From positions 1-48,762 of the forward strand of contig NZ_JAQSEA010000115.1 of NCBI RefSeq assembly GCF_029946185.1: 48,762 nucleotides of DNA, written 5' to 3'. The DNA comes from Prosthecobacter sp. Lineage in GTDB: Bacteria; Verrucomicrobiota; Verrucomicrobiia; Verrucomicrobiales; Verrucomicrobiaceae. A program made the translations under genes and the position numbers. This document shows, one piece after another, positions 1 to 48,762 of this stretch. Positions within the stretch are counted from its first letter, which is position 1. The number at the start of each line of letters is the position of its first letter. The notes under the pieces were generated by a model that saw only the letters and a list, made by a program, of their open reading frames with translations, ran no database searches and had not been told where the DNA came from.

Positions 1-71
1 GGGCCCACCACTCCATGACAGACCTGTCGGGCACGGCGTGATTATTGAACTGCGCAGCGCCCCCGGAAATT

Positions 72-100
72 CAGAAGGGGATCCATATGATCCCCTTCTG
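72..100 (-). terminator. Perfect hairpin downstream of htpG
   Basis: A perfect 12-bp stem (CAGAAGGGGATC / GATCCCCTTCTG) with a 5-nt loop lies 26 nt beyond the htpG stop codon. There is no clear T-tract on either side, so it may be a terminator or an mRNA 3'-end stabiliser. The remaining bases 1-71 show no gene I can support. Confidence 0.5.
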
Positions 101-126
101 TCAGGCGCTTGTGCTTTTGAGGCTGC

Positions 127-1965
127 TTACGCGGAGAGCTTTTCCATCAGCTTCTGCGTACGCTCGATGATGCGCTGTGGCTCGTCCAGCAGACCGGCGG
201 AAAGCAACGCGTTGTCCAGCATCTGCTCGGCGATGAGGCCGGCAGTTTCAGGATCTTTTTCGCGGAGGGTCGCGAGGTTGCGGACGAGCTGATTGCGTGG
301 ATTGATTTCGAAGATGACCTTCGAGCCAGGCATGTCGCCGTCTTTGCCCATCGCCTTCATCATCTGGCGAATCTGCGGGCTCATTTCGCCTTCAGGGGTC
401 AGCACGAGGGCGGGGCTGCCGACGAGGCGCTTGCCGGTGCGGACGGTTTCGACCTGAGAGACGAGGTGTTCCTTCATCCAGTCGCAAAGCGAAGTGGCAT
501 CGCCTTCAGCGAGGCTTTCGCCTTCAGCAGAGGACTCACCGAGATCGATATCGGGGGCATTGACGGACTTGAGGTCCTTGTCCTCGAACTTGCTGAGGCT
601 GGAGATGACGTATTCGTCGATGTGCTCAAACATGTAGAGCACTTCAAAGCCCTTGGCCTTGAAAGCAGCAACGTAGGGGCCGCTTTCGATGGTGCTGCGG
701 GAGGTAGACACCTGGTAATAGATCTCCTTCTGCTCCTCCTTCATGCGCTTCACGTATTCGGTGAGGCTGACGGTCTCGCCGGGCTCGGTCATGCTGGATT
801 CAAAGCGGAGCAGCTTGGCGATGGCGTCCCGATTGGTGTGATCGGTGGCGATGCCTTCTTTGAAAAAGCGGCTGAAGCTCGCATAAAACGTATCGTACTT
901 CTTCGGGTCTTCGATGGCCTCTTTGTCGAGGTGCTTGAGCAGGCGCTTGGCGACGACATCGCCAAGCTTGCGCACGAGGGCGCTGTCCTGCATGGACTCG
1001 CGGGAGATGTTCAGCGGCAGGTCTTCGCTGTCGATGACGCCACGGACGAAGCGCATCCACTCAGGCAGCAGCTTCTTCGGCTTCGGATCGATGAGCACCT
1101 TCTTGCAGTAGAGGCCGACATTGGGCTCCATCTGGCCCATGCCGTAGGATTCCATGTTCTGCGTCGGGGTGAAGAGCAGCGCATTGATGGCGATCGGCGA
1201 CTCGGCCTGGAAGTGCAGGCGGTAGCTGGGATCATCAAAGGCGTGCGCGGCGAAGCGGTAGAACTCCGTGTATTGCTCATCAGTGATACCGTCTTTCGAC
1301 TTCAACCACAGAGCCTCAACGGTGTTCACGCGCTCGGTGTCGAGGATGACCGGGAAGGTTACAAAATTCGAATACTTCTCCAAGATCTGCTTCACGCGAT
1401 GCTTCGTGGCGAACTCGGCGGCGTCTTCCTTCAGATGCAGCACGATTTTGCAACCGCGCGCTTCATCGGCGGATTCATCAATGGTGTAGCTGGTGCTGCC
1501 ATCGCTGGTCCAGACGAGGTGCTCGCCGTCGTTGCGCCAGGAGTGCGTGTGGACTTCGACTTTGTCGGCCACCATGAAGGCGGAGTAGAAACCCACGCCG
1601 AACTGACCGATGAGCGAGGCATCGTTTTGCTTGCCCGCGTTTTTCAAAGCAGCGGCGAAGGCCTTGGAGCCGGAATGGGCAATGGTGCCAAGGTTTTCGA
1701 CCAGTTCAGCGCGGGTCATGCCGATGCCGTGATCGGCGATGGTCAGCGTGCGGGCGGCTTCATCCGTGGTGATGGTGACTTCCAGCGCGGCGGAGGCGTC
1801 GAACACGTCGTTTTCCGTGAGCTGGGTGAGGCGCATTTTTTCCATCGCATCGGCAGCATTGGACACCAGTTCGCGAATGAAGATCTCGCGGTCGGTGTAA
1901 AGGCTGTGAATGACGATATCGAGGACTTGTTTGACTTCGGCCTGGAATTCGTGGGTCTGGCTCAT
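127..1965 (-). CDS. htpG: Molecular chaperone HtpG (Hsp90 family)
   Basis: This is a 612-residue bacterial Hsp90, a cytoplasmic ATP-dependent chaperone that remodels client proteins, usually with DnaK. The N-terminal GHKL ATPase domain is complete: the helix with SNAADA near residue 35, DHGIGM, NLGTIAHSGSKAF and the lid/glycine motif GQFGVGFYSAFMV near residue 120. The middle domain carries the conserved GVIDSEDLPLNISRE stretch, and the C-terminal dimerisation domain is present. Length fits the family (about 610-630). The ATG at 1965 places MSQTHEFQAEVKQVLDIVI at the N-terminus as in homologues. It is monocistronic by appearance, with a hairpin downstream and a 200-nt upstream region holding an inverted repeat. 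Confidence 0.97.
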   Translation of the reverse strand: MSQTHEFQAEVKQVLDIVIHSLYTDREIFIRELVSNAADAMEKMRLTQLTENDVFDASAALEVTITTDEAARTLTIADHGIGMTRAELVENLGTIAHSGSKAFAAALKNAGKQNDASLIGQFGVGFYSAFMVADKVEVHTHSWRNDGEHLVWTSDGSTSYTIDESADEARGCKIVLHLKEDAAEFATKHRVKQILEKYSNFVTFPVILDTERVNTVEALWLKSKDGITDEQYTEFYRFAAHAFDDPSYRLHFQAESPIAINALLFTPTQNMESYGMGQMEPNVGLYCKKVLIDPKPKKLLPEWMRFVRGVIDSEDLPLNISRESMQDSALVRKLGDVVAKRLLKHLDKEAIEDPKKYDTFYASFSRFFKEGIATDHTNRDAIAKLLRFESSMTEPGETVSLTEYVKRMKEEQKEIYYQVSTSRSTIESGPYVAAFKAKGFEVLYMFEHIDEYVISSLSKFEDKDLKSVNAPDIDLGESSAEGESLAEGDATSLCDWMKEHLVSQVETVRTGKRLVGSPALVLTPEGEMSPQIRQMMKAMGKDGDMPGSKVIFEINPRNQLVRNLATLREKDPETAGLIAEQMLDNALLSAGLLDEPQRIIERTQKLMEKLSA

Positions 1966-2043
1966 GGTTGGGGTTCTAGGGTAAAAAGGTTGGGGGGGGT
2001 GGAGAGAGTAGCGGGTGGGTGTGGGAGGTCAAGGCGCGGAGTG

Positions 2044-2136
2044 GTCAAGGCGGCTGCGCCGTCAAGGGGGGCAAGTGTCGAGCTTAGCGGGATCACGACA
2101 CCTGACTTCTGGACCTCTTGACGGCGCAGCCTTGAC
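2044..2136. repeat. Inverted repeat between htpG and yidB-like gene
   Basis: Two arms, 2044-2066 and 2117-2136, are reverse complements of each other over about 20 bp except for a 2-base insertion in the left arm (core GGCTGCGCCGTCAAG). The spacer is 50 nt. It occupies the shared upstream region of two divergent genes (htpG on minus, yidB-like on plus). It could form a cruciform or be a copy of a dispersed intergenic repeat; a second copy is not present elsewhere in this window. Confidence 0.6.
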
Positions 2137-2170
2137 TTTCCGCCCCCCTCCCCCCACACTCGCAGCCACC

Positions 2171-2608
2171 ATGGGACTCTTCGATTCACTCGCCAAAAAC
2201 GCGCTGGGCAGCATGCTCGGCGGCTCTGCCAAAATGGACCCTGCAGCGATGCTCTCCGGGCTGCTTAATGAAGCGGGTGGCTTGAATGGAATGATGGCCC
2301 AGTTTGAGAAGGCTGGCATGGGTGAGATTTTTTCCTCGTGGGTCGGAACGGGAACGAACCTGCCGATCAATGCGGATCAGGTGCAGGCCGCCGTCGGGAC
2401 GGAGAATCTGCAGGCACTCGGAGGCAAAGTGGGCATGCATGTGCATACGGTGCTGCCACTGCTGACGCAGTTCCTACCGCAGATCATCGACAAACTGACG
2501 CCGCAGGGACAGATCCACGAAAACAATCCCAATGGCGGCCAGATTCAAAGCGTACTGACCAGTGTGATCAGCAGCGGACTCGGCGGTCTGTTTGGTGGCG
2601 GGCGCTGA
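2171..2608 (+). CDS. YidB family protein (DUF937)
   Basis: This predicted 145-residue protein starts at the ATG at 2171, preceded by a pyrimidine-rich leader. It begins MGLFDSLAKNALGSMLGG, typical of YidB-like proteins, and has a central segment with LPINADQVQAAVG followed by a helix with LPLLTQFLPQIIDKLTPQG. The C-terminus is glycine-rich (GLGGLFGGG). These features match the YidB/DUF937 family, whose molecular role is not established. A longer reading frame extends upstream to 2015 but would run through the inverted repeat and is unlikely. It sits upstream of a toxin-antitoxin pair but is not obviously part of it. Confidence 0.8.
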   Translation: MGLFDSLAKNALGSMLGGSAKMDPAAMLSGLLNEAGGLNGMMAQFEKAGMGEIFSSWVGTGTNLPINADQVQAAVGTENLQALGGKVGMHVHTVLPLLTQFLPQIIDKLTPQGQIHENNPNGGQIQSVLTSVISSGLGGLFGGGR

Positions 2609-2649
2609 ACTCAGTAGAAAGCGCGTTGCAAATGCAGCGGATTTCCCGC

Positions 2650-2916
2650 ATGATTGCTATCGTGAACGCCTCCGTTGCCGACTTTTTGCTGAACGCCGCC
2701 TCCTACCTGCGCAAGGTGATGGAGGGGGAGCAGGTTTGTCTCACAAAAGAGGGGCATGTACGAGCCCGGATCACTCCTGAGCGTGCAAACATGCCCGAGC
2801 AGCCGGTGCGGGAGAAGATCGAGCAGGCGCGGCGGTTAAAAGCACAACTCGCCGCCAAGTACACTGCCGATGATTGGACAGCACATGATTATCTTGAGGC
2901 GGGAAGACGCGCATGA
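2650..2916 (+). CDS. Phd/YefM-like antitoxin
   Basis: This short protein (88 residues from the ATG at 2650; an in-frame ATG at 2632 would add six) has the antitoxin pattern: an N-terminal VNASVADFLLNAASYLRKV helix-strand segment, then GEQVCLTKEGHVRARI, which matches the Phd/YefM DNA-binding fold where the protein dimer binds its own promoter. The C-terminal part is charged and helical, suited to wrapping around a toxin. Its stop codon overlaps the start of the PIN-domain gene (ATGATGA), the usual arrangement of translationally coupled toxin-antitoxin genes. The family assignment rests on sequence pattern and context only. Confidence 0.75.
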   Translation: MIAIVNASVADFLLNAASYLRKVMEGEQVCLTKEGHVRARITPERANMPEQPVREKIEQARRLKAQLAAKYTADDWTAHDYLEAGRRA

Positions 2917-3323
2917 TGACCTTGGTGGCGGATGCGAATGCGGCTCTGGGAACGGTGCTTCCCGGCCACGACGAGAGGGTGGCGGAAGCATTCCTGCATC
3001 ACATTGGCAACGGTGATGTCGTATATGTGCCGCCGCTGTGGCTGCTGGAGACTCTCAATGTTCTGCTGGTGCGTGAGCGGCGGAAGAAGCTGGACCCGAG
3101 CGAACGAGACCAGGCAATCACCTGCATTCACGGTTATCCAGTGCGAATGAATGAAGAGTCAACGGCACACATTGTTGAGATCCAGCGACTCGCGACAAAA
3201 CATTCGCTCAGTTCGTACGACGCGGCATATCTGGAACTGACATTGCGCCTGCAATGCTCATTGCTCTCCTCCGACAGTGCTTTGTGCGCTGCCGCACGAG
3301 CTGAGGGGGTGACCTTGCTTTAG
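2913..3323 (+). CDS. PIN-domain ribonuclease toxin (VapC-like)
   Basis: This is a 136-residue single PIN domain, the size usual for VapC toxins, which are Mg2+-dependent endoribonucleases often cutting tRNA or rRNA. The acidic active-site residues can be placed at Asp7 (LVADANA), Glu46 (WLLETLN), Asp103 (SSYDAAYLEL) and Asp121 (LLSSDSAL), so it appears intact. The start overlaps the antitoxin stop. The antitoxin should neutralise this nuclease and repress the operon. The target RNA cannot be read from the sequence. The conserved SxYDAxY segment is the strongest family marker. Confidence 0.87.
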   Translation: MMTLVADANAALGTVLPGHDERVAEAFLHHIGNGDVVYVPPLWLLETLNVLLVRERRKKLDPSERDQAITCIHGYPVRMNEESTAHIVEIQRLATKHSLSSYDAAYLELTLRLQCSLLSSDSALCAAARAEGVTLL

Positions 3324-3350
3324 ATGAACCTTTTTTGATTTATCCCGCTC

Positions 3351-4541
3351 ATGCTCCGCCTTGCTCTCAAAATGCTGTTTGGTGACACGGCGAAGTACCT
3401 GATGCTGGTGGCAGGTCTCGCGGTGGCGACATTTTTAATGACGCAGCAGACGGCGGTGTTTTGCGGGCTGATGAGCTGGACGAAATCGACCCTGAAAAAT
3501 GTCCCCGCTCCGATCTGGGTGGTGGAGGAAAAGGTGGAGCAAGTCAATGAGACGAATCCGCTGCTGGACACCGATGTGGCCCGTGTGCGCAGCTTGAGCA
3601 GCGTGGCCTGGGCTGCGCCGATCTACACAGGGATCCAGCGCGTGAGGTTGGAGAATGGGAGCTTCAAGATGATACAACTCATCGGCATTGATGCCAACAC
3701 GCTCGCAGGAGCGCCGGCGAAGATGCTGGAGGGTGATCTGATGAAACTGCGGCTGCCGCATTCGGTGATCATTGATGATCTGGGTGTGACACGTCTGGCG
3801 CAGAAACGCGGTGACACGGTGAAGGTCGGCGACATGTTTGAGATCAATGACCAGGAAGCGCGTGTGGTGGGGATCGCCGATGCTGCGACGTCTTTCACCG
3901 GCGGTCCTTATGTTTGGACCACCTACGAGCGGGCGCTGCAGTATGTGCCGTCCCAGCGCAAGATGCTGCAGGCGGTGATCTGCGCCCCACGCGAGGGCGT
4001 GAGCCTGGATCAGGCGGTGGCGGACATCCAGCGCAAGACGGGCCTGAAGGCGTTCGTGAACCGTGAAGCTGGCTTTGGTGAGTTCTGGGACCAACGCGGC
4101 GGTGACAAGACGGACAACTTCAATGTCTCGACGGTGTGGTGGTATGTGAAGAACACGGGCATTCCGATTTCATTTGGCACCACGGTCATCATCGGCCTGC
4201 TCGTCGGCATGGCGGTGAGCTGCCAGACGTTTTATTCATTCGTGCTGGAAAACATGCGGCATCTCGGTGCGCTGAAGGCGATGGGTGCGTCGAATGGCAC
4301 GTTGTGCCTGATGCTCATTGCCCAGGCGTTCACGGTGGGGTTCATTGGCTATGGCATTGGTTTGCTCGGGACGGCGGGGTTTGCCATAGGAGCGATGAAA
4401 AACGAGCAGCCGCCTTTCTACATGCCTCAGTTTGTCCCCTTTGCCGCACTGGCTGTGGTTCTGGGCATCTGCACGCTGGCGGCTCTGATGGGCATCTGGC
4501 GTGTAAGCAAGCTGGAGCCGGCGATGGTGTTCCGGAGTTAA
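3351..4541 (+). CDS. ABC transporter permease, FtsX/DevC type
   Basis: The 396-residue protein has the FtsX-like permease plan: one N-terminal membrane helix (around residues 17-40, YLMLVAGLAVATFLM), a periplasmic domain of about 220 residues, then three C-terminal helices beginning near residue 275 (FGTTVIIGLLVGMAVSC) and ending in a segment close to the C-terminus. The stretch ENMRHLGALKAMGASNGTL is the cytoplasmic coupling loop typical of DevC/MacB-like permeases, which do not translocate by the classic route but transmit ATPase movement to the periplasm. No MacB/LolD-type ATPase or membrane-fusion protein is adjacent, so its partner must be elsewhere. The next gene on the opposite strand is a different, self-contained exporter. 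Confidence 0.82.
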   Translation: MLRLALKMLFGDTAKYLMLVAGLAVATFLMTQQTAVFCGLMSWTKSTLKNVPAPIWVVEEKVEQVNETNPLLDTDVARVRSLSSVAWAAPIYTGIQRVRLENGSFKMIQLIGIDANTLAGAPAKMLEGDLMKLRLPHSVIIDDLGVTRLAQKRGDTVKVGDMFEINDQEARVVGIADAATSFTGGPYVWTTYERALQYVPSQRKMLQAVICAPREGVSLDQAVADIQRKTGLKAFVNREAGFGEFWDQRGGDKTDNFNVSTVWWYVKNTGIPISFGTTVIIGLLVGMAVSCQTFYSFVLENMRHLGALKAMGASNGTLCLMLIAQAFTVGFIGYGIGLLGTAGFAIGAMKNEQPPFYMPQFVPFAALAVVLGICTLAALMGIWRVSKLEPAMVFRS

Positions 4542-4597
4542 GAGGTGAGATGTGAAAAGGATTGGGGGATGCCTTTTGCTGGCAAAATTGAATCACA

Positions 4598-4903
4598 ATG
4601 AGTCATACTGCAAAATTTTATAAGCTGCCGTGCTCGGATTACTTCAAGGTCACGGAAGACCTCACTCTGGATGGATTTCGAGTGGAACTGGATCAATGCC
4701 AGGCAGATGTCTTTGATGATAGATCAGGAGCCAATGTTCCAATCGCTTTTGACTTCGAAGCCCTGAATCAGATTGCAGTTTTTATTTTAAATGGTCGGAA
4801 GGAAACCCAAATTCTTTTTGATGCGGTTTGCACCCAATTTCTAAAGCATGGAGCTGTCGAAATTACTGCTGAAGAGTTAGAAATAGAGAGTCAGGGCCAA
4901 TGA
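4598..4903 (+). CDS. Hypothetical protein, AT-rich orphan
   Basis: This 101-residue acidic protein is not recognised. It starts at an ATG with MSHTAKFYKLPCSDYFKV and ends in a Glu-rich tail (ITAEELEIESQGQ). No signal peptide, membrane segment or known motif is visible; it is probably a small soluble alpha/beta protein. Its DNA is visibly richer in A and T than its neighbours, which may indicate recent acquisition. The gene stands alone between the FtsX-type permease and the convergent exporter operon; the 120 nt after it contain no gene I can support. Confidence 0.5.
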   Translation: MSHTAKFYKLPCSDYFKVTEDLTLDGFRVELDQCQADVFDDRSGANVPIAFDFEALNQIAVFILNGRKETQILFDAVCTQFLKHGAVEITAEELEIESQGQ

Positions 4904-5023
4904 GAAAACACCAGGGATCTGCTACGTCAGGCGAAGCGTGCTGAGAGCATGGCTTCTTGGGTTCAGGCTGATCTTGCACCTGCCTGAACCAAGCCAAGCG
5001 TCTCACACCAAGTTTTCGGTGTG

Positions 5024-6805
5024 CTACTCCAACTGCAGCTTCGCCAGCGAGCCGTACAAACTGCCCGGCTTCGCCACCAGTTCATCGTGGGTGCCGCGTT
5101 CGAGAATGGCACCGCTGGACATGACGAGAATCTGATCACAGCGGCGCACGGTGCTGAGGCGGTGGGCGATGATGATGCTGGTGCGGTTTTCCATCAGCTT
5201 GTCGAGTGCGTCCTGCACGAGGCGTTCGCTTTCGGCATCCAGGCTGCTGGTGGCTTCATCGAGAATCAGGATGGCCGGATCGGCGAGAATGGCGCGGGCA
5301 ATGGCAATGCGCTGGCGCTGGCCACCCGAAAGCTGGGTGCCGCGATCTCCCACAAGGGTCTGATAACCTTCGGTGAGGCCTGCGATGAAATCATGCGCGT
5401 TGGCTTTTTTCGCGGCGCTGATGATCTCCTCTTCGGTGGCCTCGGGTTTGCCGTAGGCGATGTTTTCTTTGATGCTGCCGCCAAACAAAAGAACCTCCTG
5501 AGGCACCAGGGCGAGATTGCGGCGCAGCGTGGTGAGCGACATTTCGCGAATTGGCTGACCGTCGATGCGAATTTCGCCGGTGGTCGGATCATAAAAACGG
5601 AAGAGCAAAGACACGCTGGTGGATTTGCCCGAACCGCTGGGACCGACGAGTGCGATGCGCTGCCCGGCCTTTGCCTGCAGATTAAAATCACGCAGCACCA
5701 CGGCTTCAGGGCGGGTGGGGTAGGCAAAGCTGACATCGTGTATGTCGATCTCGCCTTTGAAGCGCATCTTTGAGGCTCCGACGGTGTCATCCGGCTCGAT
5801 TTGATCTCGCAGGATTTCACGCACGCGCTCGGTGGCTCCGAGAGAACGCTGGAGCTGGGTGATCAGTTCGGGAAATTGCACGAACGAGGCTGCGATCATG
5901 CCGCTGAGACCGGCAAACTGTGTCAGCTCCTCCTTGCCGATACCTCCGTCGTTCAGCATGCGCATGGCGAACCACGTCACGAGGATCAAGGCCACGCTGA
6001 AGGCGAAGATGATGAATGCGATGAACGAAGCGCGTGGAATCGCCGCACGCAGCACGGTGCGCAGGTATTCGCTGAGGTTCTTGTCATAGCGGGCCAGTTC
6101 ATAGGCCTCATTGCGGAAGGCTTTCACGCTGACGATGCTTTGCAGGCTTTCGTCCACCACGACCTGTGAGGAGGCGAGGTTGTCCTGCGCGCGCTTGGTC
6201 AGCTTGCGAATGCGTGAGCCGAAAATGGCGATCATCACGATCACCACGGGGATCGTGCCCACCATGAACAGCGAGAGTTTCACCGACATGTTCAGGATCA
6301 GCACCAGACAGAGCGTCAGCATCACCGTGTGGCGGATCAGCATCGGGATCGTGACCACCAGCGTCTCGCGCATGGCCTCGACATCATTGGCCAGGCGTGA
6401 AGCCAGTTCGCCGACGCGGCGCTGGTTCAGCGTCGTCATCGGCAGACGAATGATGCGACTGAAGGTGTCCAGCCGCAGGGCTGCGAGAGCGCGCTCGGAA
6501 GCTTTGGCAAAGAGCAGGATGCGGAAGAAGGCAATCACAGCCTGTACCGCCACGATGCCTACCAAAAACCAGGCGCTGCGGTTGAGTTCAGCCATCCATT
6601 CAGGTCCGGTAGCACCACCGATCCCCCGCCCTGCCACGCCGGCCAGTTCTTTGATGAAGACGATTGTCATGCCGCCTGTGATCGCCAGCGCGATGAGCGC
6701 CGGGATGAAGACGTTGTAGTGCGGACGCAGGTAGGTCAGGAAAAAGCTCGCGTCTTTCCACGCAGCACGGTCCCACAATTTTTTACTCGCTCTTTCTTCA
6801 GCCAT
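5024..6805 (-). CDS. ABC exporter, fused permease and ATPase (MsbA-like)
   Basis: This 593-residue half-transporter has an N-terminal six-helix exporter domain (about residues 25-330) and a C-terminal nucleotide-binding domain with all the catalytic motifs: Walker A GPSGSGKST near residue 385, Q-loop LALVPQEVLLF, signature LSGGQRQRIAIARA, Walker B ILILDEATSSLD and H-loop IIIAHRLSTV. It should act as a homodimer in the inner membrane. The MsbA/lipid-A-flippase subgroup is the nearest match, but lipid, peptide or drug export cannot be told apart from sequence. It lies 13 nt downstream of the SGNH-like secreted protein and probably shares its transcript. No key residue is missing. Confidence 0.92.
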   Translation of the reverse strand: MAEERASKKLWDRAAWKDASFFLTYLRPHYNVFIPALIALAITGGMTIVFIKELAGVAGRGIGGATGPEWMAELNRSAWFLVGIVAVQAVIAFFRILLFAKASERALAALRLDTFSRIIRLPMTTLNQRRVGELASRLANDVEAMRETLVVTIPMLIRHTVMLTLCLVLILNMSVKLSLFMVGTIPVVIVMIAIFGSRIRKLTKRAQDNLASSQVVVDESLQSIVSVKAFRNEAYELARYDKNLSEYLRTVLRAAIPRASFIAFIIFAFSVALILVTWFAMRMLNDGGIGKEELTQFAGLSGMIAASFVQFPELITQLQRSLGATERVREILRDQIEPDDTVGASKMRFKGEIDIHDVSFAYPTRPEAVVLRDFNLQAKAGQRIALVGPSGSGKSTSVSLLFRFYDPTTGEIRIDGQPIREMSLTTLRRNLALVPQEVLLFGGSIKENIAYGKPEATEEEIISAAKKANAHDFIAGLTEGYQTLVGDRGTQLSGGQRQRIAIARAILADPAILILDEATSSLDAESERLVQDALDKLMENRTSIIIAHRLSTVRRCDQILVMSSGAILERGTHDELVAKPGSLYGSLAKLQLE

Positions 6806-6818
6806 GTTTGTTTTTCTT

Positions 6819-9002
6819 CTACTCCACGCGCACTGTCCAGCGCTGCGTGGGTTTGTCAGTCAATTCCAAGACGCTCAAGCTCTCCGCGTCATCACCGTGA
6901 TGCCTGCTGCGGGTGAGAAAATAGTCACGTCCGCCGCCGTTGAAGCGCAGGTTCAGGCCCAGCTCGCTGTTGCCATTGCCCAGGGCCCATTCGTGGCGGT
7001 AGAGATAGCTTTTCGGCAGTGAGATCGTGAGCCTGCGGCCGCCACCTGCGGAACTGCTGAGTTCTGCCTGAATTTCTTTCGCTTCGAACACCGCGGCATA
7101 GCCGCTGCCAAAGGCCCAGGGCGCAATCGGATCAATCACCGCAGCACCATCGGCCGCTTTGCCGGTGATGCGCAGCGCTGCCGTGGCGCCCGGAGTCAAG
7201 CGTTCGCCATAGCTGCGTGCGTCGAGGTTCAGCAGCAGCTCAAAGGCATTGCCGCCGCTGTCATCGGTGAGACTGACGCCGGTCAGGTCGAGCGTGAAAA
7301 ACAGCTTCATGCTGTCAGCATCCGCCCGCAGGGTCACGGCGCTCTGCTGGCCGTCCGCCGCAGTCAGGGGCACGGCTTCTTTGAGTCCCATGTTGCGCGT
7401 GATTTCAAGGTTGCGGTCAAAGCTCTGCTTTACCCCATTGGCACTCAAAGCCACCTTCAATGGCAGCACCTGGCGCAACGGTGCCTTCCCATCTACGGGC
7501 AGTGGCAGAGCCAGCTTGAGCACCTCCGAACCGCTGACGTCCAGCTCGACTTTACCTGTTTGAGCCTTCCCACCCCAGTTTGATTCCCAGGTGGCGGAGA
7601 GCTTGGAACCCATGCTGTTTTCGATTTCGAGTTGAGGCGAGTACTCCGCTTCTTGATTGAATGCCGTGCGTGCATTCCAAGTCATGCTGAACGGACGCAG
7701 CGGCACCACGATGTCCTCGATACGCGACTCTTTGCCCGCAACCACCAGAATTGGCAGGCGCATTTTGCCATCGGTCAGCGGCAGATCGCGGGTGGCAGTG
7801 AGGGTGTAGTTCAACTTCACCGTCTGTTTCGCGCCGGCCTCTAGCGGGAGTTCGGGATTCGTGTCCTTGGGCTTGAGTCCTGCGGGCACCAGCGGCAGCA
7901 GCGTCACGGTCAGGCTATCGCGCCGGGTGTTGGCAACTTCAAACTCCAAGGCCAGCTGTCCCTCCCCCACCAGCGTCGCCTTGGCTGCGCTGATCTGCCA
8001 TGGGACTGAAGGTGCGCCCTGCATCAGATCCTGAAACAAGATGCGTCCCATTTCCGCGTGCATGCCAGTCGTTGGTGTCATCACCCGTTGGGACGGGAGG
8101 AGGTTCAGGAGGCTTTGATACTCCTGCATCAGCGCCGGGAAAATTTGGCCCGCTCCTTTTGTTCCGGGAGGTGTTTCCAGCAGCCGCGACAAATCGCCCA
8201 GGTCCGAGAAAAGGACTTCCGCCTTGGCACTGGCCTCACGCAGCACGCTGGAAGGTCCACGGGTAAGCGCCAAACTGGCCTCCTCCGGGTCTGCCGCCTG
8301 GGGGATCGGTCCAGCGACGATGACTTCAAGGTTTTTTCCGCGCGCGGTGTCCAACAGACTGCGAAAAGCCACCATCACATCCGCCGCAGACACTCCCGCA
8401 AGCCCGTCTTCCAAGCCCTGCGCTAACAACACCACATCCGGCTTTCCTTGAAAGCCTACCGTGGAAAGCGCCGAAGCGGCCGAAATGATGCTGGACGTAT
8501 ACACTGGCTGGATCAAAATCTCCGGCCCTATGACCATGGATTCCTTGGCGCGCAATTTGCCACCAGGCCGCACCACCCGCACGCCGCCGGTGTAGTAAAA
8601 CTGCGCAGCCAGCTTTTTCGCAAACACACCCGCAAAGCTTTTCAGCACTGGATCCACGCCTGGCTCGGCCTGCGCACCATCCATGATCGCATCTCCCAGC
8701 ACCACGATCTGCACACGTTCACGCCGCGTGAGCTTCAGGAGCGTCTGCGGGAGAAACTTCCGCCAGCGATCCCGCTGCACGGGCGAAAGATCAAAATAGG
8801 TCTGGGGCGGCACAACGGCCGACGGCAGCTTTGCCTCGACGGCGCGCGCCGCTGCCTGCAGTGCCGGCAATTCGGGCAATGTTTCAGCAGCAGGCGCGGA
8901 GACCGGCGGCGCCGGTGCTGCCGGAGCCTGTGCCCGGAGACCGGTCACGCCCAGCAGCGCCAGAGCGCCGAGGTGGAGGAATGTCTTGCGGTTGGAAAAC
9001 AT
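6819..9002 (-). CDS. Exported SGNH-hydrolase-like protein with lost catalytic residues
   Basis: This is a 727-residue exported protein with a signal peptide ending near AQA (residue 26) and a Pro/Ala-rich linker. Residues about 95-330 have the SGNH/GDSL layout: a strand followed by VLGDAIMDGA at 101-110, a middle block DVVLLAQGLEDG, and a late block TTGMHAEMG. The nucleophile position of the GDS motif is Ala105, the Asn of block III is absent, and the Asp of the final DxxH is Thr, leaving only the His. A long beta-rich C-terminal half (about 340-727) follows, ending in a module that resembles carbohydrate-binding or family-9-like sandwich domains. It is the first gene of a probable two-gene unit with the exporter. 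It is probably a binding or scaffold protein, not an active esterase. Confidence 0.7.
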   Translation of the reverse strand: MFSNRKTFLHLGALALLGVTGLRAQAPAAPAPPVSAPAAETLPELPALQAAARAVEAKLPSAVVPPQTYFDLSPVQRDRWRKFLPQTLLKLTRRERVQIVVLGDAIMDGAQAEPGVDPVLKSFAGVFAKKLAAQFYYTGGVRVVRPGGKLRAKESMVIGPEILIQPVYTSSIISAASALSTVGFQGKPDVVLLAQGLEDGLAGVSAADVMVAFRSLLDTARGKNLEVIVAGPIPQAADPEEASLALTRGPSSVLREASAKAEVLFSDLGDLSRLLETPPGTKGAGQIFPALMQEYQSLLNLLPSQRVMTPTTGMHAEMGRILFQDLMQGAPSVPWQISAAKATLVGEGQLALEFEVANTRRDSLTVTLLPLVPAGLKPKDTNPELPLEAGAKQTVKLNYTLTATRDLPLTDGKMRLPILVVAGKESRIEDIVVPLRPFSMTWNARTAFNQEAEYSPQLEIENSMGSKLSATWESNWGGKAQTGKVELDVSGSEVLKLALPLPVDGKAPLRQVLPLKVALSANGVKQSFDRNLEITRNMGLKEAVPLTAADGQQSAVTLRADADSMKLFFTLDLTGVSLTDDSGGNAFELLLNLDARSYGERLTPGATAALRITGKAADGAAVIDPIAPWAFGSGYAAVFEAKEIQAELSSSAGGGRRLTISLPKSYLYRHEWALGNGNSELGLNLRFNGGGRDYFLTRSRHHGDDAESLSVLELTDKPTQRWTVRVE

Positions 9003-9149
9003 GCGGACGCTATCTCAGCGAGACCGGCGATACCTGCAACCGGGGAGTGGAGTGATGAATGATCTGCCAGCGCTCATGCTGCAAGGACGACAGACCGCAA
9101 TTCAGCGCCTGATTCCCCCCATTATTGACAGTTCCTCAGCCCTGACTAG

Positions 9150-9659
9150 TCACTTCTCGACGCCTTTCAGCGACTTCATGAAGGCCTCAAATTTTTCACC
9201 CTGCTCTTTCGGCAGCGAGGCTGGATTATCCAAGATGAAATTCGCGATGATCGAGCGGTCCTTGCCAGCTTTGAAAAGAACCATGATGATCACCACCGGG
9301 CTGTCCTCAATCGTTCCGGTATAGGTGGCAGTGTAGCCGGTAAGGCCGTCCGAAGTGTGCTCCTTTGCGGCTTCCACTTCCTTGGCATCCTTGAATTCTT
9401 CAACCATGGCTGGCAGCATGATTTTAAACACCTCCATCGAGGCCTCAGCCTCGGTTTCGCCGAAATTGATGGAAACGCGCTCGTCATCGGAATTGATGGA
9501 GATGCTGCCATCCGCAGGGTCCACCTCGGTCGTCCACTTGGCCGGCACCTCATATTTAAGGACAGGCGCTTTGGCCGGATAGGTAGCTCCATCGGCAGCA
9601 GATGCCGGGAGCAGAGAGAGGGTGAGTAGTCCGGCGAGCAGGCAGAGAGTACGTTTCAT
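9150..9659 (-). CDS. Small exported hypothetical protein
   Basis: This 169-residue protein begins with a clear Sec signal peptide (MKRTLCLLAGLLTLSLLPASA, cleavage after residue 21). The mature part is acidic and beta-rich: it starts VLKYEVPAKWTTEVDPADG, a pattern seen in exported proteins of the PsbP/DUF1795-like kind, and has a hydrophobic strand VVIIMVLFKAGKDRS. It is probably periplasmic. I do not recognise the family with certainty. It is separated from the upstream hairpin at 9679-9702 by about 20 nt and from the downstream SGNH-like gene by about 150 nt, so it may be transcribed alone. Confidence 0.65.
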   Translation of the reverse strand: MKRTLCLLAGLLTLSLLPASAADGATYPAKAPVLKYEVPAKWTTEVDPADGSISINSDDERVSINFGETEAEASMEVFKIMLPAMVEEFKDAKEVEAAKEHTSDGLTGYTATYTGTIEDSPVVIIMVLFKAGKDRSIIANFILDNPASLPKEQGEKFEAFMKSLKGVEK

Positions 9660-9678
9660 AGGGTTTTAATGACTGAAG

Positions 9679-9702
9679 GCGCGCCACCAATAAGTGGCGC
9701 GC
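9679..9702. other. Perfect 9-bp hairpin in divergent promoter region
   Basis: GCGCGCCAC and GTGGCGCGC form a perfect stem around a 6-nt loop in the 152-nt region between two divergent genes. Immediately after it, TTGACA at 9707-9712 matches a -35 consensus reading toward the alcohol dehydrogenase, though the -10 position is weak. An operator-like or attenuator role is possible but unproven. Confidence 0.45.
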
Positions 9703-9811
9703 GGGCTTGACACTTTCAGACGGGGCAAAAGCCAAAGCAAGCTGTTCTACCACCACTCAACTCCACCAACGTATCGCTTGCCCGTGCGCCTGTATGCTCT
9801 CTCATCCCGCC

Positions 9812-10927
9812 ATGTCCACCCTCGCCCCAGCCGCCGTTTTGTATGAAGCGAAAAAGCCTCTGCGCATTGAAGAAGTGCGAGTACTGCCCCCGCAGCAAGG
9901 TGAAGTGACGGTGCGGATGAAGGCCGCAGGCGTGTGCCACAGTGACCTGCATGTGATGAAGGGCGACCTTTCCATGCCGATGCCGATCATCCTCGGCCAT
10001 GAGGGCAGCGGGGTGATTGAAGCCGTGGGCGAAGGTGTCACCTCGGTGGAAGTAGGGGACCATGTGATCCTCGTCTGGCGCGGCTCCTGCGGGAAATGCG
10101 AGTACTGCAGCAGCGGACGCCCGGCGCTTTGTGACATGGGCACCGCGATGCGCTTTACCGGCCTCATGCCCGATGGCACCACACGTTTTCAAAACTCTGC
10201 TGGCGAGAGCATCCGCCACTACGCCGGCGTCTCCGCCTTCTCCTCCCTCGCCACCATGCCGCAGGCCTCGGTGGTGAAGATCCCCAAGGAGTTCTCGTTT
10301 GAGAAAGCGGCGCTCATCGGCTGCGGCGTCATCACCGGCATCGGTGCAGTGGAGCGTGCGGCCCAAATGCAGCCGAACAGCACCGTGGCGGTGATCGGCT
10401 GCGGCGGCATCGGCTTGAACATCGTGCAAGGCGCCCGGATGGCCGGAGCGCGGCAGATCATCGCCGTGGACAAATTCAGCCGCAAAGAAGGCGACGCCCG
10501 CCAGTTCGGCGCGACGCATTACGTGGATGCCAACGCTGGTGATCCCGTGCAGGCCATCAAAGACCTCACCGATGGCAAAGGCGTGGACTACGCCTTCGAA
10601 GCCTATGGCTCAGGCAAAACCGCCGAGCAGGCCTTTGATGCGACGAAGAAGGGCGGCATGTGCGTGATGGTCGGCATCACCAGCGCAGCAGATCGCGCCT
10701 CCATCAATGTGAATCAGCTCGTCTATGCCGAGAAAACTCTGCGCGGCAGCCTCTACGGCAGCACCCAGCCGCGCACGGAGTTGCTGCGGCTCATTGACAT
10801 GCATCAGTCCGGGAGGCTGATGCTGGATGAACTGGTGACAAAGCGCTATCCGCTGGAGGGGATCAATGAGGCGTATGATGCGCTGCAGAGGGGTGAGGTG
10901 GCGCGGAGTTTGATTGTGTTTGAGTGA
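9812..10927 (+). CDS. Zinc-dependent alcohol dehydrogenase
   Basis: This 371-residue medium-chain dehydrogenase oxidises alcohols with NAD+. Zinc ligands are visible: Cys42 (AGVCHSD) and His63-Glu64 (LGHEGSG) at the catalytic site and Cys93, Cys96, Cys99, Cys107 at the structural site (CGKCEYCSSGRPALC). The Rossmann motif is VIGCGGIG, followed by an Asp (AVDKFS) that favours NAD. The layout is close to class III and formaldehyde-type enzymes, so a thiol-formaldehyde adduct is a possible substrate. The start at 9812 gives MSTLAPAAVLYE and fits homologues; the upstream extension to 9707 does not. It stands alone, converging on the small membrane protein downstream, with a weak 5-bp hairpin at 10929-10943 between them. 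Confidence 0.92.
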   Translation: MSTLAPAAVLYEAKKPLRIEEVRVLPPQQGEVTVRMKAAGVCHSDLHVMKGDLSMPMPIILGHEGSGVIEAVGEGVTSVEVGDHVILVWRGSCGKCEYCSSGRPALCDMGTAMRFTGLMPDGTTRFQNSAGESIRHYAGVSAFSSLATMPQASVVKIPKEFSFEKAALIGCGVITGIGAVERAAQMQPNSTVAVIGCGGIGLNIVQGARMAGARQIIAVDKFSRKEGDARQFGATHYVDANAGDPVQAIKDLTDGKGVDYAFEAYGSGKTAEQAFDATKKGGMCVMVGITSAADRASINVNQLVYAEKTLRGSLYGSTQPRTELLRLIDMHQSGRLMLDELVTKRYPLEGINEAYDALQRGEVARSLIVFE

Positions 10928-10951
10928 TTCGGCTTAACGCCGACAACACCA

Positions 10952-11320
10952 TCAAGGCGCGGGTGCGACCACCTTCCCAAACAGCTGCAAAGCAATGCTG
11001 GCATACCACAGCGCTGGTGCGCAGACCACGAAACCTATGCCAGTACGCCACCATCCGCGAAGTCCTAGGTGCTGAACGAAGCTACATATAACAGGGATCA
11101 AAACTGCAGCCATGCATAGAAGTCCATATCGTTCCTCCACCAGCCTCCAAATGCTGTCCGCCCAAAGCGTGCGATCATCTGAATTGGCCAGAACTAACTG
11201 ATGCCGGTGTAGAAATAAAACTCTCTGTCGGACTGCCTGATGAGCACCCAGCGCCGCGACAGGCGCCAAAGACCAGACGGCCATTTCGAGCGCTCTCGCA
11301 ATGGCGATCTCCCATTTCAT
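10952..11320 (-). CDS. Small membrane protein, unknown function
   Basis: This 122-residue protein has about three hydrophobic segments (around residues 12-28, 68-84 and 96-114) separated by a polar loop with DDRTLWADSIW. No family is recognised. Its ATG overlaps the stop codon of the DMFase-like gene by 4 nt, which implies translational coupling and a shared role or at least shared expression. It may be an inner-membrane partner of the exported upstream product. The overlap and hydrophobic profile support a real gene; composition alone would not. Confidence 0.6.
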   Translation of the reverse strand: MKWEIAIARALEMAVWSLAPVAALGAHQAVRQRVLFLHRHQLVLANSDDRTLWADSIWRLVEERYGLLCMAAVLIPVICSFVQHLGLRGWWRTGIGFVVCAPALWYASIALQLFGKVVAPAP

Positions 11321-12825
11321 GCCAGCGCCCTCTTCAAAGCATTCTTCGTGATGCGCTGCACGCGTGCGTCCGGGCCATGGGGGCGTGAGTAGTGGCTCCA
11401 GGGGATCATGTGGCCGGGAGGGTCGCTAAGGCCCTGGCTCCAGAAGATGGTGGTGGCGTTGAAGACGATGTTTTTCTTGGGGCCTTCGAAAAGAGTGGCT
11501 GCGTATTTGCCGAGGCGGGTGCCGCCGGCCCAGACATTGCCTTCGGCGACGACATCGAGGCCTGCGCGGGCGGTGTCGGGATCGCCATGGAATTCCCAGC
11601 CGACGAGGCCGGGGATGCTGTCGCCCTGCTTCATGCCGGTGCCCTCGAAGAGCCAGTGATCGGGCTTGGCGCAGGTCCAGTCGCCTCCGCCGTTGAAGGG
11701 GACGATGGTGCGTGCGCCGATGATGTCGCGCTCGTCAGGACCAGGGTTGTCAAAGGGGCCGAGGACTTTGGAATAAGCCTCCTTTTCCTCCTCGCGGAAT
11801 TCGCCGAAGCAGGTTTCGCGGGTAAGGCGGCGGTTCACTGCACCTTTCGCATTCGGCGTGAAAGGTGTGACCATGTACACGTCATTGGCGGATAGCCAGA
11901 GGACGCTGAGACCATCGACGATGGCCTGCTTGACGTTGGCGTATTGGCGCAGGTCCCAGTATTCGTCGTGACCAATGCTGATCATCGTTTTGACGCGTGC
12001 AAGGTTGGCGGGATTCAGGTTGTCCACGTTCGAGCAGTAGGTGACGTCGTAGCCTTCCTTTTCCAGCCAGTAGCACAACGGGTATTCCCACAGCAGGAAC
12101 TCGCCGCTGCCCATGCTCAGCGGGTTGTCGAAGATCTGCACATACTTGCCGTAGGGCCGGTCAAAGCTCACGCTGACTCCGGGTGCGTGCGCGGCACGGG
12201 GATCGGTGTAGAGGGATTCATTGACCGGCCAGCGGTTGTAGGCCTGCCAGGTGTTGTCGCTGCATTGGAAGAGGATGTCGGCGGGGCGGTCATCGGTGAC
12301 GATGAAGATGAGGTAGCTCTGCCAGTAGGGCTTGTCGGCGGCTTCAGCGACGGTGGAAAGTCTCCCGAGATACACGCCGCTGGGCCAGTCGGCGGGGATG
12401 GTGAGCGTGGTGGTGGCTTCCCACTGGCATTCGCGGAGGCGCTTGTCGGCCATTTCCGGCACGGGCTGCTCTTTGCCCTCGAAGGGGCCTAGCGTGGTCA
12501 TCAACCGCGAGCCAGCGCCGTCGTAGTAGCCCATGCGAAAGAAGTCGATGGTGAACTTTGCCACCGGCTTGGTGCTGACGAAGATGTCGAGCTTCTCGCC
12601 TGCCTTGACGGATTGCCGTGAGCAGTAGCCTTCGATGAGCGAGGTGCGGTAGGATTTGGCACTGTCCGGGCGCATGCGCGTGAGCTGGAAACTCGCGCCG
12701 GGCTTTGCGTTTTCGGTTTTGATCACTTCGGGCTGACGCTTGGCGGCAGGTGCTGAGAGCACGGTGCGAACACTCGTCATTGCAGCGGCGGCGCTGGTGG
12801 TCTTGATAAAATCGCGGCGGTCCAT
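11317..12825 (-). CDS. Tat-exported DMFase-like protein (N,N-dimethylformamidase large-subunit fold)
   Basis: The 502-residue protein starts best at 12825 with MDRRDFIKTTSAAAAMTS, a twin-arginine signal, so it should be exported folded. An upstream start at 12879 would overlap the divergent gene. The mature part has a beta-sandwich region (residues about 50-150, including FFRMGYYDGAGSRLM) and a C-terminal alpha/beta domain with MISIGHDEYWD and FNATTIFWSQGL, matching the C-terminal domain of the dimethylformamidase beta-subunit family. True DMFase is a cytoplasmic iron amidohydrolase, so substrate transfer from that name is unsafe. The next gene overlaps its stop codon by 4 nt. Confidence 0.78.
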   Translation of the reverse strand: MDRRDFIKTTSAAAAMTSVRTVLSAPAAKRQPEVIKTENAKPGASFQLTRMRPDSAKSYRTSLIEGYCSRQSVKAGEKLDIFVSTKPVAKFTIDFFRMGYYDGAGSRLMTTLGPFEGKEQPVPEMADKRLRECQWEATTTLTIPADWPSGVYLGRLSTVAEAADKPYWQSYLIFIVTDDRPADILFQCSDNTWQAYNRWPVNESLYTDPRAAHAPGVSVSFDRPYGKYVQIFDNPLSMGSGEFLLWEYPLCYWLEKEGYDVTYCSNVDNLNPANLARVKTMISIGHDEYWDLRQYANVKQAIVDGLSVLWLSANDVYMVTPFTPNAKGAVNRRLTRETCFGEFREEEKEAYSKVLGPFDNPGPDERDIIGARTIVPFNGGGDWTCAKPDHWLFEGTGMKQGDSIPGLVGWEFHGDPDTARAGLDVVAEGNVWAGGTRLGKYAATLFEGPKKNIVFNATTIFWSQGLSDPPGHMIPWSHYSRPHGPDARVQRITKNALKRALA

Positions 12826-12867
12826 AGGCGGAGCAATACGCGAGCGCGACAGCGCGTATAGCAAGCC

Positions 12868-13761
12868 ATGCCAATTCATCTCACTTCACGCCGACAATTT
12901 ATCGCCCAGATGGGGGCCGCTGCTATTTTCACGCAACGGGAAGCATTTGCCGCCGAGGTGGATGAAAGCCTGATCGCGATCCTGAACGACACGCACATCG
13001 GTGGCAAGCACCCAGAGAATTCGCCGATCCCGACTCATCTGCGCGAGACGGTGGCCTACCTTGTGGGACTGCCCAAGCAACCCGCCGTCGTGATCATCAA
13101 TGGTGATCTGGCTCTCAGTAACGGCCAAGCTGCGGACTACACCCACTTTGCGAAATTGATTGCGCCGCTGCGGGAGGCCGGCATTCCGGTTCATCTCTCC
13201 ATGGGCAATCATGATGACCGCGATGCCTTCTACAAAGTCCTGAGCGCAGAGAAGTCGGCAAACGCGCCCGTTGCATCGAAGCACGTCGGCGTCGTGCAGA
13301 CGGCCAGTGCCAATCTGTTTCTGCTCGATACCCTCAAGGCCACGATGGTTGTCCAGGGTTTGCTGGGGCAGGAACAGCGTGACTGGCTGTCAAAAATGCT
13401 GGATTCGCACGCAGACAAACCCGCCTTGATTTTTGCCCATCACAACCCGCGCCTCGGTGGGGAGGAAAAACATTTCCCCGGTGGATTGGAAGACTCGGAG
13501 CCGCTGTGGGAAGTCCTTGCTTCACGGCCTCACGTCAAAGCCTATGTCCATGGGCACATCCATCACCGAAATTACTTTCATCATCGCGACATTCATATCC
13601 TCAACACACCGGCAACCTCCTATGTGGCCAATCCCAAGGACAGCACCACCGGCTGGACCATGGCCCGGCTCAGTCCCACGGGCGGTAGTTTCACCACGCA
13701 CACGCATCTGCCCGAGCATGACTGGAATGGCGTGAAGGTGGACTTGAAGTGGCGGGTGTGA
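12868..13761 (+). CDS. Tat-exported metallophosphoesterase
   Basis: This 297-residue protein starts MPIHLTSRRQFIAQMG, a twin-arginine signal, with probable cleavage near AFA-AE at residue 30. The calcineurin-like metallophosphoesterase motifs are all present: LNDTHIGG, NGDLALS, MGNHDDR, FAHHNPR and VHGHIHHRN, giving the dinuclear metal ligands Asp, His, Asn and His. It should hydrolyse a phosphomonoester or diester in the periplasm; the substrate is not evident. It is divergent from the DMFase-like gene with 42 nt between starts, so the two promoters overlap and may share control. The DUF1501 gene follows after 69 nt on the same strand. Confidence 0.9.
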   Translation: MPIHLTSRRQFIAQMGAAAIFTQREAFAAEVDESLIAILNDTHIGGKHPENSPIPTHLRETVAYLVGLPKQPAVVIINGDLALSNGQAADYTHFAKLIAPLREAGIPVHLSMGNHDDRDAFYKVLSAEKSANAPVASKHVGVVQTASANLFLLDTLKATMVVQGLLGQEQRDWLSKMLDSHADKPALIFAHHNPRLGGEEKHFPGGLEDSEPLWEVLASRPHVKAYVHGHIHHRNYFHHRDIHILNTPATSYVANPKDSTTGWTMARLSPTGGSFTTHTHLPEHDWNGVKVDLKWRV

Positions 13762-13830
13762 ATGTAGCAAAGGGTCTGTCTTCTCACCTCTCGCAAGATC
13801 GTGCTCCTATCCCCGTAGTTTCTTCACATC

Positions 13831-15195
13831 GTGAGCTCTCCCGTTCCAGATATTCGCCTTTCGCGACGCAGCCTGCTCCATGCCGGTGGCATGGGGATGC
13901 TGGGCTTGGGATTGAATCAGCTCGCCGCACTGGGCGCGACCTCTGGCAAGACCAGCATCGGACTCGGCAAGGCCAAGTCGGTGATCATGATCTTCAATGG
14001 CGGCGCCCCGAGTCACATCGACCTATGGGATCCCAAGCCGGATGGCCCCTCGGAGATTCGTGGCGAATTCAAAACGATCCGCAGCAATGTTCCGGGCATT
14101 CATGTGACGGAGCTGCTGCCGCAGATGGCGAAGCGCATGGACAAGCTCGCGCTGATCCGTTCCGTCCATCACGGGCACAGCAGTCACAATGGTGGCATGC
14201 ACTGGGCGACCACGGGGCGTCCGTATCGTGTGGACAGCACGCTCATCACACCCAGCCCGACTGATCTGCCTGGTGTCGGCACGCTCGTTGGCTGGCTGGC
14301 ACAGCGCGATGGCTTCAGCAAAGGAGTGCCGCCGTATGTCATCACGCCGTTTCCGCATTGCGACAGCAAGGTGTATCTGACGCCCGGCCAGTTTGGCGGC
14401 TGCCTAGGCACGCGCTTCGACCCCTATGTGCTCGATGATGATCCCAATGCCGCCGCCTTTCGCGTGAGGAACATGGGGCTGGATGCCAGCCTGACCCCAG
14501 CGCGCCTTCAAGAACGCCTCGCGCTGCTGAATCAGATGAGTGCCGCCGCACGTCCCATCGCCACCAGTCATACGGCCCAAATGGACATTTTCAATGAGCA
14601 GGCCGCCACGATGCTGCAATCTGGCAAGGCAGCAGACGCCTTCGATCTCTCCAAGGAGCCAGCCAAGGTACGCGAGCGTTATGGCCGGCACAGCTGGGGC
14701 CAGTCTCACCTCCTCGCGCGGCGTCTGGTCGAATCCGGCACGCGGTTTGTCACCACAGTGAACGGACCCTCCATCACCTGGGACACTCACAAGGACAACT
14801 TCAACGGCCTCAAGAACCGCCTGGTGCCACCGATGGAGCAGGCTTACTCCGCGCTGCTCGACGATCTGGAAGAACGCGGCCTGCTGGAAACCACGCTGGT
14901 CGTCTGGATGGGCGAGTTTGGCCGCACGCCGAAGATCAACAACGAGGCTGGTCGTGACCACTGGCCGGGCTGCTACAGCGTGGTGCTCGCCGGCGGCGGC
15001 GTGCGCGGCGGCCAGGTGATCGGCAGTTCGGATGCCAGCGGGGCCTACCCCAAAGACCGCCCTGTCACGCCGGCAGACATTCATGCCAGCATCTACTCGG
15101 CACTGGGATACGATTACCGCGAGATCAGTTACCACTCGGCGGATGGGCGGCCTATCGCACTGACCGAAGGTTCGACCATCACTGAGCTGTTTTGA
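13831..15195 (+). CDS. DUF1501 protein, Tat-exported alkaline-phosphatase-superfamily member
   Basis: The 454-residue protein begins at a GTG codon with MSSPVPDIRLSRRSLLHAGG, a twin-arginine signal followed by a hydrophobic segment. DUF1501 hallmarks are clear: SVIMIFNGGAPSHIDLWDPKP, the His-rich HHGHSSHNGGMHW, TTLVVWMGEFGRTP and AGRDHWPGCYS. These belong to the alkaline-phosphatase/sulfatase superfamily but the biochemical activity of DUF1501 proteins is unknown. They are especially abundant in Planctomycetota and Verrucomicrobiota and are often paired with DUF1549/DUF1553 cytochrome proteins, which are absent here. The gene may be cotranscribed with the metallophosphatase. Confidence 0.92.
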   Translation: MSSPVPDIRLSRRSLLHAGGMGMLGLGLNQLAALGATSGKTSIGLGKAKSVIMIFNGGAPSHIDLWDPKPDGPSEIRGEFKTIRSNVPGIHVTELLPQMAKRMDKLALIRSVHHGHSSHNGGMHWATTGRPYRVDSTLITPSPTDLPGVGTLVGWLAQRDGFSKGVPPYVITPFPHCDSKVYLTPGQFGGCLGTRFDPYVLDDDPNAAAFRVRNMGLDASLTPARLQERLALLNQMSAAARPIATSHTAQMDIFNEQAATMLQSGKAADAFDLSKEPAKVRERYGRHSWGQSHLLARRLVESGTRFVTTVNGPSITWDTHKDNFNGLKNRLVPPMEQAYSALLDDLEERGLLETTLVVWMGEFGRTPKINNEAGRDHWPGCYSVVLAGGGVRGGQVIGSSDASGAYPKDRPVTPADIHASIYSALGYDYREISYHSADGRPIALTEGSTITELF

Positions 15196-15223
15196 TTTCT
15201 CGCCGATCCGGCTATGATGGCCG

Positions 15224-15541
15224 GTGCCGAAGAAAAAAAAACTGCCCGCAGCCAAGACCAAGGCCGCCAAAGCTAAAGCTGCCAAAGCCAAGCTCGCGAA
15301 AAAGTGGCACCTCTATGTCCTGCTGTGCAAAGACGGGACGCTCTACTGCGGTATCACCAATGATCTTGAGCGTCGGATCTCGCAGCATAATGCCGGCAAA
15401 GGCGCACGCTACACACGAGGTCGGGGTCCGGTGAGTCTGAGGCGCTCCTGGCCGCAGAAAAACAAATCGGCCGCCTTAAGAGCTGAATATTCTTTCAAAA
15501 AACTTAGCCGACCTTGCAAAGAGATGTATCTAGCAGCCTAA
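15224..15541 (+). CDS. GIY-YIG domain protein with lysine-rich N-terminal tail
   Basis: This 105-residue protein starts at GTG 15224. The first 27 residues are Lys/Ala repeats (KTKAAKAKAAKAK), like histone H1 tails, followed by a compact GIY-YIG domain: WHLYVLLCKDGTLYCGITND, then DLERRISQHNAGKGARYT and a Glu in AEYSFKK. This is the YhbQ/UPF0213 group of small single-domain GIY-YIG proteins, whose DNA target and role are unclear. The tail probably gives nonspecific nucleic-acid affinity. A run of nine A bases at codons 3-6 is a possible slippage site. An ATG-less start is accepted because the domain itself begins only at Trp28. Confidence 0.85.
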   Translation: MPKKKKLPAAKTKAAKAKAAKAKLAKKWHLYVLLCKDGTLYCGITNDLERRISQHNAGKGARYTRGRGPVSLRRSWPQKNKSAALRAEYSFKKLSRPCKEMYLAA

Positions 15542-15619
15542 TGTGGCATTACGACGCAGAAATGTGACATTTGCGAAGGGTTTCTGAGACAGAACGCCTT
15601 TTTTGTGGTACAGGGATAG

Positions 15620-15967
15620 ATGGTCACAACAAAAGCAGTCACTAAAAAAGCGCCTTTTTCCCGCCGGGTAGTTGATCACGTCACCGATGAACTGGTGAAC
15701 GTACTGTCCACGGGCGAAACCTTTGAGTTTAAAGCCCTCTTTTCGAAAGTGTTTGAAGGATTGAAGCTGAAAAATGCTGTCAGTGGTGGCGAAGAGATGC
15801 TCCGCCTGCGTTCGTATGAGAAGATTCTCAAGCTGACCAACTGCGGTCTCGTGAAGAAAGTGGGCAAGACCTATCGCGCCCTCGAAGGCATTGAATCCGC
15901 CTCCAGCGCCCATCGCCTGGCACGCCTGGACTCAGCGATCCTTGCAGCAGCGCAGGCCAAGGCCTGA
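15620..15967 (+). CDS. Small basic protein, unknown function
   Basis: This 115-residue protein is not recognised. It starts with MVTTKAVTKKAPFSRRVVDHV and is rich in Lys and helix-forming residues, with the segment LRSYEKILKLTNCGLVKKVGKTYRALEG, which reads as a helix-turn-helix-like or winged-helix element. No signal or membrane segment is present, so a cytoplasmic nucleic-acid-binding role is possible but unproven. It is followed 24 nt later by a strong terminator, indicating an independently terminated and perhaps well-expressed gene. The 78 nt between it and the GIY-YIG gene hold no other gene. Confidence 0.65.
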   Translation: MVTTKAVTKKAPFSRRVVDHVTDELVNVLSTGETFEFKALFSKVFEGLKLKNAVSGGEEMLRLRSYEKILKLTNCGLVKKVGKTYRALEGIESASSAHRLARLDSAILAAAQAKA

Positions 15968-15991
15968 GTTGTTCCTCCTATTGTTTAACGA

Positions 15992-16034
15992 AACGGCACG
16001 GTGCGTCTTTTGAGATGCCTGTGCCGTTTTTTTT
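15992..16034 (+). terminator. Rho-independent terminator
   Basis: AACGGCAC pairs with GTGCCGTT around an imperfect inner stem-loop and is followed directly by a run of eight T. It ends the small basic protein gene. Confidence 0.88.
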
Positions 16035-16061
16035 GGGTACCTCTGCCTGTGGCAGGAGTGG

Positions 16062-16132
16062 TTGCCTCACAAGGACTCGAACCTTGAATGACAGATTCAG
16101 AATCTGCTGTGTTACCATTACACCATGAGGCA
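16062..16132 (-). tRNA. tRNA-Gln (anticodon CTG)
   Basis: On the minus strand the acceptor stem TGCCTCA pairs with TGAGGCA over 7 bp, with discriminator A. The D-loop has AATGGTAA, the anticodon stem GCAGA/TCTGT encloses the loop TTCTGAA giving anticodon CTG, and the T-arm contains GGTTCGAGTCC. The U1-A72 first pair is typical of bacterial tRNA-Gln. CCA is not encoded at the 3' end. Confidence 0.93.
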
Positions 16133-16195
16133 GTGAGTGGCGGGCTGAGAGAATAGAGGCGACCGCGGTTCTTGCAAGTAGGACAGCAGACTTTT

Positions 16196-17542
16196 TCAGT
16201 CCTTGCCGGTCAGCTCGTGTTTATAGGCCTTGGTTTCGGCCACGATCACCCCGCTGAGGCAGATGAGGCAGATCAGGTTTGGCAGGGCCATGAGGCCGTT
16301 GGCGGCATCGGCAAAGTCCCAGACGGCCTGAGCTGGCTGCACGGAGCCAAACAGCACCGCCAGCACCCACAGAATACGGTAGGGCTTCACCGCGCGCGTG
16401 CCGAACAGATACTCAGCCGCCTTTTCGCCGTAGTAGCCCCAGCCGAGGATGGTGGAGAACACGAAGGTCATCATGCCGATCAGGAGAATGTAGGGCCCGA
16501 TCGAATGCAGTTCGTTGAACGCCGCGCTGGTGAGAGCTGCTTTTGGCAACCCTTCCTTCCAGTGACCACTGCTAACGATGACCAGACCGGTCATGAGGCA
16601 GATCACGACTGTGTCCCAGAAGGTGGCCGTGCTGCTGACGAGCGCCTGGCGGACCGGATTGGGTGTCTTCGCCGCCGCCGCCACGATGGGGGCGGAGCCG
16701 AGACCCGACTCATTCGAGAACAAACCGCGGGCGATCCCCGCCTGCGCCACCTGCTTCAACGTGGCACCGATGAAGCCGCCAGCGGCCGCCTGACCGCTCC
16801 AGGCACCGTTCCAGATGTCCGCAAAAGCCTGTGGCAATGCGGCATAGTTTTTGATCAAAATCAGCGTGCAGCCGATGATGTAGCCCACCGCCATGAATGG
16901 GACGAGAATGCCGCACACCTTTGCAATGCTCTTCACGCCACCGAGAATGACTGCGGCGGTCAAAGCCGCCATCACACCACCGACAATCCAGCGCAGGTTG
17001 GTGACGGATTCCGGCTTCACCTGCTCAATGAGCATTTCAACAATGCTGTTGGCCTGAGTCATGTTGCCGATGCCAAAGGCGGCGATGCAGGTGAAAACAG
17101 CGAACACGATGCCCAGCCACTTCTGCCCGAGACCCCGCTCCAGCGCATACATGGGTCCACCGGCCATGCTGCCGTCCGGCATGGTGACGCGATATTTCAC
17201 AGCCAGCACGGCTTCCGAATATTTCGTGGCAATGCCAAAGACGCCAGTCAGCCACATCCACAGCACTGCGCCCGGACCGCCCATGGTCACGGCACCCGCC
17301 ACACCAATGATATTGCCGGTGCCAATGGTAGCGGCGAGGGCTGTCATGAGTGCGCCGAACTGCGACACATCCCCCTCCCCTGCTTTTTCACGCGAAAAGG
17401 AAATCTTGATCGCCCGAGGCAGGAAGCGCTGGATGAAGCCGGTGCGGAGTGTCAGGAACAAATGCGTGCCAAACAGCAAAATGATGAGGGGCACGCCCCA
17501 GACCCATCCAGAGAGATCAGAAGCAAATTTAGCGAAGTCCAT
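16196..17542 (-). CDS. Sodium:alanine symporter family transporter (AGCS)
   Basis: This 448-residue protein has about eleven hydrophobic segments and family signatures: GTHLFLTLRTGFIQ, ALAATIGTGNIIGVAGA, GGPGAVLWMWLTG and GLFSNESGLGSAPIVAAAAKT. It should import alanine or glycine with sodium across the inner membrane. The ATG at 17542 (MDFAKFASDLSGW) matches family N-termini; the GTG at 17599 adds 19 residues with no support. It stands as a single gene with the tRNA-Gln gene downstream on the same strand. No nearby gene suggests a specific substrate. Confidence 0.93.
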   Translation of the reverse strand: MDFAKFASDLSGWVWGVPLIILLFGTHLFLTLRTGFIQRFLPRAIKISFSREKAGEGDVSQFGALMTALAATIGTGNIIGVAGAVTMGGPGAVLWMWLTGVFGIATKYSEAVLAVKYRVTMPDGSMAGGPMYALERGLGQKWLGIVFAVFTCIAAFGIGNMTQANSIVEMLIEQVKPESVTNLRWIVGGVMAALTAAVILGGVKSIAKVCGILVPFMAVGYIIGCTLILIKNYAALPQAFADIWNGAWSGQAAAGGFIGATLKQVAQAGIARGLFSNESGLGSAPIVAAAAKTPNPVRQALVSSTATFWDTVVICLMTGLVIVSSGHWKEGLPKAALTSAAFNELHSIGPYILLIGMMTFVFSTILGWGYYGEKAAEYLFGTRAVKPYRILWVLAVLFGSVQPAQAVWDFADAANGLMALPNLICLICLSGVIVAETKAYKHELTGKD

Positions 17543-17695
17543 GAAGCCTTTTAAAACGTAAACCCGCTTTGCGCCAAGCACAAACAATGCCCCGGACACA
17601 TTTCTCCGCTTGTAAGTACGTTTTTTTCGGGAGCTGACATTCCCATTGCGTAGTTCTGAGGCAATCCGCTATCTTTGCGGCCCCAATCCATCCAT

Positions 17696-19123
17696 ATGAA
17701 GCCCTCGCTTTTCCCCAACCGCCGTACTTTCCTCCGCAACACTGCCGCAACTGCGGGCAGCATCTTTCTCCCCAATCTGCTGATTGGTCAGGAAGGTGTC
17801 GTCAAAAAAATCAATGTCGCCGGCATCGGTGGCGCAGGCGGCAAAGGTGCCTCTGATGTGGGTATCTCCGCCAAGGGAGCCAACATTGTCGCCATTTGCG
17901 ACGTGGACCGTGAACGCCTCAAGCAGGCACAGCAGAAATACCCGGACGCGAAGATGTTCGAGAACTTCCGTGAGATGTTTGAAACGATGGGTGACAAGAT
18001 CGACATGGTCACCGTTTCCACTCCTGACCACGCTCACTACCCTGCAGCGATGGAAGCCATCAAGCGCGGCAAGCACGTCTGCGTGCAGAAGCCCCTGGTG
18101 AACCGCATCTGGGAAGCCAATCAACTTCACGAAGCCGCCAAGAAAAAAGGCGTGAAGACCAACATGGGCAACCAAGGCCACACCGGCAAAGGCATCCGCT
18201 TCCTCAAGCAGTGGGTCAGCGAAGGCATCGTGGGCAACGTCCAAGAAATCCACGTCTGGACCAACCGCCCCATCTGGCCACAGGGCAATGCAGCCAAGGA
18301 CAAGTACATCCATGGCACAGTGCCGAAGATCAAAGAGAAGAAGAAAGGCCCGGACGGCAAAGACATGATGGTCGAAACCGCTGAGGATCTGTTCAACTGG
18401 GACTCCTGGCTGGCCGCCTGCCCTTCCGTCCCCTATACCGACGGTCTCCATCCCTTCGCCTGGCGCGGCCACCGCGAATACGGCGCAGGTGCCATGGGCG
18501 ACATGGGCTGCCATCTTCTCGACGGTCCTTTCTGGGCCTGCGGCCTCGGCGAACCCTACAAAATGGAAGCCGAATGCCAGGAACTCACCGACGTGAGCTG
18601 GCCGAAGTCCTCCCACGTGGTGTTCTACTTCAAGACGGAGAAATACGGCGAGGTCAAACTGCACTGGTATGAAGGCAGCCTGAAGCCTGAGCGTCCGGCA
18701 GAACTCGATGCCGACCGCGACTGGGACAAGATCAAAGGCGGCTTCCTCCTACGTGGTGATGCCGGCGTGATCCTCAACACCGACGACTATTGCGGCAGCC
18801 CACGTCTGATCCCGAACGCCAAGATGACCGAATTCCTCGGTGGCAAGCCCCCTGTGGCGAAGCTGGAACCCGCGCTCGCCGAAGGCGAACCGCAGCTCGA
18901 ACTCATCCGCGCCATTGAGCAGGACAAGATCTGCGGCAGCAATTTCGACTACTCCGTGCCGCTGACCAAGCTCTGCCTCCTCGGCAACCTCGCCATCGCC
19001 AATCCCGACAAAGTCATCAACTGGGATGCCGCCAAGCAGGAGTCCGACAACGCGGAAGCCAACAAGCTCATCACCCGCGCGGCCTACCGCCAGGGCTGGG
19101 ATTACAGCGCTGCAAACATCTAA
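17696..19123 (+). CDS. Tat-exported Gfo/Idh/MocA family oxidoreductase
   Basis: The 475-residue protein starts MKPSLFPNRRTFLRNTAATAG, a twin-arginine signal. A Rossmann fold follows (INVAGIGGAGGKGASDVG, then AICDVD), with the conserved VCVQKPLVNRIWEANQL in place of the usual EKP segment, and a C-terminal alpha/beta domain with GAGAMGDMGCHLLDGPFWA. Such secreted members bind NAD(P) before export and are assumed to act on sugars or inositols; they are numerous in Verrucomicrobiota and Planctomycetota. The exact substrate is unknown. It is monocistronic, with a good terminator 37 nt after the stop. The ATG at 17696 is preferred to 17675 because the Tat signal begins there. Confidence 0.92.
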   Translation: MKPSLFPNRRTFLRNTAATAGSIFLPNLLIGQEGVVKKINVAGIGGAGGKGASDVGISAKGANIVAICDVDRERLKQAQQKYPDAKMFENFREMFETMGDKIDMVTVSTPDHAHYPAAMEAIKRGKHVCVQKPLVNRIWEANQLHEAAKKKGVKTNMGNQGHTGKGIRFLKQWVSEGIVGNVQEIHVWTNRPIWPQGNAAKDKYIHGTVPKIKEKKKGPDGKDMMVETAEDLFNWDSWLAACPSVPYTDGLHPFAWRGHREYGAGAMGDMGCHLLDGPFWACGLGEPYKMEAECQELTDVSWPKSSHVVFYFKTEKYGEVKLHWYEGSLKPERPAELDADRDWDKIKGGFLLRGDAGVILNTDDYCGSPRLIPNAKMTEFLGGKPPVAKLEPALAEGEPQLELIRAIEQDKICGSNFDYSVPLTKLCLLGNLAIANPDKVINWDAAKQESDNAEANKLITRAAYRQGWDYSAANI

Positions 19124-19160
19124 CGCCGTCTCGCTTTAGCGGACTGTCCATCCATCGAAT

Positions 19161-19191
19161 CGCCCGGCAGGTTTCTGTCGGGCGATTTTTT
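19161..19191 (+). terminator. Rho-independent terminator
   Basis: CGCCCGGCAG and CTGTCGGGCG form a 10-bp stem with one G-T pair around a GTTT loop, followed by ATTTTTT. It ends the oxidoreductase gene and directly abuts the stop codon of the convergent GYF_2-like gene. Confidence 0.88.
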
Positions 19192-19192
19192 G

Positions 19193-19822
19193 TTACTTCC
19201 TGGACATGTCATTGATCATCCCCTTGATCACGTCCCCCCCTTCACCCAAACCCTTCATCAGCTCCGCAAGGCCCGGCCCAAGCAGCCAGGAGGTATAGGA
19301 GATGGCCATCCACCACGCAATGGCGTTCACGATGATCATGGTCGTCACCAGCACCTCCACCCAGCGGCCCCATACCACGAGGTAGCCGTTCTCATCCTTC
19401 TTCTGCCGGAAAATATGATCTGAATACAAGGACACCGCCGCCCACCACAGCAGGGGCGGGAAAAATAAGAAACCCAGGATCATGCGCCGCAGAACCGTAC
19501 CCCCGCGCTGGTTGTAGGGCACACGATTGTAGTCACGGTAGCGTGCCACCCGGCGGCGTGTGGGAAGGACCGTGAGACCGTCAGCGACGACCTGCCCCTG
19601 GGCATGCAGTTCCAGCAGGGTCGAAACGGGACGCCACTGCTCCTCGTCCCCACGCTTCACCAAGTCATTGTCGCGGATCGATCCGTAGGCGAGAAAATTG
19701 CGCAGATCATCTTTGGAACAGGGACCGAGTGTCTTCTGGCCTTTGGCAATGTAATAGGTGGCATTCACGAGCACTAGGGAAAAGAACGGCGCGACGGTAG
19801 ATAGGAGCACGTTATAATGCAT
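19193..19822 (-). CDS. GYF_2-domain membrane protein
   Basis: The predicted protein is about 209 residues from the ATG at 19822; the start is uncertain, since a TTG at 19861 would also be in frame and the site lacks a clear ribosome binding site. After a short hydrophobic N-terminus, TYYIAKGQKTLGPCSKDDL with the later DNDLVKRGDEEQWRPVS is the GYF_2 pattern seen in bacterial membrane proteins, perhaps a protein-interaction module. A basic linker (RRRVARYRDYNR) leads to two C-terminal membrane helices (around residues 120-140 and 160-185). Function unknown. It is divergent from the ceramidase-like gene with 68 nt between starts. Confidence 0.72.
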   Translation of the reverse strand: MHYNVLLSTVAPFFSLVLVNATYYIAKGQKTLGPCSKDDLRNFLAYGSIRDNDLVKRGDEEQWRPVSTLLELHAQGQVVADGLTVLPTRRRVARYRDYNRVPYNQRGGTVLRRMILGFLFFPPLLWWAAVSLYSDHIFRQKKDENGYLVVWGRWVEVLVTTMIIVNAIAWWMAISYTSWLLGPGLAELMKGLGEGGDVIKGMINDMSRK

Positions 19823-19890
19823 TATCCGCACCAAGATGTATTGTAAGTTTTTTATATTCAAACATGCCAGGCACGTGCGTACTTCACCCC

Positions 19891-21405
19891 ATGCGCCTTC
19901 GCTTTCTCCCCTTCCTTGTCGGTCTGTCCAGCCTGACGCTTCATGCTCTGCCCCCTGCCCCCACCTCCAGCATCAAGGCCGGATTTGCGGTGCGGGACAT
20001 CACTCCAGACATCGGCATGGAGCAGCCCGGCGGCTATGGCAAAAGCTTCCACCGGACCTTTCACGACGCCTGCAAGGTGCGGGTGGCCCTGTTTGATGAT
20101 GGAAAAAAGACCGCCGTGGTCATCGGCCTCGACGCGCTTGTGGTGCCGCGGCAGGTTGTGCTGGACGCCCGTGCTCAAATCGAAAAAGCCACCGGCATCA
20201 CCGGGGACGCCGTGCTGATCTGCGCCTCGCATTCGCACAGCTCCGGCCCCGTCGGCATGGTCATGCCCGGTGAATATGACGGCGCCTCTGACCTCGTGAA
20301 GAAGCTCGCGTATGAACAATCCTCCTGCGCAGACCCCGGCTACCTGCTGCGACTGACGCGTGAGATTGTGACAGGGGTCGTCCTGGCGAACCAAAACAAA
20401 GTGCCGGTACAACTGGGCTGTGGTTTTGGCCATGAGGACAAGGTGGCTTTCAATCGCCGCCTGCGCATGAAGAACGGCCAGAGCTGGAGCCATCCGCGTC
20501 CTGGTAATCCGGAGATCTTGGAATACGCGGGGCCCATTGATCCGCAGGTGGGTGTCATCGGTGCTTGGGACATGCAGGGCCAGATGGTGGGCGTGGTGGT
20601 GAACTATGCCTGCCATGCGACCACCAACCCCGGCGGCATTTCGGCCAACTGGATTCAATACCTCGAAAAAACCATTCAGGGCGGACTCGGCACGCATGCA
20701 CCGGTGGTCTTCATGCAGGGGGCCTGCGGCGACATCACGCAGGTGGACAACCTCAGCCCCTATCAAAACCCGAAGCCCGAGGAGTGGAGCCAGCGTGTCG
20801 GCGGAAGTGTGGGAGCTGAAGCGATCCGTGTTTTACTCACGCAGCCCAAGATCACAGCGGCTCCCATTGAAACACGCCAGGAAGTTCTGAAAATCAAACG
20901 TCGTCCGCCATCGCCGCAGCGGGTGGAGAAAAGTCTCGATCTCGTGAGCAAACCGCGAGTCGCTGGAGACGCCACCGACTTCCTTTTTTCCAAGGAGATC
21001 CTCATGCTTGACCACCTCAACAAGAAGCAGCCCCTCGTCGATTGCGAAGTGCAGTGCATCAAGGTGGGCCCAGTGTGCTTTGTTTCCAATCCCGCTGAAT
21101 ACTTCGTGCAGTACGGGCTCGACATCAAAAAAGGGAGCCCGCATGCCTTCACCTTTCCCTGTGAACTTTCCAACGGCATCGTCGGCTACGTCCCCACCGA
21201 GGAGGCCTTTGGTCCGCACGGCGGCGGGTATGAAACACGCCTCACCTCTTATTCCAATCTCGAAATCACCGCTGGAACGCAGATGGCGAAGAAAGGCATC
21301 GAACTGGCCAAACAAATGACCGCCGAACCCAAGCCCGAGCCGCTGAAGGCTCCGCCTTTCAGCCTGCCATGGAACTATGGCAATTTACCGCCGGAGCTGG
21401 AGTGA
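19891..21405 (+). CDS. Exported neutral/alkaline ceramidase-like hydrolase
   Basis: The 504-residue protein begins MRLRFLPFLVGLSSLTLHA, a Sec signal peptide. The mature region matches the N-terminal domain of the neutral/alkaline non-lysosomal ceramidase family: KAGFAVRDITPDIG, the His-rich CASHSHSSGPVG, VNYACHATT and FMQGACGDI, which contribute zinc ligands. True ceramidases are longer (about 650 residues) with a C-terminal Ig-like domain that is missing here, so this is a member of the broader family common in Planctomycetota and Verrucomicrobiota with unknown substrate. The start at 19891 puts the signal peptide at the N-terminus; nine further codons upstream are unlikely. Confidence 0.85.
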   Translation: MRLRFLPFLVGLSSLTLHALPPAPTSSIKAGFAVRDITPDIGMEQPGGYGKSFHRTFHDACKVRVALFDDGKKTAVVIGLDALVVPRQVVLDARAQIEKATGITGDAVLICASHSHSSGPVGMVMPGEYDGASDLVKKLAYEQSSCADPGYLLRLTREIVTGVVLANQNKVPVQLGCGFGHEDKVAFNRRLRMKNGQSWSHPRPGNPEILEYAGPIDPQVGVIGAWDMQGQMVGVVVNYACHATTNPGGISANWIQYLEKTIQGGLGTHAPVVFMQGACGDITQVDNLSPYQNPKPEEWSQRVGGSVGAEAIRVLLTQPKITAAPIETRQEVLKIKRRPPSPQRVEKSLDLVSKPRVAGDATDFLFSKEILMLDHLNKKQPLVDCEVQCIKVGPVCFVSNPAEYFVQYGLDIKKGSPHAFTFPCELSNGIVGYVPTEEAFGPHGGGYETRLTSYSNLEITAGTQMAKKGIELAKQMTAEPKPEPLKAPPFSLPWNYGNLPPELE

Positions 21406-21466
21406 GGCAGGCATTTCGCACCAGAGTGCATGTATTGCTCGTTCCTTTCTGCGCCTGCAATTCAGA

Positions 21467-21482
21467 ACCGGCTGAAGCCGGT
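21467..21482. repeat. Short palindromic hairpin, possible dispersed element
   Basis: ACCGGC-TGAA-GCCGGT is a perfect 6-bp stem with a tetraloop, within the 200-nt gap between the ceramidase-like and nitroreductase genes. It lacks a T-tract. No second copy is seen in this window. The rest of the gap shows no gene. Confidence 0.35.
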
Positions 21483-21605
21483 ACTACAATACGTACGCCA
21501 CGATCTGCGGAGTGATGGGTGCATTTTGTTCGCGCGCCACCATCCGTCAACGAGCCAACTTTAAACTTTAAACCTTAGACTTGTAACTTCATAGTCTTCC
21601 ACCGC

Positions 21606-22238
21606 ATGACCCCCGCAGAACTCCTCTCCGCCCTCAACTGGCGCTACGCCACCAAGGTCTTCGATTCCACAAAGAAGATCCCTGCTGACACTTGGGCTGC
21701 GCTGGAGGAGTCGCTCGTTCTCACACCATCGAGCTACGGTCTGCAGCCGTGGAAATTCATCATCATTCAGGACAAGGAACTGCGTGAGGAGTTGATTGGT
21801 CATTCATGGCGTCAGCGCCAGGTGGTGGACTGCTCGCACTTGGTCGTCATGGCCACGAAGCGCGCGATGTCCGAAGTCGAAATTGATGCCAACCTCATGC
21901 GCATCGCCGAAGTGCGTGGCGGCACGCCCGATGCACTGGTTGGCTTCCGCAAGATGCTCACCGGCACGCTGGAGCAGGGATACATGACCAAGGAGTGGGC
22001 CATGATGCAGGCCTACATCGCGCTCGGCCAGTTCATGGCAGCGGCTGCTCTGCTAGGCATCGACACCTGCCCGATGGAGGGTTTTGTGCCCGCAAAATAC
22101 GACGAAGTTCTCGGTCTCGAAGCTCAGGGATTTACCACGACCGTGCTCTGTCCTGCAGGCTATCGTCATGCAGATGACCGCTATGCCGCGCTGCCCAAGG
22201 TCCGCTTCAAAAGCAGCGATGTGATTGAGCATCGCTGA
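21606..22238 (+). CDS. NAD(P)H-dependent nitroreductase family flavoprotein (NfsB-like)
   Basis: This 210-residue protein has the nitroreductase fold: an N-terminal WRYATKVFDSTKKIP (the RxxxRxF-type FMN-contact region), LTPSSYGLQPWKFIIIQD, and a late glycine-containing MAAAALLGIDTCPMEGF with YDEVLGL. It resembles the E. coli NfsB group, FMN enzymes that reduce quinones and nitroaromatics. The cytoplasmic location follows from the absence of a signal. The physiological substrate cannot be inferred. It is a single gene converging on the L,D-transpeptidase-like gene with about 90 nt between them. Confidence 0.9.
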   Translation: MTPAELLSALNWRYATKVFDSTKKIPADTWAALEESLVLTPSSYGLQPWKFIIIQDKELREELIGHSWRQRQVVDCSHLVVMATKRAMSEVEIDANLMRIAEVRGGTPDALVGFRKMLTGTLEQGYMTKEWAMMQAYIALGQFMAAAALLGIDTCPMEGFVPAKYDEVLGLEAQGFTTTVLCPAGYRHADDRYAALPKVRFKSSDVIEHR

Positions 22239-22327
22239 GTTGGTTTCGATTCTGGCTAGCCTCCCCGCCTCTCTGCGCACCGCAGTTCAAAAGAGGGGAG
22301 CTCCAGATATGCTATGGCATTTCCTTT

Positions 22328-23044
22328 TCAGCGCCCCGGGACCATTTGCACGAGACATGGCTCCGTCGCAGGATCCAGCCACGCGAGAACCTTGCGCAGG
22401 TTCGCCTCAGACATGGCGGTGCAGCCCGCCGTAGGCACGTTTTCGCCCAGCCAGATGTGCATGAAGATGCAGGAACCAAGGCCCGGTTGGTTGTCTGGAT
22501 TGTGCGCAATGACAGCCCCCAGTTTGTAGCAGCCAATGCGGGGAACCATGGTTTCAGGACCCGTCCAATCAGGGGTCACTGTGCGATCATCCACGATCTG
22601 GTTGTAGTGCTGCGAGCGAACATCATCGATGCCCCAATGATGCTCGGTGCAGTGGATGTAGGGCAGCTTGATCCAGGCATGCGACGGCTCGGAGCCAAAT
22701 GCCTGGGTGACGCGAAAGACTCCGGCGGGAGCACAGCTATCCCCTTCCTTTTTCATGCGCCAGCCAGCCGGAGCGGACAGGCCGAACTCGCCATGGCCCC
22801 ATGCCATGCCGTTGCGACCGATGCGGACTGGAATGGCGGTGCCGGTAGCCTGCCAGTCATGGGTCGGGGTGCGCACGAGCATTCTGAGTTCCGCCGCCGT
22901 CGCCTGCGGATCTACCGCAGTCACGTAGAGCACCTGCCTGCAGTTTGACGGCAGGACCGCCGTGATTTCAGAGGGCAGCGTCACAGGAGCAGGCATGCGC
23001 GCACAGGAGGCGAGCGTCACGAACAAGACAAGGAGACGATGCAT
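22328..23044 (-). CDS. L,D-transpeptidase-like lipoprotein
   Basis: The 238-residue protein begins at 23044 with MHRLLVLFVTLASC, a lipoprotein signal with lipobox LASC, so it should be anchored to a membrane. The C-terminal catalytic part shows an L,D-transpeptidase-type Cys: His196 in CIFMHIW and Cys208 in PTAGCTAMSE, a variant of the HxxSHGC pattern seen in the DPBB/YkuD-like group that includes ErfK/YafK relatives. L,D-transpeptidases form 3-3 cross-links or anchor proteins to peptidoglycan, which is inferred here. Long extension to 23212 runs through the terminator hairpin and is rejected. It is one of three such folds in this window. Confidence 0.8.
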   Translation of the reverse strand: MHRLLVLFVTLASCARMPAPVTLPSEITAVLPSNCRQVLYVTAVDPQATAAELRMLVRTPTHDWQATGTAIPVRIGRNGMAWGHGEFGLSAPAGWRMKKEGDSCAPAGVFRVTQAFGSEPSHAWIKLPYIHCTEHHWGIDDVRSQHYNQIVDDRTVTPDWTGPETMVPRIGCYKLGAVIAHNPDNQPGLGSCIFMHIWLGENVPTAGCTAMSEANLRKVLAWLDPATEPCLVQMVPGR

Positions 23045-23062
23045 GCGAAATGGGCGGAAATG

Positions 23063-23090
23063 AAAACGCCGCAGAGTTTCCTCTGCGGCG
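23063..23090 (-). terminator. Rho-independent terminator
   Basis: On the minus strand, CGCCGCAGAG pairs perfectly with CTCTGCGGCG around GAAA and is followed by TTTT. It lies after the TIM-barrel gene and before the lipoprotein gene, so the two are probably separate transcripts. Confidence 0.85.
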
Positions 23091-23118
23091 CTGAAGAATC
23101 GATCTGACGGACGGGCTG

Positions 23119-24147
23119 TTACCAGCCGTGGGCGTCGCGGACTTTGATCATCGCTGCGAGGATGTTGTTCCAGGTGTCCGGCGTTTCGAGCACGGCGTTC
23201 GGGAACATGCAACCATCCCAGCAGATGTGCTGGATGCCACGGGCGGCGGCATCTTTGAGCCAGTAGCCGGAGGCCTTGGTGATGTCGAGCTTGCCGTTCG
23301 GATCGTCAGCGCGGCAATGCTTGCCAGTCTTGTCGTGCGCGCCAGCACCGTGCACGGTACCGTCGTTTTGAGCGACGTGGAAGTCGATGGTCCAAGGGCG
23401 CAGCGCGTCGGTCATCTTCTCATAGGCGGCCCAGAACTCAGCTTCGCTGTAGCCTTCTTTGAGAAGAGCATGCTCAGGAGCATTGTAGCCGAGGGTGTAG
23501 AGATAGGTGTGGGCGAGGTCGGCCTGGAAGCCAAGCGCGTTGGGCATGCCCACGCCTTCGAGGACGTCGAGCATGTCCTTCCACGAGTGCATACCGGCCC
23601 AGCAGATTTCGCCTTCGGCGGCCAGACGCTCACCGCTGTCCGCGGCGATCTGCGCTGCCTTCTTGAAGGTGTCCACGATGCGGGCGGTGCCAGCCTTCGA
23701 ATTCTCACGCCACTTGGACACACCGAACTCAGCGGAGTCGATGCGGATGACGCCATATTTGCGCACGCCGTGGTTGTTGAAAATCTTGGCGATGCGGCAG
23801 GCCATTTTCACAGCGCTGAGAAATTTCTCCTGCTGCGCGTCGTCGCCCATGGCGGAGTCACCGACAGTCCCGGGCCACACAGGAGCCACGAGGGAGCCCA
23901 CGCTGAATCCCTTGCCGGCGATGAGATCGGCGATCTTCTTGATCTCGTCATCACTGGCCTCAGGATTGGTGTGCGGGAGGAAGAGGAAGTAGTCGATGCC
24001 TTCAAACTTCTGGCCGTTCACATTGGCTGCGGCGGTCAGGTCCAGCATCTTTTCGAGGCTGATCGGTGGTTCCTGGCCTTCGCCATCGCCTTTGCCGACG
24101 AGTCCGGGCCACATTGCATTGTGAAGTTTGGGTGAGGAATAGCTCAT
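23119..24147 (-). CDS. Xylose-isomerase-like TIM-barrel protein
   Basis: The 342-residue protein is probably cytoplasmic, with no signal. It has the layout of the sugar-phosphate isomerase/epimerase (AP-endonuclease 2) family: a metal-ligand Glu in [16 protein letters not shown] with Asp and His, DFHVAQND with Asp and His, and a late ICWDGCMFP. Members isomerise or epimerise sugars using a divalent metal. The substrate is unknown. It lies about 100 nt downstream of the sulfatase gene on the same strand and may be part of the same sugar-handling cluster. A terminator follows directly. Confidence 0.85.
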
Positions 24148-24250
24148 GGTAATTGCTTGGTTTGGGAAGCGAGTCGCGAGGTTAGCGGGAAGGTTTGGGA
24201 AAGCACGAAAAAAAGTGCCGCGATTTCAGCACGGCAGGCGGGCCGGTGGA

Positions 24251-25828
24251 TCACTTCACTTTCTTCTTCCCTTTGGGCTTGGCGGCAGGTGTGGGCTTGC
24301 GGAGGACGACCGGCACCGCGTTCTGCTGCGCTGCGCCGGAAGAGCTGCGGCCGCTAGTGACGATCTGCTCAAGTTCGGCGGTCATCTTGGCGACGATCTC
24401 AGGGTGCCCGGCCTGCACGTTGTCCTTCTCGGAGATGTCTGTCTTGAGGTTGTAGAGCTGCGTGTCGGGCAGGCCTTTTTCACCAGGGCTGCCGGGCCGT
24501 GGGTCGCTCCAGCCGCCGGAACCGGCGCAGAGTTCGAGCTTCCAGTCGCCTTCACGCAAAGCAAAGGAACCATTAATCGAGTGGTGGATCACACTCTGAC
24601 GCACTGGCTTGCCGGACTCACCCAGCAGCGCGGGCAGAATGCTGAAGCTGTCTTCGGCAGCGGTCTCGGGCAGCTTTGCATCGACGGCGTCAGCAGCTGT
24701 AGCCATAAAATCCGTGAGACACACGATTTGAGCAGAAGTCTGCCCCCCCTTCACCTTCGCAGGCCAGCGCACAATAAAGGGCACGCGGTGACCGCCGTCA
24801 AAAATGTCCGCCTTGTGGCCGCGCATGTTGTAGCTGGGGTTGTGCCCTGCGGCGATCAGCTTGGGGTAGTCGGCGCTCGGGGAACAACCGTTGTCGCTGG
24901 TGACAATGAAGAGCGTGTCCTTCGCGATTCCTGCCTCTTCCGTAGCGCGCATGATCTGACCAATGGCATCGTCCGTTTCCATCACAAAATCAGCGTAAGC
25001 ATTGATGCCACTTTTGCCCTGCCACTTTTCGCTGGGCAGGATAGGTGTGTGGGGGGAGTTCAGCGGCATGTAGAGGAAGAAGGGCGCGCCTTCTTTTGCT
25101 TTCGCCGCGATGACTTTTTTCGCCTCACGTGTGAAGGTGGGCAGCACATCTTCGCCACGGAAGCCGGGGGAGCCGGGGCCTTCGCGGGTGTAGCTCACAG
25201 GTCCGCCTTTGTTCATGACGAGTTTCATTGTCTCCGTGGGATTGGCCACCACGTGATCGTTTTCGATGAAACAATACGGCACCATATCCAGCGAGGCGCT
25301 GATGCCAAAGTAGGTATCGAAGCCGACACTATTCGGGCCGTTGGTGATGGGCTTGGTGTAGTCCACGTTGTTCACCTGCTCGGCCTTTTCGATGTTCAGT
25401 TCCTCCGTGGGGCCTGTGCGCTCCCAATCCATGCCCATGTGCCATTTGCCCACACAATGCGTGGAGTAGCCTTGAGCTTTGAGCATGCTTGCCACAGTCT
25501 GTCTCCCCTGCTCGATCAAACGCGGACTCAGTCCTCCGAGCACGCCGCTTTGCAGCTTCGAGCGCCAGGCATAACGACCCGTCATCACGCCATAGCGTGT
25601 GGGCGTGCAAACGCTGGACCCGGAATGCGCATCCGTGAAAATCATGCCCTCCTTGGCGAGACGGTCAAAGCTCGGTGTGGCGATTTTACCGTCGGGGTTG
25701 AGGCATTTCACATCGCCATAACCAAGATCATCGCAGAGAATGAAGATGATGTTGGGTTTGTCGCCAGCGCTGGCCGTGACGGCGAAAGCGAGGCACAACA
25801 GAGTCGTGAGAGCAAAGAATCGGTTCAT
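24251..25828 (-). CDS. Exported sulfatase (S1 family, formylglycine-type)
   Basis: This 525-residue enzyme has a signal peptide (MNRFFALTTLLCLAFAVTAS, cleavage near AG-DKPN). The catalytic signature is CTPTR at 74-78, whose Cys74 is matured to formylglycine. Metal ligands Asp33-Asp34 (LCDDLGYGD) and a later TSDNG are present, as is the substrate-site stretch VGKWHMG. It should hydrolyse a sulfate ester, probably on a polysaccharide, in the periplasm. A maturase is needed but is not in this window. It follows a small helical protein gene by 21 nt and precedes an isomerase-like gene. A C-terminal Lys-rich tail (KPKGKKKVK) is unusual. Confidence 0.94.
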   Translation of the reverse strand: MNRFFALTTLLCLAFAVTASAGDKPNIIFILCDDLGYGDVKCLNPDGKIATPSFDRLAKEGMIFTDAHSGSSVCTPTRYGVMTGRYAWRSKLQSGVLGGLSPRLIEQGRQTVASMLKAQGYSTHCVGKWHMGMDWERTGPTEELNIEKAEQVNNVDYTKPITNGPNSVGFDTYFGISASLDMVPYCFIENDHVVANPTETMKLVMNKGGPVSYTREGPGSPGFRGEDVLPTFTREAKKVIAAKAKEGAPFFLYMPLNSPHTPILPSEKWQGKSGINAYADFVMETDDAIGQIMRATEEAGIAKDTLFIVTSDNGCSPSADYPKLIAAGHNPSYNMRGHKADIFDGGHRVPFIVRWPAKVKGGQTSAQIVCLTDFMATAADAVDAKLPETAAEDSFSILPALLGESGKPVRQSVIHHSINGSFALREGDWKLELCAGSGGWSDPRPGSPGEKGLPDTQLYNLKTDISEKDNVQAGHPEIVAKMTAELEQIVTSGRSSSGAAQQNAVPVVLRKPTPAAKPKGKKKVK

Positions 25829-25849
25829 GGTGAACCGTCTTCAACGTAC

Positions 25850-26086
25850 TCAACCCTCTGAGCTATCGAGATATTCCAAGGCTTTCGAATAACTGGCCTG
25901 GGTGAGGAAATGATTGAGCCGAGGCGGGAGCTGTGCGCGCAGTTTGAGATGCTCAGCCCCGAGTTCCTCCGAGACCTGCTTTAACGCCTCCAAGTGTGCC
26001 GCCGCATCACGATCCCGAAACGCATGATCGGCGATGAGGTCGAGGCGACGCTGAAGGAGGCTGCGCAATGAATCGAAGGATGTCAT
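25850..26086 (-). CDS. Small helical protein upstream of the sulfatase
   Basis: This 78-residue protein begins MTSFDSLRSLLQRRLDLIADH and is predicted to be almost entirely alpha-helical, with a charged mixture of Arg, Asp and Glu and a C-terminal SKALEYLDSSEG. No family is recognised and no signal peptide is present. The stop lies 21 nt before the sulfatase start, so the two are likely cotranscribed. It may be a small cytoplasmic adaptor or simply a neighbour. The gap upstream to the esterase fusion gene (about 90 nt) shows no gene. Confidence 0.6.
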   Translation of the reverse strand: MTSFDSLRSLLQRRLDLIADHAFRDRDAAAHLEALKQVSEELGAEHLKLRAQLPPRLNHFLTQASYSKALEYLDSSEG

Positions 26087-26175
26087 GCCTACATGTGCTT
26101 GAGGCGGAAGTAACTCACCACCAGTTTTTCGCCCAGTCCCCCATGAAAGGAGAACCTGCCGCCTTACGCTCGCAA

Positions 26176-28044
26176 TCAGAGCTTCGGCTTCGGTGGCGTC
26201 ATCGGAGCCATCTGACCGCTGACGATGCCGTGGGCAGTCGTCTTGCGTTTGTAGATCGCGTCACCGCAGGCGATAAACAGCTCGCCGAGATCTTTGCCAC
26301 CAAAGCACACGTCTTGCGGGGGCTTGGGTGTCGGGATGATGAAATTCACCCGACCGGCTTGATCGAGCACTTGGATGCCGAGTAAGGTGGCAACGTAGAG
26401 CCAGCCGTTGGTGTCCACACAGAGGCCACCAACTTTAAGTTGCTGCCCTCGTATTTCCTCCAAGTCACCAAATGGCTCAAGCGCATGAATAGCGGGCACG
26501 CCTGCCGTGTCAGGTTTTGCAGCGAACGAATCACCACCCGAAGGAGCTTCTACATCGATCACTTGGGCGGAAAAAATAACACCACTCTCTTTCTGACTCG
26601 CATAGATCACAGTTTGGTCTGGCGACAAACAGAGCTTCTCAAATGCACGCACGCTATCAGCATGCACAAACGAGCCTGCGCCACCGGGTTCTTCTTTCTC
26701 AGGGAGAATGAAGATGCCTGCGCCTTTGTGGGGTGAGAAAGGATCACCTTCAGCGAAATTATCTTCAACGCTCACAAGAGTTTTGCCATCACTTCGCATG
26801 ACAAAACTCGAGACACCGGAGAAACGCTGGGGCCGCCTCTTCTTGTCATCGGTATTTAGGGCTTTGAGATAGCGAAATCCTTCAGGTCCCGCAAAGAGAG
26901 CCACAGGCTGGCCTTCTGCGTTGATTCCCAAATCAAATTGAATGTGGGAATTGAGCACTCTATTTGCCATGATCGTGGCGTTTCCTGTAGCTGAAACAGT
27001 CCAGAGCGATGACGAATTTTCAGCAATGACGAATACTGCCCCGTCTTTAGCAGCAGCCAAACGGTGAAAATCGGATCCGTGACCTTCAAGCTTCGAATCC
27101 ACTGGCATTTGAAGCGACCTCAACTCCCCTTCCCCCACCACCTCATAGCCCTTCCACTTCGACTCACTTTTCGCATTCGCTTTGATCTCCATGTCCGTCT
27201 TCCAGTCGCGCCAGAGCCAGCGGAGGACATCAGGGAAAATTTGGGAGGCATGCTTGGCGTTGTGGCCACCCTCGCCCCAGGCGTGGCTCACGTCATACCC
27301 AGCCCAGGAGAGACTGCGCTCCATCGTCTGGTTCGCCATCCACCAGTCCCCGCAGTAGAGATTGTTGTCACCCGTGCCGGATTGCAGAAACACCCGCAGC
27401 GGCTTGGGCTCGAACTTGCGCACCAAAACGGCCAGCTGATCGGCCCCATGAATGCCCACATAGGTGCCCACCCCGGTGAAGACGCGGCGGAAGCGGTCTG
27501 GGCGATGCCACGCCACCATGAAGGCGCAGATGCCGCCGCTGCTGTTGCCTGAGATCGCAGCCTGATTCGGATCTGTGCTCAACTGGATGCCATGCTTCGT
27601 CATGATGGCAGGCAGGAACTCATCGAGGAGAAACTGTGAATAGGTGGGCGTGATGCTGTCGTACTCGAAGCTGCGGTTGAAGCGCGGCAGAGCCTTGTCA
27701 TTCGCCGCAGGCACCACGCCCGGCTTGATGAAAATGCCGACCAGCGGCGGGATGTCCTGTTTGGCAATGAGATTGTCAAAGACGACGGGAGTCTGGTAAA
27801 TGACGCCGTCCTGAAAGACCATGAAAGCTGCGGGCTTGGCTTTGTCGAAACCGGCGGGCAGATAGATCTGGTATTCACGCTCAGTGCCGGGGAAGACGCT
27901 GCCGTCTTTCGCAAGGTAGCTGTCCTTCAGCATCGTTCCCTTCGGCACATTAGGCTGCGGTTTGGAGTCTTCGGTGAGCGGAAAATCCGGCTCGGCCGTG
28001 AATGCCATGCGGGTGAGAAGAAGTAGTGCAAGGAGGGAGCGCAT
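26176..28044 (-). CDS. Exported esterase fused to SMP-30/gluconolactonase-like domain
   Basis: This 622-residue protein has a signal peptide (MRSLLALLLLTRMAFTA). Residues about 20-290 are an alpha/beta hydrolase of the enterochelin-esterase/feruloyl-esterase type: AAISGNSSGGICAF with nucleophile Ser in GNS, and a catalytic His in WGEGGHNAKH. Residues about 300-622 are a beta-propeller of the SMP-30/gluconolactonase kind (GGLCVDTNGWLYVATLLG, DVCFGGKDLGELFIAC). The fusion implies a two-step action on an esterified sugar-lactone or polyphenol-linked glycan. DNA of the propeller half (about 26440-27100) is more AT-rich than the esterase half. It is the last gene on this strand before a divergent operon. 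Confidence 0.88.
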   Translation of the reverse strand: MRSLLALLLLTRMAFTAEPDFPLTEDSKPQPNVPKGTMLKDSYLAKDGSVFPGTEREYQIYLPAGFDKAKPAAFMVFQDGVIYQTPVVFDNLIAKQDIPPLVGIFIKPGVVPAANDKALPRFNRSFEYDSITPTYSQFLLDEFLPAIMTKHGIQLSTDPNQAAISGNSSGGICAFMVAWHRPDRFRRVFTGVGTYVGIHGADQLAVLVRKFEPKPLRVFLQSGTGDNNLYCGDWWMANQTMERSLSWAGYDVSHAWGEGGHNAKHASQIFPDVLRWLWRDWKTDMEIKANAKSESKWKGYEVVGEGELRSLQMPVDSKLEGHGSDFHRLAAAKDGAVFVIAENSSSLWTVSATGNATIMANRVLNSHIQFDLGINAEGQPVALFAGPEGFRYLKALNTDDKKRRPQRFSGVSSFVMRSDGKTLVSVEDNFAEGDPFSPHKGAGIFILPEKEEPGGAGSFVHADSVRAFEKLCLSPDQTVIYASQKESGVIFSAQVIDVEAPSGGDSFAAKPDTAGVPAIHALEPFGDLEEIRGQQLKVGGLCVDTNGWLYVATLLGIQVLDQAGRVNFIIPTPKPPQDVCFGGKDLGELFIACGDAIYKRKTTAHGIVSGQMAPMTPPKPKL

Positions 28045-28167
28045 GCGCGCATGCTGACAGAGGCTGTCACATCCCGCCAGCCTGAATTTATGCGTACCGC
28101 GCTATGAATAAAACACCTATGCCGAGACGTTGAGTTCGGGCTTGTTTCACGGTGCGCACAGGCTAGC

Positions 28168-28917
28168 ATGAGGCAGCTTATTTCACCCCCTCCTCTCATC
28201 CATTTGAAATCCGGTTTCGTTCTCGCTTGCGCACTCGTTGGCGCGGGGCTTGCCATGTCGGCCCCGATGGCGGAGAAGCGCACGGATGATCCGGGGGCAA
28301 GTTCTGACATCGCACTGCTGCGGCTGAGCTACGAGCGCGAGCTGATCGAAGAGAGCCTCGCGCCGGTCAAAGAGCAGATCACCACGCTGGGCACACTGGA
28401 AAAACAGTTCGCCGCCGAGCGTGATTACGACGACGCCATCACCGCACGCGATGAACGTAAGCGTTTGCAAAACGAACTGGCCCGGCTGGACAAGGAGCTG
28501 CTGCTGCTGCAAACACGCGAGCAGACACTCAAGACCTCGCTGCTGCCGGACCGCATCAAGCTCCCGCTCGACGCTGCCACTTTGAGCGATCTGCGGCTCG
28601 ATGGCGGTGCCATCACCGGATGGTCCAAGGTCGGAGCCTCCGCCACCTGGAAGCTGCCCGCGCTGCCCCCTGGGGGGTATGAGGTCATGCTGCGTTACCG
28701 CTGTGGTACTGCGGAAGGTGGCAGGCTGCTGATCAAAGAAGCGCGCTTCACCCTCACCACGAACATCGAAACCACGCTCAAGGGCCCGGAGGAGCGCAGC
28801 GCAGGCACGCTCAAAATTAGCGATGGCTCAGGCACGCTGACACTCTCTGCACAGGCGCTGGTCACCGACAATCTCATGCAACTGCTGGCCGTGGAACTCG
28901 TGCCAGCCACCCGATGA
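28168..28917 (+). CDS. Exported coiled-coil and beta-sandwich protein 1
   Basis: This is the first gene of a four-gene operon and encodes a 249-residue protein. A signal peptide (LKSGFVLACALVGAGLA) is followed by a long charged helix or coiled coil (about residues 45-125) containing the pattern RDYDDAITARDERKRLQ. The C-terminal part (about 135-249) is beta-rich: WSKVGASATWKLPALPPGG and a final TDNLMQLLAVELVPATR, resembling galactose-binding-like or DUF5077-type sandwich modules that bind glycans. No catalytic motif is visible. The stop overlaps the next start by 4 nt. Proteins with this helix pattern are frequent in Verrucomicrobiota but have no known function. Confidence 0.75.
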   Translation: MRQLISPPPLIHLKSGFVLACALVGAGLAMSAPMAEKRTDDPGASSDIALLRLSYERELIEESLAPVKEQITTLGTLEKQFAAERDYDDAITARDERKRLQNELARLDKELLLLQTREQTLKTSLLPDRIKLPLDAATLSDLRLDGGAITGWSKVGASATWKLPALPPGGYEVMLRYRCGTAEGGRLLIKEARFTLTTNIETTLKGPEERSAGTLKISDGSGTLTLSAQALVTDNLMQLLAVELVPATR

Positions 28918-30413
28918 AACGCTCCCTGCCAGCCCTGATTTTCGTTCTGCATGCCTGCGCGGTATTGCTGGCGCAAACACCCGCCCAGGAGCCGGCCGCA
29001 CTCACCGTCACACGCTTGGCATTCATGCGCCAGGTCATGGCGGATTCTCAACTGCTCACCCAGCAGTACGAACGCGCGCTGGCAAAGGTGGAAACCGAAG
29101 TCGCCACGGCGGGTGACTATGAGGAGGCACGCGCCATCCGCATGCGCCGCGAACAATTGCAGGCGCTGTACGCCGGCACAGCATCCAGTCTCGCCACGCC
29201 CCTGCCCCTCACCCAGGCCCGAATGATGGGATCCGCCCAGGCCTCAGGCGAAACACTCGGCGGCTGGCGCTCCAACGGCAGCGGGGCGGAGTGGCTGAAT
29301 TTCCGCCTCACACCGGGCAGCTACCACATCGAATTTGAAGCCAACATGAGTGACGCCCCCGTCGCAGGCAGCATCTATGCCTCTTCCAAGTTCCAGCCGC
29401 AGCAGACCGCCTTGTTTGGATTTGATGAAGTCACGCTGCTGGGCATCGCCGCAGAAAATCACCGCACTTTTGAAATCACCCGCAGCACGGATGAAACCAC
29501 GTTCACCACGGTGCGTGTGGGGCCGCTGACCTTCAGCCGCAATCCTGCCACGCTGCGCTTCACCGCTGCGAATGGATATCCGGCCAACATCATCCGCATC
29601 CGCAATCTACGGCTGGTCCCCGTCACAGACGCCACCGCCACCAGCACGCCCCCACCCACGCAGAGCGGCTCCACCACAGCGATGCAGATGGCCAGCACGA
29701 CTCTGAAAGACGCCATCGGTACCGCAAGGACAGCCGCAGCCGCCAAGTATCTCGACGATTTAAATGATCTCGCAGTGACCAAGCCCGCGCTGAAAGGACA
29801 GATCGATGCCGAAATCCGCCGAATGAAGCGTTTGGAAGATCAAAAAGCAGGACGCTCGGGCGTCAACGCGATCACGACGACCGGCGGTGGTTTCAGTGGC
29901 TTTGAAAGCATCAGCGATGCCCGCCTCGCGGATGAAGAGCCACTCTCCGGCGAACGCTTCAAGGTGGTTTACGAAGGTCGCACAATGATGGTGCGTCTGC
30001 TGTGGATCGACTGCGCGCCGCTGGAGGAAAACACCGCACCTGAAGTGAAACGCTTCGCCAAGCATTTCGACATCGAGGATGAGGATGTGCCAGCCGTGGG
30101 TCGTGCCGCACGCGAATTCACCGCCAGTTATCTGCGCGACAAACCCCTCCGCCTGCTGATCCGCCCGGATCCCGACAAAGACGGCACCATGGCCGCGCTG
30201 CTGTTTTTGCCGAATGTGGGCCTGTATCAAAACGTGCTCGTCAATCACGGGCTGGCAGCCGTGGTGGCGCCTGCGCGTGAGAAACAGCACAACGCCATGG
30301 AGCGTGCCTTTCTCTCCACGCTGAGCGCCATTGAAAACACCGCCAAAAAACGCCGGCCAGCGCCCGGCGCATGGGCGCTCTCCGCTGAGAGTCATGAAGG
30401 GAAGGCACCATGA
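28914..30413 (+). CDS. Exported coiled-coil, beta-sandwich and SNase-like protein 2
   Basis: This 499-residue protein is the largest of three related ones. Its parts, in order, are a signal peptide (MKRSLPALIFVLHACAVLLA), a coiled coil with GDYEEARAIRMRREQLQ (about 50-90), a beta-sandwich with GAEWLNFRLTPGSYHIEF (about 110-240), a Ser/Thr-rich linker, a second helical segment, and a C-terminal SNase-like domain (about 345-470) with MVRLLWIDC at 359-367 and VGRAAREFTASYLRDK. The Arg that pairs with this site in active thermonucleases, in a DRYGR-type loop, is replaced: the loop reads KDGTMA. A non-nuclease or altered role is therefore possible. It overlaps both neighbours by 4 nt. Confidence 0.78.
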   Translation: MKRSLPALIFVLHACAVLLAQTPAQEPAALTVTRLAFMRQVMADSQLLTQQYERALAKVETEVATAGDYEEARAIRMRREQLQALYAGTASSLATPLPLTQARMMGSAQASGETLGGWRSNGSGAEWLNFRLTPGSYHIEFEANMSDAPVAGSIYASSKFQPQQTALFGFDEVTLLGIAAENHRTFEITRSTDETTFTTVRVGPLTFSRNPATLRFTAANGYPANIIRIRNLRLVPVTDATATSTPPPTQSGSTTAMQMASTTLKDAIGTARTAAAAKYLDDLNDLAVTKPALKGQIDAEIRRMKRLEDQKAGRSGVNAITTTGGGFSGFESISDARLADEEPLSGERFKVVYEGRTMMVRLLWIDCAPLEENTAPEVKRFAKHFDIEDEDVPAVGRAAREFTASYLRDKPLRLLIRPDPDKDGTMAALLFLPNVGLYQNVLVNHGLAAVVAPAREKQHNAMERAFLSTLSAIENTAKKRRPAPGAWALSAESHEGKAP

Positions 30414-31177
30414 AGCACCTGCTTATGATCACCGCAGGCCTGCTGCTGCTTGCTGGCCTTACCACAGCCCAGCAGCCCGCGCCTTCTCCCGCCGCCCCCG
30501 CCGCCCCTGCTGCGGGTGCACGCCTGGAGCAGATGGAGGGCATCTACCAGAAGGAGCTGAGCGCACGGCATATTCCTCTGCTTGGCAAGTATCTCATCGA
30601 ATTGCAACGGCAGGCCGCCACCGCCACCGACAAGTCTCCCTACACCGCAGAAATCGCCCGCATCCAGCAAATCATCAGTGCAGGCGGGGTGCTGGATTTG
30701 ATCGCCACCCAGCAGGCGCAGTCCGGCACCATGCCCATGCCGGCCCCCATGCCAGCCCCGGTGCCCATCGAGCAAAAACAAGCCCTCATCGCGCTGTCAC
30801 CCGCACTAGCACAGAAGGTCACACCCAAAGCTCCGGCAGATGCGCAAACCGCCACCATCGGTGAGATCGAGTGGCGCATCGAATTCATCGCTGCTGGCAC
30901 GTATGACATCTTGCTGCATTACGCCTGTCCGGAACTAACGGAACCGCTGACAATCGTGATCGAATGCAACGGCCAGACACTCGAAAAAGAACTGGCTGTC
31001 GAGCGTGCAACCAAAGATGCCCAGTCTTTCCGCATCCTGAGACTCGGCAGCCTCACCTTGACCAGTGATCTTCGCGGCGAGACACTGCGCCTCAGCGCCG
31101 GTGACAAAGTCAGCCCGCAACTCATCGTGAAAAGCCTGCTCATCACCCGGCCAAAACCTCCCGCCCTCAATCCCTAG
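30410..31177 (+). CDS. Exported coiled-coil and beta-sandwich protein 3
   Basis: The third member is 255 residues: a signal peptide (MKHLLMITAGLLLLAGLTTA), a Pro/Ala-rich linker, a short helix with EGIYQKELSARHIPLLGKY and LIELQRQAA, an MPMPAPMPAPVP linker, and a C-terminal beta-sandwich (about 150-250) with IEWRIEFIAAGTYDILLHY and final LIVKSLLITRP. The helix and sandwich correspond to those in the two preceding proteins, so the three are probably ancient paralogues. No catalytic residues are obvious. It overlaps the preceding gene by 4 nt and lies 4 nt before the deacetylase gene. Its function is unknown; an extracellular binding role is inferred. Confidence 0.75.
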   Translation: MKHLLMITAGLLLLAGLTTAQQPAPSPAAPAAPAAGARLEQMEGIYQKELSARHIPLLGKYLIELQRQAATATDKSPYTAEIARIQQIISAGGVLDLIATQQAQSGTMPMPAPMPAPVPIEQKQALIALSPALAQKVTPKAPADAQTATIGEIEWRIEFIAAGTYDILLHYACPELTEPLTIVIECNGQTLEKELAVERATKDAQSFRILRLGSLTLTSDLRGETLRLSAGDKVSPQLIVKSLLITRPKPPALNP

Positions 31178-31181
31178 CGCC

Positions 31182-32495
31182 ATGCGTTTTGTCCTTCCGT
31201 TTATATTTGTTGTCCTCGCTTTAGGCACACTGCCTTCCTGCAAGCGAATCGAGGCCAAACTGCAACGCCTTGCCGAGCAAAGCGGCGTGACCCCGAAACC
31301 GCCTTCACCCACCCCCGAGGAGCCTGCGCTGACGCCCGAAGAACAGGCGATCGAAAAGAAATTGCAGGAGACCGCCCTGCTGGCGGCAGCGGCACCTGTG
31401 CCGGAAATCCCGGCAGGCCCTGCCTTTGAACTCAACAAATCCTCCGTCGTCTCCATCCTTGGCTACCATGATTTCAAAGATCGCGGCGGCAGCCCCATGC
31501 TGATAGCCGAGCCCAAGTTCCGGGCGCAGATGCAGGCCATCAAGGACTCCAAGATCCCTGTCATTTCATTCAGCGAAATGATGGCATGGAAGCGTGGCGA
31601 GAAGAATATCCCCGAAGAAGCCATCGTCATCACCATGGATGACGGCTGGGAGGGTGTGCACACCTATGCCTATCCGGTGCTGCGTGAGTTCGGCTTCCCC
31701 TTCACCATCTACCTCTACAAAAACTATATCGGCGGTGCTGGCCGTTCGATGAGCTGGGAGCAGATCAAAGAGATGATGCAGCACGGCTGTGAAGTCGGCA
31801 GTCACAGTGTCTCCCATGCCAGCCTCAAGACCCCGCCAAAGAACTTGAAGACGGATGCTGATAAGCAGCAGTGGGTCTTGCGTGAGCTCAAGGACTCGCG
31901 CGAGTTTTTGGAGCAAAACCTGCACATCAAATGCCTCTCCTTCGCCTATCCCTATGGCAGTTTCGACGATGCCATCATGGAGACAGGACTGCAAATCGGC
32001 TACGAATCTCTCGTCACTGTCAACGGCCAGAAAGTCAGCTGGGACACCCCAAACGGGAAGCTTGGCCGCTACATTGTTCATGGTGACAACGACATCAATT
32101 TCAAGCTCGCCACCAGCTTCCGCGGTCGCGGTGATGTGGGTTCCAATAAGTTCCTCGTCGCTGACGCCAAAAACGACCAGGGCGAACAGCTCATCCAGTT
32201 CAAGCCCAAGCCGGATGCCGTCATCACCGATCGCCGCCCCCTGATCGAGGCTGATTTGAAAAAAATCGGCACCATCATGCCGGAGAGCATCAAGCTGCGC
32301 ATCGCCGGCCTCGGCACCGTGCCCGTGGATTATGACCCGGCCACCATGGTCGTACGCTTTCAGTTCCCCTACAAACTGCGCCGGGAAGATTGCGCTCTCA
32401 GCCTCAGCTTTCAGCGTGATGCCACCCAGCCCCCCGAAGTCGTGAGCTGGCGCTTCAAGATCGACCTTGAGTCGGCTTACATGCCCCCTCCCTAG
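31182..32495 (+). CDS. Polysaccharide deacetylase lipoprotein (NodB domain)
   Basis: The 437-residue protein has a lipoprotein signal (LGTLPSC lipobox, Cys at about residue 20) and a Pro/Glu-rich linker. The NodB domain (about 85-300) begins VSILGYHDF and shows motif 1 TMDDGW (Asp153, Asp154), motif 2 HSVSH (His208, His212) and motif 3 FAYPYGSFDD, so the metal site and catalytic base appear intact. A C-terminal beta domain (about 330-437) follows. It should deacetylate an N-acetylated glycan at the periplasm or cell surface, like PgaB or chitin/peptidoglycan deacetylases. As last gene of the operon it may act on the glycan bound by the three preceding proteins. Confidence 0.88.
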   Translation: MRFVLPFIFVVLALGTLPSCKRIEAKLQRLAEQSGVTPKPPSPTPEEPALTPEEQAIEKKLQETALLAAAAPVPEIPAGPAFELNKSSVVSILGYHDFKDRGGSPMLIAEPKFRAQMQAIKDSKIPVISFSEMMAWKRGEKNIPEEAIVITMDDGWEGVHTYAYPVLREFGFPFTIYLYKNYIGGAGRSMSWEQIKEMMQHGCEVGSHSVSHASLKTPPKNLKTDADKQQWVLRELKDSREFLEQNLHIKCLSFAYPYGSFDDAIMETGLQIGYESLVTVNGQKVSWDTPNGKLGRYIVHGDNDINFKLATSFRGRGDVGSNKFLVADAKNDQGEQLIQFKPKPDAVITDRRPLIEADLKKIGTIMPESIKLRIAGLGTVPVDYDPATMVVRFQFPYKLRREDCALSLSFQRDATQPPEVVSWRFKIDLESAYMPPP

Positions 32496-32584
32496 CCTTC
32501 ATTTCACCGCCTTGATTCGTCCCGCCTTCGCAGTTGCCTTCAGTGGCCTGCTGCCGACTATCCTAGGCTCTATTCTTTCTCCCG

Positions 32585-34018
32585 ATGTTCTCCGCTCTCT
32601 CTGAAAAACTCGAAAGTGCCTTTAAGAAACTGCGCGGCCAGGCCCGCATCAGTGAATCCAACGTCACGGACGCCATGCAGGAAATCCGCATGGCCCTGCT
32701 CGAAGCAGACGTGGACTTCAAGGTCGCCAAAGATCTCGTCGAGACCGTCAGCAAACAGTCGATCGGCGCAGAAGTACTGCTCAAGGTTTCCCCCGGGCAG
32801 CAGATCGTCAAAATTTTCCATGATGAGCTGGTCAAGCTGCTGGGCAGCGATGCTAGCGCGCTGAACGTCGATCCCCCGCAGCGCATTCTTGTGACCGGCC
32901 TCAATGGTGCCGGTAAAACGACGACCTCCGCCAAGCTGGCCAACTGGCTCAAAAAACAGGGCCGCCGCCCATTGCTCCTCGCGCTGGATCTCTACCGCCC
33001 CGCCGCCATCAAGCAGTTGCAGGTGCTCGGCCAGCAGCTCAATGTGCCCGTGTTTGCACCTGCAGAAGGTGAAACAGATCCGGTGAAGGCCGCCAAGGCC
33101 GCCATGGTCTGGCTCAAGGAACAAGGCAGCGGAGTCGCCATCTTCGACACCGCCGGTCGTCAGGATCTCGATGAAGACCTGCTCGCGGAACTCAAGCGCG
33201 TGCGCGCCGTGGTGGAGCCGAATGAAGTCCTGCTGGTGGCAGACGCTGCCACAGGTCAGCAGGCCGTGAGCGTGGCGCAAAAATTCAATGCCGCCGTCGG
33301 CATCACGGGCCTGATCATGACCAAGCTCGATGGCGACGCCCGTGGGGGTGCCCTCCTGTCGATGCGCCAGGTCACCGGCTGTGCCGTCAAGTTCCTCGGC
33401 GTGGGTGAAAAGATCGAGCAGCTCGAAATTTTCCATCCCGACCGCATGGCGCAGCGCATCCTCGGCATGGGAGACGTCGTGGGCCTGGTGGAGAAAGCCG
33501 CCGAAGAGATCGACGAGAAGGAGGCCATGAAACTGGCCGCCCGCATGCAGTCGAACAAGTTCGATTTCACCGACATGCTCGCGCAAATGCGCATGATGAA
33601 GAAGCTCGGGCCCATCGGCGGCATCCTCGGCATGCTCCCCGGCATGGGCAAGATGAAGGACATGGTCGGCCCCGATGCTGACGACCGCATGAAACACGTC
33701 GAGGCCCTCATCCTTTCGATGACGCCCAAGGAACGCCAGCGCCCGGAAATCATCAACGGCCAGCGCCGCAAACGCATCTGCAACGGAGCAGGACGTCCCG
33801 TGATGGAAATGAACCAGCTCCTCAAGCAGTTCGAAATGATGAAAAAGCTCATGAGCAACAAGGGCATGATGGCCCAGATGATGGGCGGCATGATGGGAGG
33901 CGGCGGCGCAGGTGGCGGGATGGGAGGACTCGGAGGTCTGGGTGGAATGCTCGGAGGTGGCGGCGGTGGCAAAATGCCCAAGCTCCCACCCGGCATGAAG
34001 TTCCCTGGCAAATTCTAA
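32585..34018 (+). CDS. ffh: Signal recognition particle protein Ffh
   Basis: This 477-residue GTPase binds 4.5S RNA and signal sequences for cotranslational membrane targeting. Its N-domain helices precede the G domain, with P-loop GLNGAGKTTTSAKL (most bacteria have GLQGSGKTTT, a mild difference), DTAGRQ, TKLDGDARGG and LGVGEKIEQLEIF. The M domain contains the Met-rich GPIGGILGMLPGMGKM and the RNA-binding RRKRICNGAG. The tail is an unusually long Gly/Met-rich low-complexity stretch. Length is typical. It follows the deacetylase operon with 89 nt between and precedes the Gfo/Idh gene by 24 nt, so it may lead that transcript. Confidence 0.97.
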   Translation: MFSALSEKLESAFKKLRGQARISESNVTDAMQEIRMALLEADVDFKVAKDLVETVSKQSIGAEVLLKVSPGQQIVKIFHDELVKLLGSDASALNVDPPQRILVTGLNGAGKTTTSAKLANWLKKQGRRPLLLALDLYRPAAIKQLQVLGQQLNVPVFAPAEGETDPVKAAKAAMVWLKEQGSGVAIFDTAGRQDLDEDLLAELKRVRAVVEPNEVLLVADAATGQQAVSVAQKFNAAVGITGLIMTKLDGDARGGALLSMRQVTGCAVKFLGVGEKIEQLEIFHPDRMAQRILGMGDVVGLVEKAAEEIDEKEAMKLAARMQSNKFDFTDMLAQMRMMKKLGPIGGILGMLPGMGKMKDMVGPDADDRMKHVEALILSMTPKERQRPEIINGQRRKRICNGAGRPVMEMNQLLKQFEMMKKLMSNKGMMAQMMGGMMGGGGAGGGMGGLGGLGGMLGGGGGGKMPKLPPGMKFPGKF

Positions 34019-34042
34019 CCTTCCCTTTTTTCACACCTCATC

Positions 34043-34992
<950 letters not shown>

Positions 34993-34996
<4 letters not shown>

Positions 34997-36114
34997 ACCG
35001 GATTTTTATCATCGCAGGCGAGATCAGCGGCGACACCCATGCAGCGGGACTCCTGCGTGAATTGAGAACCCTTGAGCCCGACATGAAGGTCATCGGCCTC
35101 GGCGGCCCGAAAATGCGGGAAGCCGGCGGTGCAGGCATTGAGGACTGGGTCGAAACCGCCGGCGTCGTCGGACTGTGGGAAGTCGTGAAGATGTACCGCT
35201 ATTTCAAAGAGAAGATGGATGCCGTGCTGGCCTCCATCCTCGATCAAAAACCCGAAGCGGTGATCCTCGTGGATTATCCCGGATTCAATCTGCGCCTGGC
35301 CAAAAGCCTGCGCACCGCCGGATACAAGGGGCGCATTCTGTACTACATCAGTCCGCAGGTCTGGGCTTGGAAGAAAGGCCGCGTGAAGACCATGGCGCAG
35401 GTGCTCGATCTCATGATCTGCATCTTCCCCTTCGAAAAAGACTTCTATGAGAAGAGCGGACTGCCCACCGAATTCAGCGGCCACCCCATGGTCGACCGAG
35501 TGGTGACGCTGAAACGCGAATGGAAGCGCGAACCCGGATTCGTTGGCTGGTTCCCCGGCAGCCGCCACAACGAAGTGCGCCGTTTGTTTCCCATCATGAT
35601 GGACGCGGCCAAGATCATCAAGGCAGCCATGCCCAATGCCCGCTTTGTCGTTTCGGCAGCCAATGAAACGCTGGCAGGATTCATGCGCAACATGACCGAC
35701 GAGCACGGCATGCCCGAGGCGAAGCGCTGGATCGAAACCGGCACCGTCTATGATCTGATGCAGCGTGCTCAAGCCGGAGCCGTCGCCTCAGGAACCGCCA
35801 CACTGGAAGCCGCCTGCTTTGGCATGCCCTACACGCTGATCTACAACGTGAGCTGGCCCACCTACGTCATCGCCAAGCTGGTGGTGCGTATCAAGCACCT
35901 AGGCATCGTCAACATCCTCGCCAAACGTGAAGTGGTGAAAGAACTCGTGCAGGGAGACCTCAGCGCGGAAACGCTCGCCCAAGCCACCCTCGAACTGCTC
36001 AACAACGCAGCCAAGCGCGAGCAACTGCAAGAGGAGCTTGCGGAGGTCGTCGCCACTCTCGGCAGCAGCGGAGCTTACGCACGCGCTGCCAAAGCGGTGC
36101 ATGAAGCAATGTAA
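34993..36114 (+). CDS. lpxB: Lipid-A-disaccharide synthase LpxB
   Basis: The 373-residue GT19 glycosyltransferase joins 2,3-diacyl-GlcN-1-P and UDP-2,3-diacyl-GlcN at the inner membrane. It starts MNRIFIIAGEISGDTHAAGL, the LpxB signature. Further markers are GLGGPKMREAG, VDYPGFNLRLAK, YYISPQVWAWKKGRV, FPFEKDFYE, GHPMVDR, the PGSR turn WFPGSRHNEVRRLFP and the late SGTATLEAACFGMP. All match the family, and the length is usual. The start at 34993 overlaps the preceding oxidoreductase; an upstream frame to 34879 is a shadow of that gene. It shows that this organism makes lipid A and so has an LPS-type outer membrane. Confidence 0.96.
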
Positions 36115-36153
36115 GGCTTCAGCTGTTGATCAGGTGAAGCCTGAAGAAGTGAT

Positions 36154-36186
36154 GCCCAAGCGCCTTGAAGACAAGGCGCGTCGGGC
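36154..36186. terminator. Hairpin between convergent lpxB and glgP
   Basis: GCGCCTTG-AAGA-CAAGGCGC (36160-36179) is a perfect 8-bp stem, extended by GCCC/GGGC flanks. It lies in the 83-nt gap between two convergent genes and could terminate either transcript, though there is no clear T-tract. Confidence 0.6.
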
Positions 36187-36197
36187 AAGCAATCTCT

Positions 36198-38660
36198 TCA
36201 GACGCTGATCTGGGGGAGGTTCCAGACTTTTTTGGCGTATTCGAGGATGGTGCGGTCGCTGCTGAACTTGCCCATGCGGGCGGTGTTGTGAATGGCCATC
36301 TTCTGCCAGAGGGGCTGGTCGCGGTAAGCCTTGTCCACTTCGGCCTGACAGGCGGCGTATGCGTCGTAATCAGCCATGACGAGGAAGGGATCGCCATGGG
36401 TCAGCAGGCTGTCGCGCAGCGGTTTGAATTCATCCTGGTTGCCGGTGAAATAGTCAGATGCCAGCCAGTCGATGCTGAGACGCAGCTCTTCACTGGCGTG
36501 GTAGAAGTCCCAGGGATTATAGCCCTTGGCGTAGAGCTCGGTGACTTGCTCGACGGTCATGCCGAAGATGAAGATATTGTCCGGACCCACCTCTTCAAGA
36601 ATTTCGACATTGGCACCATCCAGCGTGCCGATGGTCAGCGCACCGTTGAGGGCGAGCTTCATGTTTCCCGTGCCGGAGGCTTCCTTGCCCGCAGTCGAGA
36701 TCTGCTCGGAAAGATCCGCCGCAGGAATGATGCGCTCCGCAAGTGAGACTCCGTAGTTCGGGATGTAGATGACCTTCAGTTTGCCATTCACCCGAGGGTC
36801 GTGATTGACCTTGTTTGCGAGGGCATTGATGGCGTGGATGATGTTCTTGGCGAGGTAGTAGCCGGGAGCAGCCTTGGCACCGAAAATGAAGACACGGGGG
36901 GCCATGTCGAAGTTCGGATCGGCAATGATCTTGCGATACAGGGTGACGATGTGCAGCAGGTTAAGATGCTGCCGCTTGTATTCGTGCAGACGTTTGATCT
37001 GGACATCGAACAACGCATCCGGGCTGACACTGACCCCACAGGTGTCCTGAATGATCTTGGCCAGGTGCACCTTGTGCCCACGCTTGATGGCCTGAAATTT
37101 TTCCTTGAAGGAGGCGTCATCGGCAAAGCGATCCAGCGCGATCAGCTTGGTGGAGTCCTTCAACCAGCCAGCCCCAATGGATTCCGTGATGAGGGCGGAG
37201 AGCTGCGGATTGCACACGTCGAGCCAGCGGCGGAAGGTGACCCCGTTGGTCAGATTGAGGAAGCGGTCTGGATAGAGCTCAAAAAAGTCCGGGAACAACC
37301 GCTCGCAAAGAAGGCGCGTATGCAGCGCGGCCACACCGTTGGTCGCATGGCTGCCGAGCACGGACAGATGCGCCATGCGGACGTGTTTGCCTCCATGATC
37401 TTCGATGAGAGACAGACTGCGCTTCTTTTCTCCATCTCCAGGCCAGCGTTTCTCAACATCACCTTCGAGGAAGCGCTTGTTGATTTCAAAGATGATCTGC
37501 AGGTGACGCGGAAGAACGCGCTCAAACAACGCCGCGCTCCAGGTCTCCAGTGCTTCGGGAAGCAGCGTGTGATTGGTGTAGGAGAAAGTCTTCTGACAGA
37601 TGTCCCAAGCCTGGCTCCATTCGAGTTTCTCTTCATCCACGAGGATGCGCATGAGTTCAGGAATGGCGACGGCGGGATGCGTGTCATTGAGCTGAACGGC
37701 GGCCTTGGCGGGGAACTCGCTCCAAGGCAAGTCGTAGCCGCCTTTGAAGCGTCGTACAATATCAGCGAGGGAGCAGGCCACAAAGAAGTACTGCTGCACC
37801 AGGCGCAGTTCCTTGCCGCTCTCGGTGGCGTCATTCGGGTAGAGCACCTTGGAAACGGTTTCAGCGATGGCCTTTTCACGCAGGGCCTCGATGTAGCTGC
37901 CTTCGTTGAAGATCTTGAAGTTGAAGTCTTCATCCGCCTGGGCCTGCCAGAGACGCAGCACGTTCACAGTGTTGCTGTCATAGCCGACAATAGGAATATC
38001 CCACGGCAGGCCGAGCAGGCATTTGGTTTCGACCCACTCATGATGTGGCTGGCCAAATTCGTCGAATTTTTGAATGACATGGCCGTAAAGCTTGACGGAT
38101 TGACGATAGGACGGCCGCGCAATCTTCCACGGGCTGCCATCGCGCATCCAGGCATCCGGATGCTCGACCTGCTTGCCGTTGACGAACTCCTGGCGGAACA
38201 AACCAAACTCGTAATGAATGCCATACCCGATGGCGGGCAGATCCATGGTGCTGAGGGAGTCCATGAAACAAGCGGCGAGACGGCCCAGACCGCCGTTGCC
38301 AAGGCCCATGTCAGGCTCCTTTTGCACCAAGGCGTCGAGATCTTTGCCCATCTCAGACAGCGCCTGCTTGGTGGTGTCGTAGATGCCTGCATTACGCAGG
38401 TTGTTTTCCAGCAGACGGCCCATGAGATACTCCAGCGAGAGATAGTGCACGCGCCTGACGCCCTGCGAACGATGCTGATGACGCGACTGCGTGGCGCGCT
38501 CCATGACGCGATCCCGCACAGCCAGCGAGGTGGCCACATACCAGTCATTCTCACTGGCCGATTGAATGTAGGCTCCCAGTGTAAACCGCAGGTGATTGGT
38601 GATCGAGAGCTTGAGACTGTCGGTGGTGTTGAGAACGGCGCAGTTGGCGAGGGCTTCCAT
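36198..38660 (-). CDS. glgP: Glycogen/starch phosphorylase
   Basis: This 820-residue GT35 enzyme releases glucose-1-phosphate from glycogen or maltodextrin using pyridoxal phosphate. The N-terminal region has [12 protein letters not shown] and [15 protein letters not shown], the middle part WGEG-type substrate contacts, and the PLP-lysine segment [19 protein letters not shown] near residue 660. Length and all motifs agree with bacterial GlgP. It begins [18 protein letters not shown] and lies 24 nt downstream of rsmI, which suggests cotranscription with the envelope-biogenesis genes upstream. Its presence implies glycogen storage. Confidence 0.96.
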
Positions 38661-38684
38661 GAGTGTGCTGGGTAGTGAATGGGG

Positions 38685-39464
38685 TTACCAGGTCAACCAC
38701 TTGGGTGGATCGACCGGCGCGATGAGGAGAGTGATTTCTCCTTTGGGCGTTTTGGTTTGGTAATGAGATAGCAGGATGCTTGCCGGACCACGTTTGAATT
38801 CCTCAAACTTTTTCGTCAACTCCCGTGCCACGACCACCCGATGCTCAGGCGCAGCCTCGGCCAGGATGGCCAGCGTATCGACAAGACGGTAGGGACTTTC
38901 GAAGAAAATGCTGGTGCAGTCACGCTGCAAAGCGGCTGTCAGCACGGTAGCACGCGCACCTTTTTTGTGAGGGAGAAAGCCGCCAAAATAGAAGGGAGTC
39001 GTGGGCAGTCCAGACGCAGCAAGCGCGGTGATGACGGCGCTGGGGCCAGGGATACCCTCCACATGCAGACCAGCCGCAACCATGGCCCCGACCAGCCGCT
39101 GCCCGGGATCAGACACCGTGGGCATGCCCGCATCTGAGATCAGTGCCACGCTGCCCCCCTGCCGCATGTGCTCAAGCAACTGGGGAATACGGTGCGCTTC
39201 ATTGTGCTCATTGAGGCTGATGAGTCGCGCACGAATGTCATGGTGCTTCAGCAGCATGCCTGAATGGCGCGTGTCCTCGCAGGCCACCAAGTCCGCAATG
39301 CGCAGGGTGTCGAGCGCACGCTGGGTAATGTCGCGCATGTTGCCGATGGGCGTGGCCACCAGATGCAGGCCCGGAGTCAAGCGACCCGTGGCCACCACCG
39401 GCTCAATCAACGCATCATCTGCACCTTCAAACTGTTCTGCGGCTGAATCCGGATCCGACGACAT
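38685..39464 (-). CDS. rsmI: 16S rRNA (cytidine-1402-2'-O)-methyltransferase
   Basis: This 259-residue SAM-dependent methyltransferase modifies C1402 of 16S rRNA at the ribosomal P site. Family markers are GLHLVATPIGNMRDITQRAL, ACEDTRHSGMLLKH, SLNEHNE, LISDAGMPTVSDPG, and VARELTKKFEE. It has a TIM-like class III (tetrapyrrole-methylase) fold. The N-terminal 30 residues are a poorly conserved acidic extension. It lies 15 nt downstream of lptE and 24 nt upstream of glgP on the same strand. Confidence 0.95.
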   Translation of the reverse strand: MSSDPDSAAEQFEGADDALIEPVVATGRLTPGLHLVATPIGNMRDITQRALDTLRIADLVACEDTRHSGMLLKHHDIRARLISLNEHNEAHRIPQLLEHMRQGGSVALISDAGMPTVSDPGQRLVGAMVAAGLHVEGIPGPSAVITALAASGLPTTPFYFGGFLPHKKGARATVLTAALQRDCTSIFFESPYRLVDTLAILAEAAPEHRVVVARELTKKFEEFKRGPASILLSHYQTKTPKGEITLLIAPVDPPKWLTW

Positions 39465-39479
39465 GGTGCGGACAGAGGG

Positions 39480-39989
39480 TTACCAGCCTTCGGAAATCTG
39501 ATCCGCTAGATTGTTGGCCAGACGCTGGGCTGCATCCTCGATAAGCTGGGTTTCCGAGAGCTGCAGATTCGCCTCAAGGATGATGTAAGAATCAGCGCTG
39601 GCGTTGCCAGCATGGAGCACCTTTCCTGATGCCACTTCCGTGATGCTAAACAGACAGGTCAATGATCCCATGATCTGCGAGGTGCGCAGGACGTTATTAA
39701 GGTCGGAACGAAACTGGGTGCGGTCGATGCTCGCAAGTTGCCCTTTCAAGACCGCTTCAGCTTCGCTTTTGGCGACGATCTGATACGAGCCGTGGTTTTG
39801 CAGCTGTTTGATGACCGCATTCGTCACGAGCGAGGCAATACGGGGCTCCAGCGTGAGATTTTCAAAAGTCGGCACCGCGATCTTGGTAATGGCGCGAAGA
39901 TGGGTGGGTTTTTGAGCACCCAAGGTGTAGCCCGCACAGCCGGAGAGCATGAGGCAGCCAGATGCCAGCAGAAGAAAAAGCGAATTCAT
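39480..39989 (-). CDS. lptE: LPS assembly lipoprotein LptE
   Basis: The 169-residue protein starts MNSLFLLLASGCLMLSGC, a lipoprotein signal with lipobox LSGC. GYTLGAQKP and IAVPTFENLTLEPRI are characteristic of the LptE/LPS-assembly family, in which the lipoprotein plugs LptD in the outer membrane. The remainder shows the expected alternation of strands and helices. Start 39989 is preferred over 40046 because the signal begins there. It is followed by rsmI after 15 nt. LptD itself is not in the window. Confidence 0.87.
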   Translation of the reverse strand: MNSLFLLLASGCLMLSGCAGYTLGAQKPTHLRAITKIAVPTFENLTLEPRIASLVTNAVIKQLQNHGSYQIVAKSEAEAVLKGQLASIDRTQFRSDLNNVLRTSQIMGSLTCLFSITEVASGKVLHAGNASADSYIILEANLQLSETQLIEDAAQRLANNLADQISEGW

Positions 39990-40049
39990 CCAAATAGTTA
40001 AAGAAGTGACCCTGCTGAGTAATGGCGTGCTGCCATGCCAGCGCAAGAA

Positions 40050-41390
40050 TTATGACGCAGGCTTCGACGTGGAAGGAGCGGGCGGCACAGGCAAAGTTGA
40101 ACTCGGAGACGGCTGCAACATGGAGGGTGCACTTGGGGAAGGCGGCACCGGCAGCAATGCAGGCTTTTCAGTATCAAGCACGGGTGGCAGCAAGGATCCA
40201 GCTCCAGGCGCAGCGGCTCCGGGACGGAGCGGGAGCGTCGGCTCCTGCAAAGGAATGGGCACAAACCCTTCGTCACCCGTACGCATTCTCGGCTTCTGGC
40301 TCAGGCGGGCCAGCTCCGGCGCCAGCGGGCCAACATAATCATCACGCGTCTTCAAGTTCCCCGCAGTCAGTGCCGTGTAGTCCTGACCCGGACCTTTCTT
40401 GGCATTCGACACACCCTCAGGATCAGCGGCGGCGAGCTCAGCCAGCATCGTGCGCGCTTCTGCCGAAACCTCTGGAGAACCAAACTTAAGCGCCTCATTG
40501 AGATAAATCGCTGCCGCCGGGGTTTTACCGACACGCTGGTAGTACTTGGCCACGTTGAGAGACTGGTTGGCTTCCGCCGTGTTGACCTGATTCAGGATCA
40601 TCTCGGTCTCCTGTTTGCGCTCGCCAGCAGGATTGGTGGCGATGTAGGTGCGCAGCGCATCACGTGCAGCCAGGAGGTTGGAGGCGTCTTCGCTGCGCTG
40701 AGCAGCAATGTTGCTAATGGACCCAATGCGGAACTGGGCTTCAGCCGCCTGCGACGAGTTGGGGTAGTTTTCCACCACTTTATTATAGGCTTCGACGGCC
40801 TTGTCCTTCTCCTTCAGGTCCTGCTGAATTTCTGCGATGCTAAATTGGGCAAGGGGTGCAAATTTGCCAAAGGGTGCATTCTTGATGATCTTCTCGTAGA
40901 ATTTAATCACCTCAGACGAGTTCATCTTCATGCTAATCAGCAGCATCCCACGCTGCTTTTTGCCGCCTTTGGCCTCTTCGGCGATCTCATACTGTTTCTC
41001 AATGGCGTCACTGAAATGCGGGCTGTCACGGTAGGACAGAATGAAGGTCTGGAACGCGTCAAATGCATCATCCATCTTGCCATTTTGGCGAATGATGAGG
41101 GCATTCTGGAAGGAAGCCTCCGCAGCGCTCGGGGTGAAGGCGTATCTCTTCACAATAGTCTGATACAGGCCCTGGGCTTTACCGACTCTGCCTGCATTCT
41201 CCGCCTGACGGGCTTGCGCCAGCATGGCGGAGGCGGCGAGCTCCTGCGACTCACGCTCGCTGTTCACAGGCACCACTTTATCCTTCTTGCCAGAAAACGG
41301 CCAAAGCGCAGAAGATGCAGTCGTCAAAGCAAGAAATGAGACGGCACATGCCAGAAATACTGACAGGTGAGCATGAGGGTGGAAATTCAT
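40050..41390 (-). CDS. TPR protein, BamD-like outer-membrane assembly factor
   Basis: The 446-residue protein has a signal segment (MNFHPHAHLSVFLACAVSF) and about five TPR-type repeats (residues about 60-300), with LAQARQAENAGRVGKAQGLYQTIVKRY-like helices and the pattern FAPLAQFSIAEIQ and VVENYPNSSQAAEAQF. This resembles BamD/YfgL-associated TPR lipoproteins or the YbgF/CpoB group, but the lipobox Cys is not clear and the protein is longer than BamD (about 245). The C-terminal 100 residues are Pro/Ser-rich. It leads a minus-strand run with lptE, rsmI and glgP. A general envelope TPR role is safer than BamD itself. Confidence 0.65.
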   Translation of the reverse strand: MNFHPHAHLSVFLACAVSFLALTTASSALWPFSGKKDKVVPVNSERESQELAASAMLAQARQAENAGRVGKAQGLYQTIVKRYAFTPSAAEASFQNALIIRQNGKMDDAFDAFQTFILSYRDSPHFSDAIEKQYEIAEEAKGGKKQRGMLLISMKMNSSEVIKFYEKIIKNAPFGKFAPLAQFSIAEIQQDLKEKDKAVEAYNKVVENYPNSSQAAEAQFRIGSISNIAAQRSEDASNLLAARDALRTYIATNPAGERKQETEMILNQVNTAEANQSLNVAKYYQRVGKTPAAAIYLNEALKFGSPEVSAEARTMLAELAAADPEGVSNAKKGPGQDYTALTAGNLKTRDDYVGPLAPELARLSQKPRMRTGDEGFVPIPLQEPTLPLRPGAAAPGAGSLLPPVLDTEKPALLPVPPSPSAPSMLQPSPSSTLPVPPAPSTSKPAS

Positions 41391-41488
41391 CGTGAGGACA
41401 GTAAGTTCTAGATAGGCTTGCGTCAAGGTGGCAACGCAGTTGTCTCAGCAGTCATTCACCGGCCTTGTTTTGCCAGTTTCCCCGGTCT

Positions 41489-41495
41489 AAAGGAG
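41489..41495 (+). promoter_or_regulatory. Ribosome binding site
   Basis: AAAGGAG eight nt before the ATG at 41504 is a near-perfect Shine-Dalgarno sequence and decides the start of the esterase gene, as most starts in this window lack one this strong. Confidence 0.8.
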
Positions 41496-41503
41496 ACCAA
41501 ATT

Positions 41504-42427
41504 ATGCGCTATTTGGCCCTCCTAGCTCTCAGCTTTCCCCTTCTAACCCAATGTCAGGGCGCTTCGACTCTCCCGGCCGGCTTCCATGCCGTGCGGAACC
41601 TCGACTACGTCGGCTTAGGCAATCAGCGCCAAATGCTCGACCTCTACCTGCCTGACGCCAAGGCAGACAAACCGCACCCGCTGGTCGTTTACATCCACGG
41701 CGGCGGCTGGGAAACTGGCAGCAAGGACGAGGCGGATGTGCTGGCGGAACTCATCAAAGGCGGCACGCCCTACGCCGGGGCCAGCATCAACTACCGCCTC
41801 ACGGATCAGGCCCCTTGGCCCGCGCAGATTCATGACTGCAAAGCCGCCATCCGCTGGCTGCGCGCCCATGCACAGGAATACAACCTCGATCCGGACAAAA
41901 TCGCCGTTTTTGGCATCTCCGCTGGCGGGCACCTCGTCAGCATGCTCGGCGTCACCGGCGGGGTGAAGGAGCTCGAAGGCACGCTCGGCCAACATTTGGA
42001 CCAAAGCAGCCGCGTCTCCTGCGTGCTCGACTTCTGCGGCCCGTCCAATTTCCTCACTTTCGGTGGCAAAGGCAGCGTCATCGACCCTGACGATCCCAAG
42101 GGCGCGATGGCCAAGCTCATTGGCGGCCCGCTCAAGGACCGCCAGGACGTCGCACGCAATGCCTCACCCGTCACCTACATCACCCCGGACGACGCCCCCT
42201 TCCTCATCATCCATGGGGACAAGGACCCCCTCGTTCCCTACGCCCAGGCCACGGAGTTTGATGCCGCTCTAGAGGCGGACCACATCCCCTCCACCCTTCT
42301 CACCGGCACCGATGGCGGCCACGTCTTCCTCAGCGGCCCGCTTTTCGAGCGTATGAACGCATTCAATGCCCGCCATCTGCAGGGCAAAAACGTCCAAATC
42401 CCCGAAGGAGCCGTTCCTTCCAAGTAA
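41504..42427 (+). CDS. Alpha/beta hydrolase lipoprotein (esterase/lipase type)
   Basis: This 307-residue protein starts MRYLALLALSFPLLTQCQG, a lipoprotein signal with Cys at residue 17. The alpha/beta hydrolase motifs are complete: oxyanion HGGG in VVYIHGGGWETGSK, nucleophile Ser in FGISAGGHL, Asp in IIHGDKDPLVP and His in GTDGGHVF. It belongs with the BD-FAE/esterase group, carboxylesterases acting on short acyl esters of sugars or polyphenols. It lies 39 nt upstream of proA on the same strand. It should act at the outer face of the cell envelope. Confidence 0.9.
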   Translation: MRYLALLALSFPLLTQCQGASTLPAGFHAVRNLDYVGLGNQRQMLDLYLPDAKADKPHPLVVYIHGGGWETGSKDEADVLAELIKGGTPYAGASINYRLTDQAPWPAQIHDCKAAIRWLRAHAQEYNLDPDKIAVFGISAGGHLVSMLGVTGGVKELEGTLGQHLDQSSRVSCVLDFCGPSNFLTFGGKGSVIDPDDPKGAMAKLIGGPLKDRQDVARNASPVTYITPDDAPFLIIHGDKDPLVPYAQATEFDAALEADHIPSTLLTGTDGGHVFLSGPLFERMNAFNARHLQGKNVQIPEGAVPSK

Positions 42428-42466
42428 AACCCATAGCGCAACCTCTCCGGTTGCCCCCTTTTTGCA

Positions 42467-43735
42467 ATGACCGATTCCGAAATCAAGTCCACCATCCTCG
42501 ACATGGGCCGCCGCGCCCGTGCCGCCTCGTATGCCCTCGTCAAGCTGACCACCGAGCAGAAGAACGCCATCCTCGTCGCCATGGCCGACGAAATCATGGC
42601 CCGGCAGGAAGCCATCCTCTCCGCCAACGCCCTCGACCTCGCTCGTGCGGAGCAAAACGGCCTCAGCAAGGCCATGATCGACCGCCTCACGCTCGACCCA
42701 AAGCGCCTCCAAGCCGTGGCCGATGCCGTGCGCGAGGTCGCTCTACTCCCCGACCCTGTCGGCGAAAAGCTCACCGACTGGACCCGTCCCAACGGCCTCC
42801 ACATTCGCAAAGTCCGCGTCCCCATCGGCGTCATCGGCATCATCTTCGAGTCACGCCCAAACGTCACCACAGACGCCGCATCCCTCTGCTTTAAAACCGG
42901 CAACGCCACCATCCTGCGCGGTGGCAGCGAGGCCATCGACAGCAACCGCGCCCTCGCCGCAGCCTTGCAGGCCGGTGGCGAGCGCGCCGGACTCCCACCC
43001 GACAGCGTCCAGCTCATCCCCTTCACCGACCGCGCCAGCGTCGAGCACATGGCACAGATGGATCAGTACCTCGACCTCATCATCCCACGCGGTGGCAAAG
43101 GCCTCATCGAGAAAGTCGTCGCCACCGCCCGCATGCCCGTCATCAAGCACTACGACGGCGTCTGCCACGTCTATGTCCATGTGGATGCCGATCTCGACAT
43201 GGCAGCAAACATCATCGTCAACAGCAAGTGCCAGAAACCCGGCGTCTGCAATGCCCTCGAAACCATCCTCGTCCATGAGGATCTCGCCGCCACTTTCTAT
43301 CCGCTCGTCGGTCAGCGCCTTCTCGAAGCAGGCGTCGAAATCCATGCAGATGCCACCGCCCTGCAGCACCTCGGCGTGCCCGCCACACCCGCCACTGAGG
43401 AAGACTGGAGCACCGAGTACCTCGACCTCATCCTCTCTGCCAAAACCGTCACCGGATTGGATGAAGCCATCGCGCACATCAATCGCTACGGCTCCCATCA
43501 TACCGACAGCATCATCACCAAAGACCGCGCCACCGCCGAACGCTTCCAGCACGAAATCGACAGCGCCGTGGTCATGCATAATGCAAGCACCCGCTTCAAC
43601 GACGGCGGCGAGTTCGGCTTCGGCGCCGAGATCGGCATCTCCACGGACAAGCTTCATGCGCGCGGGCCCATGGGCCTGGCAGAATTGTGCAGCTACAAAT
43701 ACCTAGTGGATGGCAGCGGTCAGGTGCGGCCCTGA
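42467..43735 (+). CDS. proA: Gamma-glutamyl phosphate reductase ProA
   Basis: The 422-residue enzyme reduces gamma-glutamyl phosphate to glutamate-5-semialdehyde with NADPH, the second step of proline synthesis. Family features are RVPIGVIGIIFESRPNVTTDA, ILRGGSEA, LIIPRGGKGLIEKV, the active-site Cys in QKPGVCNALETILV, and FNDGGEFGFGAEIGISTDK-type C-terminus. Length matches. It follows the esterase gene by 39 nt and precedes an L,D-transpeptidase gene by 157 nt. ProB is not in the window, so pathway genes are dispersed. Confidence 0.97.
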   Translation: MTDSEIKSTILDMGRRARAASYALVKLTTEQKNAILVAMADEIMARQEAILSANALDLARAEQNGLSKAMIDRLTLDPKRLQAVADAVREVALLPDPVGEKLTDWTRPNGLHIRKVRVPIGVIGIIFESRPNVTTDAASLCFKTGNATILRGGSEAIDSNRALAAALQAGGERAGLPPDSVQLIPFTDRASVEHMAQMDQYLDLIIPRGGKGLIEKVVATARMPVIKHYDGVCHVYVHVDADLDMAANIIVNSKCQKPGVCNALETILVHEDLAATFYPLVGQRLLEAGVEIHADATALQHLGVPATPATEEDWSTEYLDLILSAKTVTGLDEAIAHINRYGSHHTDSIITKDRATAERFQHEIDSAVVMHNASTRFNDGGEFGFGAEIGISTDKLHARGPMGLAELCSYKYLVDGSGQVRP

Positions 43736-43892
43736 ATCTTGGGTAATACACTTGTCGAACGACTCTCGCATTCCAGCCATGGCATCTTTCTTGCGCGCAT
43801 CTTTACTTGCGGGATCGTGTGTCCCCGTTCTCTTTGCGACGCTCAAATTCAGGAAAAAGCCATCGCAGGTGCGATTGGCTTTTCATTTCCCC

Positions 43893-44975
43893 ATGAACCC
43901 TCCGCTTTCCCGTCTTCTTCCCCTGCTCTTCCTTGCCTGCGTCTCCGCATCGGCGGTGCTTCCTGATCCCCTGCCGAAGGCACCCGAGCCCATCGATGAC
44001 ATCTTGCGTCTGCAGATCTTTCTGGACACACAGCTCTTCGGACCGGGCAAACTGGATGGTCGCCCCGGTGAGTTCACCACCAAGGCACTGAAGCGCTACC
44101 AGCACTCCCATGGACTTCCTGAGACCGAAATGGAGACACACACCGTGGATCTGTCCAGCGTTCCGGAGGTTTACACCAACTACACCATCCGCGCAGAAGA
44201 CCTCAAGTTCGTCGGGGACCTGCCTCACCAGCCTTCCGCACAGAGCAAAAAGAAGTACCTCCCCTATGACTCGCTGCTGGAGTTCCTGACCGAGCGCTTT
44301 CACAGCGCACCGGATCTGCTGGAGTTCATCAACCGTCCCATGAAGCTGGGCGCGCTCAAGCCGGGCGATGTGGTGAAGGTACCCGCCGTGCAACCCTTCC
44401 TCATCGAAGAACTCGCTGAGGTGCCGAAACTGCCGGAGGTGCCCGAATTTCTCACGCGTGTCATCAAGATCGACACCCGCGAAAAGGTGCTTGATGTATG
44501 GGATGGAGAAAAACTGCTCGCCAGCCTGCCCATCACGCCCGGCAGCGGCCACCTCGCCACGCCTCCCGGCACCTGGCGCATCCTTGGCATCACTCAACTG
44601 CCCACCTTCCGCTGGGACAAAAGCGTGCTCGAGTACGGCGTGCGTAGCAGCAACTTTTACGAACTCCCCATCGGCCCGAACAATCCCGTCGGCGTGATGT
44701 GGATCGGCCTGAACCGCCCGGGCATCGGCATCCACGGCACCAACTCGCCACAGAGCATTGGCCGCAGCTCCAGCCATGGCTGCATGCGTACCGCCAACTG
44801 GGATGTCGTGAGGCTGGTGAAGCTGATCACGCAGGGCATGACCGTGATCATCGAGGGGCCGGCCCCTGAGCCGCGCCCCGTCGTTATTGCCAAGGCGAAG
44901 CCAGTGGCCCCCGCCCCTCCGCCACCGGAGCAGCCCAAGCGCGGCTTCTTCTCCAGACTGTTCGGCAGGAAATAG
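43893..44975 (+). CDS. L,D-transpeptidase (YkuD domain), intact
   Basis: This 360-residue exported enzyme has a signal peptide (MNPPLSRLLPLLFLACVSASA) and an N-terminal peptidoglycan-binding-like domain (LQIFLDTQLFGPGKLDG). A middle region has LLEFLTERFHSAPDLLEFIN, then the YkuD domain with GIGIHGTNSPQSIGRSSSHGC, giving His at HGT and catalytic Ser294-His295-Gly296-Cys297. It forms 3-3 cross-links in peptidoglycan or attaches proteins to it. The C-terminus is Pro-rich and ends in a basic FFSRLFGRK. The start at 43893 is chosen for the signal peptide. It is convergent with the DUF3313-like lipoprotein with 9 nt between. Confidence 0.93.
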   Translation: MNPPLSRLLPLLFLACVSASAVLPDPLPKAPEPIDDILRLQIFLDTQLFGPGKLDGRPGEFTTKALKRYQHSHGLPETEMETHTVDLSSVPEVYTNYTIRAEDLKFVGDLPHQPSAQSKKKYLPYDSLLEFLTERFHSAPDLLEFINRPMKLGALKPGDVVKVPAVQPFLIEELAEVPKLPEVPEFLTRVIKIDTREKVLDVWDGEKLLASLPITPGSGHLATPPGTWRILGITQLPTFRWDKSVLEYGVRSSNFYELPIGPNNPVGVMWIGLNRPGIGIHGTNSPQSIGRSSSHGCMRTANWDVVRLVKLITQGMTVIIEGPAPEPRPVVIAKAKPVAPAPPPPEQPKRGFFSRLFGRK

Positions 44976-44984
44976 AGACGGCTC

Positions 44985-45743
44985 TCAATTGGGTCGCAGC
45001 GTGATGGCGCCCGAATCCTGCACCTTCCAGCCACGCGGAGACCGCGTCATCTGCTCAAACTGCATGGCCCAGTACCGCATGGTATTCACTGCATGCCCGT
45101 AGGGCTGATAATCCCGCACGTTGATGAAAGTCATCTTGTCGGCCTCGTTGTCAGCGAACTGGAAGAAGGCGCGGCCTGATGTGGAGTCCACCACCCTGCC
45201 CTCAATGGCCATGTTGCCTTTGGTAAAATAAGCCGCCAGTCCGATCACCGGTGTGACCACGAACTTCAGCACGGTTACTACCGCATTTCCCTTGGGGCTC
45301 GTGGGATTGAGTTCGATGATGGCCAGTTGCAGTGTCAGCGTATCCTTGCCCGGCTGATTCACGAGTTGGTACAGCGGCGTTGGAGATCTACGAAAAGCCT
45401 CCACAAAATCCTCCCTCAAGCGCATGGCAACATCGGCCTCCCGACGCCGCACCCCACCCCATGCGACCTCTCCGGAGGAAAACGCCCGGTTCAGCGGACG
45501 CAGATAATGCAGCGTGACCGGAGCGATGTAGAGCTTTCGTTTCGCCTTTCCTTCCGCCAGCACCTGCGGCTCAGGAGTGGTCCAGATTTTTTGAAAGCCC
45601 AGTTGTGCACGCGCATCCTGGGCCCGCCACGGCTGCTCAAAAAACGGCGACAGCGCGACTGGCTTCGCTTTGAGCATGCGATTCGTTGAACTGCATGCAG
45701 GCAGCACTAGCAGCAGCGCAAAAATTGAGTGCAGAAAACGCAT
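44985..45743 (-). CDS. DUF3313-like lipoprotein
   Basis: The 252-residue protein begins MRFLHSIFALLLVLPACSS, a lipoprotein signal with lipobox LPAC. The mature part is beta-rich and contains YIAPVTLHYL, an acidic-helix READVAMRLREDFVEAF, LQLAIIELNPTSPKGN and a hydrophobic FVVTPVIGLAAYF, features of the DUF3313 lipoprotein family. The function of that family is unknown. It is probably outer-membrane anchored. It converges on the L,D-transpeptidase gene, leaving 9 nt between them. Confidence 0.72.
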   Translation of the reverse strand: MRFLHSIFALLLVLPACSSTNRMLKAKPVALSPFFEQPWRAQDARAQLGFQKIWTTPEPQVLAEGKAKRKLYIAPVTLHYLRPLNRAFSSGEVAWGGVRRREADVAMRLREDFVEAFRRSPTPLYQLVNQPGKDTLTLQLAIIELNPTSPKGNAVVTVLKFVVTPVIGLAAYFTKGNMAIEGRVVDSTSGRAFFQFADNEADKMTFINVRDYQPYGHAVNTMRYWAMQFEQMTRSPRGWKVQDSGAITLRPN

Positions 45744-45886
45744 GGATGATGAATGCCCGATAAAGACACAGAACCCGCTAGCACCGCAATACCAGAGCTC
45801 CGCAACTAAACAAAAGATGCCTTGGCTGCATGGATTTAGCTTTTACCGACCGTTGTTTCCACTGAACATCTGTCATCAGTCCTTTC

Positions 45887-46630
45887 ATGCCACCAGCCAC
45901 CGTCCATCTCGTGATTCCCTGCTATCAGGAAAGCGGGCGCATTGGGCCGTTCCTCACGGAACTGTGCGAGGTGACGCATCAACTCGGTGCTGTGACCGTC
46001 CAAGTGGTGGAAGACGGCTCGGACTCGGCAGAGGCTGCACGCATGCGCGGCATCATCACCCCGCTCTGCCACCAATATGAGCACCTCCTTCCACCGCTCT
46101 TTCTGCCCCAGAACCTGGGCAAAGGCGGAGCCGTGTATGCCGGCTGGGATCAAGCACCGCCGGTGGACTGGCTCGCTTTCGTGGATGCGGACGGCTCCTG
46201 CTCCGCCACCGAAGTCGCCCATCTCATTCGCAAGGCCCGGCAGCAACCAGCACCACTGACAGCAATATTTGCCTCCCGCTGGGATCAGACCAGCACCAAG
46301 GTGCAACGACAGTGGAAGCGGCGGCTCATGGGCCGTATTTTTGGCACGCTCGTCTCCACCCTGCTCCACATCCCCATCCATGACAGCCAGTGCGGGCTCA
46401 AACTCGTTCCGCGCTCAGCCTATCAGCGCATCGCGCCGAACCTGCGTATCCTTGGCTTTGCCTTTGATGTCGAACTGCTCGCCGCCCTGCATGACAGTGG
46501 CTGCGAATTTGAAGAGGTATCCATCGCCTGGCATGAAACCCCCGGCGGCCACGTGCATTTGATCCGTGATTCGATCCGCATGGCTCGGGATGTTCTCGCC
46601 ATCCGTAAACGACGAGCTCACAAAAAGTGA
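45887..46630 (+). CDS. Family 2 glycosyltransferase (polyprenol-phosphate type)
   Basis: This 247-residue GT2 enzyme has the GT-A fold: HLVIPCYQESGRIGPFL, QVVEDGSDSAEAARM, NLGKGGAVYAGW and the metal-binding DxD as Asp100-Ala-Asp102 (FVDADGS). The remainder, with IHDSQCGLKLVPRSAYQRI and LGFAFDVELL, is typical of dolichyl/undecaprenyl-phosphate glycosyltransferases, which load a sugar onto a lipid carrier at the inner membrane. No membrane helix is present, so it may be peripheral. The sugar and acceptor are not known. It stands alone before the tandem repeat. Confidence 0.88.
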   Translation: MPPATVHLVIPCYQESGRIGPFLTELCEVTHQLGAVTVQVVEDGSDSAEAARMRGIITPLCHQYEHLLPPLFLPQNLGKGGAVYAGWDQAPPVDWLAFVDADGSCSATEVAHLIRKARQQPAPLTAIFASRWDQTSTKVQRQWKRRLMGRIFGTLVSTLLHIPIHDSQCGLKLVPRSAYQRIAPNLRILGFAFDVELLAALHDSGCEFEEVSIAWHETPGGHVHLIRDSIRMARDVLAIRKRRAHKK

Positions 46631-46632
46631 TC

Positions 46633-46861
46633 CCACGCGCCCTTAAAAAAGGTTCTGAATCAACGGCGCTCAGCTAAGGGCATTTAAAAAATCTGCGGGT
46701 TTCCTGAATCTGCGGGAAAAACTCTGGCCTAAGCATCACAGTTATACCACGCGCCCTTGAAAAAAGGGACTGAATCAACGGCACTCAGCTAGGGCATTTA
46801 AAAAATCTGCGGGTTTCCTGAATCTGCGGGAAAAACTCTGGCCTAAGCCATCACGGTTATA
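46633..46861. repeat. Tandem direct repeat, two units of about 115 bp
   Basis: Units 46633-46746 (114 nt) and 46747-46861 (115 nt) are over 90% identical, and the last about 56 nt before AAG are the same in both. A further 8 nt resemble the start of a third copy. Each unit contains AATCTGCGGG twice, 18 nt apart. CCCTT/AAGGG hairpins occur near the unit starts. It occupies most of the 318-nt gap between the GT2 gene and the LysM gene; the remaining 87 nt (46862-46948) hold no gene I can support. Confidence 0.9.
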
Positions 46862-46948
46862 CCACTCGCACCAAACCTGCAAAACCAAGACCACCCTCCG
46901 CCGTCGGCAGACCCGTTTTCAACGGATCATAGCATCAGAGGCAGACAA

Positions 46949-48499
46949 CTACTCCCACTTCAACTCGGTGCCCACCGGAAGCAGACGCACAGCACGGGCG
47001 ATGTCCCAGTTCGTCATGCGAAAGCCGCCAACGCTTTCCTGCTTCATCATCGTACCAGGGATGCTGGTACCATGCAGCCCATAGGGCAGAGGCTGCGGGT
47101 CACCACTCTTGGCCAGATTGATCCACACAATGCCCACCGGATTGTTGGGTCCGGCAGCAAGCCGGTAAGGCACAGTCATGGGTGCAGCGGCATCGCCCAT
47201 GCTGGCAAGACGCGGACGCGCAACCACATCAAGGATCTTCCAAATTTTACGCCCACGCAATCCCGGGCGCGCTGATGAAACGGGCATGCTGGCAATGACG
47301 ACATCTCCACGGCGAATGACCAGCCGACTGACGCCCAACATGCTGGCGGAGATGGGTGCAGCAGGATCGGCGGCAGGCTGCAGAGGCTCCGCCAGCGCAT
47401 TTTCAATTTCGAACGGCAGCACATTGGGCACCAAAAACACCGCACCAGGAACATTGCCATTTTTGACACCGGGATTGATGTTGCGCAGGAAGGACTCGGC
47501 AGCATGAAATCGTTCTGCCACAAACTCCCAACCGGAACGGTAGGCCATAAAGGACTCATGGGTCAGTTCCTCTAAAGTAGGCAGCGGCCCCATGGACTTC
47601 CCCTTCACCTTGCCTCCGGCTGCGCTGCCAGGATGGGGTGAGATCCAGCGCATGTCGGCTGCGCTGAGCACATACTCAACATAGGGCCCGCCGATGGCCT
47701 TCATAGCGGCCGAAGACTGACCTTCGGGTGTGTGCAGCTCTCCGGGATGTGCTTTCTCAAAAGCTTTGTACGCCGCATCATACATCGGCCCCGCTGTGCC
47801 ATCTATCGGACCGATGGTGAAACCTTGGCGATCCAGAAAGGATTGGATGAGCACCAACGAAGCGGCTCCCCAAGCCGCAGGCGGCAGCGCACGGTGGGGC
47901 TTGGTCGCAATCAACACCGGCGCAACCTCCCGTAACGGAGCAGGTGCTTTCTTGGGCGTCGCCTTGGGCGCGTCCTTGGCCGCTGCTTTTTCAGCGGCAA
48001 CTGCAATCTCAATCATTGCTTTGATGTCATCCGCCCCCGGAACCTTCACCACCTTCCCGAGGACTATTCGGTCGTTCTTCAGATCGTTGAAAATCCTGAG
48101 CTGGTCCACCGTCACACCGTGGGCACGAGCGATCACGGTAAGGGAATCACCCTTCACCACCACGTGTTCGAGCATCGCCGGAGGCGGCCCTTTGGGAACA
48201 ATCTTGGCGACAGGCACCGCTCCGCCCTCCTTTTTCGGCATCCCTGGCTCACTGGGGTTGCCTGCGGGATCGACGACAGGCTCTTCGATGGAAAGGCCCC
48301 AGGCCTCCGCCGCAGAAGGCTCCACCTTCCACGGCCATTTGACCGCCTGCTCCAACCCCGGCTCAATGACGAGAGTCGCGGGCTTCACCGTTTCCACCTG
48401 TGCCATGAGCAAGCTTGAAAGGCAGCCAGCCAGGACACAAAACATCCATCTGGCTTTCAATGGCAACAGATTCAGCAACATTCGGTATTCAAACCGCAT
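46949..48499 (-). CDS. LysM protein with inactive L,D-transpeptidase-like domain
   Basis: This 516-residue exported protein has an N-terminal hydrophobic segment with LAGC, possibly a lipobox. A LysM domain (about 112-156, HVVVKGDSLTVIARAHGVT) binds peptidoglycan. A Lys/Ala-rich linker, a peptidoglycan-binding-like domain (FLDRQGFTIGPIDGTAG) and a C-terminal YkuD fold follow. In that fold, aligned with the intact enzyme encoded at 43893-44975, the His and Cys of SHGC are Val490 and Gly492 (SVGGFRMTNWD); the conserved HGT and NWD remain. It is therefore a pseudo-enzyme with retained binding domains. The two are full-length relatives with the LysM domain added in this one. A regulatory or scaffold role is inferred. 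Confidence 0.85.
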   Translation of the reverse strand: MRFEYRMLLNLLPLKARWMFCVLAGCLSSLLMAQVETVKPATLVIEPGLEQAVKWPWKVEPSAAEAWGLSIEEPVVDPAGNPSEPGMPKKEGGAVPVAKIVPKGPPPAMLEHVVVKGDSLTVIARAHGVTVDQLRIFNDLKNDRIVLGKVVKVPGADDIKAMIEIAVAAEKAAAKDAPKATPKKAPAPLREVAPVLIATKPHRALPPAAWGAASLVLIQSFLDRQGFTIGPIDGTAGPMYDAAYKAFEKAHPGELHTPEGQSSAAMKAIGGPYVEYVLSAADMRWISPHPGSAAGGKVKGKSMGPLPTLEELTHESFMAYRSGWEFVAERFHAAESFLRNINPGVKNGNVPGAVFLVPNVLPFEIENALAEPLQPAADPAAPISASMLGVSRLVIRRGDVVIASMPVSSARPGLRGRKIWKILDVVARPRLASMGDAAAPMTVPYRLAAGPNNPVGIVWINLAKSGDPQPLPYGLHGTSIPGTMMKQESVGGFRMTNWDIARAVRLLPVGTELKWE

Positions 48500-48556
48500 T
48501 TGCTGCGTTCACAAGTCACTGTTCACACCGTCACGGGGAAAATCCATCAATTCGCA

Positions 48557-48762
48557 TCACTGAACAACATCAGTGAACGCCCCAGCAGCCATAAACCATT
48601 CACGTTCGATGATCCGCTCCGGAGCATTAAACTGCAGCAGGTTCACCGTCACGCGCCCCACGGCTGTTTTAGGAATGACGAACAGGCCGCGCATTTCAAA
48701 GTGATCATTCCAGTCCTGCTGGCGTGGATGAAACAGCGCCGTAAGCTCCAAGGTAGCCGGAT
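48557..48762 (-). CDS. Partial gene, possible HNH-endonuclease-like C-terminus
   Basis: Only the C-terminal 68 codons lie inside the window, with the frame open to the right edge. It reads ELTALFHPRQQDWNDHF, then GRVTVNLLQFNAPERIIER, which recalls the C-terminal region of HNH-endonuclease-like proteins common in cyanobacteria and Planctomycetota/Verrucomicrobiota (LFxPRxxxWxxHF...GRATVxxLxxN). The catalytic part lies beyond the window, so the nuclease identity is tentative. The apparent TTG start at 48751 is an artefact of the edge. Confidence 0.5.
   Translation of the reverse strand, partial: PATLELTALFHPRQQDWNDHFEMRGLFVIPKTAVGRVTVNLLQFNAPERIIEREWFMAAGAFTDVVQ

Follow-up and report, generated by a model that had tools for sequence, protein, structure and literature searches.

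A conserved, apparently undescribed set of three predicted exported proteins resembling non-enzymatic sugar-binding scaffolds

Genes at the locus

The window, i.e., the whole stretch of DNA that was analysed (48,762 nucleotides), carries four consecutive genes on the same strand, here named P1 to P4, of which the first three are referred to as the trio (Table 1). The P1/P2 and P2/P3 open reading frames overlap by 4 nt each, and a gap of 4 nt separates P3 from P4. This arrangement, which the initial annotation had read as ending with a NodB-domain lipoprotein, is confirmed by the coordinates and by the match of P4 to PF01522 (80.7 bits for a cut-off of 23.1). The N-termini of all four proteins are signal-like when judged by eye, in agreement with the signal peptides that had been proposed for the trio. 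The dN/dS ratios, obtained with three close relatives of each gene, are 0.09-0.17 for P1-P3 and 0.07-0.08 for P4, and all four are therefore real genes under purifying selection. Because the P1 frames of three related loci (L045-L047) have no start upstream of the residue matching TTG 28204, this codon is probably the true start of P1, which would then encode a protein of 237 aa, and position 28168 is probably too early. A scan for promoters returned 0 candidate sites, and one for terminators returned 11, where shuffled sequences gave 5.0 on average. A phage or defence origin is rejected, as none of the PHROGs matches of P1-P3 falls below E 0.05 and the PADLOC search gave no defence match; P4 has one PHROGs match (E 4e-5). 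A sulfatase gene (PF00884) and an esterase-domain gene also lie near the trio in the window.

Table 1. Positions and predicted features of the trio and of the two genes that follow it.
Feature	Position	Strand	Description
P1	28168-28917	+	249 aa ORF; putatively exported (signal by eye); helical hairpin and beta-sandwich predicted by homology to P2
P2	28914-30413	+	499 aa; putatively exported; hairpin 28-87, sandwich ~103-236, second hairpin 253-310, SNase-fold domain ~326-488
P3	30410-31177	+	255 aa; putatively exported; predicted hairpin 35-91, low-confidence linker, predicted CBM6/CBM35-fold sandwich ~124-250
P4	31182-32495	+	437 aa; CE4 (NodB-domain) polysaccharide deacetylase lipoprotein; PF01522 match
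ffh/SRP54	32585-34018	+	PF00448 (231.9 bits), PF02978, PF02881; outside the trio

Kinship and predicted folds of the trio

By profile comparison and predicted structure, P1, P2 and P3 are tandem paralogues, each composed of a helical hairpin and a beta-sandwich; P2 contains, in addition, another hairpin and an SNase-fold domain. The P1 and P2 profiles align over 190 columns (E 3e-12) and those of P1 and P3 with a probability of 90% (E 1.6e-6); those of P2 and P3 align weakly, at the second hairpin of P2 alone (55%, E 1e-4). The models of P2 (mean pLDDT 75.5, pTM 0.39) and P3 (mean pLDDT 73.5, pTM 0.48) place a helical hairpin N-terminal of a sandwich with an identical strand order, and the earlier proposal that the three sandwiches are similar is borne out. 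The (G/R)DY(D/E)xA motif that had been described as common to all three is found in P1 (17/25) and P2 (21/33) but not in P3 (0/32), and a looser form, xD(Y/F)xxA, has the same distribution (24/25, 31/33 and 0/32, respectively). The P2 of genome G021, which lies on a contig of 3.2 kb and is reported to have one in-frame stop, was excluded from the alignments, and locus L066, the end of which reads N, from the P3 alignment (A3). Hairpins like those of the trio also occur in unrelated small exported proteins.

A structure search with the P3 model matched its sandwich to 5fui (Z 12.4 over 112 residues, 2.3 A), and the top matches are mostly CBM6/CBM35 modules, so that the comparison with glycan-binding modules suggested by the initial annotation gave a positive answer for this protein. 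Domains of the Cry4Aa toxin (Z 11.6) and of laminin (Z 10.6) also resemble the P3 sandwich; these non-CBM matches follow closely, and the fold therefore does not fix the ligand. The CBM6/CBM35 beta-sandwich fold is predicted by the model itself for P3, by strand order for P2 and by homology alone for P1. P1-P3 have no Pfam CBM match above the curated cut-off, and CBM_35_2 is reached by 1 of 31 P3 sequences, at E 0.24. P1 profiles (A1, and A5 built from several families) match the C-terminal domains of sulfatases and of GH29 fucosidases as well as a two-sandwich lipoprotein encoded in the window's own genome. Ten such relatives were scanned, namely seven GH29 fucosidases, one SAM-domain protein, one phosphoesterase-domain protein and one lipoprotein, and several of them match DUF5077 (PF16871), CBM_6 or CBM_35_2, partly above and partly below the cut-off. 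The trio resembles CBM6/CBM35 modules and DUF5077 in the P3 sandwich fold and through its profile relatives; it differs from CBM6/CBM35 modules in having neither a Pfam CBM match nor an attached catalytic domain, and in forming a set of three genes whose products contain helical hairpins. Within the phylum, sulfatases and GH29 fucosidases carry a C-terminal sandwich of the same family; these are enzymes, whereas the trio contains no intact enzyme domain. Altogether, fold and homology support the assignment of the trio sandwiches to the carbohydrate-binding-module fold, with glycan binding as a plausible function.

An SNase-like domain had been noted in one member of the trio, and this holds for P2, in which the model of residues 326-488 matches the SNase fold with Z 15.4 over 133 residues. 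The P2 sequence scores 18.3 bits against PF00565, below the cut-off of 21, and 10 of 33 P2 proteins reach E 0.01. Conservation was counted on a single alignment of 42 P2 proteins (33 from the genus and 9 from other genera, L157 being omitted from the ten available) and 12 standalone SNases of the order, among them L206. Residue roles are presumed to be those of the S. aureus enzyme, with E43 and R87 taken as the catalytic positions. The catalytic Glu is kept in 0/42 P2 proteins versus 11/12 standalone SNases, and the second (last) Arg in 1/42, with one gap, versus 12/12. The first Asp position is D or E in 40/42 P2 proteins and the first Arg is kept in 36/42; the second Asp is kept in 14/33 proteins of the genus and 0/9 of the other genera. 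The complete set of Asp, Arg, Asp, Glu and Arg is found in 11 of the 12 standalone SNases, whereas in the twelfth (L206) the first Asp and last Arg are all that remain of it. The Glu is likewise missing from three more distant SNase-bearing relatives, of which L171 and G038, both outside the family, keep the second Arg, and L171 both Asp. P2 shares the predicted fold of this domain with the staphylococcal nuclease (thermonuclease) family but differs from it at the Glu and second Arg positions, which are lost, and at the second Asp, which is variable. Judged from this alignment, catalytic residues have been lost from the SNase fold of P2.

Distribution of the trio and of P4

The neighbourhood conservation anticipated by the initial annotation applies to the trio and not to all four genes. 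Within the genus, P3 lies directly 3' of P2 in 32 of 33 loci, the remaining one being cut by a contig end, and P1 lies directly 5' of P2 in 24 of them; eight loci have no P1 at that place and one ends with its contig. Co-transcription of all three genes is therefore not obligatory. Of the 48 genus genomes, 45 gave a P1 match, including 33/33 of those of good quality, as one strong copy per genome, with a second, weak match in two genomes. In 10/10 loci taken from eight further genera of the family, P1, P2 and P3 are consecutive (L106, which is the same contig as L155, being counted once). Named records include Prosthecobacter, Brevifollis and Verrucomicrobium, and according to these family f1 is Verrucomicrobiaceae; in Brevifollis, P1 has neither P2 nor P3 within 8 kb on either side. 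The genes that neighbour the trio vary from clade to clade.

At the level of the order, P1 relatives occur in 75 of 141 genomes (E 0.001), some of them being mere sandwiches on sulfatases. No genome of two of the families, f2 and f6, was matched in this search, and the function of the trio is therefore not universal in the order. A broader P1 profile matched 35 of 288 genomes of the phylum at E 1e-4, the distant matches being mainly single sandwiches or hairpins; in seven f2 genomes there are only partial matches of this kind. Versions of the trio with the order A-B-C exist in two or three further families. Among 19 loci from other families, seven have three consecutive hairpin-sandwich genes (L073, L165, L167, L168, L169, L174 and L247), L249, whose frames overlap, may be an eighth, and eight loci show two cassette genes, some at contig ends; the others consist of five frames (L171), a lone SNase (L252) and one fused protein (L172). 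The gene caller labelled no trio gene in L169, which is covered by a separate analysis. Gene B has the architecture hairpin-sandwich-hairpin and ends with a further sandwich in most loci of family f4, with an SNase domain in the window's family and in f5, and with nothing more in L165 and L247. In L247, as in L171, the SNase domain is carried by a separate sandwich-SNase gene instead of B. The fused protein of L172 (846 aa) contains three hairpin-sandwich units and an SNase domain. Its first unit is matched best by the P1 profile and its second by the P2 profile; the third is also matched best by the P1 profile (1e-9) and is the sole unit with a clear P3 match (2e-6). This fusion provides a Rosetta-stone argument for a single P1-P2-P3 complex; no second full-length fusion of this kind turned up among 74 searched genomes of the same family.

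P4 has a different distribution. Its residues C20, D153, D154, H208 and H212 are invariant in 18 sequences, and the last four correspond to what we take to be the metal-binding and catalytic residues of the CE4 motif, Asp-Asp and HxxxH. P4 resembles the PgaB/IcaB CE4 deacetylases in its catalytic domain, but its identification as PgaB is rejected, with 75.7 bits against TIGR03938 for a cut-off of 321.9 and residues 91-306 alone aligned; it further differs from these enzymes in being encoded by an order-wide gene that often lies beside ffh. Of 141 genomes of the order, 138 have P4, families f2 and f6 included, and three of them show two matches. Within the genus, 46 of 48 genomes have it, G022 in two copies, and so do 26 of 194 genomes sampled from the phylum. 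P4 lies 3' of P3 in 18 of 33 genus loci and is absent there in 14, the remaining locus being cut by a contig end. When checked by hand, P1 and P4 lie within 4 kb on one contig in 21 of the 44 genus genomes that have both and not in the other 23, two of which have them on short contigs; in 12/12 genomes from other genera of the family, they are on different contigs or more than 100 kb apart. The trio is absent from 19/19 other P4 loci, of which five are genus loci picked as already unlinked, and in nine of these 19, from six families, the gene immediately 3' of P4 on the same strand is ffh, as it also is in the window. The gene caller labelled no P4 in two loci (L184 and L185), both covered by separate analyses. 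On a tree of 41 P2 proteins, which includes the 33 genus loci (further genus genomes being outside the tree), linkage of the trio with P4 is confined to one clade of the genus (100/99 support) and requires two changes, either a single gain plus a loss in G016 or two separate gains.

P4 is thus an independent core gene of the order and a clade-specific neighbour of the trio. Because P4 is independent of the trio and is still followed by ffh, the four-gene run is the place where two units meet, namely the trio and P4-ffh. A four-gene operon as a conserved unit is rejected by these counts. Of the two predictions attached to the initial annotation, a shared fold and genes that stay together, both describe the trio and the second does not describe the four-gene set.

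A possible envelope scaffold and its alternatives

The explanation favoured here, to which we give somewhat less than an even chance, is that the trio forms an exported three-part scaffold of the envelope or matrix. P1-P2-P3 would be an old A-B-C cassette of the order, encoding three exported, non-enzymatic paralogues that work jointly as one complex. Coiled-coil pairing of the helical hairpins would hold the subunits together, each subunit would expose a sandwich of the CBM6/CBM35 type to bind a glycan of the envelope or matrix that the cell makes for itself, and the SNase-fold domain of P2 would serve as a binding or assembly surface instead of a nuclease. Such a scaffold would have a housekeeping role rather than one in substrate capture, and P4 would be an independent core deacetylase that came to adjoin the trio in a single clade related to Prosthecobacter. 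Export is suggested by the signal peptides seen by eye, and a hetero-oligomer by gene order, the one fusion and the relocation of the SNase domain. The fold and its relatives point to a glycan ligand, and a location in the envelope or matrix is consistent with a core gene that has one strong copy and no fixed catabolic neighbours. A wider proposal, which we consider somewhat less probable, is that an undescribed, ordered A-B-C cassette makes one extracytoplasmic hetero-oligomer in much of the Verrucomicrobiales, in which coiled-coil hairpins zip three CBM-fold paralogues round an SNase fold that has lost its active site and, in the course of evolution, has moved between subunits.

The main alternative, which we consider unlikely but worth retaining, is that the sandwiches are protein-binding modules, in which case the trio would be a protein complex of the envelope that lacks a glycan ligand. 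It is favoured by the lack of a fused enzyme in the trio, by the occurrence of the fold among non-CBM jelly rolls and by the missing Pfam CBM matches; however, the nearest profile relatives outside the cassette are mostly on glycan-active enzymes, the SAM-domain and phosphoesterase proteins being exceptions. A distinctly less probable view is that the trio captures external polysaccharide as food, in the manner of the surface glycan-binding proteins of a utilisation locus. The CBM fold and the nearby sulfatase and esterase-domain genes agree with it, but P1 is a single-strong-copy core gene in the family and its surroundings change between clades. The initial annotation had seen a glycan-binding trio with its modifying enzyme; the first part is supported at the level of fold and homology, and the second, P4 as the partner of the trio, is unsupported. 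That the four genes nonetheless form one functional operon with a dedicated deacetylase is quite improbable: the close spacing and the linkage in a well-supported clade speak for it, but P4 is found elsewhere in other genus members, in the other genera and in the other loci, is more widespread in the order than P1, and is directly followed by ffh in nine loci from six families. Finally, an active extracellular nuclease, with a trio that handles extracellular DNA, is rejected as highly improbable, since the fold and the largely kept first Asp and Arg positions are outweighed by the loss of the catalytic Glu throughout P2 and of the second Arg in nearly all of its members.

The initial annotation did not recognise this unit from the literature, and among the open-access papers listed by the search none describes such a cassette in its title or the opening of its abstract; passages of PMC3444138 mention no such proteins. 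To our knowledge, few envelope components of Verrucomicrobia have been characterised. A three-gene cassette that extends across the family and has one naturally fused counterpart offers a concrete and testable candidate complex, which the present analysis sets apart from a core deacetylase that resembles its partner in one clade alone. If the wider proposal is correct, these bacteria would possess a scaffold of the envelope or matrix for which no counterpart has been described. P2 also appears to be a case of an SNase fold reused, stripped of its catalytic residues, in an exported protein.

The deacetylase gene and ffh

P4, the CE4 deacetylase lipoprotein encoded after the exported trio P1-P2-P3, shows the conservation habits of a housekeeping gene. 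Among the 19 other P4 loci inspected outside the window, its adjacency to a following ffh/SRP54 recurs in nine, from six families, and two genomes of only 0.9 Mb still retain a P4 relative. The window has the same arrangement, with ffh/SRP54 directly after P4.

Trio modules on other proteins

The helical hairpin of the trio is a reusable module, and one compared locus (L219) encodes four consecutive small exported proteins that carry it. In this locus, as in L208 and L222, the hairpin stands ahead of differing C-terminal regions. Sandwiches of the trio family also occur elsewhere: the tandem-sandwich gene from the window's own genome matches DUF5077 (50.4 bits), and L216 holds a gene resembling it.

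Features with coordinates
Feature	Locus	Position	Strand
P4 followed by ffh/SRP54	window	31182-34018	+
Small exported hairpin protein	L208	3816-4466	-
Lipoprotein-like, two tandem sandwiches	L207	4161-5183	-
Single protein with SAM domains plus trio-family sandwich	L210	3241-4323	+

Standalone SNase and chorismatase-like genes

Standalone SNase proteins with retained catalytic positions are found in genomes of the order (loci L195-L204 and L077), several of which also have P2, the SNase-fold trio member. In other genera, a chorismatase-like gene lies directly upstream of the trio at eight distinct loci (L155, L156, L157, L159, L161, L162, L164 and L109); all three chorismatase-like genes scanned have an FkbO/Hyg5-like N-terminal domain.
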